From assembly GCA_018646195.1 (NCBI GenBank), contig JABGVH010000042.1, positions 1-49,018 on the forward strand: a stretch of 49,018 nt of DNA. The letters are read 5' to 3'. Positions 1 to 49,018 of this stretch are shown here, piece by piece (position 1 is the first letter of the stretch; every line of letters begins with the position of its first letter). The DNA is from Halobacteriovoraceae bacterium. Its GTDB lineage: Bacteria; Bdellovibrionota; Bacteriovoracia; Bacteriovoracales; Bacteriovoracaceae. The translations under genes were made by a program, and so were the position numbers. The notes below the pieces were generated by a model. That model was not told where the DNA came from and ran no database searches. It was given only the letters and a program-made list of their open reading frames with translations.

Positions 1-173
1 GTCGTTAAATCGACCATACTAATGGCACAGTAAAGGGCGTCCATTTTGGAATCATTTTTTATGCTTCTTTTGGTAAAACTTCCGGCCCTTTCATTGGCCA
101 TAATATGATCCACAGGAAAATGAGGGATCACAATCTTCGGGCCACTGGGCCTTTGAATAGTTACGTTTTGCAT
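1..173 (-). CDS. Hypothetical protein, N-terminal 57 residues only
   Basis: An open frame runs from an ATG at 171-173 to the left edge without a stop, so only the N-terminus is present. A GGAG Shine-Dalgarno sequence lies about 6 bases before the ATG, which supports a real gene. The product begins MQNVTIQRPSGPKIVIPHFP and has no signal peptide or membrane segment in the visible part, so it is probably cytoplasmic. I do not recognise the family. It diverges from the secreted protein gene at 331, leaving about 157 bases that must hold both promoters. Confidence 0.6.
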   Translation of the reverse strand, partial: MQNVTIQRPSGPKIVIPHFPVDHIMANERAGSFTKRSIKNDSKMDALYCAISMVDLT

Positions 174-330
174 AGTATCTCCACGTCGCAAGGCGTCAAA
201 AAAAGTATTTGAACACGTAACTATAAGATAGAGCGTACATTGCTGCAAGTGGCCCTTTAAAAACCTTGTAAAAATATGCTTAGATTGGGCCTTAATCCGG
301 GGCGAAATTGTATCGAGAAGAGGGAAACCT

Positions 331-1863
331 ATGAAATTGTATTACTATCTGTTTTTTATCTTAGTACCATCTTTATTATTGGCGGCTGACAAGGGTCACC
401 AGGATAGCTGGTGGGCGCCCTTTCCTCCCGACCAGGCGCGCTCTTGGGAGGTATTGCCTCAAGAGGCCGAGCGATCTCAGGCAGAAGTTATCCTGTCAAA
501 GCGGACTGAACTGGGGATTTTTTCTAACTTGCCGAAGGCCAAATTCAATTTAGATGGCCGCCGTTACTATTCAGTGGAGGCACTTTGGCAAATGATGAAG
601 TACCCCGACTTAAATGACCCGACAGACCCCCGTCACGCCATTCATAGCTGGCCCTATACCCGCGATCAAGTCCGCAAGCTCTCTGGCTTCCAATCTAAAA
701 AAGCCGGTGATGCCGCAAATAAACTAATGCGGGCACATGGAATAAATTTTGTGAGCTACCAGGGACAGAGATTCGACTATAAAGATGGTGCCAGTGGATC
801 GGCCAGCCATTATAAAATTATCCGAAGAGCGATGGTGGCCAAGTTAAACCAGAACAGAAAAATTAAAAAGCTACTGATCCAAACTAGAGGTTTAACCCTT
901 AGGCCTGACCATCAGGTGAGGGCCACAAAACCAGCATCCTACCACTATTATAAAATTTGGATGGAGCTACGTGACCATCTCAATGCCGACGACGTTGCAG
1001 GACTGACTAATAAAGATACTCTTACCCTCTACTTTTTTCACTCTCCGAGTGGTGTTAATTGGAAAAGTCCAAAAGAACTGGCCCGCTCCATATTAAAAAA
1101 TACTGTCACTTTTAAAGATAGAAGTATAGGACACGTCGCTGTGGAACTTAAGTGCCAACTGCCAGAAGGCAATGTCGACGTTCTGACAGGTATGACTAGT
1201 TCCGATAATACTGACCGAAGGCTTTTGTTTAAGGAAAAAGTAGGATTTGGCGTAGTCTTTGCCGACTTGCCTGGAAAAATGGAAAATTCGGAAGACTTGA
1301 GAAAAGAAATTACAAAGAAACTTAAAACTAAAAAATTAAAAAAACAAAGGATGAACTTCTTAACCCATCAAATTTCTAAAACGACCTGCCGTAGGCTCAA
1401 GCTCTACCTCAAACAATTTAAAGAAAGAGAACTCTATCGCCATTATGGCCTGCCAAATCGCCCGCTCTACGGCGAAGGGGGAGGATGTTCTGCTTTTGGC
1501 GTCAGCTTCCTCGAAGCCGCTGGCCTCTTAACAGAGGAAGAAAAAAGGGCCTGGAGTTATAATATTCGCTTCCCTTTAAAGTGGATTGGGGGAAAATATA
1601 ATCCTGAAGCACCTGAACAGAGAATCTCATTTTGGAATATTTACTTCGTTAAGAAAAAAGATAATTTCTGGGCCAAGCAAGACGAGCCCCATAAAAATAT
1701 ATACTTTTGGGACCCAGACACAATTTTTAATTGGGTTCAGCACAAAGTCGCCAACTATTCGCCCTACGAAAAATACCAACTCTTTAAGCGCAAAAATGTC
1801 TGGGGGCTTTTCTATGACAGTCGAAAGACTGAAACACCAGCAGGGCCTATTTGGCGCGACTAG
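331..1863 (+). CDS. Secreted two-domain protein: NADAR-like domain plus permuted papain-like (H...C) domain
   Basis: The 510-residue product has a signal peptide (residues 1-19, ending LLLAA). Residues about 60-215 resemble the NADAR/YbiA family: IFSN at 63-66, a FNLDGRRYYSVEALWQ block carrying the family's conserved SVE, then an RRAMVAKLNQN-type helix and a KLLIQTRG segment. NADAR proteins act on N-glycosidic bonds of ADP-ribose or riboflavin-pathway compounds and are normally cytosolic. The second half (about 230-510) has His268 in IGHVAVEL and Cys386 in GGGCSAFGVSFLEAAG, in the H-then-C order of permuted NlpC/P60 (YiiX/LRAT-like) hydrolases. The ATG follows GAGGGAAACCT. The 3' end overlaps the convergent gene by 4 bases. 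The NADAR call is fairly good and the hydrolase call is weaker. A role in attacking prey or host cells is inference. Confidence 0.6.
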   Translation: MKLYYYLFFILVPSLLLAADKGHQDSWWAPFPPDQARSWEVLPQEAERSQAEVILSKRTELGIFSNLPKAKFNLDGRRYYSVEALWQMMKYPDLNDPTDPRHAIHSWPYTRDQVRKLSGFQSKKAGDAANKLMRAHGINFVSYQGQRFDYKDGASGSASHYKIIRRAMVAKLNQNRKIKKLLIQTRGLTLRPDHQVRATKPASYHYYKIWMELRDHLNADDVAGLTNKDTLTLYFFHSPSGVNWKSPKELARSILKNTVTFKDRSIGHVAVELKCQLPEGNVDVLTGMTSSDNTDRRLLFKEKVGFGVVFADLPGKMENSEDLRKEITKKLKTKKLKKQRMNFLTHQISKTTCRRLKLYLKQFKERELYRHYGLPNRPLYGEGGGCSAFGVSFLEAAGLLTEEEKRAWSYNIRFPLKWIGGKYNPEAPEQRISFWNIYFVKKKDNFWAKQDEPHKNIYFWDPDTIFNWVQHKVANYSPYEKYQLFKRKNVWGLFYDSRKTETPAGPIWRD

Positions 1864-2450
1864 TTCCGTCTAAAATAATGACCATCTTTTAGATAGTAGG
1901 TGTAATAGCGTTTAGGATTGTAAAAAACCTGTATTTGAGTTTCAATAACCTTGATTGGGTATGCAATCGTTCCATTTAGGAAATTATACTTCTCCCATTT
2001 GTCCCCGTGCTTATTTGAAAATCTTACGGGGAGAAATTTTTGGCCCTTTGAATTATAGCGATAGATAAACAGACTTGAGCCTCTCTCATGTAAGGTTTTT
2101 ATTGCCCATTCATTAATTCCATCACCATCAAAATCATGAACCCCTACTTTTGTAACACTGTCTTTGACAAGAAAGTCCCCCAGGGCTTCTCCCATTCCAT
2201 CCTCTTCAAATATTTTCTTTCCTACTCCTGCCCCGCTAAAAGAATAAATTGAAACCGTGATATTCGGATCGGCTTCATTATTCTTTATGGCAAAAATATT
2301 TTTTTTCTTTTTTTCTTTAATACCTTCGACTATCTGGCAGGCAATAAGATCTTTCCCAAGTTTTTTTAAAATAGAGTTCCCACAATCTTTTGCAAATGCA
2401 TTATTGTGAAAAATAAAGAGTAAACCGAAGAGGAGGATTTTCAATTTCAT
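1860..2450 (-). CDS. Secreted hypothetical protein with DxDGDGxxEW calcium-loop-like motif
   Basis: The 196-residue product has a clear signal peptide (hydrophobic residues 5-18, cleavage after NNAFA) followed by a CGNS segment with two early cysteines. A motif near the middle, VHDFDGDGINEWAI, resembles the Asp-rich calcium loops of FG-GAP/VCBS repeats, but only one copy is visible. It is translationally coupled to the upstream glucosaminidase gene by an ATGA overlap at 2447-2450, so both are probably made and exported together. No enzyme motif is evident. Function unknown; periplasmic or extracellular location is likely. Confidence 0.6.
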   Translation of the reverse strand: MKLKILLFGLLFIFHNNAFAKDCGNSILKKLGKDLIACQIVEGIKEKKKKNIFAIKNNEADPNITVSIYSFSGAGVGKKIFEEDGMGEALGDFLVKDSVTKVGVHDFDGDGINEWAIKTLHERGSSLFIYRYNSKGQKFLPVRFSNKHGDKWEKYNFLNGTIAYPIKVIETQIQVFYNPKRYYTYYLKDGHYFRRN

Positions 2451-3394
2451 GGCCCCATCTCTACTTTTTCTTCTTCTTCACCTTCCTCACATATTTTTAA
2501 GGCATCGAAGACTTGTAGACCCTGATCAGCAATCAATTTCTTCAAGTTATTCCTATAGGCCGGAGGAAAAGCTGCATAAGAGCCAAGTCCTTCTATCACT
2601 TCAAAAGGATCGGCCACTTCATTTTTTTCTTTGGCCGCAAAGACTGTATTTCTAACGCTATTATAATATTTTTTAGTTCCTGGTTTATAGAGAAGATTTT
2701 GAATTTGGGCATAGGCCGAATCTTCTAAGGTCTTAAAGGTAAAATAATAACCTCCCTCGCTGGAAGGTCTTGGATAGGTGCATTCCACTTTGATTGATCC
2801 TGCTTTGTCGCTCCCTGGTACTTTAAACAGCGGGTAATCTACTTCTGAGCGTTTCTTAAAGCAGGAGTGCCCTCCGATTCCATTTCCCTTGCGGATCAAG
2901 CGAGAGGTTCCCCACGCGGTTTCAATTGCCCATTGAGAGAGCAATGCAGATGCTGGATAACCTGTTTCATTTTGAATTTTTACCGCCAATGGCCCGTAGG
3001 TTTTAAAAAAGGCCTTCTTTTTGGCGGCAGTACCATTTTTGGCCTCCTCACGAATATAGCTAGCGATTTCATCGCCACTACCGTTGCCGTAAAAGCCACG
3101 GTCATACTTTATACATTTCTTATCTGGCCGAACTCCCTCGATTTTAGAAATATCAAAGTGACAATAGGTTTGACCGGGAGGTTTTACCCAAGAATTGACG
3201 TACTCTGGCAATTTTCCCTCAGCGGTATAATAGGCCAACTTATCGCCATCTTTTTCGTCATAGTTTTCATGCCCTACTACTGGATAATAATAATCATCAC
3301 GACTGGCGGGATTTTCACCGATAGGAGTGACATCTTCTTTTTCGCAGCTCCAAATAAGTAGCAGTGAAAGGAAAATAATTAGATATTTTTTCAT
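2447..3394 (-). CDS. Lipoprotein glucosaminidase-domain protein (FlgJ/Bax/GH73-like peptidoglycan hydrolase)
   Basis: The 315-residue product starts at the ATG at 3394, chosen because GGAGAG lies just upstream. An in-frame TTG at 3409 would overlap that ribosome site. A lipoprotein signal ends LLLIWSC, with lipidation expected at Cys17. The domain at about 125-290 carries the glucosaminidase hallmarks: GYPASALLSQWAIETAWG with the catalytic-type Glu, then GNGIGGHSCFK, an FKTLEDSAYAQIQNLL block and YAAFPPAYRNNLKKLI. Such enzymes cleave the N-acetylglucosamine glycan bond of peptidoglycan. Anchored to a membrane, it probably acts in cell-wall remodelling. An acidic EEGEEEEK tail ends the protein. 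It forms an operon with the gene at 1860-2450. Confidence 0.75.
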   Translation of the reverse strand: MKKYLIIFLSLLLIWSCEKEDVTPIGENPASRDDYYYPVVGHENYDEKDGDKLAYYTAEGKLPEYVNSWVKPPGQTYCHFDISKIEGVRPDKKCIKYDRGFYGNGSGDEIASYIREEAKNGTAAKKKAFFKTYGPLAVKIQNETGYPASALLSQWAIETAWGTSRLIRKGNGIGGHSCFKKRSEVDYPLFKVPGSDKAGSIKVECTYPRPSSEGGYYFTFKTLEDSAYAQIQNLLYKPGTKKYYNSVRNTVFAAKEKNEVADPFEVIEGLGSYAAFPPAYRNNLKKLIADQGLQVFDALKICEEGEEEEKVEMGP

Positions 3395-3452
3395 ACGCTC
3401 TCCAGCCAACTTATCGGTATAATTAAGAGAGGCTTAAATAGAAGAGGGATAC

Positions 3453-3767
3453 TTGATTAAAACGTTTGTGATAACATTATTTCTTTCATTTCCCCTCCTT
3501 GCAAACGGGAAAGTCACCACCGAAAATTTCGTAATGCAGTTTTATCAATTAATCTTACCAAAAGATGTAACGATTTTGCGTATCACCAAGATCAGTACCG
3601 GATTTATGGCGGAAGGCAAAGCGCCTAATCGTAAGCTAATTGAAGAACTAGTTCCAAAGCTTAAAAACTCTGAAAAGCTAAGCCGCTTTGAACTTTTAAA
3701 AGTTAGATCTCAATTTTTGAAAGGGAAATTTAAAATATTTTTTGATTTATATAAGAAAAGTAATTAA
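3453..3767 (+). CDS. Small exported protein with PilN-C-terminus-like fold
   Basis: The 104-residue product begins at a TTG preceded by GAGGG about 5 bases upstream. Residues 1-19 form a signal peptide (FVITLFLSFPLLANG). The rest, LRITKISTGFMAEGKAPNRKLIEELVPKLKNSEKLSRFELL and following, has the spacing of the periplasmic ferredoxin-like half of PilN-type assembly proteins (strand, 'G-A' turn, helix, strand). It lacks the N-terminal half of PilN and is not beside pilus genes. I therefore describe it as a stand-alone domain of unknown role. It converges on the lipoprotein gene at 3769, with one base between the stops. Confidence 0.5.
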   Translation: MIKTFVITLFLSFPLLANGKVTTENFVMQFYQLILPKDVTILRITKISTGFMAEGKAPNRKLIEELVPKLKNSEKLSRFELLKVRSQFLKGKFKIFFDLYKKSN

Positions 3768-3768
3768 A

Positions 3769-4377
3769 TTAAAAAACATAACAAGAAAAAGCAGCGTAAC
3801 GTTTTCTTTTAGAAAAAGTTCCATTGGTCCTTTGCTTAATTAAAAGTCTCTCGCTATCGGCTGCGAAAGTAATTTCAGTATCAAGATCCTCACCCAAATG
3901 CAAAAAGTAGAGTTGGTCTTCACCGACATTTACGCCTTCAACTTTAACTTTTCTTTTGTAATTATTATTGCGCTTATCTGTCTCTCTTATAAAGCCTTCT
4001 ACTAGGAATTGACCTTCTTTTCCTAGGGTATTTTTACGAACCAGGCAGAGGTGCGACTGCTTCACCAAGTATTTGTAGCCATCATTGAGGCGTCCATTTA
4101 CCACCCGACTGCAGCTTGCAATCAGCTCAACTTGGGGATTTGAAAGTTGTCTAAAGCAAGGATTTGAAGCACCAATGACCTCCCCTTCGTCAGATGGATC
4201 AAGCTCTCCATCTTCCTCATCTGTGTATATGGAAGTGTCTTCATCGGAATAATCTGGCAATTGGCGGTCGTTATCACTGGCCTGGGCCTGTGGTGCTGAA
4301 ATAACCACCGCTTCCTCACTGCCTTGGCAGGAAATCAGAGTCAGTAGCATCAAAAATATCGCCAGATAATTGGTCAA
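3769..4377 (-). CDS. Acidic lipoprotein, hypothetical
   Basis: The 202-residue product starts at a TTG with GAGGGA upstream. A canonical lipobox (LTLISC) puts the lipidated Cys at residue 17. A long acidic, Asp/Glu-rich, probably disordered linker follows (about residues 20-68). The C-terminal domain, about 70-202, has four cysteines (CFRQL, SCSRV, LCLVRK, SCYVF) and alternates strands with basic loops, so it is probably a small disulphide-stabilised beta domain. No family recognised. Its canonical Ser at -1 is a useful contrast with the Asn-His-Cys lipoproteins at 12219 and 14430. Confidence 0.6.
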   Translation of the reverse strand: MTNYLAIFLMLLTLISCQGSEEAVVISAPQAQASDNDRQLPDYSDEDTSIYTDEEDGELDPSDEGEVIGASNPCFRQLSNPQVELIASCSRVVNGRLNDGYKYLVKQSHLCLVRKNTLGKEGQFLVEGFIRETDKRNNNYKRKVKVEGVNVGEDQLYFLHLGEDLDTEITFAADSERLLIKQRTNGTFSKRKRYAAFSCYVF

Positions 4378-4493
4378 TTCGTCCCTCGTTAGGACCGAAG
4401 ATTACAATAGCTCACAATTAATTGCTATGGAATTTAGCTGTGCCTGTCTTTTTTACTGTCCCGATTTAGGGCCCCACCGCCATGTCATTGCAT

Positions 4494-4832
4494 CTAGTTA
4501 GAATAGACTTCCGACCACAGTACAATGGCGCTGACAATACCGCTGATGGCAAAAAACAGGCAAAAGAAGAAGACTCCCCTCTGGTTGAGCCTCCTCTGCC
4601 ATTTGCCAAGCCACTTTGAGGCGGCAAAAAGAGTTAAAAGCGGAATACAGGCGGCGGCCATGCCAATCTCAATACCGTAAGACCACCATATTCCAGCGTA
4701 GAATAGGTAGCTTATAAAAACAAAGCTAGCATAAAAAATACAAGCAAATACGCGAGATTTTCGAAATCTATCAAGCTCTTCTTCAGGGGATTTTCTCGTG
4801 GGAGTTTTAGAATTTTTTTCTTTTTTCTTCAC
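4494..4832 (-). CDS. Small three-helix membrane protein, hypothetical
   Basis: The 112-residue product has a lysine-rich cytoplasmic N-terminus (about 25 residues). Three hydrophobic segments follow, at about 30-50, 55-72 and 88-106, separated by KWLGKWQRRLNQRG, which should lie on the cytoplasmic side. The start is a GTG with only a weak ribosome site. It lies 12 bases downstream of the lipoprotein gene at 4845 and is probably cotranscribed with it. No family recognised. Confidence 0.5.
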   Translation of the reverse strand: MKKKEKNSKTPTRKSPEEELDRFRKSRVFACIFYASFVFISYLFYAGIWWSYGIEIGMAAACIPLLTLFAASKWLGKWQRRLNQRGVFFFCLFFAISGIVSAIVLWSEVYSN

Positions 4833-4844
4833 AATTACTTAACT

Positions 4845-5444
4845 TTATTTTTTAATATTACCCCAAAAATAACCAAGGCGGATGGCAAATACATACTGCT
4901 CAAAGTCCTGCTTATAATAACGAGGCCCCATCAGAAAAAAGAAACGCTTACTTAAAAAACCAATGTAAGCAAGGTCGACTTTCTGTATCGGTCGCCCTCT
5001 GATAGTGTTTATATCTTCTTCGTTATAGAGCTTATAAACTCCGATACCGTATCCATAAGAAATTGCAAAAGCGCCTATCGGGGTATGATTAGTCCACTTT
5101 ACGTTGGCCAATAAACTACCTCTTCGAAACTTAAGATCTGGTAATTGGTCACCATTGGTTTTAAGCGCACCTGTTTGGTAGGTCTGCCGAGTTCCATGGA
5201 TCGAGGGAGTCAAACGAATATTGGTGGCCCACTTTCCCCAGGCCCGCGGGTGTTGAACATTGCGAATAGAAAAACTTGGGTCGCCCCAGCGACTCTTATT
5301 TTCGTATTGCTCCCCTTCCAAATTGGCCTTGGCCACATTGTATTTGATATGGGCAGTACCTGAGTTTAATAGTGAAATTAATGAACACGAACTCATAAGG
5401 ATCGGAAAAATTATCAATATGGCGTAATATTGAATTCGGACCAT
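4845..5444 (-). CDS. Lipoprotein, possibly beta-rich outer-membrane protein, hypothetical
   Basis: The 199-residue product has a type II signal (IIFPILMSSC, lipidated Cys20). The mature part has no further helix-type membrane segment. It is rich in alternating aromatic and glycine residues (FAISYGYGIGVYKL, YIGFLSKRFFFLMGPRYY) and ends in FAIRLGYFWGNIKK. This pattern fits a beta-barrel or beta-sandwich outer-membrane protein, although a lipoprotein barrel is uncommon. The ATG start is the first in frame. It probably heads a two-gene unit with the membrane protein at 4494. Function unknown. Confidence 0.55.
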   Translation of the reverse strand: MVRIQYYAILIIFPILMSSCSLISLLNSGTAHIKYNVAKANLEGEQYENKSRWGDPSFSIRNVQHPRAWGKWATNIRLTPSIHGTRQTYQTGALKTNGDQLPDLKFRRGSLLANVKWTNHTPIGAFAISYGYGIGVYKLYNEEDINTIRGRPIQKVDLAYIGFLSKRFFFLMGPRYYKQDFEQYVFAIRLGYFWGNIKK

Positions 5445-5542
5445 GCTAGTACTATTATAGAGGAAAGAAGGGTTAAATTTTAGGGCCCTTATTGTTAGCG
5501 TTAAATATACCGATGAATTAGTGCGGGAGGCTAGAAAAACCT

Positions 5543-5974
5543 TTGAAATTACTAAAGAAAACCCTATTCAGAAGTTTTGTAATCTCGACTCTTTTAGTCA
5601 TATTTTTCCCCCTTGATATGGCCTTTGGCGAACCGAATGGAGGCCTTAGCAAGGAAAAGAAAATAGATCATCTAATCGCCGCGGTTGCCAATTCGCAGGC
5701 CACTTTCTTAAGAAATGGCGATGAGCACCCCGCTAAAAAGGCCTCTGCCCATTTAAAATTTAAATATAGTCGCGCCAAAAACATGTTTTGGTTTTTCGGG
5801 CCCTCAAAGGCGATTAGTGCTCGTGAGTTTATAGAAAAAATTTGCACCAAATCTTCCTCTACTGGTAGGCCCTATCAAATACGATTGAGTGACAAGACAG
5901 TTGTGCCGCTCGGAGCTTGGTTAACTAAGGAATTGATTAAAATTGAAGCGCCAAGAATGCAGGCAAAAAAATAG
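5543..5974 (+). CDS. DUF5329-like periplasmic protein
   Basis: The 143-residue product has a basic N-terminus, a hydrophobic core and cleavage near MAFG (about residue 29), so it is predicted to be periplasmic. The mature domain reads IDHLIAAVANSQATFLRNGDEH, then KKASAHLKFKY, AREFIEKICTKSSSTGRPY and LGAWLTKEL. This is the order of motifs I associate with the DUF5329 (YfeK-like) family, whose function is unknown. The start is a TTG with GGGAGG about 12 bases upstream, which is a long spacing, so the exact start is uncertain. It converges on recQ with 3 bases between the genes. Confidence 0.6.
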   Translation: MKLLKKTLFRSFVISTLLVIFFPLDMAFGEPNGGLSKEKKIDHLIAAVANSQATFLRNGDEHPAKKASAHLKFKYSRAKNMFWFFGPSKAISAREFIEKICTKSSSTGRPYQIRLSDKTVVPLGAWLTKELIKIEAPRMQAKK

Positions 5975-5977
5975 TCA

Positions 5978-7810
5978 TTAAAATTCTAAAATGGCCTCGA
6001 TAAATATATTTCCATATTTTTTAAGTTTGGCATTTCCCACCCCGTTAAGTCCCAAAAATTCTTCTTCTGAGGTCGGCTTGTATTCGGCCATTTCTCTTAA
6101 GGTAGCGTCGTGAAAAACTTTATAAGCTGGTATTCGCCTCTTGGTAGCTAGCTTTTTACGAACTTCTTTTAATTTTTCTAAGAGTTCGGTGTCTTTAACG
6201 ATAAAGCTTTTCTTTTCAATTTTCTGGACTCTAGGTACCGCCTTTTTACGAGTTTTCTTACGCCCAGCGCTTTTCGCAGGCCTTTTCTTGCTATCTTTTT
6301 GAATATGCAGCTCATTAGAAAGAGGAAACCCTCGTTCACCTTTGAGCAATGGAAGGGCCTTCTTACTTAAGCCTACCGTTTCCAATTGAGGGTTTCGTTG
6401 AATCATTCCCTGAGTTAACAGCTGCCTAATCACAAACTTCCATTGAGCGATATTCAGTTCAGGTGCAGTTCTATTCATATGGTGCTCTAGAAATTTAAAG
6501 GCCAAGCGACCTCCACCATTATGTAACTCCCTTAGAACTGACAATGCGTATCCAGTGCCATCAACATACTTTCGGACCGAGCCCAAGCAGACATCGCAAT
6601 AGCCACAAGGTCCTTGATAATTTTCCCCAAACCAGCGAAGAACTAGTTCACGGCGGCATTCAACCGACTCACATAGCCCTAAAATCGAGTCGAGGTTCCA
6701 CTCTTCCATAGGACGGCCATTTTGATTTTTTTGAATCATCAACTTTAAAATTACATAATCTCGTCGGCCCCATAACAACAACGCTGTTGCCTTGTCGCCA
6801 TCTCGACCAGCTCTACCTGTTTCTTGAAAATATGATTCAATACTGCGGGGAAGATCCATATGAACGACGTAACGGACATCAGGTTTATCAATCCCCATTC
6901 CAAAGGCAATGGTGGCCACGATAATAACTCCCTCTTGCATTAAGAAGGCCTCTTGATTTTGCCGGCGCTCTTCTTTTCCCATGCCTGCATGGTATCCGAG
7001 TGCACGATGGCCCTGAACATTGAGGAATGCCGTGACTTCTTCGACTTTTCGCCGAGAGAGACAATAAACGATTCCGCTACAATCAGGTTCTTGCTTTTTT
7101 AAAAACTGCGTCAATTGTTGGGTTGGATTATTTTTTTTCTGCACAAGATAAGTAATATTAGGGCGGTCAAAGGAGGTCATAAAGACCTTGGCCTTATTAA
7201 GCCCCAATTCATTTATAATTACTGATCGAGTTAAGTGGTCAGCGGTAGCTGTCAGACCAATTCTTGGAATATTGGGAAAGCGATCTGCTAAAATTTTCAA
7301 TCTTAAATAGTCTGGTCTAAAATCATGTCCCCATTGTGAAACACAGTGGGCCTCATCGATAGCAAAGAGTGAGACCTTTGCCTTTTCTAGTAAATTCAAA
7401 AAATAACTGCTTAAGAGGCGTTCCGGTGCCACATAAATCAGCTCTAGCTCGCCACTGACGAAAGCCGCCTCCACTTCTCGCTGCTGCTTTTTACCCTGAC
7501 TTGAATTAAGAAAGGCGGCGCGCACTCCTTGTTCTCTAAGAGTACTCACCTGATCTTGCATCAGCGAAATCAAAGGTGAAATAACGACTCCTACCCCTTC
7601 TCTAATCAGCGCCGGAATTTGATAGCAGAGTGACTTTCCGCCGCCAGTAGGCATCAAAACAAGAGCATCGCCTCCACTCATTAAGGTCTCGATGATTTCT
7701 TCTTGGGGCGCTCTAAACTCAGAGTGCCCAAAAACATTCTTCAGAACCTTTTTAGGGAGATTTTTATTTTTCGGATCAATATAGAAATTCAAATGTGCCT
7801 CTTTACTCAT
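5978..7810 (-). CDS. recQ: ATP-dependent DNA helicase RecQ
   Basis: The 610-residue length is usual for bacterial RecQ, a 3'-5' DNA helicase for recombination and replication-fork repair. Walker A is MPTGGGKS (53-60), Walker B is IDEAH, followed by the aromatic-rich loop SQWGHDFRPDY. Helicase motifs IV-VI appear as IVYCLSRR, GYHAGMGKEERR and ETGRAGRDG. Zinc cysteines follow (VECRRELVLRWFGE, then CGYCDVC), then a winged-helix RQC region, a basic linker (about 495-535) and a C-terminal HRDC domain ending LNGVGNAKLKKYG. No clear Shine-Dalgarno precedes the ATG. A TTG six codons in has AGAGG before it and is an alternative start. Confidence 0.95.
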   Translation of the reverse strand: MSKEAHLNFYIDPKNKNLPKKVLKNVFGHSEFRAPQEEIIETLMSGGDALVLMPTGGGKSLCYQIPALIREGVGVVISPLISLMQDQVSTLREQGVRAAFLNSSQGKKQQREVEAAFVSGELELIYVAPERLLSSYFLNLLEKAKVSLFAIDEAHCVSQWGHDFRPDYLRLKILADRFPNIPRIGLTATADHLTRSVIINELGLNKAKVFMTSFDRPNITYLVQKKNNPTQQLTQFLKKQEPDCSGIVYCLSRRKVEEVTAFLNVQGHRALGYHAGMGKEERRQNQEAFLMQEGVIIVATIAFGMGIDKPDVRYVVHMDLPRSIESYFQETGRAGRDGDKATALLLWGRRDYVILKLMIQKNQNGRPMEEWNLDSILGLCESVECRRELVLRWFGENYQGPCGYCDVCLGSVRKYVDGTGYALSVLRELHNGGGRLAFKFLEHHMNRTAPELNIAQWKFVIRQLLTQGMIQRNPQLETVGLSKKALPLLKGERGFPLSNELHIQKDSKKRPAKSAGRKKTRKKAVPRVQKIEKKSFIVKDTELLEKLKEVRKKLATKRRIPAYKVFHDATLREMAEYKPTSEEEFLGLNGVGNAKLKKYGNIFIEAILEF

Positions 7811-7862
7811 TATAGGAAGGAGAAGTACCCTTGGACAGAAGTATTTTTTTTAGAGGAAGGCC

Positions 7863-9014
7863 ATGAAAGAAGTCTCTCAGATAGTTTCAGGTTTCAAAGA
7901 ATCGATCTTTGCCACCATGAGTCATCTTGCTAATCAGCACCAGGCGATTAATCTTTCGCAAGGCTTTCCAGATTTTGATGGCCCCAGCTGGCTCATTCAA
8001 GAGCATAAAAAGGCCTTGGACCTAGGTCATCAAGGGAAAAATCAGTACGCTCCTTCACCCGGGGTCCTAAGCCTACGCCAAAGCATTTCTGAAAATTACC
8101 GCAAATTCTATCAACTAGAGTTCTCACCAGAAACAGAGATTACGGTAACCAACGGCGCTACCGAGGCGATCTTTATCTCGGCCTTGGCACTACTTAATCC
8201 CGGCGATGAAGTTGTCGTTTTAGAGCCCTTTTACGACTCCTATGTCGCCTCAATCGAAATGGCCGGAGCAGTTGCCATTCCCGTCACGCTACACGCCCCT
8301 CAATTCGAGCTAAACTGGCAAGAGCTTGAAGCGGCCTTTGGAAGCAAAACTAAGGCGATCTATTTAAACTCTCCTCATAACCCTAGTGGCAAAGTATTTA
8401 CCAAAGAAGAGCTGGTAAGAATTGGAAATTTGGCGAAAAAATACGATAGCTATATTATTTCTGACGAAGTTTACGAATTTTTAACCTTCGAAGATGCGGT
8501 TCATATTCCTATCGCAAGCCTTGAAGATTTTGGGGAGCGGACTATTACGATTTCCTCTACTGGCAAGACCTTCGGCCTTACTGGCTGGAAAATAGGTTGG
8601 GCCTGTGCCCCTCCGGCATTAAGCCATGCTCTGCGGATGGTCCATCAATTCAATGTTTTTAGCGTTTCCCACCCTGCACAGGTGGCGATGGCGTGCGCTT
8701 TAAAGCGAATAGACAGCTACCTGCCGGAGTTTCGTTCTACTTATTCAAAGAAGAGAGAGCTCTTCATAGAAGGTCTTCGAAATTGTAATTTCAATCCACT
8801 TGCTCCAGCAGGGACCTATTTTGTAATGTGCCCAATTCCAGATCAGGGCACCACAGATATCGAATACTGTAAAAAATTGATTACCGAGAAAAAAGTCGCC
8901 GCAATTCCACCCTCGGCATTTTACCTAAAGGCAAAAGATGGAGAGAGGTACCTTCGCTTCTGCTTTGCTAAAAAAGATGAAACGCTAATGGCGGCACTCA
9001 AAAACTTGGCCTAG
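7863..9014 (+). CDS. PLP-dependent class I/II aminotransferase (MtaD/YbdL/KAT-like)
   Basis: The 383-residue cytoplasmic enzyme has the family motifs in order: INLSQGFPDFDGP near the start, NQYAPSPGVLSLR, TNGATEAIF (cofactor phosphate site), LNSPHNPSGKVF (substrate-binding Asn), SDEVYEFLTF and STGKTFGLTGWKIGW, with the PLP lysine at Lys235. The NLSQGFPDF opening and QYAPSPG segment are typical of the methionine/kynurenine aminotransferase subgroup (YbdL-like), but substrate cannot be fixed from sequence. AGAGGAAGG lies just before the ATG. It is divergent from recQ and its stop abuts the CBS gene. Confidence 0.85.
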   Translation: MKEVSQIVSGFKESIFATMSHLANQHQAINLSQGFPDFDGPSWLIQEHKKALDLGHQGKNQYAPSPGVLSLRQSISENYRKFYQLEFSPETEITVTNGATEAIFISALALLNPGDEVVVLEPFYDSYVASIEMAGAVAIPVTLHAPQFELNWQELEAAFGSKTKAIYLNSPHNPSGKVFTKEELVRIGNLAKKYDSYIISDEVYEFLTFEDAVHIPIASLEDFGERTITISSTGKTFGLTGWKIGWACAPPALSHALRMVHQFNVFSVSHPAQVAMACALKRIDSYLPEFRSTYSKKRELFIEGLRNCNFNPLAPAGTYFVMCPIPDQGTTDIEYCKKLITEKKVAAIPPSAFYLKAKDGERYLRFCFAKKDETLMAALKNLA

Positions 9015-9989
9015 TTATTCCACCTGGTAATCTTCTGGGAATAGGTAAAAAGAAAGATACTTGAAAATATCTAAAAGAGAAATCAAAGCGATGGGGAATT
9101 CATCCTCATTAACAATAATGATGTTGCGGTATCGAAAGGTGAACATATTATTAATGGCGTAGGCAAAAATATGCTTAGTCAGTAGAGTATGTGGATTTGG
9201 CGTCATAAAATCTTTTGCCGCCAATTGATCTGTTTTTAGATTAAACTTCCCGAAAATTTTAAACAAGAAATCTCTTTCAGTTATTATTCCAGAAATTTCA
9301 GTTTCAAACTTCGTAAGGATCACCACTCCCCTCTTGCTTTCTCGCATCTGCTGTAATACTTCCTGGCAACTGGAACTGACATCCATTTTTAGCATTTTTT
9401 TATTTGGATTTATCGCTTTTGAAAGCGGAGACAAGAAAATACTTGAATCCATCCTATGCTTGTTTTCAACGTCTTGACCAAAGCTAAAATTCTCGCCGTA
9501 AATTTCAACAGCGTGCACATCCCAGTCAACTTTGGTTCCAAACTTTTCCACTAAGTTAGGAAAGAGGTCTACCACAAAATGTAAAATATCATTGATCGAA
9601 AGTACGTGTGACAATTTTCCCTGTTCATCTAATACCGGCAAGTGGCGAAATTCTTTTTTTGCCATTATTTTTAAACAAGAGAGAACACGCTCGTCAGACC
9701 GTAGCCCCATTGGGTTGACCGTCATTACTTCACCGGCAGTAGATTCACGCCAATTGTCGACCACCCCGACGACCCTAAGCAAGAGGTCCCTTTCAGATAG
9801 AATCCCCACCAGCTTATCTCCCTCCGTGACCATTAGAGAGCCGATGCGATTTTTCTGCATGATTGCTAGTACATCTAGTAATTTATCATCAGGTGCAATT
9901 GCAATGGGCTTATTCAAGTTGAGGTCTGAAAGCTTTTTTTCAAACTTCGATATATCGATCTCATCTCTAACAATTGCTTCTTCTTCCAT
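9015..9989 (-). CDS. Four-CBS-domain protein, probable nucleotide sensor
   Basis: The 324-residue soluble product consists of two Bateman modules. CBS1 (about 28-78, IAIAPDDKLLDVLAIMQKNRIGSL, ILSERDLLLRVV) and CBS2 (about 86-140, VMTVNPMGLRSDERV, HLPVLDEQGKLSHVLSINDILHF) form the first. After a linker, CBS3 (about 198-252, GIITERDFLFKIFG) and CBS4 (about 262-318, FMTPNPHTLLTKHIF, LISLLDIFKYL) form the second. SERD and TERD are the usual adenosyl-ligand loops. No catalytic domain is attached, so it probably acts through a partner. The ATG has no good Shine-Dalgarno and lies only 9 bases after the T-tract of a hairpin. Confidence 0.8.
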   Translation of the reverse strand: MEEEAIVRDEIDISKFEKKLSDLNLNKPIAIAPDDKLLDVLAIMQKNRIGSLMVTEGDKLVGILSERDLLLRVVGVVDNWRESTAGEVMTVNPMGLRSDERVLSCLKIMAKKEFRHLPVLDEQGKLSHVLSINDILHFVVDLFPNLVEKFGTKVDWDVHAVEIYGENFSFGQDVENKHRMDSSIFLSPLSKAINPNKKMLKMDVSSSCQEVLQQMRESKRGVVILTKFETEISGIITERDFLFKIFGKFNLKTDQLAAKDFMTPNPHTLLTKHIFAYAINNMFTFRYRNIIIVNEDEFPIALISLLDIFKYLSFYLFPEDYQVE

Positions 9990-9998
9990 AATAACGCC

Positions 9999-10028
9999 AA
10001 AAAAAAGGGGTATTAATTAATACCCCTT
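9999..10028 (-). terminator. Perfect 24-bp palindrome plus T-tract: terminator of the metalloprotease gene or leader hairpin of the CBS gene
   Basis: Positions 10005-10028 form an uninterrupted 24-base palindrome (AAGGGGTATT arms around AATT), followed in the minus direction by eight T residues. This has the form of a rho-independent terminator and lies 27 bases after the stop of the metalloprotease gene. It is also inside the expected leader of the CBS gene, so it may act as an attenuator or a 5' stabilising hairpin. Confidence 0.7.
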
Positions 10029-10029
10029 C

Positions 10030-10058
10030 ATTATAACAAATTTATGCTCTTTTATTAA
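10030..10058 (-). promoter_or_regulatory. Predicted sigma70-type promoter for the CBS gene
   Basis: On the minus strand, TTAATA (10058-10053) and a perfect TATAAT (10035-10030) are separated by 17 bases. The -35 overlaps the last codons of the metalloprotease gene. Transcription would begin near 10023, at the 5' foot of the hairpin at 9999-10028. Confidence 0.5.
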
Positions 10059-10894
10059 CTTTTAGGCTTAAACCAGCAAAGTGGCCTTACGCCGACACTT
10101 CTGCCTCTTACGCGAGCACAACTGCCAGGAATCGGATCCTTGCTCGAAAGTTCGTCGAAAATATCCTTGTCGCAAAGGGCGCCTTGGAAATAGGTATCGA
10201 GGCGGCATTGAGCGGCAGGGTGGCGGTCATTTGTGGTGTCCACAACGCGACCATCGGGTGTATTGAAATTACCTCCGCGTCCTCCTCCTAGCAATTTGGC
10301 CAAGGACTTACCGGCCAGTGCAGCTCTCTGACAGAGTGCTAGCTCCCCAGCTTCCGGAAACTCCGCCTTACACTTCTCAGTTACATAATCCGGGATATTG
10401 ATGTTGGCCATAATTCGTACATTATCTTCATCTCTAAAAGTACGGCGGAAGCACTTGAGAGTTCCAAAATAGTCTGCTTGCCCCTCATTTGAGGCCCACT
10501 TGCTACTACTAATTTTAGGAGCTCCTCCAATATGGTGTCCAACCTCGTGGCAAACAACTAATGCAAAGGCGTCATCGGTAACTGCTTCGTGTCTGGCAAG
10601 ACCACCATACATATTAACTACGTACCAAAAGAGAATCCTCTGGGCACTGGCGTTTACCGTTTTATTTTTCCATTTTCTTTTAAGTACAAGTTTTCCCCCC
10701 CTCTTCTTAATAACCGGGGCGTAAACTTTTACCACCTTATCAATGATTTGATTAAAGCGTTTCTCTGTCATGGTATTGGCCTTCTTATCACCGACTGATA
10801 CTTGCATATCATTTTCGGGCATAAAACCTTCACATAATTGAGTGGGAACATTGATTAGCCCAAAGGCCAACAAACCGAGTAGTAATCCTTTCAT
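10055..10894 (-). CDS. Secreted zinc metalloprotease-like protein with HEVGHH motif
   Basis: The 279-residue product has a signal peptide (residues 1-16 or slightly longer, MKGLLLGLLAFGLINV). The zinc motif CHEVGHHIGG has HExxH at 116-120. A probable third ligand is in SNEGQADYF (Glu137), giving the HExxH...E-x-x-A-D layout of gluzincin/M48-like peptidases. The C-terminal half is rich in cysteine (KCFRRTF, KCKAEF, LCQRA, QCRLD, LCDKD, SCARV, LCWFK), consistent with disulphides outside the cytoplasm. It lacks M48 membrane helices, so it is a free secreted enzyme. GGAGG precedes the ATG. Substrate unknown; a predatory or degradative role is inference. Confidence 0.75.
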   Translation of the reverse strand: MKGLLLGLLAFGLINVPTQLCEGFMPENDMQVSVGDKKANTMTEKRFNQIIDKVVKVYAPVIKKRGGKLVLKRKWKNKTVNASAQRILFWYVVNMYGGLARHEAVTDDAFALVVCHEVGHHIGGAPKISSSKWASNEGQADYFGTLKCFRRTFRDEDNVRIMANINIPDYVTEKCKAEFPEAGELALCQRAALAGKSLAKLLGGGRGGNFNTPDGRVVDTTNDRHPAAQCRLDTYFQGALCDKDIFDELSSKDPIPGSCARVRGRSVGVRPLCWFKPKS

Positions 10895-11000
10895 AATCCC
10901 TCCGTAGATTAACTGATTAGAATTGTATGATTTATTTTTTCTTAATCTTATTGTCTCACGGCTAAAAATTATAAGGTCTAACCATTACTAACATCCAACT

Positions 11001-11059
11001 TGTCGAAAATACTCGGACATTGAATATTTATTTAATTATTGTGCCGAAGCTGTCGAAAA
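11001..11059 (+). repeat. Direct repeat TGTCGAAAA, two copies 50 bases apart
   Basis: TGTCGAAAA occurs at 11001-11009 and 11051-11059, start to start exactly 50 bases (about five helical turns), upstream of the cytochrome operon. It could be an operator for that operon. With only two 9-base copies, chance is not excluded. Confidence 0.3.
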
Positions 11060-11095
11060 GACATAGGTAGTTTTTTAAGAATTAAGGAGTCGCCT

Positions 11096-12217
11096 ATCAA
11101 AGCGCTAATTTTAGTATTCAGTTTTGCCTTTGCACTTAACTGTATGGCAGGACCGCGAGAGCAAGCTTATCGATTGCATAATCGGATAGCGGGGGTCCCG
11201 CCTAGTAATGTCATCCTAGACCAAATGCAATTTCTTATTCAAAATAACGATGCCCAAGGGGCGGCACAAATAGCTATGAACAACCCCAACTTTTACTCGA
11301 TCGTGCTTAAGAATTGGGCCAAGACTATGACCAATGTGGATGCCAATTCTAGAGTAGAATTCAACGACTTTACTGCCACTGTGATTGGCATGATCCGCGA
11401 CAATAAGCCCTTTGATCAGGTCCTCTACGCTGATATTTTGTACACAGATAACGGCACATCTGGTGTCACACCTTATGCAAGAGATAGTAATGATCATTAT
11501 AAAGAGCTTGAAGATAATAAAGTTAACTTCATGACGACATTGCAAGAACGAGTTCAAAGCCAGCTCAACGGTATTCCTGACACTGCGGGAGTTTTTACAA
11601 CTCGCGCTGCAGCCGAGGCCTATTTTTCGGCCGGCACTAACCGTCGAGTCACACGCTTTGCATTCATGAACTTTCTCTGCAAAGACTATGAAGAGTTACA
11701 TGACATCACGATACCTGATATTCATGTCAGAAAAGATGTCGCAAGAAATCCAGGTGGAGATAGCCGGACCTATAAGAATAAATGTGTCGGCTGCCACGCG
11801 GGCCAAGATTCGATGAGTGGTGCTTGGGCCTATTTTGATTTTCAAAATGACCAATTAGAATACACCCTCAATGCCGTCGCTCCCAAGATCAATCTCATTT
11901 CTAATTACCCAGAGGCCGGCAATGTTACCAATGACTCCTTTAATAATATGTGGGTTACCGGCCAGAATGCATCTCTTGGTTGGAGAGGCGTTACTTCGGG
12001 CAATGGTGGCAAAGCGCTATTACAAATGCTCTCAAGAACCCGGGCATTTTCAGAATGCATGGCAGAGAGGGCCTATAAACTGACTTGCCTAAAGGATCCT
12101 AAGCAACAGGCCCATCTCGATGCCTTAGACCAATTCGCTACTCAATTTGAAACTACAGATAATTACAATTACAAAACTTTACTAGCAAAGACATCAGTTC
12201 TTTGTCTGGGAGAATAA
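11096..12217 (+). CDS. Exported c-type cytochrome-like protein (CVGCH), possible ATC start
   Basis: From an ATC at 11096 the product is 373 residues with a compact signal peptide (KALILVFSFAFALNCMA, then GPREQ). AAGGAG lies at 11084-11089, exactly 6 bases before this ATC. The only conventional in-frame start, TTG at 11039, has no ribosome site and gives a 19-residue extension. Residues about 185-245 read TNRRVTRFAFMNFLC, then IPDIHV, then a CVGCH haem site (Cys230, Cys233, His234) and MSGAWAYFDF. The order resembles DUF1588-type domains of planctomycete/myxobacterial cytochromes. Periplasmic or envelope location is expected. It is first in an operon with the genes at 12219, 12966, 14430 and 15727. 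Confidence 0.65.
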   Translation: MKALILVFSFAFALNCMAGPREQAYRLHNRIAGVPPSNVILDQMQFLIQNNDAQGAAQIAMNNPNFYSIVLKNWAKTMTNVDANSRVEFNDFTATVIGMIRDNKPFDQVLYADILYTDNGTSGVTPYARDSNDHYKELEDNKVNFMTTLQERVQSQLNGIPDTAGVFTTRAAAEAYFSAGTNRRVTRFAFMNFLCKDYEELHDITIPDIHVRKDVARNPGGDSRTYKNKCVGCHAGQDSMSGAWAYFDFQNDQLEYTLNAVAPKINLISNYPEAGNVTNDSFNNMWVTGQNASLGWRGVTSGNGGKALLQMLSRTRAFSECMAERAYKLTCLKDPKQQAHLDALDQFATQFETTDNYNYKTLLAKTSVLCLGE

Positions 12218-12218
12218 T

Positions 12219-12953
12219 ATGAGTCAGAATAACGACGAAACCAAAGAATTCAATTGGAGAATGGCCTCAAGTATTGGGACCGTGCTAATTCTCCTGCTCT
12301 CTTTCAATCACTGCGTGATTCAACCCTCAAAAACCAGCAAGAAAACCGCCGATGCGGTAGATAATGGAAGTAATAATAATACTAACAACAATAACAATAA
12401 CAATAACAATAACAATAACAACAATAACAATACCAATAATGTCGTCAACGAAGAAGTTGATGTCGGCATCAAAAACTTCGAACAAATAAATATGACCATG
12501 TCAGTTTTAACCGGAGTCTCTACCAGCGACAATGACATCGAGCGGACTTACGAAGAGCTGGAGCTGCAATTGCCGGAAAAAAATGACATCAAGACCTTTC
12601 TTTCGGCCAATCAAGTTGGTATTTCTAAACTAGCTGCGGAGTATTGCGACACCTTGGTTGACTCGAGTGCCCTGCGGACAGTTATCTGGCCAAATTTTAA
12701 TTTTGGTCAAAACCCTAACCAGGCACTAGTTGGGAATTCCACAAATCAGACCTATATTATAAATCAATCCCTCGATAAATTTTGGGGCAATAATATCAAT
12801 ATGAGTGAAAGAGCGAGTGCTCTTACCGAATTAACAACTTTATTAAATGACCTACTTCTAGGCGAAAACCTGGCCAGTTCTGCTACCACGCGGACGGTAG
12901 TCAAAGGCATCTGTATCGCCACTTTAAGTAGTGCGCAGGTAACATTACTTTAG
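12219..12953 (+). CDS. Lipoprotein with atypical lipobox and poly-asparagine linker
   Basis: The 244-residue product has a hydrophobic segment (about 17-29) ending LLLSFNHC, with Cys32 as the probable lipidated residue. His at -1 and Asn at -2 are unusual for a lipobox, which prefers Ala/Gly/Ser at -1. An Asn tract of 21 Asn and 2 Thr (residues 52-74) links it to a helical C-terminal domain (about 75-244) with LTGVSTSDNDIERTYEEL, AAEYCDTLVD and SERASALTELTTLLNDLLLG. That domain contains Cys residues but no CxxCH. The ATG follows GGGAG, two bases after the preceding stop. It probably tethers or spaces a partner of the neighbouring haem proteins, which is inference. Confidence 0.65.
   Translation: MSQNNDETKEFNWRMASSIGTVLILLLSFNHCVIQPSKTSKKTADAVDNGSNNNTNNNNNNNNNNNNNNNNTNNVVNEEVDVGIKNFEQINMTMSVLTGVSTSDNDIERTYEELELQLPEKNDIKTFLSANQVGISKLAAEYCDTLVDSSALRTVIWPNFNFGQNPNQALVGNSTNQTYIINQSLDKFWGNNINMSERASALTELTTLLNDLLLGENLASSATTRTVVKGICIATLSSAQVTLL
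12372..12440 (+). repeat. In-frame AAC/AAT microsatellite encoding poly-Asn
   Basis: Twenty-three codons, of which 21 are AAT or AAC and two are ACN. The core is an AACAAT hexanucleotide repeat. Slippage of multiples of three would change only linker length. The reverse strand gives a leucine-rich open frame that I regard as a shadow. Confidence 0.9.
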
Positions 12954-12965
12954 GGAGGAAGACCT

Positions 12966-14420
12966 GTGAAAAAGAAAAAAGAAGATAAGATAATTCCCAT
13001 AGAGGGGCACCGACTAAGTACCAGGAGAGACTTCCTTGGACAGGGTCTGGTGGCCGGTTTAGGTTATACTCTAGCACCGAGTGTCTTGGGCAGCCTCTAT
13101 TCAAATGCTGCCCAGGCAGTTGAATGTGGCTCAACTGCCCAATTCGCTCAAAAAACCCCCGTTATTATTCTAGACCTTGCAGGTGGCGCAAATTTCGCCG
13201 GCTCAAATGTCATGGTTGGAGGCGCTGGTGGTCAGTTAGATTTTATCGCCGACTATACTACCCTAGGACTACCGGCCAGTATGGGCCCCGCAATGACAGG
13301 TCAGCTCAATAATGAAATGGGTTTGATGTTTCACAATGACAGCGCAATTTTAAGAGGAATTCAAAATACTACTAGTATGGCAAATAGGTTGAAGTGTGAT
13401 GGAGGAATTTTCTGTACTTCATCCTCTGACGATACCAGCAATAATCCGCATAACCCCATGTACTGGCTGAATAAGGCCGGCGCAGAGGGAGAATTAACTC
13501 CGCTAGCGGGGACCCGAAACACGCCTTCAGGCGGGCGTTCGGTTATGCCACCCGAAAGTTTTAATCCGGCGCTACAACCAGTCACACTGACTCGTCCAAG
13601 CGATGCCCTTAGTCTGGTCAACGTTGGTAAGTTAGGAAGCCTCTTCGATCAGGCCAAGGCCGAAAAAATCCTTAAATCTATTGAAAATTTAAGTGAGTCT
13701 CGAATAGCTTCTTTTGCCCAGCAATCACTCCCCGACCAAGTCAAAGATTTAATTCGTTGTGGCTATGTAGGAACCAATGATCTGATTTCTAAATTTACCG
13801 CTCAGGCGATTGATCCCAGCCTCGATAATGCCGTACTTCAGGCCTTTGACAATCTCGGAGATGGTGACCAACGCAAGACTGCCACTATCGCGAAGATGGT
13901 GATTGATGGCTATATCGGTGCAGGAACGGTAGAGAAAGGTGGTTATGATTATCATAATGGAACCAGAGCAACCGGTGAGAATCGAGACTTTGATGCCGGT
14001 GAATTAATTGGGCGAATCATAAGTCTTGCCGCCCTCAAAGGCAAAGACGTTATGATCTATGTCATTTCGGATGGCGCAGTTTCAGCAAAAAATGAAGTCG
14101 ATAATTCTAATGATGGTCGTGGAAAATTTGTTTGGAGTGGCGATAGCGGTCAACGCTCATCCGCCTTCATGCTGCTCTATAGAAATGCAGGTCGCGCGAC
14201 CCTTCGAACTGGTCGTCGTCAAGTTGGACATTTTAAAGATAATGGAGCGGTAGAAAATAGCGCCACTCCTGCAAGTAATAGCGTCACAAACTTAGCAAAA
14301 CTAATCACTGCTAACTATCTTGCCCTCCATGGTGAAGAGGCGAAATTGGCAGAGGTAGTAGGTGATAACCCTTTTGGGGCCAGCCTCAATGATTATTTAT
14401 TATTTAATAAAATTAACTAA
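12966..14420 (+). CDS. Tat-exported DUF1501-like protein
   Basis: The 484-residue product starts at a GTG with AGGGAGG upstream. A twin-arginine signal is clear: STRRDFLGQG at 18-27, a hydrophobic stretch, and likely cleavage after AAQA (residue 51). The mature start VIILDLAGGANFAGSNVM, the DSAILRGIQN strand and a late GGYDYHNGTRATGE...GELIGRIISLAA...VMIYVISDGA section match the layout of DUF1501 proteins. These are Tat-exported partners of multi-domain cytochromes in planctomycetes and myxobacteria, and their fold is alkaline-phosphatase-like. Tat export implies folding, perhaps with a cofactor, before export. Catalytic residues are not obvious. It lies 12 bases after the Asn-repeat lipoprotein gene. 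Confidence 0.65.
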   Translation: MKKKKEDKIIPIEGHRLSTRRDFLGQGLVAGLGYTLAPSVLGSLYSNAAQAVECGSTAQFAQKTPVIILDLAGGANFAGSNVMVGGAGGQLDFIADYTTLGLPASMGPAMTGQLNNEMGLMFHNDSAILRGIQNTTSMANRLKCDGGIFCTSSSDDTSNNPHNPMYWLNKAGAEGELTPLAGTRNTPSGGRSVMPPESFNPALQPVTLTRPSDALSLVNVGKLGSLFDQAKAEKILKSIENLSESRIASFAQQSLPDQVKDLIRCGYVGTNDLISKFTAQAIDPSLDNAVLQAFDNLGDGDQRKTATIAKMVIDGYIGAGTVEKGGYDYHNGTRATGENRDFDAGELIGRIISLAALKGKDVMIYVISDGAVSAKNEVDNSNDGRGKFVWSGDSGQRSSAFMLLYRNAGRATLRTGRRQVGHFKDNGAVENSATPASNSVTNLAKLITANYLALHGEEAKLAEVVGDNPFGASLNDYLLFNKIN

Positions 14421-14429
14421 GGTGTTCCA

Positions 14430-15722
14430 TTGAAAATCTTTCAAAGTAGAAAGGTCTCAGTTTTTATTCTCTTATTCCTCCTTTTGGGGTCATACAACCA
14501 TTGTATGAGTCCAAAGAAAGGAAAATTAAAATTTAATTCTACAGAGGAATCTCCTCTAGGTAGTGGCAATAATACCTCTTCTGTTGCAGCATTTTCACAA
14601 ACCCTTCACCCTATTACCAAGGCCAACTGTACCATCTGCCACGGGGTCAATCAGGCACCTCTTCATGCGGTAGATGATGCACAACAGGCACACGATGCTG
14701 TTGTTAATGCCGGCAAGGTCAACATGTCCAACCCCGGCCAATCTCGAATGGTATTAAAATTGATAAACGAAAATCACAATTGCGGAACCAATTGTGCCAG
14801 CTGGGCCGCCCAAATGGAAACTGCCATCACCACTTGGAATAGTATGCTGGCCAACAATGGCAATAATAATGGGGATGATGAACCCAATAGAACCGCCGAT
14901 AGCCCGCCGCTAATCACAATTCTTGATCCCAATAATAATATGGATAATGGAACCTTAGTTCTCGATCCCGAATCTGGTTCGTTAGTAGCACCTATGGTTG
15001 CCGGAGTAGATGGTGAAATAGATTTCATCCACGTCCCTGACAATGGCGCAAATCTGGCCAATAACGACGCTACGGCGGGAATTGGCTACATTAATTTTAA
15101 TTCTACTATTTCTGACAATTATAAAGTTTATGGCTTTGTCGATGCTCCTGGCAATGGTGACAATTCCTTTCATATAAAAATCGATAATGGTGCTTATAAT
15201 GAATGGCATATCACAGAAACTGAAGGCTTTGAGTGGCGCGAGCTTACCAATACCGCTAATCAAAATCCGGTCAGTATTTTCCTACCGGCAGGGAATGGCC
15301 ATATCTTCGAAGTTCGCCAAAGAGAAGACGGGACAAAAATTAGCCAGGTAGTAGTTACCAATGATCCTAATGTCGATTTAAATGCCGTCTCGACGGCCGT
15401 GATTGGCACTCTCACCTACGACCTTTCTATGCACCTCAATCAGAATATCCAATTTCAAATTGACGTTCAGGAATTCGATGATTTTAGTTATAAATTCTCG
15501 AATCCTCGGATGCTAACCAATGGTGCCAATGTCTACGTCAAAGATATTAAAATCTACATCAATAGAAATTGGAATGCTCAGCATTCGACCTATACGGTGG
15601 TGGATAAAATCGTAACCCCCGCCGACTCTAGCCTTTCTCCTCATAGCATGATTGTTTTGAAAGACCTAGGCCCCCAATTTGATCTAGTCGGTTTTTCATT
15701 TGAAATCCTGACGGTGCAATAG
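14430..15722 (+). CDS. Haem c lipoprotein with atypical lipobox and C-terminal beta domain
   Basis: The 430-residue product starts at a TTG with AAGGTG before it. The signal segment VFILLFLLLGSYNHC gives Cys25 as the lipidation site, with the same Asn-His-Cys as the gene at 12219. A monohaem site, NCTICHGVN (Cys67, Cys70, His71), lies in a compact region of about 55-135. A Ser/Asn-rich linker follows. The C-terminal half (about 180-430) is beta-rich with YKVYGFVDAPGNGDNSFHIKIDN and EWRELTN, resembling lectin or carbohydrate-binding jelly-roll folds. Its stop lies 4 bases before the LspA-like gene. It is probably anchored in the outer membrane or the periplasmic face of the inner membrane. Confidence 0.65.
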   Translation: MKIFQSRKVSVFILLFLLLGSYNHCMSPKKGKLKFNSTEESPLGSGNNTSSVAAFSQTLHPITKANCTICHGVNQAPLHAVDDAQQAHDAVVNAGKVNMSNPGQSRMVLKLINENHNCGTNCASWAAQMETAITTWNSMLANNGNNNGDDEPNRTADSPPLITILDPNNNMDNGTLVLDPESGSLVAPMVAGVDGEIDFIHVPDNGANLANNDATAGIGYINFNSTISDNYKVYGFVDAPGNGDNSFHIKIDNGAYNEWHITETEGFEWRELTNTANQNPVSIFLPAGNGHIFEVRQREDGTKISQVVVTNDPNVDLNAVSTAVIGTLTYDLSMHLNQNIQFQIDVQEFDDFSYKFSNPRMLTNGANVYVKDIKIYINRNWNAQHSTYTVVDKIVTPADSSLSPHSMIVLKDLGPQFDLVGFSFEILTVQ

Positions 15723-15726
15723 ACCC

Positions 15727-16578
15727 ATGAAAAAAGAGATCGCAATTTCTCTTGGCCTTTTCACAATGGCCATATTGGTCGATCAGTTGTCCAAGAGTTG
15801 GGCCCTCTCCAATCTAAGTGTTCACTTTAATAAAGGAATCATATTCGGGTTTTATTCCGAGCTACCTAGCTCACTAAGAGTCATTAGCCTCTGTAGTTTT
15901 TTTGGTTTTATTTTCTTTGTTTATTTGATTTTAATTTACCTATTACCATCTCAGCTATCTAGGCTAAAATATGGCATTTCACTTTTTACGGGTGGGATAT
16001 TTGGCAACGTGCTGGATAAGACCTTTCGAGGTAAGGCGATTGATTTTATTCCATTTACTCAGTTTGGTCTCAATATACAATTCAATCTAGCGGACGTCAT
16101 ACAATGGATAGGGGCTGCGATAATTGTCTATAAAGTCGTCGTGGCAGAAAAAATAATTTGGTATCCAGAGAATCAAAGGGGAAAGTTTTTAGTTAATCCC
16201 GCAGAGCAAATTCGCTTTGGTCTTAAATTTGCGGCGATTTCCATTTGCTCTTTCTTTTTGATCGGCCTTTTTTCTTTTACCTTTTTTCGCACCAGCATTT
16301 TAGAAAATAATCTGAATAATGCCGACGCCCTACTCTCGGGCTTTCTTCTGGCCTATATTTCGCTCTCTCTTATTTTCACCCTATTGGTCTTTTTTGCAGG
16401 ACTAATTATTTCACATAAAACCGCAGGCCCTCTATATGCCTTTGAGCTTTATGTAGAAGACCTTCTAAAGGGGGATCGGCGAGATTTAGTGCTTCGCGAC
16501 GGAGACAATTACCGCCACCTCGAAAGCATTGCCCAGAACCTTAATCAGCACTTCAAAAAGAACGACCAGGCGCGCTAA
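15727..16578 (+). CDS. Signal peptidase II (LspA)-like protein fused to a TM-HAMP-like module
   Basis: The 283-residue product is far longer than ordinary LspA (about 160-170). Residues 1-140 carry the LspA motifs: VDQLSK (Asp19), FNKGIIFGF (Asn35), TGGIFGNVLDK (Asn94), then AIDFI with catalytic-type Asp106 and FNLAD with Asp123. The usual Arg after the GN-x-x-D motif is Lys98, and the periplasmic loop before FNKG is short. Residues about 165-188 and 205-228 are two more membrane helices. Residues 229-277 (TAGPLYAFELYVEDLLKGD...LRDGDNYRHLESIAQNLN) are HAMP-like. The ATG lies 4 bases after the preceding gene. LspA cleaves prolipoproteins at the lipidated Cys. I infer a specialised paralogue for the adjacent lipoproteins. 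Confidence 0.75.
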   Translation: MKKEIAISLGLFTMAILVDQLSKSWALSNLSVHFNKGIIFGFYSELPSSLRVISLCSFFGFIFFVYLILIYLLPSQLSRLKYGISLFTGGIFGNVLDKTFRGKAIDFIPFTQFGLNIQFNLADVIQWIGAAIIVYKVVVAEKIIWYPENQRGKFLVNPAEQIRFGLKFAAISICSFFLIGLFSFTFFRTSILENNLNNADALLSGFLLAYISLSLIFTLLVFFAGLIISHKTAGPLYAFELYVEDLLKGDRRDLVLRDGDNYRHLESIAQNLNQHFKKNDQAR

Positions 16579-16596
16579 AATCACCTAAAATTGGCG

Positions 16597-16625
16597 TTTC
16601 ATTTCAGCTGACTATCCTCTATAAT
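16597..16625 (+). promoter_or_regulatory. Predicted promoter of the haem-barrel gene
   Basis: A perfect TATAAT lies at 16620-16625, with TTTCAT 17 bases upstream at 16597-16602. The expected start of transcription is near 16632, giving a leader of about 20 bases before the ATG at 16651. The -35 match is weak. Confidence 0.4.
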
Positions 16626-16650
16626 CGACCATCAAACTCGGTTATGGAAA

Positions 16651-17811
16651 ATGATTAAAAAGCTTCTGTTTATAGGCCTTACCCTCTTCAGCTCTCACGC
16701 TTGGAGCTATCCAAATTTTATTGGGTTTGGTTATAACGCCTGCCTTACTTGTCATTATAATCCCTACGGCAATGGGCCACTGACTGATTACGGCCGCGCA
16801 CTTTCCGCCAACGCCATTTCTGACCGCTTGATTCATTCCGATTCTAAAAGTGAAGAAGAAATCGCAACTAATTCAGGCTTTCTCTATTCAAAACCAAAAA
16901 ATCAATGGCTTCGCCCCTCAATAGATTACCGCGGGCTCTATTTAAAATCGAACTATCAAACCGACACAGAAGATAGCAAAATCATTCATATGGATGCCAA
17001 TCTCAATCTCGTTTTTAGATTAGGCCCGAAAGAAAATAAGGACAAATTCATAGCGGTAGGAACGGTTGGCTACGCCCCTGCCCCTCTCTCTAATCAAGAC
17101 AGTACCGAACCTAAGTACCGCTCACGTGAACATTACTTAGGGTATCGTATGAATGATAAGTGGGGTGTTTACGGTGGTCTGATGGACAAAATTTTTGGTC
17201 TTCGAATTCCAGATCATATAACTTATTCAAGAATTGCCCCGGCAGTTAGTCAAAATGATCAAACCCATGGCGTACTTCTTCATTATACAAAACCAGTTCT
17301 CGACTTTGGTGTCCAAGCTTATGTCGGCAATATGGCACAAGATGCTAACCTTCGACAAAAGGGTATAGCGACACAAGCCGAGTACTCAGTGACCGACAAT
17401 ACTCGAATTGGTGGATCTCTTTTTAATTCAAAATCAATCTTTTTAAAAACGTATGGCATGGCCTTTCATTCCCGTTCCCGCTTTGGAAAAGGCTCCAGCA
17501 TTATGGCCGAAGTTGGACAAGTTAATAAGAGCGCTGTCTCTGGCTCCAGTGATATCGATAGCCGTTATTGGTTAATTCAAAATCATATAAAGGCCAGCAG
17601 AGGACTTTATATCATTAATACCATTGAATATTTCAAGGCCAATATTAAGAAAAAAGAGGATAAGAGCATACGCTTTGGCCCGGGCCTTCAATACTTTCCA
17701 GGGCAAGGTTTAGAACTTCGTACCGATTTATACAACACCCGAGTCTTCAGTGAAGAGTCAGTATCTGACGATACTTGGGATATCACAGGGCAGTTACACT
17801 TATGGTTTTAA
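16651..17811 (+). CDS. Monohaem cytochrome c fused to an outer-membrane beta-barrel (Cyc2-like architecture)
   Basis: The 386-residue product has a signal peptide (residues 1-19). Within 12 residues of the predicted cleavage there is one haem motif, YNACLTCHYNPYGNG (Cys31, Cys34, His35), followed by GPLTDYGRAL. From about residue 75 to the end it alternates amphipathic strands and turns, and it finishes in LHLWF, the aromatic C-terminal signature of BAM-inserted barrels. N-terminal haem plus C-terminal porin in about 400 residues is the architecture of Cyc2 iron oxidases. Direct homology to Cyc2 is not shown, and the CLTCH...YGRAL segment may define another family. It overlaps the next gene by 10 bases. 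Confidence 0.65.
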   Translation: MIKKLLFIGLTLFSSHAWSYPNFIGFGYNACLTCHYNPYGNGPLTDYGRALSANAISDRLIHSDSKSEEEIATNSGFLYSKPKNQWLRPSIDYRGLYLKSNYQTDTEDSKIIHMDANLNLVFRLGPKENKDKFIAVGTVGYAPAPLSNQDSTEPKYRSREHYLGYRMNDKWGVYGGLMDKIFGLRIPDHITYSRIAPAVSQNDQTHGVLLHYTKPVLDFGVQAYVGNMAQDANLRQKGIATQAEYSVTDNTRIGGSLFNSKSIFLKTYGMAFHSRSRFGKGSSIMAEVGQVNKSAVSGSSDIDSRYWLIQNHIKASRGLYIINTIEYFKANIKKKEDKSIRFGPGLQYFPGQGLELRTDLYNTRVFSEESVSDDTWDITGQLHLWF

Positions 17812-18884
17812 GGTTCTTGAAATACCTATTTTTAAGTATCCTTATTTTAGGTAGTGCCCCACTATGGTCACAGAGTAAGTCGCAAAACTCTGCCTTTAGC
17901 CGGGCAAAGGCACAATTCAAACGCCAGGAATATGCTAAAAGTATACGCACTCTTCGAAATCAATTTAATTTTAAAAATAAGAGCACGCCCTACGGCGCTA
18001 TTCAGCTAGCAGCTTATGCTTATGAAAAATTAGAAAACTACTCTATGTCCCAATACCTCTATGGCTTTTTGATAAAAAGAAAATACCAGGCAAAAAATCG
18101 TTTGGTCATGCAACATTTTCGAAAGAATGGAGTTGAGGACCTACCAGAAGTCCCCGAAAAGCTGGCCTTCTATTACCATCACCGAGCAATGGCACTCAAA
18201 GAGCTTTACACAAAGAAACATGATGACTTAACTGCCCGCCGCCGCCTTCTTTTTTATAATACCGCTAAAATGTATGCTGAAATAGTTATGGAAAATGATG
18301 ACTACGATGACGATAGCGTTGAGGATATCCTGACCGACCTCAAGAAGTTTGCAGAAGCAAAAGAGCTTTCAATCTATAAAGGCAGCTGGTTTGCCAGCGC
18401 TTCTTATATTACTTGGAGAGATAAATTAACACTGGTTCTTCAAAGTGGGGCCAAGGCAGAAATTAACTCTACAAGTGAGGGCTGGTGTTTTGGAGGTGGT
18501 TACCAATATCAAAACGCAACATGGAATTTCAATGCCAATGCCTGCTATTCCTTTGCCAACGCTACCGTTGGAAATGATGCTTCTGCATTTAATTATTTTC
18601 AGAAAAATGTAGGTGTTAATGCTCTCTTCTTAGGCCCCGAAATACTGTATAGGCCAACTTCTGGAGAGGTGGCAATTGGTATTGCCACACCAATAGTCGT
18701 TCGCTCTGGAGATTATACTGACCCACCAAGCGGCTTTTCTCTCGAAGATACTAGTATATTTACTTTCGGTTATTTCCTGGTTGCAAGATACCATTGGAAC
18801 CAATTTGGGATGGCCAGTAAGTTAGGAAAGGTTGCAAAATTTTCCTCAAGTATGTGGCAACTTGAGCTACGTTACGATTTCTAA
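17802..18884 (+). CDS. TPR-like domain plus outer-membrane beta-barrel protein
   Basis: From the ATG at 17802 the product is 360 residues with a standard signal peptide (cleavage near APLWSQ). An upstream in-frame TTG at 17775 would only lengthen the n-region. Residues about 28-195 are helical and repeat-like (AKAQFKRQEYAKSIRTLRNQF, AIQLAAYAYEKLENYSMSQY), as in TPR proteins. From about 200 the sequence turns to amphipathic strands (GSWFASASYITW, GWCFGGGYQYQNATWNFNANACYSF) and ends in LELRYDF, a barrel-type C-terminus. The gene starts inside the haem-barrel gene, so the two are translationally coupled and probably work together at the outer membrane. Partner or scaffold role is inference. Confidence 0.65.
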   Translation: MVLRFLKYLFLSILILGSAPLWSQSKSQNSAFSRAKAQFKRQEYAKSIRTLRNQFNFKNKSTPYGAIQLAAYAYEKLENYSMSQYLYGFLIKRKYQAKNRLVMQHFRKNGVEDLPEVPEKLAFYYHHRAMALKELYTKKHDDLTARRRLLFYNTAKMYAEIVMENDDYDDDSVEDILTDLKKFAEAKELSIYKGSWFASASYITWRDKLTLVLQSGAKAEINSTSEGWCFGGGYQYQNATWNFNANACYSFANATVGNDASAFNYFQKNVGVNALFLGPEILYRPTSGEVAIGIATPIVVRSGDYTDPPSGFSLEDTSIFTFGYFLVARYHWNQFGMASKLGKVAKFSSSMWQLELRYDF

Positions 18885-18900
18885 GTTTGACTTTATTTAA

Positions 18901-19554
18901 TTAAAAAGACTTTAAAAATTTTGCCGGAGAGCCAATATAGATGCCCTTCTGGGTTATTGATTTAACGACGGTACTGCCTATCCCTACTAAAATTTCACTT
19001 CCGACTGTAACTCCATTAATAATTTTGACCCCGCTGCCAATATAACTATTTTCTGCAATTTTTACATTTCCTGAAATGGTGACATTCGAGCCAATTAAAT
19101 TGAAATCCTCTATTTCAGAATCATGAGAAATAACTGTATTGGGAAGAATCACACAATTATTTCCAATTTTACAGTTTGAAGTCAAAACAACCCCGGCCAT
19201 GATAAGACAATTTTCGCCAACCTGAGTTTGCGAAGAAACAACAGCACTAGGGTCTATAATAGTAGCAAGCCTAGCTTTTGGAAGGTTTAGTGAATCGAGA
19301 ACTGATTCTCTCTTTAAAAAATTATCAGGATTTCCTTGGGCCACTAAAAAATTTGCATCAGGATAATTTGCTATTTGATCACGGCCGCCGAGAATCTTTA
19401 CACCAGCATAAGATTGACCATGTAGTTTTTGATTATCATCAATTATGCCAACAATATTCCATCTCTTACTTTGGTCATTAATTCTCTCGATACAAGTGAT
19501 TGCCTCTTTTGTATTTCCCCCAAATGGGAAGAGAATGATGTCTTTTATACTCAT
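18901..19554 (-). CDS. PglD/NeuD-family sugar acyltransferase
   Basis: The 217-residue product has an N-terminal nucleotide-sugar-binding, Rossmann-like part (about 1-85, IILFPFGGNTKEAITCIERI, GIIDDNQKLHG, FLVAQGN) followed by a left-handed beta-helix of hexapeptide repeats (IDPSAVVSSQTQVGENCLI, KIGNNCVILPNTVISHDSEI). It ends with a GIGSTVVKSI...GSPAKFLKSF cap. The layout is that of PglD/NeuD-type enzymes, which acylate the amino group of UDP- or CMP-sugars. It is third in the transcript with the GT2 gene (20686) and the DegT gene (19582), so the DegT product is its probable substrate supplier. Confidence 0.8.
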   Translation of the reverse strand: MSIKDIILFPFGGNTKEAITCIERINDQSKRWNIVGIIDDNQKLHGQSYAGVKILGGRDQIANYPDANFLVAQGNPDNFLKRESVLDSLNLPKARLATIIDPSAVVSSQTQVGENCLIMAGVVLTSNCKIGNNCVILPNTVISHDSEIEDFNLIGSNVTISGNVKIAENSYIGSGVKIINGVTVGSEILVGIGSTVVKSITQKGIYIGSPAKFLKSF

Positions 19555-19581
19555 ATAACGGTCCCTCTAACCAAGGTCTAC

Positions 19582-20679
19582 CTATTTTGAATATTTTTTT
19601 ACTGCTTCAATAACTCGTTCGGCTTCATCTAGCCCCATACTGCCATGTATTGGGAGGCTCACTATTTTATCTTTAAGGGAGTTCGAAACTTTAAAGCTCT
19701 CACTACTGTGACCAAGGTCGCGATAGGCCGCAGTCGCTGGAATAGGACAAGGGTAATGAAGTCCACAATCGATCTCTTGATCATTGAGATACTTCATAAA
19801 ACCTTCTCGGTTTTCAATCTGGATTATATACAGATGATAAACAGAATAGGCATCTGGATGAATTTGGGGGGTGGTGAGGAATTCTCCAAGATTTTTTGAG
19901 TAGAGCTCAGCGCCTTCCCTTCGCCTTTTGGTCCAACCATCTAGGTATTTAAGTTTTACATCTAGTATTGCCGCCTGCATTCCATCTAAGCGGCTATTGA
20001 CTCCAATCACATCATGTTGATATTTCTTTGGTGAACCATGATCGGCATACACTCTAACATTTTCAGCAAGCTTTTCGCTATTAGTAACCACCATCCCACC
20101 ATCACCGTAGGCGCCCAGATTTTTACCTGGGTAAAAACTAAAACAGGCCAAGTCAGCAAAGGAGCCGACCATTTTATCTTGGAACTTAGCTCCGTGAGCC
20201 TGGGCACAATCCTCAATGACATAGAGACTATGTTTCTTTGCTATCTCCATAATTTTGTCCATCTGAGCTGGTTGGCCGTAGAGATGGACTGGCATTAGAA
20301 CTTTGGTCTTAGGGGTAATTTGCGCTTCAATTTGATCATAATCAATATTGTAGGTATCACTTAAGCAATCAACAAACTTCACCTTTAATTTAGCATTGGT
20401 AATCGCTTCAGCTGTAGCAAAAAAACTATTGGCAACAGTTATAACCTCATCACCATCATTTAGTTTTAGGGCCTTTAAGGCCAAGGTAATTGCATCTGTT
20501 CCATTGCCTACACCAACAGCATGCTTAACTCCTATGTACTGGCTGAAGTTTGAACAAAAATTATTAACGTATTTACCATTAATAAAGGCCGTTTCATTCA
20601 AAACATCTTGAATAACAGCATTAACTTCTTCTCGTATTTCATCATATTGTTTTCTTAGATCTACAAATTTTACTCTCAT
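19582..20679 (-). CDS. DegT/DnrJ/EryC1/StrS sugar aminotransferase (FdtB/QdtB-like)
   Basis: The 365-residue PLP enzyme has the family motifs VGNGTDAITLALKAL, VANSFFATAEAI, PVHLYGQPAQMD, VIEDCAQAHGAK and FYPGKNLGAYGDGG, with the PLP lysine at Lys186. The FYPGKNLGAYGDGG version is common in enzymes that aminate 3-keto dTDP-sugars (FdtB/QdtB/TylB-like). The step is transfer of an amino group from glutamate to a nucleotide-linked keto sugar. It lies between the GT2 and NeuD-like genes, with 6 and 27 bases to its neighbours, so the three probably make and attach one acylated amino sugar. Confidence 0.85.
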   Translation of the reverse strand: MRVKFVDLRKQYDEIREEVNAVIQDVLNETAFINGKYVNNFCSNFSQYIGVKHAVGVGNGTDAITLALKALKLNDGDEVITVANSFFATAEAITNAKLKVKFVDCLSDTYNIDYDQIEAQITPKTKVLMPVHLYGQPAQMDKIMEIAKKHSLYVIEDCAQAHGAKFQDKMVGSFADLACFSFYPGKNLGAYGDGGMVVTNSEKLAENVRVYADHGSPKKYQHDVIGVNSRLDGMQAAILDVKLKYLDGWTKRRREGAELYSKNLGEFLTTPQIHPDAYSVYHLYIIQIENREGFMKYLNDQEIDCGLHYPCPIPATAAYRDLGHSSESFKVSNSLKDKIVSLPIHGSMGLDEAERVIEAVKKYSK

Positions 20680-20685
20680 ATTTTC

Positions 20686-21621
20686 CTACTTAAGTTCGTT
20701 ATCAATAATATACATTGGTCTATTTCTTGTTTGATCAAAGTTTCGCCACAGGTATTCTCCAAGTAACGCCACAGAGATTAAAATGAGACTTCCAAAACTC
20801 GATACTGCAACTAATATTGAGGCCCAACCTTCGATTGGTATTTTTCCCATTATTTTGAGGATAATAATCAAGAAGGTAAATGCCGTCGAAACGACAAAGG
20901 TAGAAACTCCCACCCAAAAAATAAATCGAAATGGAATATTACTAACTGTAATGATCGTATCGTAGGCCAGCTTACTTAATTTTTTTACATCCCACTTACT
21001 TTTTCCTGCATAACGTTCAAAGCGTTGATAGTTGACATGGCCGACATCGCTGCAAAGGGAAAGAATAAGGACAAAAATATTTACATTTTTCTCATTACAT
21101 TCAACTATTGCATTTGTAATTTTTCTATTAATAAGAAAAACATCTCCCCCATTCATTGGGAAATTTTTCATTACAAATTTTGAGACAAATATATTGAAAA
21201 TAGAAGAGATTACTTTTTTGAAGAAAGGATCAGTTCTCGCCTGGCGATCACCTAAGACTACATCAAAGCCTTCTTCTGATTTTTTCATGAAATCAAAAAT
21301 AAGATCAGGTTTGGCCTGTAAGTCGGCACTAATTATAAAAGCAGATTCTCCTAAGCATTGATTAAGACCAGCGTAAATCGCCACATGACTACCTGAATTT
21401 CTCAAAAGCCTTATACACCTTAGCCAAGAATAGCTTTTTTTAATTTCCTCTAATTTTTCCCAAGAGCTGTCCCCTGAATGATCATCGACAATAATCACTT
21501 CTAGGGTTTTATCTTCAGAAAGTAGCTTTTCAACAACTATTTTTAGAGAATCAAACAGGGCGTCGATACATTCTTCTTCATTAAAGATCGGGATAATTAT
21601 GGATAAATCGACTTTTTTCAT
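20686..21621 (-). CDS. GT2 glycosyltransferase of the polyprenyl-phosphate (DPM1/GtrB-like) type
   Basis: The 311-residue product opens with LSIIIPIFNEEECIDALFDSL, the GT-A start, and has VIIVDDHSGDSSWE and IISADLQAKPDLI (the DxD-like metal site is AD here). Two C-terminal membrane helices follow, at about 230-255 and 265-290 (PFRFIFWVGVSTFVVSTAF and ILVAVSSFGSLILISVALLG). This is the layout of enzymes that place a sugar on undecaprenyl phosphate at the inner membrane. It is first gene of the minus-strand trio and is divergent from the acyltransferase gene at 21718. Confidence 0.85.
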   Translation of the reverse strand: MKKVDLSIIIPIFNEEECIDALFDSLKIVVEKLLSEDKTLEVIIVDDHSGDSSWEKLEEIKKSYSWLRCIRLLRNSGSHVAIYAGLNQCLGESAFIISADLQAKPDLIFDFMKKSEEGFDVVLGDRQARTDPFFKKVISSIFNIFVSKFVMKNFPMNGGDVFLINRKITNAIVECNEKNVNIFVLILSLCSDVGHVNYQRFERYAGKSKWDVKKLSKLAYDTIITVSNIPFRFIFWVGVSTFVVSTAFTFLIIILKIMGKIPIEGWASILVAVSSFGSLILISVALLGEYLWRNFDQTRNRPMYIIDNELK

Positions 21622-21633
21622 GTGTAATCTTAC

Positions 21634-21662
21634 TTGTTAAGAGCAGGTCATCATACTATTAT
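21634..21662 (+). promoter_or_regulatory. Predicted sigma70-type promoter of the acyltransferase gene
   Basis: TTGTTA (21634-21639) and TATTAT (21657-21662) are separated by 17 bases. Transcription would begin near 21669, giving a leader of about 50 bases before the ATG at 21718. Confidence 0.5.
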
Positions 21663-21717
21663 CTAGCCCTATTTTAAACCAATACTTAGAAAAAATGACA
21701 GAGAGAGTTAAGGGTCT

Positions 21718-22197
21718 ATGGAAAATTGTAATTTTATAAGTGATGATGTGGAGTTAGGTAAAGATGTAAGACTCACCAAGTTCCTTAACCTCTACGGTTG
21801 CAAAATTGGTGATGGAAGCCAAATAGGGCCCTTCGTCGAAATTCAGAAAAAGGCCACTATAGGCTGCCGCTGCAAAATATCATCCCATACCTTCATTTGT
21901 GAGGGAGTTTTTATTGGAGACGAGTCCTTTATTGGTCATGGCGTTGTTTTTGTTAATGATAACCACCCCAGAGCAGTGGCCGACAATGGCGAACTTGAGA
22001 AAGACGCTGATTGGAAAGGCCGCTTCGTCGAAACCCATATTGGAAAAAGGGTTTCCATAGGAAGTAATTCAACCATTCTAGGTGGACTTTCAATCGCTGA
22101 TGGAGCGCTTGTAGGTGCTGGAAGCGTAGTGACAAAAAATATCGGTAAGAATGAAATTTGGGCCGGAGTTCCAGCAAAAAAAATCGGGAACCGCTGA
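21718..22197 (+). CDS. Left-handed beta-helix N-acyltransferase (WbpD/WlbB-like)
   Basis: The 159-residue product is made almost wholly of hexapeptide repeats (DDVELGKDVRLTKFLNLYGCKIGDGSQIG and onward). It has the loop IGHGVVFVNDNHPRAV typical of WbpD/WlbB/FdtC enzymes, which acetylate the 3-amino group of nucleotide sugars, and the cap VGAGSVVTKNIGKNEIWAGVPAKKIG. Length fits single-domain members. Ribosome site AAGGG is close to the ATG. It is the only plus-strand gene between the two polysaccharide operons and converges on the DegT gene at 22199 with one base between stops. Confidence 0.8.
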   Translation: MENCNFISDDVELGKDVRLTKFLNLYGCKIGDGSQIGPFVEIQKKATIGCRCKISSHTFICEGVFIGDESFIGHGVVFVNDNHPRAVADNGELEKDADWKGRFVETHIGKRVSIGSNSTILGGLSIADGALVGAGSVVTKNIGKNEIWAGVPAKKIGNR

Positions 22198-22198
22198 G

Positions 22199-23440
22199 CT
22201 AATCGATTATTTCTTTTAATGATTTAACGACAAAGTCGAGGTCTTCCTGAGTCATCTGATGGTAGAGAGGCAAGAATATAGTATTGAGAGTTCTACTTTC
22301 ACTGGATTCTAATAATTTATTGCTCTGGCCGGCCAGGTAGGGAGTTTCTTGATGGCAACAGCCTATCCCTCTCTTGGCAGAAACCCCTTTCAATTTAAGT
22401 TTTTCAAGCAGCTCCAATGCAGTATTGGGTCCGGCACTATTAAAAAAAACCGGATAACTTTGCCAATTATATTTTTTATTGGGTGGCGCGAGCATAAGAG
22501 TAATAGACTTCATTGAAGAGAGTTGATCCTGATAGTAACCGGCCAATTCTCTTCTCTTAGAAATTATACTTTCTATTTTATTTAATTGAGCAATACCAAA
22601 GCAGGCCTGAATATCGCTAAGTCTAAAGTTAAAGCCTGTAGTAATGTAATTTTCGACAATAATAGACTTCGACTCATGTCTCTGTTGGTCGGTTACATTC
22701 ATTCCATGCTGCCTATACAACCTAAAGAAATCATCGTATTTCTTCGAGTTTGTAGTTAGCATCCCGCCGTCTCCGGTTGTTATAACTTTACGAGGGTGGA
22801 AGCTAAAGCAGGCAATTTCCCCTTGGGGTTTGCCGATCTTTTCAAATTGACCGTCCACTTCAATTTCACTGCCGATGGCACAGGCGGCATCTTCAACTAA
22901 GGGAATATTTAATTTTTTTGACAGTGCTACCAGCTCTACCAAGTCGGCCGGAACACCTATTTGATGGACAATTAAAAGCGCCGATAATTTTGCCTTTTCA
23001 TTCTTACTGTCATTTAGAGGACTTTCAACATTTTTAAGTAATTGCTGTCTATTCTTGTAATGGTAATCCCCATCCTTTACTTCAAATTCATTTGCAAGAA
23101 CCTCTTCTAAACAAGTTAAATCAATATTTAAATTGTCTGGGTCAATATCAACGAACACAGGTTCAGCGCCACAAAACCTGATGGCATTGGCGGTGGCTAT
23201 AAAAGTATGGCTGGTAGTTATGACGACATCTCCGGGAGATACTCCTACCGCCTTTAAGGCCATAACCAATGCACTAGTACAATTAGATACCGCACAGGCG
23301 TAATTTGAACCGACATATTTGGAAAACTGCTCTGCGAATCTTTTTACTTTGGGGCCTTGAGTTACCCAGCCGCTATTTATAGACTCAGCGACTTCCTCAA
23401 GTTCTTGGTGGTCAAAAAAAGGCTTCATTAATGGGATCAT
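22199..23440 (-). CDS. DegT/DnrJ/EryC1/StrS aminotransferase with an insertion
   Basis: The 413-residue PLP enzyme opens MIPLMKPFFDHQELEEV and has SNCTSALVMALKAVG, TSHTFIATANAI, VEDAACAIGSEI and CFSFHPRKVITTGDGGM, with the PLP lysine at Lys218. It is longer than the usual 360-390 residues because of an insertion at about 113-152 (EVLANEFEVKDGDYHYKNRQ to KNEKAKLS), between the strand with the VDID motif and the cofactor Asp. It is last in the run radical SAM - small protein - Gfo/Idh - epimerase - DegT. It probably aminates the keto sugar made by the Gfo/Idh enzyme (WbpE/WlbC-like), which the acyltransferase at 21718 could then acetylate. Confidence 0.85.
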   Translation of the reverse strand: MIPLMKPFFDHQELEEVAESINSGWVTQGPKVKRFAEQFSKYVGSNYACAVSNCTSALVMALKAVGVSPGDVVITTSHTFIATANAIRFCGAEPVFVDIDPDNLNIDLTCLEEVLANEFEVKDGDYHYKNRQQLLKNVESPLNDSKNEKAKLSALLIVHQIGVPADLVELVALSKKLNIPLVEDAACAIGSEIEVDGQFEKIGKPQGEIACFSFHPRKVITTGDGGMLTTNSKKYDDFFRLYRQHGMNVTDQQRHESKSIIVENYITTGFNFRLSDIQACFGIAQLNKIESIISKRRELAGYYQDQLSSMKSITLMLAPPNKKYNWQSYPVFFNSAGPNTALELLEKLKLKGVSAKRGIGCCHQETPYLAGQSNKLLESSESRTLNTIFLPLYHQMTQEDLDFVVKSLKEIID

Positions 23441-23447
23441 AGCTAAG

Positions 23448-24479
23448 TTACCCCTCTAGCCAAGGCTCAGAATCCAACTTATCCCAATTTATATCGGCAA
23501 GCTTTTCACTGCCTTTTACCATCTCGAGGTCTATATTTTCTTTAAACCAATCGATAGTTAATTGCATTCCCTCTTCAATATCCATCTCTGGGGCGGAAGA
23601 TACAAACTCTTTAAGTTTGGAGTTATCACCAAATAATCTAAGGACATCGCTTGGCCTACTTTTCAAAAAGACTGGGTCTAGCTCTCGACCGAGCTGCTTT
23701 GAAATAATTTTTGCAATATCAAGAACGCTCACTTCATTACCTTTACAGATATTGAAAATTTCTCCGCGGCATTGGTCATTTTCGGTTATCGCTATCAAAT
23801 GCCGAACTGTTTCTGTGACATAGGTGAAGTCTCTTGTCTGCTTACCATCACCAAAAATAGTCGGTTTCTCGTTTAAGAGGCCCATTAGAATAAAGCGTGG
23901 GATTACCTCTCCAAGCATTCCCTCCCAATGTTCACGAGGGCCGTAATTATTATGTGGCCGAGCTATAACGGTATTTAACCATCCAGATCGCTCAAAAACT
24001 TGGGTATAGTATTCGCCAGTTAGTTTCGATGCCCCATAAATGGTCTCAGGATTATAGGCGTAGTCTTCTTTCATCGGCACTTTTACCGCTGTTCCGTTTA
24101 CTTCTGAGCTAGAGCAATAAAGAAACTTCTGAACGCCATTGCCCTTGGCGGCCTTTAAGACATTTAAAGTTCCTGTAGTATTTACATCGTGAACGATGGT
24201 CGGTTGTTTTAGGCTTAATCGAACATTTCGAGTGGCCATATGAAAAACCACGTCGACTTCACTAAAAAGCGGATAAATCTCTTGGTAATTTAAAATACAT
24301 TGGTCAAAAATCTCAAGCTTCCCAGAAGCTGATGCTTGGGCGAGATTAGACTTTTTACCGCTAGAGAAATCATCAAGAACGATGAGCTGATTATTTTTTT
24401 CAATAAGTGCATCGACTAGGTGGGAGCCTATAAAGCCTGCACCACCGGTTACCAAAATTTTAAGATTACTTAATTTCAA
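23448..24479 (-). CDS. Extended SDR nucleotide-sugar epimerase/dehydratase
   Basis: The 343-residue product has an N-terminal NAD site, VTGGAGFIGSHLVDALI, an acidic strand end LDDFSSGKKSN, SSSEVNG with the catalytic Ser and YGASKLTGEYY with the Tyr-x3-Lys pair. It continues with VIARPHNNYGPREHW and a substrate-binding DFTYV segment. This is the UDP-glucose 4-epimerase-like class that acts on nucleotide sugars, but substrate cannot be set from sequence. The start is TTG with AGAGG 5 bases upstream. It lies 7 bases before the DegT gene and 12 bases after Gfo/Idh, in one transcript. Confidence 0.85.
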   Translation of the reverse strand: MKLSNLKILVTGGAGFIGSHLVDALIEKNNQLIVLDDFSSGKKSNLAQASASGKLEIFDQCILNYQEIYPLFSEVDVVFHMATRNVRLSLKQPTIVHDVNTTGTLNVLKAAKGNGVQKFLYCSSSEVNGTAVKVPMKEDYAYNPETIYGASKLTGEYYTQVFERSGWLNTVIARPHNNYGPREHWEGMLGEVIPRFILMGLLNEKPTIFGDGKQTRDFTYVTETVRHLIAITENDQCRGEIFNICKGNEVSVLDIAKIISKQLGRELDPVFLKSRPSDVLRLFGDNSKLKEFVSSAPEMDIEEGMQLTIDWFKENIDLEMVKGSEKLADINWDKLDSEPWLEG

Positions 24480-24491
24480 GAGGACCTCTAA

Positions 24492-25511
24492 TTATAACCT
24501 GACTTTTACGCCGCCATTATTGATAGATTCCAACGAGGCATCGAGAATCTTCACAACACGCATTCCTTGCTCACCATCTGAAATAGGCTGCTTGCGTTCT
24601 TTTATACAATCAATAAAATGCAATGCCTGGACTTGTAATGCTTCTAGTGACTCCAGTTTAGGAGCAACCATATCTCCTACTCGATAATCAATTTTTAATT
24701 TAGAGACGTCTTCGTGGGAAGTGTCGCTATTGACCACTATTCCTTTATCGTAAATTTTGATTTTCTCACTAGGCTCAAGGTCATCAAAAAGAATCATTTT
24801 TTTATCACCACCAATAATAGTTCTTCTAAGTTTAACTGGTGCCATCCAATTAAAATGAAAGTGAGCGATAAAATTGTCGGGATATTCAATATGAAGGTAG
24901 GCCAAACTGGCGATGTCATTATTTGCGTGGCTCTTACCCATTGCCATTACTGAAGTCGGGGTCTGCTCAACCAAGTAATCGAGAATCGCCAGGTCATGAG
25001 GGGCTAGATCATAAACAACATTTACATCGTGCTGAAAAAGACCGAGGTTTACTCGAACTGAATCAAAGTAGGTTAATTTCCCTAGCTCTCCTGAACTTAT
25101 ATACTCTTTGATTTTTTTAACTGCACCGGTATAGAGAAAAGTATGGTCAACCATAATTATTCGGCCATGCTCTTTCGCCAGGCTTACTAACTCTTCACTT
25201 TCCCAAGAGTATTGAGTCATTGGCTTTTCGATGAAAACATCTTTACCGGCCAAGATTGCCTGTTTGGCCAACTCATAATGAAACGAAACCGGAGTGGCAA
25301 TAAGAACCGTAGAAATATCCGAATTATTTAGAACATTATTATAATCAGCAATGACTTCAGTATCGGGAAAGGCATCTTTGGCCTTACTGGCCTGGCCCTC
25401 ATTCATTTCACAGATGGTATGTAAATTTGAGAGAGGACAAGAATGGTAGACACGGGCGAGGTTCTTTCCCCAATAACCGTAACCAACAAGCGCGACATTA
25501 ACTTTTTCCAT
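24492..25511 (-). CDS. Gfo/Idh/MocA-family sugar oxidoreductase (WlbA-like)
   Basis: The 339-residue product has an N-terminal NAD(P) fold (VALVGYGYWGKNLARVY), STVLIATPVSFHYELAKQAI, the conserved FIEKPM with the EKP lysine, and MVDHTFLYTGAVKKIKEYI. A C-terminal substrate domain includes DLAPHDLAILDYL, with the family's conserved His. Relatives oxidise C3 of UDP-GlcNAc-type uronates, giving the keto sugar that DegT enzymes aminate. With the DegT gene (22199) and the acyltransferase (21718) this makes a plausible 3-oxidation, amination and acetylation route. A UDP-sugar 6-dehydrogenase is not in the window. Confidence 0.85.
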   Translation of the reverse strand: MEKVNVALVGYGYWGKNLARVYHSCPLSNLHTICEMNEGQASKAKDAFPDTEVIADYNNVLNNSDISTVLIATPVSFHYELAKQAILAGKDVFIEKPMTQYSWESEELVSLAKEHGRIIMVDHTFLYTGAVKKIKEYISSGELGKLTYFDSVRVNLGLFQHDVNVVYDLAPHDLAILDYLVEQTPTSVMAMGKSHANNDIASLAYLHIEYPDNFIAHFHFNWMAPVKLRRTIIGGDKKMILFDDLEPSEKIKIYDKGIVVNSDTSHEDVSKLKIDYRVGDMVAPKLESLEALQVQALHFIDCIKERKQPISDGEQGMRVVKILDASLESINNGGVKVRL

Positions 25512-25532
25512 TATCTCTCTCCACTTCTATGT

Positions 25533-25658
25533 CTATGTGTAATTTTTCTTGGCCAATTCTAAAAACTTTAAATAAACAAAAGCGCCAAAAATACAGAGGA
25601 GGAGAAAGCCTACTGCTCCTCCTCCTACGATTAATCCAATGATAGTTAGTGTATCCAC
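25533..25658 (-). CDS. Small single-span membrane protein (41 aa)
   Basis: A short frame from GTG at 25658 to TAG at 25533 encodes 41 residues. It has a hydrophobic, Gly-rich segment of about 27 residues (IIGLIVGGGAVGFLLLCIFG and onward) and a short basic tail (KFLELAKKNYT). It fills the 150-base gap between the radical SAM gene (stop at 25662, 3 bases before this GTG) and the Gfo/Idh gene. A Shine-Dalgarno is weak (GACAGG, spaced far). Position within the operon and clear membrane character favour a real gene, perhaps a subunit that holds a neighbour at the membrane. Confidence 0.5.
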   Translation of the reverse strand: MDTLTIIGLIVGGGAVGFLLLCIFGAFVYLKFLELAKKNYT

Positions 25659-25661
25659 AGT

Positions 25662-27338
25662 TTAATTGACCTGTCTTTCGTTGATGACTAGTGGTTTGCC
25701 CTCTAGTCGCCCTGTTAGTCTTCTTATCCAATAGCGAACTTTAACACTTAAGTAGCGAAGGATTAAAAACTTCCCGAGGTTAAAGAGCTTCCATAGGTCT
25801 GTAAATGAGGTGTACCACTTCTCTGAAAGCTTTATAACATTCCCCCCATGAGTCGGAGAAAAGATCATATTCTTAATTCCTTCCCAACTAATATAAGCAG
25901 CTAAGTTGGCAGTCATGGTGTCATGGATAAGTTCAAGTCGGTCGCTGGTCTCTGGTACATAGGGAATGTCATCTGACTCCCACATATACTGGACACCAAA
26001 ATTCTCCCAATTTCCTTTAACTTTTACTTGTCCGCGAGGCATGAAAACATTGTATAGAGGTGTTCCAGGATAAGGAGCTAAGGTATTGTAGCGAACCGAA
26101 TCGAGAGGCACATTTTTGAGTAGTTTTATACAGTCCAAGCGGTCCTGGTGAAGTTCATCTGGAAGACCAAAGATAATTGTTGTCCCAACCATAATTCCAA
26201 CTTCTTTGGCCCTATAGATAGCGTCAATAATCTCTTGAACAGTCTCACCTTTTTTAAGGTCCTTCATTAATCTTTCACTACCAGTTTCAAGACCGTAATA
26301 AACCATTCTAAATCCGGCTTCTTTAGCAGCTCTTAGAACCTTATAAGTGGCGTCGTCGCCTCTCATTGAGCCTTCAAAAGCAACCTTTTCGGCCCAGCCT
26401 TTATCTTTAATCGCTTGGCATAATTTGAAAAATTGCTTCTTATTAACTCCAATATTATCGTCCATCAAGTGGATCGATTTCTGTCCGTAACGTTCGACTA
26501 AAATTTCAATTTCTTCTAAGGTTCTCTCGGCCGAATTAAAGCGATAAGTTAAACCAGTAATATCTCGCGAAGAGCAGAAGGTGCACTTATAAGGGCAGCC
26601 TCTAGAAGTAAAAAGCGCCGAAAAATCAGGGTAAAGGTCTTTGTCTTTTTCAAATAAAAAATAGGGAAAGGCCGGAACTTGATCGAGGTCTTTTAAAAGT
26701 GGAGTGGCGGGATTCTGTACAACTTTGCCGTCTACTTTTACAGACAGGCCATCTATATGGCTATAGTCCTCACCTGCTAAAATATGTTGGCATAGTAATT
26801 TAAAAGAGCGTTCTCCCTCTCCTCTTACACAGACATCAACACAATCGTGCTTGAGGCAGTCACTGTCGGCGACAGTCGGGTGAATACCACCAAAAACAAC
26901 TGTTACTTCAGGGTCGGCCTCTTTGACTTTTGCGGCAATTTCGGTTGCGCGCCCTACATTAAGAGTAAGCACACTAAAGCCAACAATCTTAGGAGCCACC
27001 ATCGAATCGACATACTTTTTGATATCGTCGCTTTCTAAGTCGAAGACATCGATTTGCTCGTCAATGATGTCAAAATTATACATTCCAAATTTCATAATAT
27101 AAGAAGACAAAATTCCCAAGCTTGTTGGAAACGTTAAATTCATAATCGCCTGGACCGCTTTATTTTGGGATCTATTTTCAACTCTTGGGTTGATTAAACA
27201 AATATTCCGACGACCTGCTGATTCTTTTGTAACGGAAAGGTATTTTTTCTCCATATGATCCCGATTCATATTGATCGGATCAAAATCATCTTCATCGATT
27301 TTTAATTTAAAACGTTTTATCGGTACAGGGATTTCCAT
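25662..27338 (-). CDS. Cobalamin-binding radical SAM protein
   Basis: The 558-residue product has a B12-binding-type Rossmann domain (about 45-190: NICLINPRVENRS, TSLGILSSYIM, VVFGGIHPTVADSD, VRGEGERSF). The radical SAM domain follows with TSRGCPYKCTFCSS, giving the CxxxCxxC cluster ligands Cys248, Cys252 and Cys255, then HLMDDNIGVNK and MVYYGLETGSERLMK. The C-terminal part (about 490-558) is basic and partly hydrophobic. Such enzymes (BchE-like class) methylate or rearrange unreactive carbons using S-adenosylmethionine. First gene of the Gfo/Idh-epimerase-DegT transcript, so a sugar or lipid-carrier substrate is likely, but unproven. AAAGGAAA precedes the ATG. Confidence 0.85.
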   Translation of the reverse strand: MEIPVPIKRFKLKIDEDDFDPINMNRDHMEKKYLSVTKESAGRRNICLINPRVENRSQNKAVQAIMNLTFPTSLGILSSYIMKFGMYNFDIIDEQIDVFDLESDDIKKYVDSMVAPKIVGFSVLTLNVGRATEIAAKVKEADPEVTVVFGGIHPTVADSDCLKHDCVDVCVRGEGERSFKLLCQHILAGEDYSHIDGLSVKVDGKVVQNPATPLLKDLDQVPAFPYFLFEKDKDLYPDFSALFTSRGCPYKCTFCSSRDITGLTYRFNSAERTLEEIEILVERYGQKSIHLMDDNIGVNKKQFFKLCQAIKDKGWAEKVAFEGSMRGDDATYKVLRAAKEAGFRMVYYGLETGSERLMKDLKKGETVQEIIDAIYRAKEVGIMVGTTIIFGLPDELHQDRLDCIKLLKNVPLDSVRYNTLAPYPGTPLYNVFMPRGQVKVKGNWENFGVQYMWESDDIPYVPETSDRLELIHDTMTANLAAYISWEGIKNMIFSPTHGGNVIKLSEKWYTSFTDLWKLFNLGKFLILRYLSVKVRYWIRRLTGRLEGKPLVINERQVN

Positions 27339-27375
27339 AATATGTTTCCTTTCACTTGTTCAAAAACCTTTCAGT

Positions 27376-27404
27376 TTTCATCTGCTTACGTAAGGTTCTA
27401 TAAT
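27376..27404 (+). promoter_or_regulatory. Predicted promoter of the GT-C-like gene
   Basis: TATAAT at 27399-27404 with TTTCAT at 27376-27381, spaced 17 bases. This is the same pair of hexamers and spacing as at 16597-16625. Transcription would start near 27411, about 24 bases before the ATG. Confidence 0.4.
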
Positions 27405-27434
27405 AAATAAATCGTCATTAATTAATATAGCATT

Positions 27435-28997
27435 ATGAAGAGTCTGCCTATGAATTTTACATTTAGTCACTATGCGTCAAAGGACTGGAGCCTGGCACTT
27501 TTACTGCTCGTTTGCCTCTATTTGGGGCTCTTCACTGGAATCCATTCAGACGACTATTCAAATGCCTGGTTTTGGAGCAAAAATCAGCTCGATTTCAGCA
27601 ATATCGATACCAAGCATTGGGGCTATCTTCCCTGGTATGTTTTGCATTCCTATATATTCAAATACTTAAAATTTTCCCCTAGCGGATACGAGTTGATTAG
27701 AATCGTTTTTAACTTCATTACCGTCGCCATGCTGGGCAAATTTTTTGAAAAATATGCCAGTAAACCGACTGCACTAATTCTTTCTTTTTTAATCATTTTT
27801 TACCCACTTCACGACTCCACGACCTATTGGTTCACAGGTAGCTATATAACCCATACCTGCTTCTATTTATTCTTGGGCGCCTATTTAATACAGAATGAAA
27901 AATTTTGGAGCGGCACTCTAATTGTCCTTTTCGCCTCCTTCTTCAGTTATTCCTCAGTACCAATGGCAGCAGGGCTTATGGTGCTATTTTTCCTGGAAAA
28001 AAAATGGAAACAATTGGCCTTTTTTGCGACTCCCCACTTCCTCTATGTACTTTATTTCCTTACTTTGCCGGGGGATAAAAAAGGCACCGGTCAGTTCGTA
28101 TCTAATAAGCTTTTAAGCCTTTTAAAGTCTCTTGTTTTGCAGGCCGGAACTTACCTCGATACCAACTTTGGCCCTTCTTTTTTATTCAAGCTAACTAGTT
28201 CGATACTCTCACTTTCATTTCTGTCCTTTATTTTGGCAATCTCTACAATTGTCTTTCTCAATTACTATTATAAGAAAAAGCAGCTCAGTTTATCTTTCAA
28301 CATTCCTCTCTTCTGTGCCCTAGGCACTATGACATTGGCCTCATTAGGGGTTTATGCCCTGACAGGCCGTTATCCACAGATCGCTTTTGGACTGGGAAAC
28401 AGAGTCACTTTTTTCACTTCTTTCTTAGTTAGCTACCTCTTTTTATGGCTAGCACTTAAGAATAGAGTGTTATTTGGCTTAATAAGCAGCATCTTTGTGC
28501 TCTCTATTTTTGGACTGTCCGATCATTGGAAGAAATGGAATATAACGCAGACAGAAATTATTTCAAATATTGCTTCAAATGACGACTTCCAAGAAATGAA
28601 GGCCGGTGATTATTTTTTTGTTAAGCAAAACCTCTACAGTGACTTGGGTGGATTCGCCCATATCCAGTTTTTTGCAGAAGACATCGGCTCACTTATTATT
28701 CGCCTGGCCCGCAACTTAGACGATGGCCCTACAGTCTATCCCATGGCGCGGCGTTTTCAAGTGAGAGGAGATAAAGTAAAAGATGTTAAATATGGAGACA
28801 GTTTTAATTTAAAAGAAAGCATTCCGATTTACGATTCCAAAACCAATAAATTTTCACTTATCCCAAGCTCTCAATTGCAAAATGAAATAGACACCCAGCC
28901 GCTGTTGAAAAGGCATTGGGCCCAAATGTGCAAGGGTACGTTTATCGAAAAAATAATTGTAAGGATTTCGCCGAGACTGGCCTATATTTTTAACTAG
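27435..28997 (+). CDS. Polytopic membrane protein, probable GT-C glycosyltransferase
   Basis: The 520-residue product has roughly ten hydrophobic segments between residues 17 and 370, then a soluble C-terminal domain of about 150 residues. The first periplasmic loop carries GIHSDDYSNAWFW (Asp39, Asp40). Acidic residues in this loop are the usual catalytic or metal site of GT-C enzymes, which use lipid-linked sugars. YWFTGSYITH lies in a later loop. Placement beside the polysaccharide genes supports a role in surface glycan assembly or protein glycosylation. A second ATG, at 27450, has GAAGAG upstream and may be the true start. The 3' end overlaps the convergent ferredoxin gene by 4 bases. Confidence 0.65.
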   Translation: MKSLPMNFTFSHYASKDWSLALLLLVCLYLGLFTGIHSDDYSNAWFWSKNQLDFSNIDTKHWGYLPWYVLHSYIFKYLKFSPSGYELIRIVFNFITVAMLGKFFEKYASKPTALILSFLIIFYPLHDSTTYWFTGSYITHTCFYLFLGAYLIQNEKFWSGTLIVLFASFFSYSSVPMAAGLMVLFFLEKKWKQLAFFATPHFLYVLYFLTLPGDKKGTGQFVSNKLLSLLKSLVLQAGTYLDTNFGPSFLFKLTSSILSLSFLSFILAISTIVFLNYYYKKKQLSLSFNIPLFCALGTMTLASLGVYALTGRYPQIAFGLGNRVTFFTSFLVSYLFLWLALKNRVLFGLISSIFVLSIFGLSDHWKKWNITQTEIISNIASNDDFQEMKAGDYFFVKQNLYSDLGGFAHIQFFAEDIGSLIIRLARNLDDGPTVYPMARRFQVRGDKVKDVKYGDSFNLKESIPIYDSKTNKFSLIPSSQLQNEIDTQPLLKRHWAQMCKGTFIEKIIVRISPRLAYIFN

Positions 28998-29296
28998 CCG
29001 TTAAAGCCAACGTATTCAACTTTAATATCTCCACTGACTTCTAGCCGGCAAGCCAGGCGTGCTTGAGGTGTTGTTGCCAACTCTTCGAGAGTTTCCTTCT
29101 CTTCATCGTCAGGTGCGTTAACATGATCGGCGCCTTCCAAAATATTAACTAAGCAAGTTCCGCAAACTCCGCCTTCGCAACCATAGCGAATTGGTGAAAT
29201 CTCTTTATCAAAACTCTCCATTAGGGTCTTACCGGCTGTTAATTTTACGGGGGCGTGTTCGCCTTCACTTTGAAAAGTAATGGTATATTCGTCCAT
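28994..29296 (-). CDS. Plant-type [2Fe-2S] ferredoxin
   Basis: The 100-residue soluble product has the plant-type cluster pattern RYGCEGGVCGTCLVNI (Cys40, Cys45, Cys48) with the fourth ligand Cys83 in RLACRLEV, plus the usual acidic APDDEEKETLEEL segment. It carries single electrons to a partner oxygenase or reductase. No partner lies beside it apart from the LysR gene upstream (72-base gap) and sdhCAB beyond. It may share a transcript with the LysR gene. Electron partner unknown. Confidence 0.9.
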   Translation of the reverse strand: MDEYTITFQSEGEHAPVKLTAGKTLMESFDKEISPIRYGCEGGVCGTCLVNILEGADHVNAPDDEEKETLEELATTPQARLACRLEVSGDIKVEYVGFNG

Positions 29297-29368
29297 CGCT
29301 ATAGTCCTTATGGTTAGTATTGGTACTCACTTTTTAGCTTACTTTATTTATTTTGTAACAAAAAAGCT

Positions 29369-30238
29369 CTATTTATTTTTTAAGTATTCTTGAATTAGGC
29401 CCGTCATTTTGCGAGAAGCGGGACTCTTTTGAACATCGGCCCGGTAAATTAAGCAGATTTTATCGGAAAATTTAGGCCAGCCAGGAACTATTTCCATTTT
29501 CTTACTGTGCTCGCCTACAACCCGCCCAGGAACTACACCGACACCACAACCGGCCAGAGTCATATCCTTTATTACTTCTAAATTTGAAGAGGTTAATTGG
29601 CGCTTAAAATGCATTTTTTTCTTACTTAATTTTCCCAGCATTTCTTGTGTTTGAAGTAGCTCTGGCTCAATTATTAAAACCTTGTCCTTTCCATCAATAC
29701 TATTCATCGCGGTTTCTTTCTTCGATCGCCAAAAAGATACTTCATCTCGGAATAACTCCCGAATTACTAAATCCGGGTGCTGGACCGGGTTGACGACAAT
29801 TCCAAAATCAATTTTAAAGCTTATGACATCTTCTGTTATGCGACGGGAAAGTTCATGAACTAACTTAAACTCAAGATTGGGAAACTTTGCTAATAATTGT
29901 GGCACAAAATGGCGCAGGCTATAGAGCGCAACTGAAGAGTGCATACCGATGGAGTAACGACCTCTCAGGTCCTCCCCATCACGCTCTGCTTCTTCTTTTA
30001 TTTTTTCCCAATCTTCAAGTAGGTGCTTGGCCTTAAAAACCAATTTCTCCCCGCACTTTGTTAGCTTCACTCCCCCTTTGCCGCGCAATAAGAGTTGCTG
30101 GCCAATATTTTGCTCTAAGCGGCGCATCCCTTGGCTTAGGGCCGGCTGTGTTACGCCCAGTCGCTCCGCAGCACGAGAAAGATTGTGAGTTCGACTCACT
30201 TCTATAAAAAAACGAAGGTCATTTGGATTAGGTAACAA
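29369..30238 (-). CDS. LysR-family transcriptional regulator
   Basis: The 289-residue product has the N-terminal winged helix-turn-helix (LRFFIEVSRTHNLSRAAERLGVTQPALSQGMRRLEQNIG) and the LLLRGKGGVKLTKCGEKL wing. A C-terminal periplasmic-binding-protein-like effector domain follows (about 92-285). The start is TTG with GGAG 5 bases upstream. It is divergent from sdhCAB, with 185 bases between, which holds a pair of 12-base repeats. By the usual LysR layout it may control sdhCAB, itself, and the ferredoxin downstream. The inducer is unknown. Confidence 0.9.
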   Translation of the reverse strand: MLPNPNDLRFFIEVSRTHNLSRAAERLGVTQPALSQGMRRLEQNIGQQLLLRGKGGVKLTKCGEKLVFKAKHLLEDWEKIKEEAERDGEDLRGRYSIGMHSSVALYSLRHFVPQLLAKFPNLEFKLVHELSRRITEDVISFKIDFGIVVNPVQHPDLVIRELFRDEVSFWRSKKETAMNSIDGKDKVLIIEPELLQTQEMLGKLSKKKMHFKRQLTSSNLEVIKDMTLAGCGVGVVPGRVVGEHSKKMEIVPGWPKFSDKICLIYRADVQKSPASRKMTGLIQEYLKNK

Positions 30239-30254
30239 GGGGACTCCAGTTCTA

Positions 30255-30294
30255 ATAATTATTTATGGAAGCAGTATTTATCATAATTATTTAT
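30255..30294 (+). repeat. 12-bp direct repeat in the lysR-sdhC divergent region
   Basis: ATAATTATTTAT occurs at 30255-30266 and 30283-30294, 28 bases start to start, between the LysR start and the predicted sdh promoter. It is a candidate regulator-binding region. The A+T-only sequence makes chance similarity possible. Confidence 0.4.
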
Positions 30295-30347
30295 TGTGTC
30301 AATTTCCAAAATTTCTAGTAATTAGGAAAGATAAGTTATAAAAATCC

Positions 30348-30376
30348 TTAACCTCTTGAAAGACTTGGGCTAAAAT
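30348..30376 (+). promoter_or_regulatory. Predicted sdhCAB promoter
   Basis: TTAACC (30348-30353) and TAAAAT (30371-30376) are spaced by 17 bases. Transcription would start near 30383, giving a leader of about 40 bases before the sdhC ATG at 30424. This argues against an in-frame TTG at 30376, which would lie inside the -10 box. Confidence 0.5.
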
Positions 30377-30423
30377 TGACCGGCTTTCAAATATTACTCA
30401 TCAGATTTAAAGGGATTCCAAAT

Positions 30424-31101
30424 ATGGCCTCCAAATTAATGAAAACACTTAATTCATCCATCGTTAAAAAACAGATGATGGCAGTTTCAGGGCTAATGCT
30501 CTGCGGGTTCTTAGTTTCCCACCTGATCGGCAATTGCTTGATCTATGTCGGAGCTGAAGCCTTTAACACTTATGCACATACGCTGATCACCAACCCACTA
30601 ATCTATTTGGCGGAAGCTATCTTAGCTTCTCTCTTCTTATTTCATATTGGAATGGGGATACGGCTTACGGTAGAAAATAGAAAGGCCAGGCCAGATCGCT
30701 ATTTTGTTAAACAGCATTCTGGCGCCGGGGCTACTTTTGCTAGTGCTACCATGCCTTATACTGGCCTAATAATTTTAGCCTTCCTAATTTATCACCTAAT
30801 CAATTTTAAATACGGACCTTATTATACAATCTCTCATGGTGGAGTCGAGATGCGAGACCTCTATCGCCTTTTGATAGAGTATTTTTCCGCTCCTCTCAAT
30901 GTATTTATTTACATCGCCTGTATGGTGGCCCTTGGAATCCACCTAAGCCATGGCTTTTGGTCTGCCTTCCAGTCGCTTGGAGTCGATCATCCAAAGTATA
31001 CCCCTTGTATTAAATTAATCGCCAAACTATACGCTGTAGCTATGACTGTCGGTTACTCCGCCCTACCCCTGTATTGCTATTTAGCAAAAGGAGGCTACTA
31101 G
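30424..31101 (+). CDS. sdhC: Succinate dehydrogenase/fumarate reductase cytochrome b subunit (type B anchor)
   Basis: The 225-residue membrane protein starts at the ATG at 30424 (AAAGGGATTCC upstream). Five membrane segments are visible, with histidines suited to bind two b haems ([41 protein letters not shown]). A single five-helix anchor is the mark of type B complexes (Bacillus sdhC, Wolinella frdC). It anchors SdhAB in the inner membrane and passes electrons to or from quinone. First gene of sdhCAB, with one base to sdhA. Confidence 0.9.
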
Positions 31102-31102
31102 A

Positions 31103-33028
31103 ATGAGCAAGAAAATAGATGGAAATGTACCCCAAGGACCAATTGAAGAGCTATGGGATAAGCATCGTTTTAAAATGAAGCTGGTTAATCCGGCCAATAA
31201 AAGAAAATTTAAAATCATTATTGTAGGAACTGGACTGGCAGGAGCTTCTGCCGCCTCCACTCTGGCCGAACTTGGCTATGAAATTGATAGTTTTTGCATT
31301 CAAGATTCCCCAAGACGCGCTCATTCGATTGCCGCTCAAGGTGGTATTAATGCTGCCAAAAATTATCCCAATGATGGTGATTCGGTTTGGAGACTTTTCT
31401 ATGACACTGTAAAAGGTGGGGACTACCGCGCTCGTGAGGCCAATGTTTACCGCCTTGCTCAAGTGGCCAATAATATAATTGACCAATGTGCCGCTCAAGG
31501 CGTGCCATTTGCTAGAGATTACGGTGGAACTCTCGCTAACCGCTCCTTTGGTGGGGCCCAGGTTTCTAGAACTTTCTATGCCCGCGGGCAGACAGGCCAG
31601 CAATTATTGCTAGGTGCCTACTCCAGCATGATGAAAGAAGTTAATAAAGGAAAAATTAAAGTCCACACCCGTCAAGAAATGGTGGAGCTGGTACTAGTAG
31701 ACGGGAAGGCCCGGGGTATTATCACTCGTAATATAATTACTGGTGAATTTGAAAAACATTCTGGCGATGCTGTTCTTCTTTGTACCGGTGGATATGGAAA
31801 TGTCTATTTCCTAAGTACCAATGCCATGACCTCAAATAGCTCTGCAGCTTGGAAGGCCTATAAGAAAGGCGCCTACTTTGCTAACCCTTGCTACACCCAA
31901 ATTCACCCTACCTGTATTCCAGTGCATGGTGAAAATCAAAGTAAGCTAACACTTATGTCTGAGTCTTTAAGAAACGACGGAAGAGTATGGGTTCCTAAGG
32001 CCAAAGCAGATGAGCGAAAAGCCGCCGATATCCCAGACGAAGAACGAGATTATTACCTCGAAAGAAAATATCCTTCCTTTGGTAACCTGGTTCCTAGAGA
32101 TGTTGCCAGTAGGAACGGAAAGCAAGCAGTCGACGAAGGTAAAGGTGTTGGCGCTACAAAAGTTGCTGTCTTTCTAGATTTCAGAGATGCCATCAAACGT
32201 GATGGCCTCGACACGATTAAAGAAAAATACGGTAACCTTTTTGATATGTATAATAGGATTACTGATGAAGACCCCTATTCAGTTCCAATGAGAATTTATC
32301 CCGCCGTCCATTACACGATGGGTGGCCTGTGGGTGGATTACCATTTACAAACATCGATTCCAGGCTGTTTCTGTCTTGGGGAAGCGAACTTCTCCGATCA
32401 CGGTGCAAATCGGCTTGGGGCATCGGCGCTTATGCAAGGATTGGCCGACGGTTACTTTGTCATTCCTTATACTCTCGGTAATTACCTGGTCACAGAAAAA
32501 CCAGATCAAAACAAAATCGATACAGATCACCCCGAATTTGAAACCTCACTTAAGAGTGCTAAAGACCGCTTCAATAAATTATTAGGAATAAATGGCGGCC
32601 GCTCAGTAGATAGCTTTCATAAAGAACTTGGTCAGTACATGTGGGAATACGTGGGCATGGCCAGGAATGAGGCCGGCCTGAAAACGGGTATTAAGAAAAT
32701 AGCTGAGCTTCGAGCAAAATTCTGGAAAGATGTGAAAGTTACGGGGACTAACGACGGTATTAATATTGAACTTGAAAAAGCCAATAGAGTGGCTGACTTT
32801 TTAGAGCTCGGTGAACTTATGGCAAGAGACGCGCTAGAGAGGCCAGAATCTTGTGGTGGTCACTTTCGAGAAGAAAGTCAAACTGATGAAAATGAAGCTT
32901 TGAGACAAGATGATAACTTCTGTCACGTTGCCGCTTGGGAATATACTGGCGACAATAAAGAGCCCAATCGTAATGTTGAAGAATTGGATTTTCCAAACGT
33001 CCCTCTAACTCAAAGAAGTTATAAATAG
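31103..33028 (+). CDS. sdhA: Succinate dehydrogenase/fumarate reductase flavoprotein subunit
   Basis: The 641-residue product has an FAD site, [14 protein letters not shown] (39-51), the covalent-FAD region [17 protein letters not shown] with His74, and substrate-site motifs [11 protein letters not shown] and [18 protein letters not shown]. It oxidises succinate to fumarate in the citric acid cycle, or runs in reverse. Length and the [11 protein letters not shown] form match the type B flavoproteins. A strong site, GGAGG, lies at the end of sdhC. Direction of the reaction in vivo cannot be read from sequence. Confidence 0.95.
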
Positions 33029-33036
33029 GAGCTCCC

Positions 33037-33804
33037 ATGAGTGATAAAAATAATATGACACTGAACCTCAAAATATGGCGCCAAGAAGGGGCCAATGTTA
33101 AAGGCAGTATAGTGGATTATCGCCTAGAGGGTGTTTCCCCTGACATGTCGTTTTTGGAGATGTTGGACCTTTTAAATGAGAATCTGATCAACCAGGGGCA
33201 AGACCCCGTGGCCTTCGATCATGATTGTCGTGAGGGAATCTGCGGGATGTGCTCTCTAATGATTAATGGTCAGGCCCATGGACCAGAGAGAGAAACAACA
33301 ACTTGCCAATTACATATGAGAAAATTTAAAGATGGCGATACAATCGTTATCGAACCTTGGCGTGCTAAGGCCTTTCCTCTGCATAAAGACCTGATGGTTG
33401 ATCGAAGTGCTTTTGATGACATTATGAGTGCTGGTGGCTACGTCAATGTTTCGACTGGAAACGCTCAAGACGCCAATTCCATTTTAATTGGTAAGGACAA
33501 AGCTGAACTGGCGATGGACGCCGCTTCTTGCATCGGTTGTGCCGCTTGTGTTGCCAGCTGTAAAAATGCTTCGGCGATGCTCTTTGTATCGGCCAAGGTC
33601 TCTCAGCTTGCCCTTCTTCCACAAGGTCAAGAAGAAGCGTCGACTAGAGTCCAAAACATGGTTTCAAAAATGGATGATCTTGGTTTTGGAAATTGCACTA
33701 ACGAAGCAGAGTGTGAGGCGCAATGTCCAAAGGGAATAAAAATTTCTAATATCTCCAGGATGAATCGAGAATACTTAAAGGCAAGTGTAACTGCACATCA
33801 TTAA
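33037..33804 (+). CDS. sdhB: Succinate dehydrogenase/fumarate reductase iron-sulphur subunit
   Basis: The 255-residue product has a [2Fe-2S] domain ([15 protein letters not shown] with the fourth Cys in TTCQLH), a [4Fe-4S] set ([12 protein letters not shown]) and a third cluster region ([16 protein letters not shown]). It carries electrons from the flavin in SdhA to the haems and quinone site of SdhC. AGGAG precedes the ATG, 8 bases after sdhA. Gene order C-A-B is that of type B operons. The next gene (33825) runs the same way but is functionally unrelated. Confidence 0.95.
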
Positions 33805-33824
33805 ATAAAACTGACGGATAGCGA

Positions 33825-34934
33825 TTGTTTCTCTACTCGAAGACCATTAATAGTTTTGTATCTAGGCTGCGTAGCTCTGCCCGCAAGATACTAAGAGAAG
33901 AAATGGGAATGCTGGTTAATCGCAGTCGTGTTGAATACTGCGGTCATACTATCCCCTTCCATATAGTAGTTTTTGAAAGTTCCAGCTCCCTCGGTTATTT
34001 TGACTCTAATACCTACCAAATCGGAATCCATAAAAAACTGATGACCGGTGCTAAGAACGAAGTCATCTTGAATGTCCTTCGCCACGAACTGGCACATTTT
34101 GTTACTTATTTAAAGTATAGGAATAGTAAAAAACCACACGGCCCTGAATTCAAACAAATTTGTCATAGCTATGGCTGGGGAGCTGAAGTCAGCTCGGCAT
34201 ACAGTAATTTGGAATTGGAAAATAGCAAAATTGAAAGCAATCACAAAGAGCTAAGACTACTTGAAAAAGTAAAAAAACTATTGGCCCTCGCCTCAAGCTG
34301 TAACAAATTTGAGGCAGAAACCGCCACCCTTAAGGCCAATGAATTACTTTACCGCCATAATCTTGAGCTGTGCCAACTTGATCAACAGGACTTCCACTCA
34401 CTTGAGAGTGAAGAGACCGTCTATGTAAAAAGAGTTCTTGAAGCAAAGAGAAATAATGGAAAGCTACATGCTATATATGAAATTTTACAAAATTTCTTTG
34501 TCCAGCCGGTATTTAATCATGGAAAGGGCATCTGTTATTTAGAGGTAGTAGGTTCGAAAGTTAATGTAGAAATGGCCGACTATGTGGCCTCTTTTTTAGA
34601 TAATGAAATAGATCACCTATGGAATAAGGCCAGAGAGAGCGATCCCTTTTTTAAAGGTATCTCTAAGAAAAATAGTTTCATGCGCGGGCTGGCACTCGGG
34701 TTTTGTGAGAAACTAAAAGAGTCCAAAGAAAAAATCCCCCCTGGCTCATTGGTCCTTTTGCAAAAGAACTTATCAAAAAGTTTAGAGCTTGTTTATTCAA
34801 GGCTGGGGCACTCTGCAACTAGAACTTCATCGAATTGCTCGGTTGCCTCTGGACTTGGGAAGGAGTTAGGGCGAGGCCTCAGTATAAGGCCTGGAGTAAA
34901 AAATTCTAGCTCTCAGACATTATTATTGGACTGA
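33825..34934 (+). CDS. SprT-like metalloprotease domain fused to DUF2786
   Basis: The 369-residue product has an N-terminal SprT-like domain (about 10-125) with NVLRHELAHFVTYL (HExxH at 87-91) and a third zinc ligand in KPHGPEFKQIC (His105). Residues about 142-182 (LLEKVKKLLALASSCNKFEAETATLKANELLYRHNLEL) match the DUF2786 helical domain, a phage- and tegument-associated module of unknown function. The remaining C-terminal half is also helical, with a Ser-rich tail. SprT/Spartan proteases cut DNA-protein crosslinks in eukaryotes; bacterial roles are unclear. The TTG start has a weak site, GACGGAT. Cytoplasmic. Confidence 0.75.
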   Translation: MFLYSKTINSFVSRLRSSARKILREEMGMLVNRSRVEYCGHTIPFHIVVFESSSSLGYFDSNTYQIGIHKKLMTGAKNEVILNVLRHELAHFVTYLKYRNSKKPHGPEFKQICHSYGWGAEVSSAYSNLELENSKIESNHKELRLLEKVKKLLALASSCNKFEAETATLKANELLYRHNLELCQLDQQDFHSLESEETVYVKRVLEAKRNNGKLHAIYEILQNFFVQPVFNHGKGICYLEVVGSKVNVEMADYVASFLDNEIDHLWNKARESDPFFKGISKKNSFMRGLALGFCEKLKESKEKIPPGSLVLLQKNLSKSLELVYSRLGHSATRTSSNCSVASGLGKELGRGLSIRPGVKNSSSQTLLLD

Positions 34935-34936
34935 AT

Positions 34937-35377
34937 ATGGACGTTGTAGAACTAGAAAAACTCTATAAGAAAATTAACCAATTTGACCTGCATATGGGAT
35001 ATCAATTAAAAATAATTGCCCCAGGTAAATTGCAGTACAAATTAGAAATTGAGAAAAAACACCTAAGCTCACCCGATACTTGCCATGGTGGAGTACTGGC
35101 CGGGCTGATGGATAATATTCTTGGAGTGACCGCTTTATCTCATGCCATCACTCAAGATTGCCTCTGTTCTACTGTGGAATTCAAGATAAATTATTTAAAC
35201 CCGGCAAAATTGGGAGATCATTTAGTTGGTGAAGGCGAAATCGATTTTAAAGGGAAAAGCCTGGTGGTCACTAGTGGATCTATCCGAAACGGTGAAACCC
35301 TTATTACAAAGGGTATAGGGACTTTCAACCTCTACCCATTTTCAAAACAAGTTAAGGAAAATTGGACTCAGTTCTAA
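34937..35377 (+). CDS. PaaI-type hotdog thioesterase
   Basis: The 146-residue product has the hotdog fold of PaaI/YbdB thioesterases: the HLSSPDTCHGGVLAGLMDNILGVTA helix with HGG, then a CSTVEFKINYLNPAKLGDHLVGEGEI strand and KSLVVTSGSI. These hydrolyse acyl-CoA to free acid and CoA. Asp in LMDN is the usual catalytic acid position. It starts 2 bases after the SprT-like gene, so the two are cotranscribed. Substrate unknown. Confidence 0.8.
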   Translation: MDVVELEKLYKKINQFDLHMGYQLKIIAPGKLQYKLEIEKKHLSSPDTCHGGVLAGLMDNILGVTALSHAITQDCLCSTVEFKINYLNPAKLGDHLVGEGEIDFKGKSLVVTSGSIRNGETLITKGIGTFNLYPFSKQVKENWTQF

Positions 35378-35450
35378 TTACAGAGCACTTCACTCGGTCA
35401 TTCAAGAAAATCAAGCCCTTATCCGATAAACTTTTATATAATAGGAAGGT

Positions 35451-35897
35451 ATGGCAGATAAAACACTAGCAAAATACATTACCGCTTGTTCCTTAACTTT
35501 TAAGGCCTTCAACTATTCAGTTGTGCCGATTAAAAGTAAGTCGACCCTTTGGAACTTTACTTGTGCCAATCCTAAAGGGGATAAGCATTACTGTGTCTAC
35601 TGTGTTCCCGCCTTAGTTAAGGCCGCCAACCTTTTAAAAGTCGCCATAAAGAAACTTCCTAAGGCGCATCGCTTAGTGGTCGTCACCCATGAGCATAGTG
35701 ATAAAGATTTAGAAGTCGCCGCAAAAATCGGTTACACCCTCATTACTCTGCAATGCCTAAAAGATTACGGCACAAAGATGTTAGAAATTCGTGAAAAAGA
35801 AGCCGCCGGGAATGCAGGTGTGGCAACTACTGAGGCAGCTGTTGATGATGGCATGGGTGCCGCAAAAAGCGAAGACACTCGAACAAAACTCTTTTAA
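35451..35897 (+). CDS. Conserved-looking hypothetical protein with C-x14-C-x2-C motif
   Basis: The 148-residue soluble product begins at an ATG with AGGAAGG upstream. It has three closely placed cysteines in FTCANPKGDKHYCVYCVPAL, a helix/strand core (LVVVTHEHSDKDLEVAAKIGYTLITLQCLKDYG) and a low-complexity Ala/Gly/Glu tail (about 118-140). The cysteines could bind a metal, but one more ligand would be needed. I do not recognise the family. It converges on queE. Confidence 0.5.
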   Translation: MADKTLAKYITACSLTFKAFNYSVVPIKSKSTLWNFTCANPKGDKHYCVYCVPALVKAANLLKVAIKKLPKAHRLVVVTHEHSDKDLEVAAKIGYTLITLQCLKDYGTKMLEIREKEAAGNAGVATTEAAVDDGMGAAKSEDTRTKLF

Positions 35898-35909
35898 CTA
35901 ATTTTACTT

Positions 35910-36617
35910 CTAGACTTGTTTTTGATCTGGGCCGAAGACCCATTTATGCTGCTGACCGATCACTCTGAATTGGTAACCGTCTTCAATATTCCATTTAAAA
36001 AGCGACATAAAGCGCTCTTTTGGAAACTCTTCTTCCAGATTGTAGGCAGGTGTTAGGCACCAGGGAAAACTAAGATCCGTTCCAAGGGCCTCTAACTTTT
36101 TATAGGCATCCAGTACGTAGCGGTAGTCTGCTTCATTTTCAATGACAGCTTTAACTTGAAATTTACCTGGGAATTGACGACTCATTCTTTCAATTAGTGA
36201 GAGCTTGGTGACAATACCAGTAGAAGGAGTTTTATAGTCAAAACTAATATAGTCTAAGGCATCGAAAAGCTCATCGCTGATTCGAGTTCCTGCCGCTTCA
36301 AGATTAATTTGATAGCGATGGGCCTTGAGACTTTTAACTAGTGCTTTAAGCCCGGCATCGTGGCTGGGGTGGAGAGGGTCTCCACCAGTTATCGAAACCC
36401 GCTTAATCTTACCTTGTTGTGACAGGCTCGATACTTGGTGCAGAATTTCATCTATCGACTGAGTAAGCTCAGAGTTAAAATCCCAGGTATCTTTGGAGTC
36501 GCAGTTGAGACAACCTATGGTGCAACCTTGTAACCGGACAAAAACCTGGGGAGTCCCAATTTGAGTCCCCTCGCCTTCTGTCGCCAGATAAATAGAATTA
36601 ACTTGTAGTTCACTCAT
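35910..36617 (-). CDS. queE: 7-carboxy-7-deazaguanine synthase QueE
   Basis: The 235-residue radical SAM enzyme has the short N-terminus IYLATEGEGTQIGTPQVFVRLQGC, then the cluster motif CTIGCLNCD (Cys32, Cys36, Cys39). RVSITGGDPLHP is the SAM-binding strand, and ISFDYKTPSTG lies in the later part of the barrel. QueE converts carboxy-tetrahydropterin to 7-carboxy-7-deazaguanine in queuosine/7-deazapurine synthesis. No other que genes are beside it. Confidence 0.9.
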   Translation of the reverse strand: MSELQVNSIYLATEGEGTQIGTPQVFVRLQGCTIGCLNCDSKDTWDFNSELTQSIDEILHQVSSLSQQGKIKRVSITGGDPLHPSHDAGLKALVKSLKAHRYQINLEAAGTRISDELFDALDYISFDYKTPSTGIVTKLSLIERMSRQFPGKFQVKAVIENEADYRYVLDAYKKLEALGTDLSFPWCLTPAYNLEEEFPKERFMSLFKWNIEDGYQFRVIGQQHKWVFGPDQKQV

Positions 36618-36649
36618 AGGGTTGATTTATCATAAAATGATGCACCCGT

Positions 36650-38173
36650 CTAGATGCCTGTTAAGTCTATGGTTTTCTTGAGGTCTTCCTCCGACATCTC
36701 CCTTAATTGATCAAGTTTACGGCCAGATTCATAGTAAAAGAGGAAGTCTAGATCACGGTATTTAAAGTAAGATTTTACGACATCAAAGCCATAGAGTGCC
36801 GGAATTTTCATGATAACTGAATTTATCCAATGCAGTCCGGTCTTGCCCTTCTCTGGGTCGGGCATATAAGACCATAGAATTAATTCTGTACAGGCCAAAC
36901 GGCCATAGGTTCTTGCATCGAAATTAAAGTCATAAGGCTTACCTACATTACTAAAGGCCTCTTCTATCGCCAGCGCCTTTTCTCTCTTAGAGAGTTTTGG
37001 CCGAAAGCAGGTGGCGCGATTAAAGTTAAAGGATTTGGAAATAGGCCGAATGACAACTCCATCAGCAACTGCCTCAATTATTGAATTTGGCCAATTAGAA
37101 TCTTTTGGATTTTTTTGCTCGGCCCTTTTAGAGGGAAACTTCTTATCCAAATAACCACTGAAGCTATTACAATCTAATTTTTCGTCACTACAGCGTTTTG
37201 AATAATATATGGTGACTTCTTCATCGCTTGAGAAAAATTTATCGATTTTTGCAGGTCCACCAATATGCATCAGACCATGACTCCACCAACCAGAGAAGGC
37301 GACATTTGATAGGGCCTTATCTCGATTAACAATACAGATATCACCAGGCATTAAATCTGCCTGTATTTTCTTCTTGTAGGGATCAGATATTAAGTTTTTA
37401 CCTGGTAAAAAGACCCTCCCTAGTAAATCTAGCGCCGAGGCCTTTAGTTTATAGATCGCTCCCCTAAAGAAGTATTTATTATTGACGAATTTCTTATCGT
37501 TATTAATAATTCGGTCGAGGTAAAAAATATAATCATTCAACCCCTCACGCATTAATATTTTAGTTGTGCTGGGTAACTTCATATTTCTAACGAGAGACGA
37601 AAATTCTTTCCTTTGAATCAATAGTTCGGCAATCGTCATTCTCTTGCAACTGGCCAGGTCTTTAACTCTTCTTCTTCTATGATCGCGACAGCGACGGGTT
37701 TGCCCCATAAACTCCCAAAGTAAAGTGATCATAAAATTGTGGTCTAAGTTCCCAACTTTTCCAGGCTCATTAAAAAGTCCGATTATACTGGAGTGATCCA
37801 TCACCGTTCCAAGTAATCGCGCCACAGAACCGTAGTAAATTAATGTAGCTGCCAATTGGCGTTGCTTAGAGGCCTTTTCGCTACCCAAATTAAAATAGCG
37901 AGTTGCCATATTTTTTTGCAGCTTTTTATAGAGCACTTGGTGCTTTTCTAGGTTGGCAATTAAGTTGCGCCTTTCAGCGGTATTTAAAAAAGTCTTACTT
38001 TCGTCGCTTTTTTGATCGAGAGATTTGATAACGGTTTTTTGTAGTTCGATATGCAGGCCGGTCAATTGACCCTGCATTTGACTGATTTCTAAATTACTTA
38101 AATCTGCCCCATAGGCCAGATTGAGTCCAAAAAGCCAGCAAAAGGCGATTGTTGCGAAGGTCGAATTTTTCAT
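36650..38173 (-). CDS. Secreted YiiX-like permuted NlpC/P60 hydrolase
   Basis: The 507-residue product starts at the ATG at 38173, which gives a clean signal peptide (cleavage near AYGA). An in-frame TTG at 38206 only adds 11 residues to it. Residues about 25-260 are helical, with an Arg/Cys cluster (RRCRDHRRRRV). The catalytic part begins LMPGDICIVNRDK, has the His of WWSHGLMHIGG (His299), IIEAVADGVVIRP, then GKPYDFNFDARTYGRLACTELILW with Cys428. This His-then-Cys order is that of YiiX/YebB-type permuted papain-like hydrolases. It is probably periplasmic or exported. Substrate (peptidoglycan, lipid or protein amide) is unknown. Confidence 0.75.
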   Translation of the reverse strand: MKNSTFATIAFCWLFGLNLAYGADLSNLEISQMQGQLTGLHIELQKTVIKSLDQKSDESKTFLNTAERRNLIANLEKHQVLYKKLQKNMATRYFNLGSEKASKQRQLAATLIYYGSVARLLGTVMDHSSIIGLFNEPGKVGNLDHNFMITLLWEFMGQTRRCRDHRRRRVKDLASCKRMTIAELLIQRKEFSSLVRNMKLPSTTKILMREGLNDYIFYLDRIINNDKKFVNNKYFFRGAIYKLKASALDLLGRVFLPGKNLISDPYKKKIQADLMPGDICIVNRDKALSNVAFSGWWSHGLMHIGGPAKIDKFFSSDEEVTIYYSKRCSDEKLDCNSFSGYLDKKFPSKRAEQKNPKDSNWPNSIIEAVADGVVIRPISKSFNFNRATCFRPKLSKREKALAIEEAFSNVGKPYDFNFDARTYGRLACTELILWSYMPDPEKGKTGLHWINSVIMKIPALYGFDVVKSYFKYRDLDFLFYYESGRKLDQLREMSEEDLKKTIDLTGI

Positions 38174-38365
38174 AGTTCTCAGTGGTTCAAAGGTATTAGT
38201 AAGCAATAAAGTGCAAATTGGAGGCCGAGAAGGGCCCCACCATCCTTTCTAATTTCATGTACTTAGAGATGAAGAAGCGCCTTATTTAGGACCTTTGTAA
38301 AAGAATTAGACGTCTTCTTTCACTCTTCCTAAGATGGAAGCGACGAATCTTTCCGGGACCAAAAA

Positions 38366-39475
38366 ATGCAGGCGAAATTTATCTTTGGACTACTTCTCTA
38401 CACAATCTCTAATGCCTATAGCTTAGAGCTGGTAGTCAATATCCCTCCCAATACACCGGAAGGGCAAAAGATTTACCTGACTGGAGATATCCCTGGAAAA
38501 TGCTATTGGGAAGCCGATTGCCTGCAGCTTGAAAAACTTGGCCCTGGCAATTATAAAATCGATTTAGCTCAAAAAGATCTCAGTCTTAGTTTTCCTTATA
38601 AAATTACTAGAGGTAGCTGGCAAAATCAGGCCGCTACTTCGCGAGGAGAAATTCTTCCCAACCGAACATTTACAGCAAATGAAAAAAATACCATTAGCGT
38701 CGCCAATTGGAGCGACCTGCCTGCCTGGAAGAAAGTTGGTGCATTTAGAACTCATCGCGATTTTTACTCTCCTCAATTAAAAAATCAAAGAGACATCACT
38801 GTTTGGCTACCACCATCCTATCGCATAGGAAAAGGTCATTACCCAGTACTCTACATGCATGACGGACAAAACCTCTTTGACCCCAACACCAATATGTTTG
38901 GTAACGAATGGGGAGTCGATGAGACCTCAACCCAATTAATTGAGAGTCAATTGTTGAGAGGTTTTATTGTAGTGGGTATTCCTAGCGGCAGTGACCGCAA
39001 TGGAGAATATACTTACAGAAAAAAAGGTAAGCACTATGCTCGATTTCTGATCGATACCTTAAAACCTTTTATAGATCAAAACTATAGAACTCGAACTGAG
39101 CGTCAGCATACTATGGTTATGGGTTCAAGCATGGGGGCCTTAATTAGTTTCACCTTAGTTTGGAAGCATGGTGACACCTTTTCAAAAGGAGCAGGCCTAT
39201 CACTTCCTGTATTTGCTCATGAATACGAGCTCTATAAATTTTTAAAAGAAAATCCGATTCCCTCTAAAGACATACGCTTTTATTTTGATCATGGAGGTAA
39301 GGGTCAAGATAGCAATTATTCGGCCCCGGCCCAAAAATTTGTAGAAGACCTAACCACGGTCTATCAATTTCCAGCCGAGCAATTTAGCTATCGAGTATTT
39401 CCCTACGCAGACCATACAGAGCTTGATTGGGCACGAAGACTAAAGATTCCACTGACCTACTTGTTAAAAGAATAG
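38366..39475 (+). CDS. Exported esterase of the enterochelin-esterase (Fes/EstD) type
   Basis: The 369-residue product has a signal peptide (cleavage after SNAYS, about residue 19). An N-terminal beta domain follows (about 20-115: LVVNIPPNTPEGQKIYLTGDI, with FPYKITRGSW), resembling the carbohydrate-binding (CBM20/48-like) domain often found in this class. The alpha/beta-hydrolase domain has ITVWLPPSYR, PVLYMHDGQNLF, then the nucleophile elbow MGSSMGAL (Ser255), and a late HTELDW with the probable catalytic His. It should act on esters outside the cytoplasm. Iron-chelate hydrolysis is not supported by neighbours. Confidence 0.8.
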   Translation: MQAKFIFGLLLYTISNAYSLELVVNIPPNTPEGQKIYLTGDIPGKCYWEADCLQLEKLGPGNYKIDLAQKDLSLSFPYKITRGSWQNQAATSRGEILPNRTFTANEKNTISVANWSDLPAWKKVGAFRTHRDFYSPQLKNQRDITVWLPPSYRIGKGHYPVLYMHDGQNLFDPNTNMFGNEWGVDETSTQLIESQLLRGFIVVGIPSGSDRNGEYTYRKKGKHYARFLIDTLKPFIDQNYRTRTERQHTMVMGSSMGALISFTLVWKHGDTFSKGAGLSLPVFAHEYELYKFLKENPIPSKDIRFYFDHGGKGQDSNYSAPAQKFVEDLTTVYQFPAEQFSYRVFPYADHTELDWARRLKIPLTYLLKE

Positions 39476-39478
39476 CAG

Positions 39479-40540
39479 TTACCAAACCCATCGAACCAGC
39501 CAAAGCTGATTGTAGATATCAGGGGCATTTTTTCGAACTGCAAGAGGAAGCTCTGGCCAATTAAAACATTCAAGGCCTTTTTTCCTAAGCACTTCTTTGA
39601 TTCTGCCAATGGCAGCGTCGCTACTAAAGAAAGCGAAACTATAAGGGACACAATTGCTAGGTAGCGAGCTATGTAGCGGGCGACAGTCCTGCCCTTTTAA
39701 TAATTCGCCAATTTCATTGAAGAGCTCAAGTCTTTTTGCCGTTTCTTCAACGCTATCAAACTCAGACAAGTATTTTTTCATATCCAATGGGGCAAGCTCG
39801 GTAGGAATTTCAAGTTCTGGGGCAGGGTCGTCGTGGTCTGCGCTAGAGATTTCTTTTCCACTGACCACTTTTCTTGCGAGTCGTAAACACTTAGTCGCCA
39901 ACTGAATACCACTTGGCCCAAAAAAGCCCCCAACATTTCTAATTAGTTCTTTAGGACTCAAAAAGTCTCGTGAACTTTTTTCTCGAGGGGCAAGGGACAT
40001 CGGTTCTTTTACAAGCTCGACTTCTTTTGAAAAATACAGTGCCGCTCCATCACTCAGCGGAAAGGTCTTTCTAAAACTAAATATGCCTAAGTCCCCACGA
40101 CACCCGAGCCAGTTTCCATCTGGGTCCTTACTCAAAAACCCGTGGGCATTGTCCTCGATAAGAAACGCCTGATGGTGTTTGCAATATTCTCTAAAAGGAG
40201 AAAGGTCACAGGCAAAGCCGAAGTAATTTACAGCTATTATCGCCTTCGCCACAGGAAGGTCTATACCTTTAAGTTGCGGATTCAAATTTTTGTCTAATGA
40301 GTAATAATGAATTTTTAATCCCAATTTATTCAGCGGAGCTAATAAATCTCTACAAATGAATTCTGGCAGCAAAACAGAGTCACCAGCTTCTAATCCCAAA
40401 GCTTGTAATCCATGAAAGAGCGCCCATCTTCCTAAAGAATAAAAATAGACTCGCCCATTATTGAAAATCGGGTCTAGCTCGAGGCCTGCATTTTTCTTAA
40501 TGGGCCGATAAACTTGGTTGACTCTTTTTGAGCGGATCAC
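39479..40540 (-). CDS. DegT-like PLP-dependent aminotransferase, orphan
   Basis: The 353-residue product has the family pattern: YFYSLGRWALFHGLQALGL, VLLPEFICRDLL, IIAVNYFGFACDL, AFLIEDNAHGFLS (cofactor Asp) and GDLGIFSFRKTFPLSDGAAL, with the PLP lysine at Lys158. The C-terminal third is more divergent. Unlike the other two DegT enzymes here it is far from the sugar genes and has no epimerase or transferase beside it. It starts with GTG, and GTGA overlaps the stop of the secreted protein gene at 40537, so the pair is translationally coupled. Substrate unknown; a sugar is likely by family. Confidence 0.75.
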   Translation of the reverse strand: MIRSKRVNQVYRPIKKNAGLELDPIFNNGRVYFYSLGRWALFHGLQALGLEAGDSVLLPEFICRDLLAPLNKLGLKIHYYSLDKNLNPQLKGIDLPVAKAIIAVNYFGFACDLSPFREYCKHHQAFLIEDNAHGFLSKDPDGNWLGCRGDLGIFSFRKTFPLSDGAALYFSKEVELVKEPMSLAPREKSSRDFLSPKELIRNVGGFFGPSGIQLATKCLRLARKVVSGKEISSADHDDPAPELEIPTELAPLDMKKYLSEFDSVEETAKRLELFNEIGELLKGQDCRPLHSSLPSNCVPYSFAFFSSDAAIGRIKEVLRKKGLECFNWPELPLAVRKNAPDIYNQLWLVRWVW

Positions 40541-41097
40541 TTTGCCTTGGCCCCCCCCTGCCCTTGGCCACCGTCCCCACGGTATAGATCTTCTTCGGGG
40601 ATTCGTGTTGGGCGAGGTCGAGGTGTTGCTTTGGCCTTTGGTTTTCTAATGCAGTCATAGAACATTTTTTGATAGGTTGCTAAATTCGGAACCGTGCAAA
40701 ATACTTTTCGCTTTTCACGATCTGCTAAAAAATTTTTATCTAGTAATAAGTTCCAATCTCCCATTAGCTTGAGAGGGAACTTGGCATTACGCCGGTACTT
40801 AAGACGCATTCCAAAAAGTCCTTTGGCAGGGCTAATTGAGAAAAATTGAACTTGGCACCGGTTTTCAAGTAAGACCCCTTCTACCAAAATCACTTCGGCC
40901 TCATTTTTCTTCTGTCCCTTCTTTTGGATGGTGGCAAAAAATTGGGCCACATTGTGACCAATTAATTTACGCTCATAATTGATCATTACTTGACCTTGGT
41001 CCGCGCTACAATCTAACTGTTCGATATCCACCAATTTTACAGCTTGCGCCTCAGAGGGTGATAAAAATAAGCTAATCCAAATGATAAGTACTTTCAT
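40537..41097 (-). CDS. Small secreted hypothetical protein with Pro/Arg- and Gly-rich tail
   Basis: From the ATG at 41097 the product is 186 residues. This start is preferred over a 64-residue extension because MKVLIIWISLFLSPSEAQA is a complete signal peptide. The mature domain (about 20-145) is beta-like with four cysteines (LDCSAD, NRCQVQ, FCTVPN, YDCIRK). The last 35 residues are Pro/Arg-rich, then Gly/Gln-rich (KATPRPRPTRIPEED, GDGGQGQGG). It is coupled to the DegT-like gene by the GTGA overlap. No family recognised. Confidence 0.6.
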   Translation of the reverse strand: MKVLIIWISLFLSPSEAQAVKLVDIEQLDCSADQGQVMINYERKLIGHNVAQFFATIQKKGQKKNEAEVILVEGVLLENRCQVQFFSISPAKGLFGMRLKYRRNAKFPLKLMGDWNLLLDKNFLADREKRKVFCTVPNLATYQKMFYDCIRKPKAKATPRPRPTRIPEEDLYRGDGGQGQGGAKAK

Positions 41098-41139
41098 AAG
41101 CTCTATTTTTTCATTGATTCGAATTTTTGTCTCGTACTT

Positions 41140-41168
41140 TTGTAAAAGAGTCCCCTGACCGCTACAAT
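41140..41168 (+). promoter_or_regulatory. Predicted sigma70-type promoter of the beta-oxidation operon
   Basis: TTGTAA (41140-41145) and TACAAT (41163-41168) are separated by 17 bases. Transcription would start near 41175, giving a leader of under 20 bases that contains AAAGGAA before the ATG at 41193. Confidence 0.55.
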
Positions 41169-41192
41169 GTGCCGGTAATAAAAGGAATAAAA

Positions 41193-42404
41193 ATGGAAAA
41201 GACCTATATCTATGATGCTGTGCGAACACCGCGCGGCAAGGGAAAGAAAGGCGGCTCACTTTACGGTAGTCGCCCAATCCACTTAGCAAAGACCGTGCTT
41301 GAGGCGCTTGTTAAGCGCAACGATATTGACTCTAGCGCGATAGAAGATGTTATTTTAGGTTGCGTAAGCCAAGTCAGTGAGCAGGGAGGCTGTATTGCAA
41401 AGAGCGCCGCTCTTTATGCAGGTTTTCATGAAAGTGTTCCTGGGGTCACTCTTAACCGGTTCTGTGGCTCGGGTCTTGAAGCGGTCAACCAGGCGGCCTG
41501 CAGAATTGGTTGCGGACAACATCAATTATTAGTGGCCGGCGGAGTTGAAGGAATGTCACGGGTTCCCATGGGAAGCGACGGTGGCCCTTGGATGATTGAT
41601 CCCGATGTTGCCACCAGTACTAATTTTGTGCCCCAAGGAATTTCCGCTGACCTTATTGCGACACTTTGTGGTCATAGCAGAGTTGATGTCGATCAATTTG
41701 CCTTGGAAAGTCAGCAAAAGGCGGCAAACGCCGCGAAAGAGAATTATTTTAAGAAATCAATTATACCAGTCCTCGACTGCAACGGTTTAACTCTGCTTGA
41801 CCACGATGAAACAATTCGCGGTGATGCCAGCATGGACAAACTCTCAGGACTAAACCCGGCCTTCGAAACCCTTGGCACAAAATACGGTTTTGATAGCTTA
41901 GCGATTCAAAAATATCCTAAACTTGAAAAAATAAATCATGTTCACCATGCAGGTAATTCATCTGGAATTGTAGATGGTGCTGCTGCTGTATTGCTGGGAA
42001 CAGCCGAAGCAGGTAGTGAGCTTGGAATGAAAGCGCGCGGTTCCATTAAGTCGATGGGACTAGTTTCAACTGACCCAACGATTATGCTTACAGGCCCAGG
42101 GCCAGCTTCGAAGTTGGCCTTGTCACGAGCGGGATTAGCAGTTTCAGATATCGACCTCTTTGAAGTCAATGAGGCCTTCGCCTCTGTTGTTCTCAACTTT
42201 ATCGATGAGCTAAAAGTCGACCGCAGTAAAGTCAATATCAATGGTGGCGCAATTGCCATGGGTCACCCTCTGGGAGCTACTGGTGCCATCTTACTAGCTA
42301 CTGCATTGGATGAATTAGAGCGAAGAGATTTAACCTTTGGCCTGATAACATTATGTATTGGTGGTGGTATGGGAATCGCTACCATTATCGAAAGGGAGGC
42401 CTAA
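41193..42404 (+). CDS. Thiolase (acetyl-CoA acyltransferase, FadA/FadI-like)
   Basis: From the ATG at 41193 (AAAGGAATAAAA upstream) the product is 403 residues, usual for a thiolase. The nucleophile is Cys91 in [39 protein letters not shown] (with His) and the late [11 protein letters not shown] (second Cys) complete the active site. It performs the last step of beta-oxidation, splitting 3-ketoacyl-CoA with CoA. The stop overlaps the ATG of the next gene by one base, so the complex is probably made in fixed ratio. A longer frame from 41127 reads through the predicted promoter and is not used. Confidence 0.9.
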
Positions 42405-44530
42405 TGCTCAATATAAATCGTGATAATGACGCCATCTTTACCCTTACAATCGATCAAAAAGATCGCCCCCTCAATGTGATTAATGAAAATTTTCTTACCA
42501 CCTTAGAGTCAATGGTAGAGGAAATTATAAAAGATCAAGATGCTAAAGGATTAATTTTAACCTCCTCCCGACCAGAATTCATCGTCGGTGCTGACTTAGC
42601 TTTTGTGACTAAAATAGATGACCCCGCTGAATGCATGAGGCTTACCGCTAAATTGCATTCTATTCTTAGAAGTTTTGAAACCTGGGGCAAGCCAGTTGTT
42701 GCGGCAATAAACGGTACTGCACTAGGTGGTGGATTTGAAGTCTGCCTGGCCTGTCATCACCGGATAGCGATCGACCATCCTAAAACAAAAATAGGCCTGC
42801 CTGAAGTTCAGCTAGGTCTACTTCCTGGAGGAGGCGGCACTCAAAGACTACCTCGAATGCTAGGCATAGAAAAAGCCCTTCCCTTGCTTTTACAAGGACG
42901 GACTTTAAACCCACAGAAGGCCTTAGCTGCCGGACTAATTGATCAATTAGCGAATGACCGGGCCGAATTAATTGAAAAATCGAGAGACTATATCTTACAA
43001 AACCCGGAAGCCTCACGTCCTTGGGACAAGAAAGGATTCCGCCTTCCTGGAGGGGCCGTTCAAAGCCCTAAGGGCTATCAAGTAATTCCCGCTGCCACTG
43101 CAATGTTAAATGCTAAGACTTATGGAAATTACCCTGCTCCACTGAATATTTTAAAAGCAGTCTACGAGGGTTGCCAGGTCGATTTCGATACCGCCCTCGA
43201 TATAGAGTCACGTTATTTTACTCAGCTAGTACTGTCTAAAGAATCCGAGCTAATGATTCGTAGCCTTTTTTATGGCATGAATGAATGTAATAAATTAGAA
43301 GGTCGACCAGAGCTTCCAAAAGTCCCAGTACAAAAAGTCGGTATTTTAGGGGCCGGAATGATGGGCGCCGGAATTGCTTACTCCTCTGCAAAGGCAGGGA
43401 TTGAAGTTGTGTTAAAGGACCTATCCTTAGAAATTGCCGAAAAAGGAAGAGACTATAGTAAAGTCGTAATGGAAAAACTTATTAAAAAAGGTAGGTCGAC
43501 TCAAGAAGAGCTCGACTCAATCCTTTCGCGAATTACCGCCACAACTGATGCCGCTGATTTAGCAGGTTGTGACTTAGTCATTGAGGCAGTAATCGAAGAC
43601 CGCCAAATAAAGGCCGTGGTAACGGAAGAAGCGGAAGCGGTAATTGATGAAAAATCAATATTCGCCTCCAATACTTCGACTCTACCAATTACAGGCCTTG
43701 CAGGTGCATCTTCAAGGCCACAGAATTTTATTGGACTGCACTTTTTCTCCCCTGTCGATAAAATGCCACTTGTCGAAATTATTATGGGCGAAAAAACTTC
43801 ACAAGAGGCACTGGCCCACTGTCTTGATTATTGTCAGGCAATAGGAAAAACTCCAATTGTAGTCAATGATGGAAGAGGTTTTTATACTTCTCGAGTCTTT
43901 ACCACCTATATAAACGAGGGAATTAATTGTCTTAGTGAAGGCATTCCACCGGCACTTATTGAAAATGCAGGAAAGGCCAGTGGTATGCCAGTAGGTCCCT
44001 TGGCGGTGGCCGATGAAGTCAGTATTGATCTTATGTATCATATTTTAAAACAAACCGCCGAAGACCTAGGCAAAGAAAATGTCGACGAAATTACATATTC
44101 CACTACCGACTTATTTGTAAACAAGCTTGGTAGGCTAGGTAGAAAATCCGGCAAGGGCTTTTATGAATATCCTGAGTCAGGAGAAAAATATCTTTCCCCA
44201 GAGCTCTCTCAGTATTTTCCTATAGGGGATATTCCTCCGACACTTGAAGAGCTAAAGAAACGTTTCTTATCTATTCAAAGCCTCGAGTCCCTTCGTTGTT
44301 TAGAAGAAGGGATTTTAAACTCACCAAGAGACGGCGATATTGGTTCCATTTTAGGCTGGGGCTACCCCGCATATACGGGAGGGGCACTTAGCTATATAGA
44401 TTACCGTGGTCCGGCTAATTTTTTAGAAGATTGCCAGCATTTCCAAAAAAAATATGGAGAGCGCTTTAATCCCAATAAGCTCTTAAAGAATTTGGCCAAA
44501 AGTAGTGAATCCCTTTATCAAAAGGACTAA
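42404..44530 (+). CDS. fadJ: Multifunctional enoyl-CoA hydratase/3-hydroxyacyl-CoA dehydrogenase (FadB/FadJ-like)
   Basis: From the ATG at 42404 (AAAGGGAGG just upstream) the product is 708 residues, close to FadJ (about 714). The N-terminal crotonase domain (about 1-200) has AAINGTALGGGFEVCLACHHRIA and GLPEVQLGLLPGGGGTQRLPR with the two hydratase Glu residues. After a linker, KVGILGAGMMGAGIAYSSAKAG starts the NAD domain, with IEAVIEDRQIK and GLHFFSPVDKMPLVEII carrying the dehydrogenase His. C-terminal dehydrogenase domains follow. It hydrates enoyl-CoA and oxidises the hydroxyacyl-CoA for the thiolase upstream. FadB versus FadJ cannot be settled from this alone. Confidence 0.9.
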   Translation: MLNINRDNDAIFTLTIDQKDRPLNVINENFLTTLESMVEEIIKDQDAKGLILTSSRPEFIVGADLAFVTKIDDPAECMRLTAKLHSILRSFETWGKPVVAAINGTALGGGFEVCLACHHRIAIDHPKTKIGLPEVQLGLLPGGGGTQRLPRMLGIEKALPLLLQGRTLNPQKALAAGLIDQLANDRAELIEKSRDYILQNPEASRPWDKKGFRLPGGAVQSPKGYQVIPAATAMLNAKTYGNYPAPLNILKAVYEGCQVDFDTALDIESRYFTQLVLSKESELMIRSLFYGMNECNKLEGRPELPKVPVQKVGILGAGMMGAGIAYSSAKAGIEVVLKDLSLEIAEKGRDYSKVVMEKLIKKGRSTQEELDSILSRITATTDAADLAGCDLVIEAVIEDRQIKAVVTEEAEAVIDEKSIFASNTSTLPITGLAGASSRPQNFIGLHFFSPVDKMPLVEIIMGEKTSQEALAHCLDYCQAIGKTPIVVNDGRGFYTSRVFTTYINEGINCLSEGIPPALIENAGKASGMPVGPLAVADEVSIDLMYHILKQTAEDLGKENVDEITYSTTDLFVNKLGRLGRKSGKGFYEYPESGEKYLSPELSQYFPIGDIPPTLEELKKRFLSIQSLESLRCLEEGILNSPRDGDIGSILGWGYPAYTGGALSYIDYRGPANFLEDCQHFQKKYGERFNPNKLLKNLAKSSESLYQKD

Positions 44531-44533
44531 ATA

Positions 44534-45580
44534 ATGGCAGCTGAGTTAGAGGGAGTTAAGGTTTTAGATTTTTCGCGACTCCTTCCTGGGCCACTTTGCT
44601 CTCGCTACCTTCTCGATCTTGGTGCGGAGGTCACTAAGATAGAGGCACCTATTGTTGGAGACTACGCTAAAGCCTTTCCTCCTCTACACCAGGGGCTCTC
44701 GAAATCTTATTGCCGCCTAAATAATGGGAAAAAAATACTAGAACTTGATCTAAAAGACCCTGCAGACTACCAAAAAGTCTTAGGCCTAATTGCTGATACA
44801 GATATTCTAATTGAATCTTTTCGACCAGGGGTAATGCAGAAGCTGGGACTAGATTATCGTCAATTAAAAGAAAAATTTCCTCGCTTAATTTATTGCTCGC
44901 TTACTGGATACGGGCAATCAGGCCCCTATCGCAATGAACCCGGACACGACTTAAATTACCTCGGGCTATCGGGAGTACTGGCAGATCAAAACCCCCCGGC
45001 TCCATTTCCACTACAAGTGGCCGATATGGCCGGCGGAAGCCTGCAAGCACTGGCCGCCCTGACAACGGCGCTCTATAGGCGCGAAAAGAAAAAAGTTGGT
45101 TGTTATCTAGATATTGCAATGTTGGATGGGGTGCTTAATATGACCCAGCTACTTTATGAAGAAGCTGGGCCAGAAACTCCTCATTTAAAAAATATTCTCT
45201 CTGGTGATCAACCCTGGTACCGATGTTATCAAACTAGTGATAAAAAATGGATGGCGCTAGGAACCATTGAAAAAAAATTCTGGGATAATTTTTGTACCGT
45301 CACAGAGCAGGAAGAGCTAAAAGAAAAGCATTTCTGTAAAAGTGCTGAGTGTCCAGATTTGATAGCTAAACTAATAAAACTTTTTGCACAGTTTAGTCAG
45401 GAACAATGGTGTACCTTGCTAAAAGGAAGTGAATCCTGCTGTACCCCAGTGCTAAATTGGCAGCAAGTGCGGGAAAACCCCCAAATTGTTGCGAGAAAAT
45501 TAATCGACCAGGAAGGCGCGATTCACAGTTTTAATATTCGATGGGATAGAGAAGATAACCCAGACAGTCTTGATGAATAA
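44534..45580 (+). CDS. CaiB/BaiF-family CoA-transferase (alpha-methylacyl-CoA racemase-like)
   Basis: The 348-residue product has the family pattern: GVKVLDFSRLLPGPLCSRYLLDLGAEVTKIE, LNNGKKILELDLKDP, DILIESFRPGVMQKLGLDY and CSLTGYGQSGPYRNEPGHDLNYLGLSG, with the His/Asp pair in GHDLNY. The shorter length and GHD form suit alpha-methylacyl-CoA racemases, which invert branched acyl-CoA before beta-oxidation, and fit the fad genes upstream (3 bases away). The last 50 bases overlap the convergent metallohydrolase gene, which is unusually long for a 3' overlap. Confidence 0.85.
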   Translation: MAAELEGVKVLDFSRLLPGPLCSRYLLDLGAEVTKIEAPIVGDYAKAFPPLHQGLSKSYCRLNNGKKILELDLKDPADYQKVLGLIADTDILIESFRPGVMQKLGLDYRQLKEKFPRLIYCSLTGYGQSGPYRNEPGHDLNYLGLSGVLADQNPPAPFPLQVADMAGGSLQALAALTTALYRREKKKVGCYLDIAMLDGVLNMTQLLYEEAGPETPHLKNILSGDQPWYRCYQTSDKKWMALGTIEKKFWDNFCTVTEQEELKEKHFCKSAECPDLIAKLIKLFAQFSQEQWCTLLKGSESCCTPVLNWQQVRENPQIVARKLIDQEGAIHSFNIRWDREDNPDSLDE

Positions 45581-46520
45581 CTCTGATATCTTTTGTAAAC
45601 ATTGAAGGAATAATATCTTTTTTAAGCACTACTCTTTCTCCCTCATAACTTAAAATATCATCGCTTATATCTTTACCAATATCATCTATGATAGATAATT
45701 TGAGATCACCCTTAGGCCTTTTGAAGAGAACTGTCCCTTTTTTTATTTTAGTAAAATTGTATTCGTCAAAATCTGTAATGAAACAGAAGTCGCAATCACT
45801 ATTATCCTCATCAAAGCTAACGATAGATTGCTCAGGGACTTTAATTCGAGCAAAAGATTTATATACTTTTACATTATGATTAACTGGAAAATCTTCTAGC
45901 TCCATAATATCAATAAGCATCTGAGCAACTTTCTCTACCCCATCAACAGAACCAGGAAGACCGCATTCTATTATAGTAGAAGCTCCCAACCTTGAGAAGG
46001 CCATTCCTAATACCTGATGAGGTTCGGTAAAATAAATCATCGTATCGCTAAACATTCCCCCAAGATAAATTGACTTCTTATGCAGTATATTCACGCAAGT
46101 GTAATGGGGGTTTTTTCCAGTATTATTATGGATATCGATACTGGCAAAGATTTTTTTCTCTTTCATGATACTGACAACTTCTGCTGCCAGCTTCTCTTCC
46201 TCAGATTCACCCCCCGCCCAGATCCTATTGTAATCCGGTTGGCCATCAAGGTGTCGATATCCCTCGGCTGCTGCTAAAACATTTCCAACTAATAAACTAA
46301 TTGATCGCGGCAATACAGCGCCTTCGAAATGTTTTAGAAATTTTTGGACTGCCAGCACTCCAGAGATTTCGTTACCATGGAGAAGAATTGAAACAAAGAG
46401 CGGAGGCTCTTGCTCGCCTTTTAAATGAATCAAGGTAGGGCCATCAAAAAGGTTCACCAGATGGCGACTGTCCGTCTCCAAAAAGCCCTTAGGTAATTTA
46501 TCTAATTCTTTTAGTTTCAT
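45531..46520 (-). CDS. AstE/AspA-family zinc carboxypeptidase-like hydrolase
   Basis: The 329-residue product has the M14-like metal site ILLHGNEISGV (His and Glu), a conserved DYNRIWAG block (Asn-Arg-Ile), and SIDIHNNTGKNPHYTC with the third ligand. STIIECGLPGS supplies a Glu of the kind used as general base in this family. Relatives remove acyl groups from amino acids (succinylglutamate, N-acetylaspartate). It lies 3 bases downstream of the GCS2-like gene and is cotranscribed with it. That pairing, not arginine catabolism genes, is its context. Substrate unknown. Confidence 0.8.
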   Translation of the reverse strand: MKLKELDKLPKGFLETDSRHLVNLFDGPTLIHLKGEQEPPLFVSILLHGNEISGVLAVQKFLKHFEGAVLPRSISLLVGNVLAAAEGYRHLDGQPDYNRIWAGGESEEEKLAAEVVSIMKEKKIFASIDIHNNTGKNPHYTCVNILHKKSIYLGGMFSDTMIYFTEPHQVLGMAFSRLGASTIIECGLPGSVDGVEKVAQMLIDIMELEDFPVNHNVKVYKSFARIKVPEQSIVSFDEDNSDCDFCFITDFDEYNFTKIKKGTVLFKRPKGDLKLSIIDDIGKDISDDILSYEGERVVLKKDIIPSMFTKDIRVIHQDCLGYLLYPIEY

Positions 46521-46523
46521 GGA

Positions 46524-47963
46524 TTAAATTTTCCAGCTGTGAACTGGGCTGCCTTTCTTTTGATTTTCTACATATTGCAATAGCATCTTTTCAAAATCTC
46601 GGCCATGTTTTTGAATATAGCTTCTTTGCCAGGCGGCTCCATTCTGACCACTCTCAGCTCTCTTTTGAATAACATCTTCAAGATAGGTCTTGATCGCCGA
46701 TGCGCCAATCCCCAGCGATTCAAGGCCAAGTTTTGCCTGGGGTATCAATTTTTCGAGCAAAAGCTCGCGCACGTTCCAATACTTGCCATCTGTCCATTTA
46801 ACTTCTGTTTCAAGTCCCGTTTTTGAGCAATGATAGAAATTTAGGCGGGTGTCCTGAAAGCTCAGCATTTTCTCTGGGGCCATTTCTAAATTGGCGTAGT
46901 AGTGGGTAAGGCCTAAAAAGAGCGCCACATTAGAGACGATGTCGATAATACTGGGCCCGGCAGAGTTAACTCGATGTTCAATTCTCAAATGTGGCCGGGC
47001 CTTGTCATCGAGCCCGATAATGGGGCGATTCCAACGCCAAACATTGCCATTATGTAAACGTAAATGGGAGAGCCAATTAGTGTCGTCTTTGTGGAGTACG
47101 GGAAGAAGTACTGGGAACTTATCTAAATTCTCTTGAAAAAGTTCAAAGAGTGAGTCTTTTAGGTAATCTGCCCCATAAGTGACGCGAGTAATTTTAGTTC
47201 CATCTCTAGCGGTAAAACAATCGAGCTCTACCGATTTTTCGAAGACCGCCAGGCGGGTTTCATCCCAAAGACCTTTCTTAAAAAGGTAGGGAGAATTGGC
47301 GGTTAAGGCCACCATTGGAGCCGAAATAATTTGGCAGGCATTATAAAAACGGACCGATTTTTTAGGGTCTACTAATAAATGGACCTGCAGTGAAGTGGCA
47401 GCCGCCTCTGTCATTATATCTGGACGGTTCATTTTTATTTCATCTTCGCGACCACTTATCCAAAGCTCAATGGGGCGTTCGTCCCTTAAACTCATGACTT
47501 GATCGTTGAGTGCTAAGTAGCGCTGGGAGGAAGTCATATTAGCGAGAGTTAATTCATTTTCAGAAATAGTAGGTAGGGTTCCAACCGCAGCGATATTCTT
47601 TCCTAAGGCCTCAGCGCTGTCTTGACCCTTAGTCCAGAGACCGTGCAGTTCTTGCTCTAAATTTGCCAGGAATTTATCGTCAATATCGTGTGGATCACTA
47701 TTAATTTCAAAATTAAATTTAGATATTTCAGTTACAAATTTAGGGTCATTAATTTTACTTAATAATTCTTCGTTGGAAGCTGAAGGTTTCCCCTCCCCGT
47801 CTACTATCCATGCCTCTAATTCAACACCACACATGGGTTTTTCATATTGAAAAGAATCATTCTCAAACCATTTTTCTAGAAGTTCAGTTTCTTCTTTAAG
47901 TTTGAGTTTAAATATTCGTAAATCTTCATCTCGAAATTGAGATTGACCAATTTCTTGTCCCAT
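46524..47963 (-). CDS. GCS2-family (glutamate-cysteine ligase-like) carboxylate-amine ligase
   Basis: The 479-residue product has the glutamate-cysteine-ligase-2 layout: KPMCGVELEAWIVDGEGKPS with the first metal Glu residues, EISKFNFEINSDPHDI, AVGTLPTI, TSLQVHLLVDP and LRIEHRVNSAGPSIIDIVSN. The family joins an amino acid to the gamma-carboxyl of glutamate using ATP. Members outside plants and proteobacterial GshA-like groups often have unknown amine partners. AGGTGA precedes the ATG. With the AstE/AspA-like hydrolase immediately downstream it could form a make-and-break pair for one gamma-glutamyl or acyl-amino acid compound. That is inference. Confidence 0.75.
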   Translation of the reverse strand: MGQEIGQSQFRDEDLRIFKLKLKEETELLEKWFENDSFQYEKPMCGVELEAWIVDGEGKPSASNEELLSKINDPKFVTEISKFNFEINSDPHDIDDKFLANLEQELHGLWTKGQDSAEALGKNIAAVGTLPTISENELTLANMTSSQRYLALNDQVMSLRDERPIELWISGREDEIKMNRPDIMTEAAATSLQVHLLVDPKKSVRFYNACQIISAPMVALTANSPYLFKKGLWDETRLAVFEKSVELDCFTARDGTKITRVTYGADYLKDSLFELFQENLDKFPVLLPVLHKDDTNWLSHLRLHNGNVWRWNRPIIGLDDKARPHLRIEHRVNSAGPSIIDIVSNVALFLGLTHYYANLEMAPEKMLSFQDTRLNFYHCSKTGLETEVKWTDGKYWNVRELLLEKLIPQAKLGLESLGIGASAIKTYLEDVIQKRAESGQNGAAWQRSYIQKHGRDFEKMLLQYVENQKKGSPVHSWKI

Positions 47964-47982
47964 AATTCACCTAAATGTTAGA

Positions 47983-48402
47983 TTACTTCTTGTCTTTTCT
48001 GAGCTCTTCAAGCTGTTCTTTTGAAAGTTTCAAGAGTTGAGTCACTCGAACTTCGTCATCCTCTTCTTGATCGGCTTCTTTCTTTTTTGCTTCTCGGTCG
48101 GCTTCTAATTGTGAAAGTTCATCAGTATCTATATGCAGTTGATAATTAGCAGAGTTATCGGCTTCAACTTCTCCTGTGGCATCTTCCTTTTTCTCGGCCA
48201 CTTCTTCAACCTTTTTTACAGGCTCACTTTTGACTGCTTCCTTTTTACGAGTAGCGAGTTCATTTTTTGTATAGAGAAGCTCGGTTTCAGGCTTTAGCTC
48301 TAAGCGGTTCTGCCTTTCCCGTTCTAATTCGTCATATACTTTCTTATATTTGTTGAACTGTTGGATCAATTGCTTATCACTAAGTTCTTTAATTTTAACC
48401 AG
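47983..48402 (-). CDS. Charged coiled-coil protein, hypothetical; possible CTG start
   Basis: The product is 139 residues if translation starts at CTG 48402, which has AAAGGAG exactly 6 bases upstream. The first conventional start is a TTG at 48369, with no ribosome site nearby, and gives 128 residues. The sequence is almost all Lys, Glu, Asp, Gln and Arg with heptad-like leucines (YKKVYDELERERQNRLELK, EELRKDKK). A disordered Glu/Ala/Val middle follows (about 60-85), then a TDELSQLEADREAKKKEADQ helix. It is probably a cytoplasmic structural or linker protein. It lies 19 bases upstream of the GCS2-like gene and may be cotranscribed. Confidence 0.55.
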   Translation of the reverse strand: MVKIKELSDKQLIQQFNKYKKVYDELERERQNRLELKPETELLYTKNELATRKKEAVKSEPVKKVEEVAEKKEDATGEVEADNSANYQLHIDTDELSQLEADREAKKKEADQEEDDEVRVTQLLKLSKEQLEELRKDKK

Positions 48403-48484
48403 TGTTAACTCCTTTCTCCTTCAAATATTAAACTAATTATTGGAGGTGTTAAACCGATAAATAAGAATAACAGCAGAGGTATTC

Positions 48485-49018
48485 TTGAGTAAAATAGTTT
48501 TGGCCCAACCCAATAGAGAAATGTCTGATTATTACGAGTTTATGCTTAATGGTGAGTACAATTTTGAAATCATCCATTGTAATAACCTCGATCAGGTAAA
48601 AGAAAAAATCAATGCTGACAGTGAAATTGCTGTTCTGATTCTTTCAAATGCCATGACCGACTATTCTACTTTTGTAACCTCCCTCCATGCCAACGAATCG
48701 GCCCGCCTTCCGGTTGTGGTCACCGGTAATAAGGGTGATAGTAAACAGCTCAATAGAATCTTTAAAGGCAATCTAATGGTTTCAGTATATGAGGCCTGTG
48801 ATGACCCCTCACCACTCTATAAATCGATTAATAAATTTTTAGAACTTCAATCACGAGTAAATGAGCGCAATGCCGATTACTGTAAAGTAAAGGCCCAACA
48901 TTTCTATGGAACAGAAAAGGTAACATGTGATGTCTATTTAAAGTTATCCGAAGAAAAATTTGTAAAAATATTCCATCGCTTTCAAGTTGTTACGCCAGAG
49001 GATTTTAAAAAATACGAA
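48485..49018 (+). CDS. Probable signalling protein, N-terminal 178 residues only
   Basis: An open frame of 178 codons runs from a TTG (AGAGG about 5 bases upstream) off the right edge without a stop. Residues 1-110 look like a degenerate receiver domain: IVLAQPNREMSDYYEFML, EIAVLILSNAMTDYST, LPVVVTGNKGD, with an Asp or Asn in place of a clear phospho-Asp. Residues about 143-178 (VTCDVYLKLSEEKFVKIFHRF, VTPEDFKKYE) resemble the segment that precedes HD-GYP or similar output domains in Bdellovibrio-type signalling proteins. The output domain is outside the window, so this is tentative. Soluble and cytoplasmic. Confidence 0.5.
   Translation, partial: MSKIVLAQPNREMSDYYEFMLNGEYNFEIIHCNNLDQVKEKINADSEIAVLILSNAMTDYSTFVTSLHANESARLPVVVTGNKGDSKQLNRIFKGNLMVSVYEACDDPSPLYKSINKFLELQSRVNERNADYCKVKAQHFYGTEKVTCDVYLKLSEEKFVKIFHRFQVVTPEDFKKYE

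Follow-up and report, generated by a model that had tools for sequence, protein, structure and literature searches.

The window, by which we mean the whole stretch of 49,018 nucleotides that was analysed, carries seven same-strand genes at positions 11039-18884, encoding a haem-motif protein, a lipoprotein (lp1), a twin-arginine (Tat)-type protein, a second lipoprotein (lp2), a signal peptidase II (SPase II)-like protein that we call LspN, and two further secreted proteins:

11039-12217, + strand: secreted single-haem (CVGCH) protein, the first gene of the cluster; orthologues adjoin lp1 in nearly all clusters
12219-12953, + strand: lp1, a lipoprotein of 244 a.a. with the signal end LILLLSFNH-C, from reading of the open reading frame
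12303-12314, + strand: FNHC lipobox of lp1, a match to the [FY]NHC pattern at the signal-peptide end
12966-14420, + strand: twin-arginine-type secreted protein, from the signal motif TRRDFL
14430-15722, + strand: lp2, a lipoprotein of 430 a.a. with a TTG start and the signal end LLLGSYNH-C, from reading of the open reading frame
14493-14504, + strand: YNHC lipobox of lp2, a match to the [FY]NHC pattern at the signal-peptide end
15727-16578, + strand: LspN, an SPase II (Peptidase_A8) paralogue of 283 a.a., 4 bases after lp2, from its PF01252 match
16651-17811, + strand: conserved secreted protein with a CLTCH haem motif, downstream of LspN, recurring in the clusters of relatives
17775-18884, + strand: conserved TPR-like secreted protein, downstream, recurring in the clusters of relatives

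The original prediction had singled out lp1 and lp2 for signals ending in FNHC and YNHC and had placed an SPase II-like gene 4 bases past lp2. Reading of the frames bore out the signals, and the match to Pfam PF01252 (55.9 bits, 7e-15; gathering cut-off 25) bore out the gene. The CVGCH protein has an ordinary, non-lipoprotein signal in most relatives, and its relatives gave weak Pfam matches to PSD2/PSCyt3; Pfam searches returned no match for the Tat-type protein and nothing for the downstream haem-motif protein. A haem motif, CTICH, lies close to the N-terminus of lp2. In lp1, a run of Asn codons follows shortly after the lipobox (window positions 12372-12450), and its length differs among relatives. 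The LspN frame is open into the downstream haem-motif protein in three genomes (L089:303-2234, L090:8040-9953 and L092:4855-6816), and an internal signal-like segment lies where the two coding parts meet, so that they are either fused or coupled by overlap.

The standard lipobox is [LV][ASTVI][GAS]C (PMC8048626). The remaining three lipoproteins in the window have the boxes WSC, ISC and SSC, with Ser at -1 as had been claimed, and among about 15 credible lipoproteins found by sampling 10% of the genome the residue at this position is always Ser, Gly or Ala. DNA sites coding for [FY]NHC number 25 in 3.8 Mb; apart from the pair in the window, none lies at the end of a signal peptide. The polar box is thus limited to this operon in the source genome.

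LspN homologues were searched for in 143 genomes of the phylum, which yielded more than 50 full-length sequences. Their carriers are predatory relatives of Halobacteriovorax and Bdellovibrio, which have LspN beside the normal enzyme; Halobacteriovorax MAGs are the closest relatives with a name. In the family to which the window belongs, the whole cluster, from the haem protein through the two downstream secreted proteins, is found in over 20 genomes, which belong to many genera; some of these have one half of it inverted. From 23 clusters we compiled 46 lp1/lp2 signals, whose N-termini were copied by hand. Position -3 is Phe or Tyr and position -2 is Asn or Thr in all 46; position -1 is His or Gln in 45 and Asn in one (YNNC), so that the small residue at -1 of an ordinary lipobox occurs in none. 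The polar box [FY][NT][HQ]C is constant across more than 20 genera, while most other signal-peptide positions are variable, and Pro is frequent at +4 after the Cys in lp2. The expectation that C-terminally extended LspA paralogues in related genomes would have neighbouring lipoproteins with such a box therefore held, with a broader consensus: the predicted [FY]NHC is seen, but within [FY][NT][HQ]C, along with YNNC and, in a second LspN subgroup, [FY]QNC. The predicted substrate set has two members here, lp1 and lp2, but is larger in some genomes. Downstream of the cluster, a third lipoprotein of about 365 a.a., lp3, was noted at L065:12096 and L367:10939, with the boxes TYTHC and LFTHC, respectively; it is related to a lipoprotein at L340, and only one domain is common to lp3 and lp2. 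L367 is from Bacteriovorax sp. DB6_IX, a cultured relative in which the cluster has FTHC, YTHC and FTHC as its boxes.

We compared these clusters with their homologues in genomes lacking LspN, which have ordinary boxes, such as FISC, LTSC, VSSC, LTGC and LASC. Among 52 clusters, the polar box occurs in 29 with LspN in the genome and in none without it, as against 5 and 18, respectively, for the ordinary box (Fisher 8e-10, with relatedness ignored). The five ordinary-box clusters indicate that the presence of LspN alone does not force a polar box. The converse rule, that a polar box implies LspN, is true wherever testable; one draft genome, L194, ends within lp2. On a tree of the Tat-type protein, lipobox type changes only three times, which leaves too few independent contrasts to reach significance; sister pairs are likewise too few, and none runs in the opposite direction.

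A genome-wide pattern in which [FY][NT][HQ]C is preceded by three hydrophobic codons and then two free ones was applied to 22 genomes with LspN and 30 without, leaving 44 and 28 sites after translation, respectively. Read in context, 28 of the 44 sites are polar lipoproteins (27 at the cluster and one, at L340, elsewhere), whereas none of the 28 sites in the LspN-less genomes is a lipoprotein signal. The genome-wide comparison of lipoboxes called for by the original prediction thus found no lipoprotein with this polar box outside LspN-bearing genomes. Signal and enzyme are present or absent together, as expected of a dedicated pair (28 in 22 genomes versus 0 in 30), and homologous cargo bears another signal where LspN is missing, in a small number of independent events. 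The ordinary LspA is kept in all nine LspN-bearing genomes checked, and likewise in those without LspN.

The second LspN subgroup consists of two families (f6 and f11) from Bdellovibrionales-like genomes, in which LspN lies apart from the cluster. In these genomes, the matching clusters and further lipoproteins bear [FY]QNC. Sites with [FY]QNC following four non-polar residues numbered 39 in eight genomes of this type versus 3 in ten others, the latter from two LspN-less genomes and counted by pattern alone; of the 39 pattern sites, part were read in context. Several proved to be the heads of lipoproteins dissimilar to lp1 and lp2, and in three other genomes (L075, L097 and L104) QNC lipoproteins with unrelated cargo directly adjoin LspN. 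Since these lipoproteins show no similarity to lp1 or lp2 in their mature portions, the shared box is not explained by common cargo ancestry.

These distributions bear on whether the pairing is functional at all. Two old operon lipoproteins might simply have inherited the box and be cut by the ordinary LspA, with LspN hitch-hiking beside them, as the small number of independent changes on the tree (three) would allow; much of the correlation is also expected from tight gene linkage alone. However, the box is retained although the signal peptide has largely diverged, it recurs on unrelated lipoproteins and on QNC-subgroup lipoproteins unlinked from lspN, and ordinary boxes appear on homologues without LspN, which makes such passive inheritance unlikely.

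LspN has the features of an SPase II. All 38 aligned LspN sequences match PF01252, and N35, G37, N94, D97, D106, N120, D123, R151 and Q161 are invariant among them, down to 29% identity; the putative catalytic pair, assigned by motif, is Asp106/Asp123. An AF2 model (pLDDT 89) has the four-helix LspA fold, with 5DIR, 6RYP and 6RYO as the top Foldseek matches (probability 1.00), and it aligns with the LspA structures 5DIR and 6RYO across the first ~140 residues. The score against the LspA equivalog TIGR00077 is 43.1 bits, under the cut-off of 73.95, and LspN activity is therefore not guaranteed. Beyond the fold, the C-terminal tail comprises a pair of membrane helices together with a HAMP-like segment that weakly matches WalK. 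A stand-alone TM-HAMP protein of 192 a.a. in the same genome (L118:5102-5680, G000 contig C82) resembles this tail, and short proteins similar to it are found across the phylum. The two further LspAs in the source genome are shorter and more ordinary than LspN. Another LspA paralogue, in which NTGAWG/NRGAWG replaces NPGAAFG, was observed at L002 (G000:C116:17430-17852) and L408.

In phylogenetic analysis, LspN formed a single clade separate from seven ordinary LspAs (SH-aLRT 99), with an outgroup that is thin because 7 of the 16 ordinary LspAs, those passing the motif filter, were recovered. The subgroups differ in the K23-N35 loop, part of the beta-cradle, which in LspA is a clamp on the scissile bond (PMC8048626). 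The loop is 11 a.a. in the LspN of the window versus 26 in both ordinary LspAs of the genome, which leaves LspN short of a full beta-cradle from TM1 to the NxG motif. Its length correlates with box type by subgroup, being 10-12 a.a. in LspN with [NT][HQN]C clusters and 19-24 in QNC-linked LspN; about 15 beta-cradle residues are lost in the NHC/TQC subgroup. The Lys in GNVLDK, to which the original prediction had drawn attention, is present here, but it is no signature since Arg is found in 45 of the 57 aligned LspA/LspN sequences, most LspN included; for lack of conservation, it was ruled out as the cause of specificity.

The tail with its TM-HAMP-like extension, unusual in a peptidase, and the score under the equivalog cut-off would also suit a partner that does no processing. 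Acting as a chaperone, a sensor or a decoy, it might bind the prolipoproteins or keep them anchored by their signals, and the polar box would then be cut slowly or not at all. The invariance of the catalytic Asp residues and of the surrounding N, G and D residues in 38 sequences so divergent argues against this, and we consider such a role quite improbable. Finally, Leu at -6 (39 of the 46 lp1/lp2 signals) and Ser, Thr, Gly or Ala at -4 (37 of 46) are reminiscent of an ordinary L-x-[small] site set three residues ahead of the Cys, but an upstream cut there by SPase I or LspN, leaving [FY][NT][HQ]C on the mature protein, is hardly credible given that the Cys is invariant and corresponds to the ordinary lipobox Cys in LspN-less homologues, and that much of the QNC subgroup lacks a small residue at -4.

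Taken together, LspN is most probably a paralogous SPase II specialised for, and co-inherited with, polar-lipobox lipoproteins, while the ordinary LspA takes the rest. The dedicated peptidase with altered lipobox preference that was originally proposed is thus supported by co-occurrence, conservation and linkage, by the intact catalytic motifs and by the correlation of loop length with box type, and we infer that LspN is the cutting enzyme and that the ordinary LspA does not cut polar boxes. Lgt, probably shared, would first put the diacylglyceryl group on the lipobox Cys, and LspN would then cut ahead of the lipidated Cys through Asp106 and Asp123. The changed LspN pocket, chiefly the shortened beta-cradle of the NHC/TQC subgroup, would admit a polar box that is poorly accepted by the ordinary LspA, which would handle [AST][GAS]C boxes in the same cell. 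Lipidation is assigned to a shared Lgt because Lgt copy number is out of step with LspN: it is 2 in LspN-bearing genomes and 2 (once 1) in those without, which rules out a dedicated Lgt. An ordinary lspA adjoins a second, divergent lgt at G000:C203:3148-4345, and two lgt genes were present in all checked genomes but one. The HAMP-like tail may couple LspN to the state of the membrane or of a partner; we are less confident of any role in regulation or in routing than of the pairing of LspN and box.

To our knowledge, SPase II is regarded as a single generic enzyme per cell with a single loose lipobox. With LspA (PF01252, MEROPS A8; 5DIR, 6RYO), LspN has in common the fold, the Asp dyad and the NxG, GNxxD and N-x-[AS]-D motifs; it differs in scoring under the TIGR00077 cut-off, in its separate clade and in its TM-TM-HAMP-like tail, the beta-cradle loop is shorter in one of its subgroups, and the lipoproteins linked to it have polar boxes. 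Myxococcus xanthus has the extra enzymes LspA3 and LspA4, which belong to the myxovirescin cluster and are tied to an LspA-targeting antibiotic of the same cell (PMC8689077). These resemble LspN as extra copies beside housekeeping LspAs, but an altered lipobox set is absent from the description in that review. In Leptospira, the lipobox is flexible, with Asn, Gln and other bulky residues at -1, and unusual sequence features of Lgt and Lsp have been proposed as the explanation (PMC4758666). Since bulky or polar residues are accommodated at -1 there with no second Lsp invoked, such boxes do not strictly demand an additional enzyme. The change proposed in Leptospira concerns its Lgt and Lsp generally, whereas in the LspN-bearing bacteria a second enzyme accompanies a separate box class and ordinary boxes are retained. 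There is a parallel in logic with rhombosortase/GlyGly-CTERM (PMC3237569) and the sortases, in which sorting signal and enzyme also co-occur, lie adjacent if dedicated and dispersed if many-to-one, and homologous cargo swaps signals; those systems use C-terminal signals and unrelated proteases, unlike the N-terminal lipobox and SPase II paralogue described here.

In the open-licence PMC literature that we searched, no LspA paralogue dedicated to an altered lipobox was found, in agreement with the original view that such an enzyme-substrate set was undescribed; within that literature, LspN, if the pairing is correct, would be the first case of a lipoprotein peptidase split by specificity. It would also provide a natural enzyme pair for studying lipobox recognition by LspA, a point that PMC8048626 leaves open, and the polar box with LspN could be usable as an orthogonal lipidation tag. 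More speculatively, and with considerable doubt on our part, Bdellovibrionota might possess an orthogonal second maturation channel, in which LspN beta-cradles read different polar boxes, the HAMP-like tail conditions cutting, and the timing or routing of the products, which in the window are c-type-haem lipoproteins, is thereby separated from that of ordinary lipoproteins. If LspN does process the polar boxes, one lipoprotein class of predatory bacteria would escape predictors that demand a small residue at -1.
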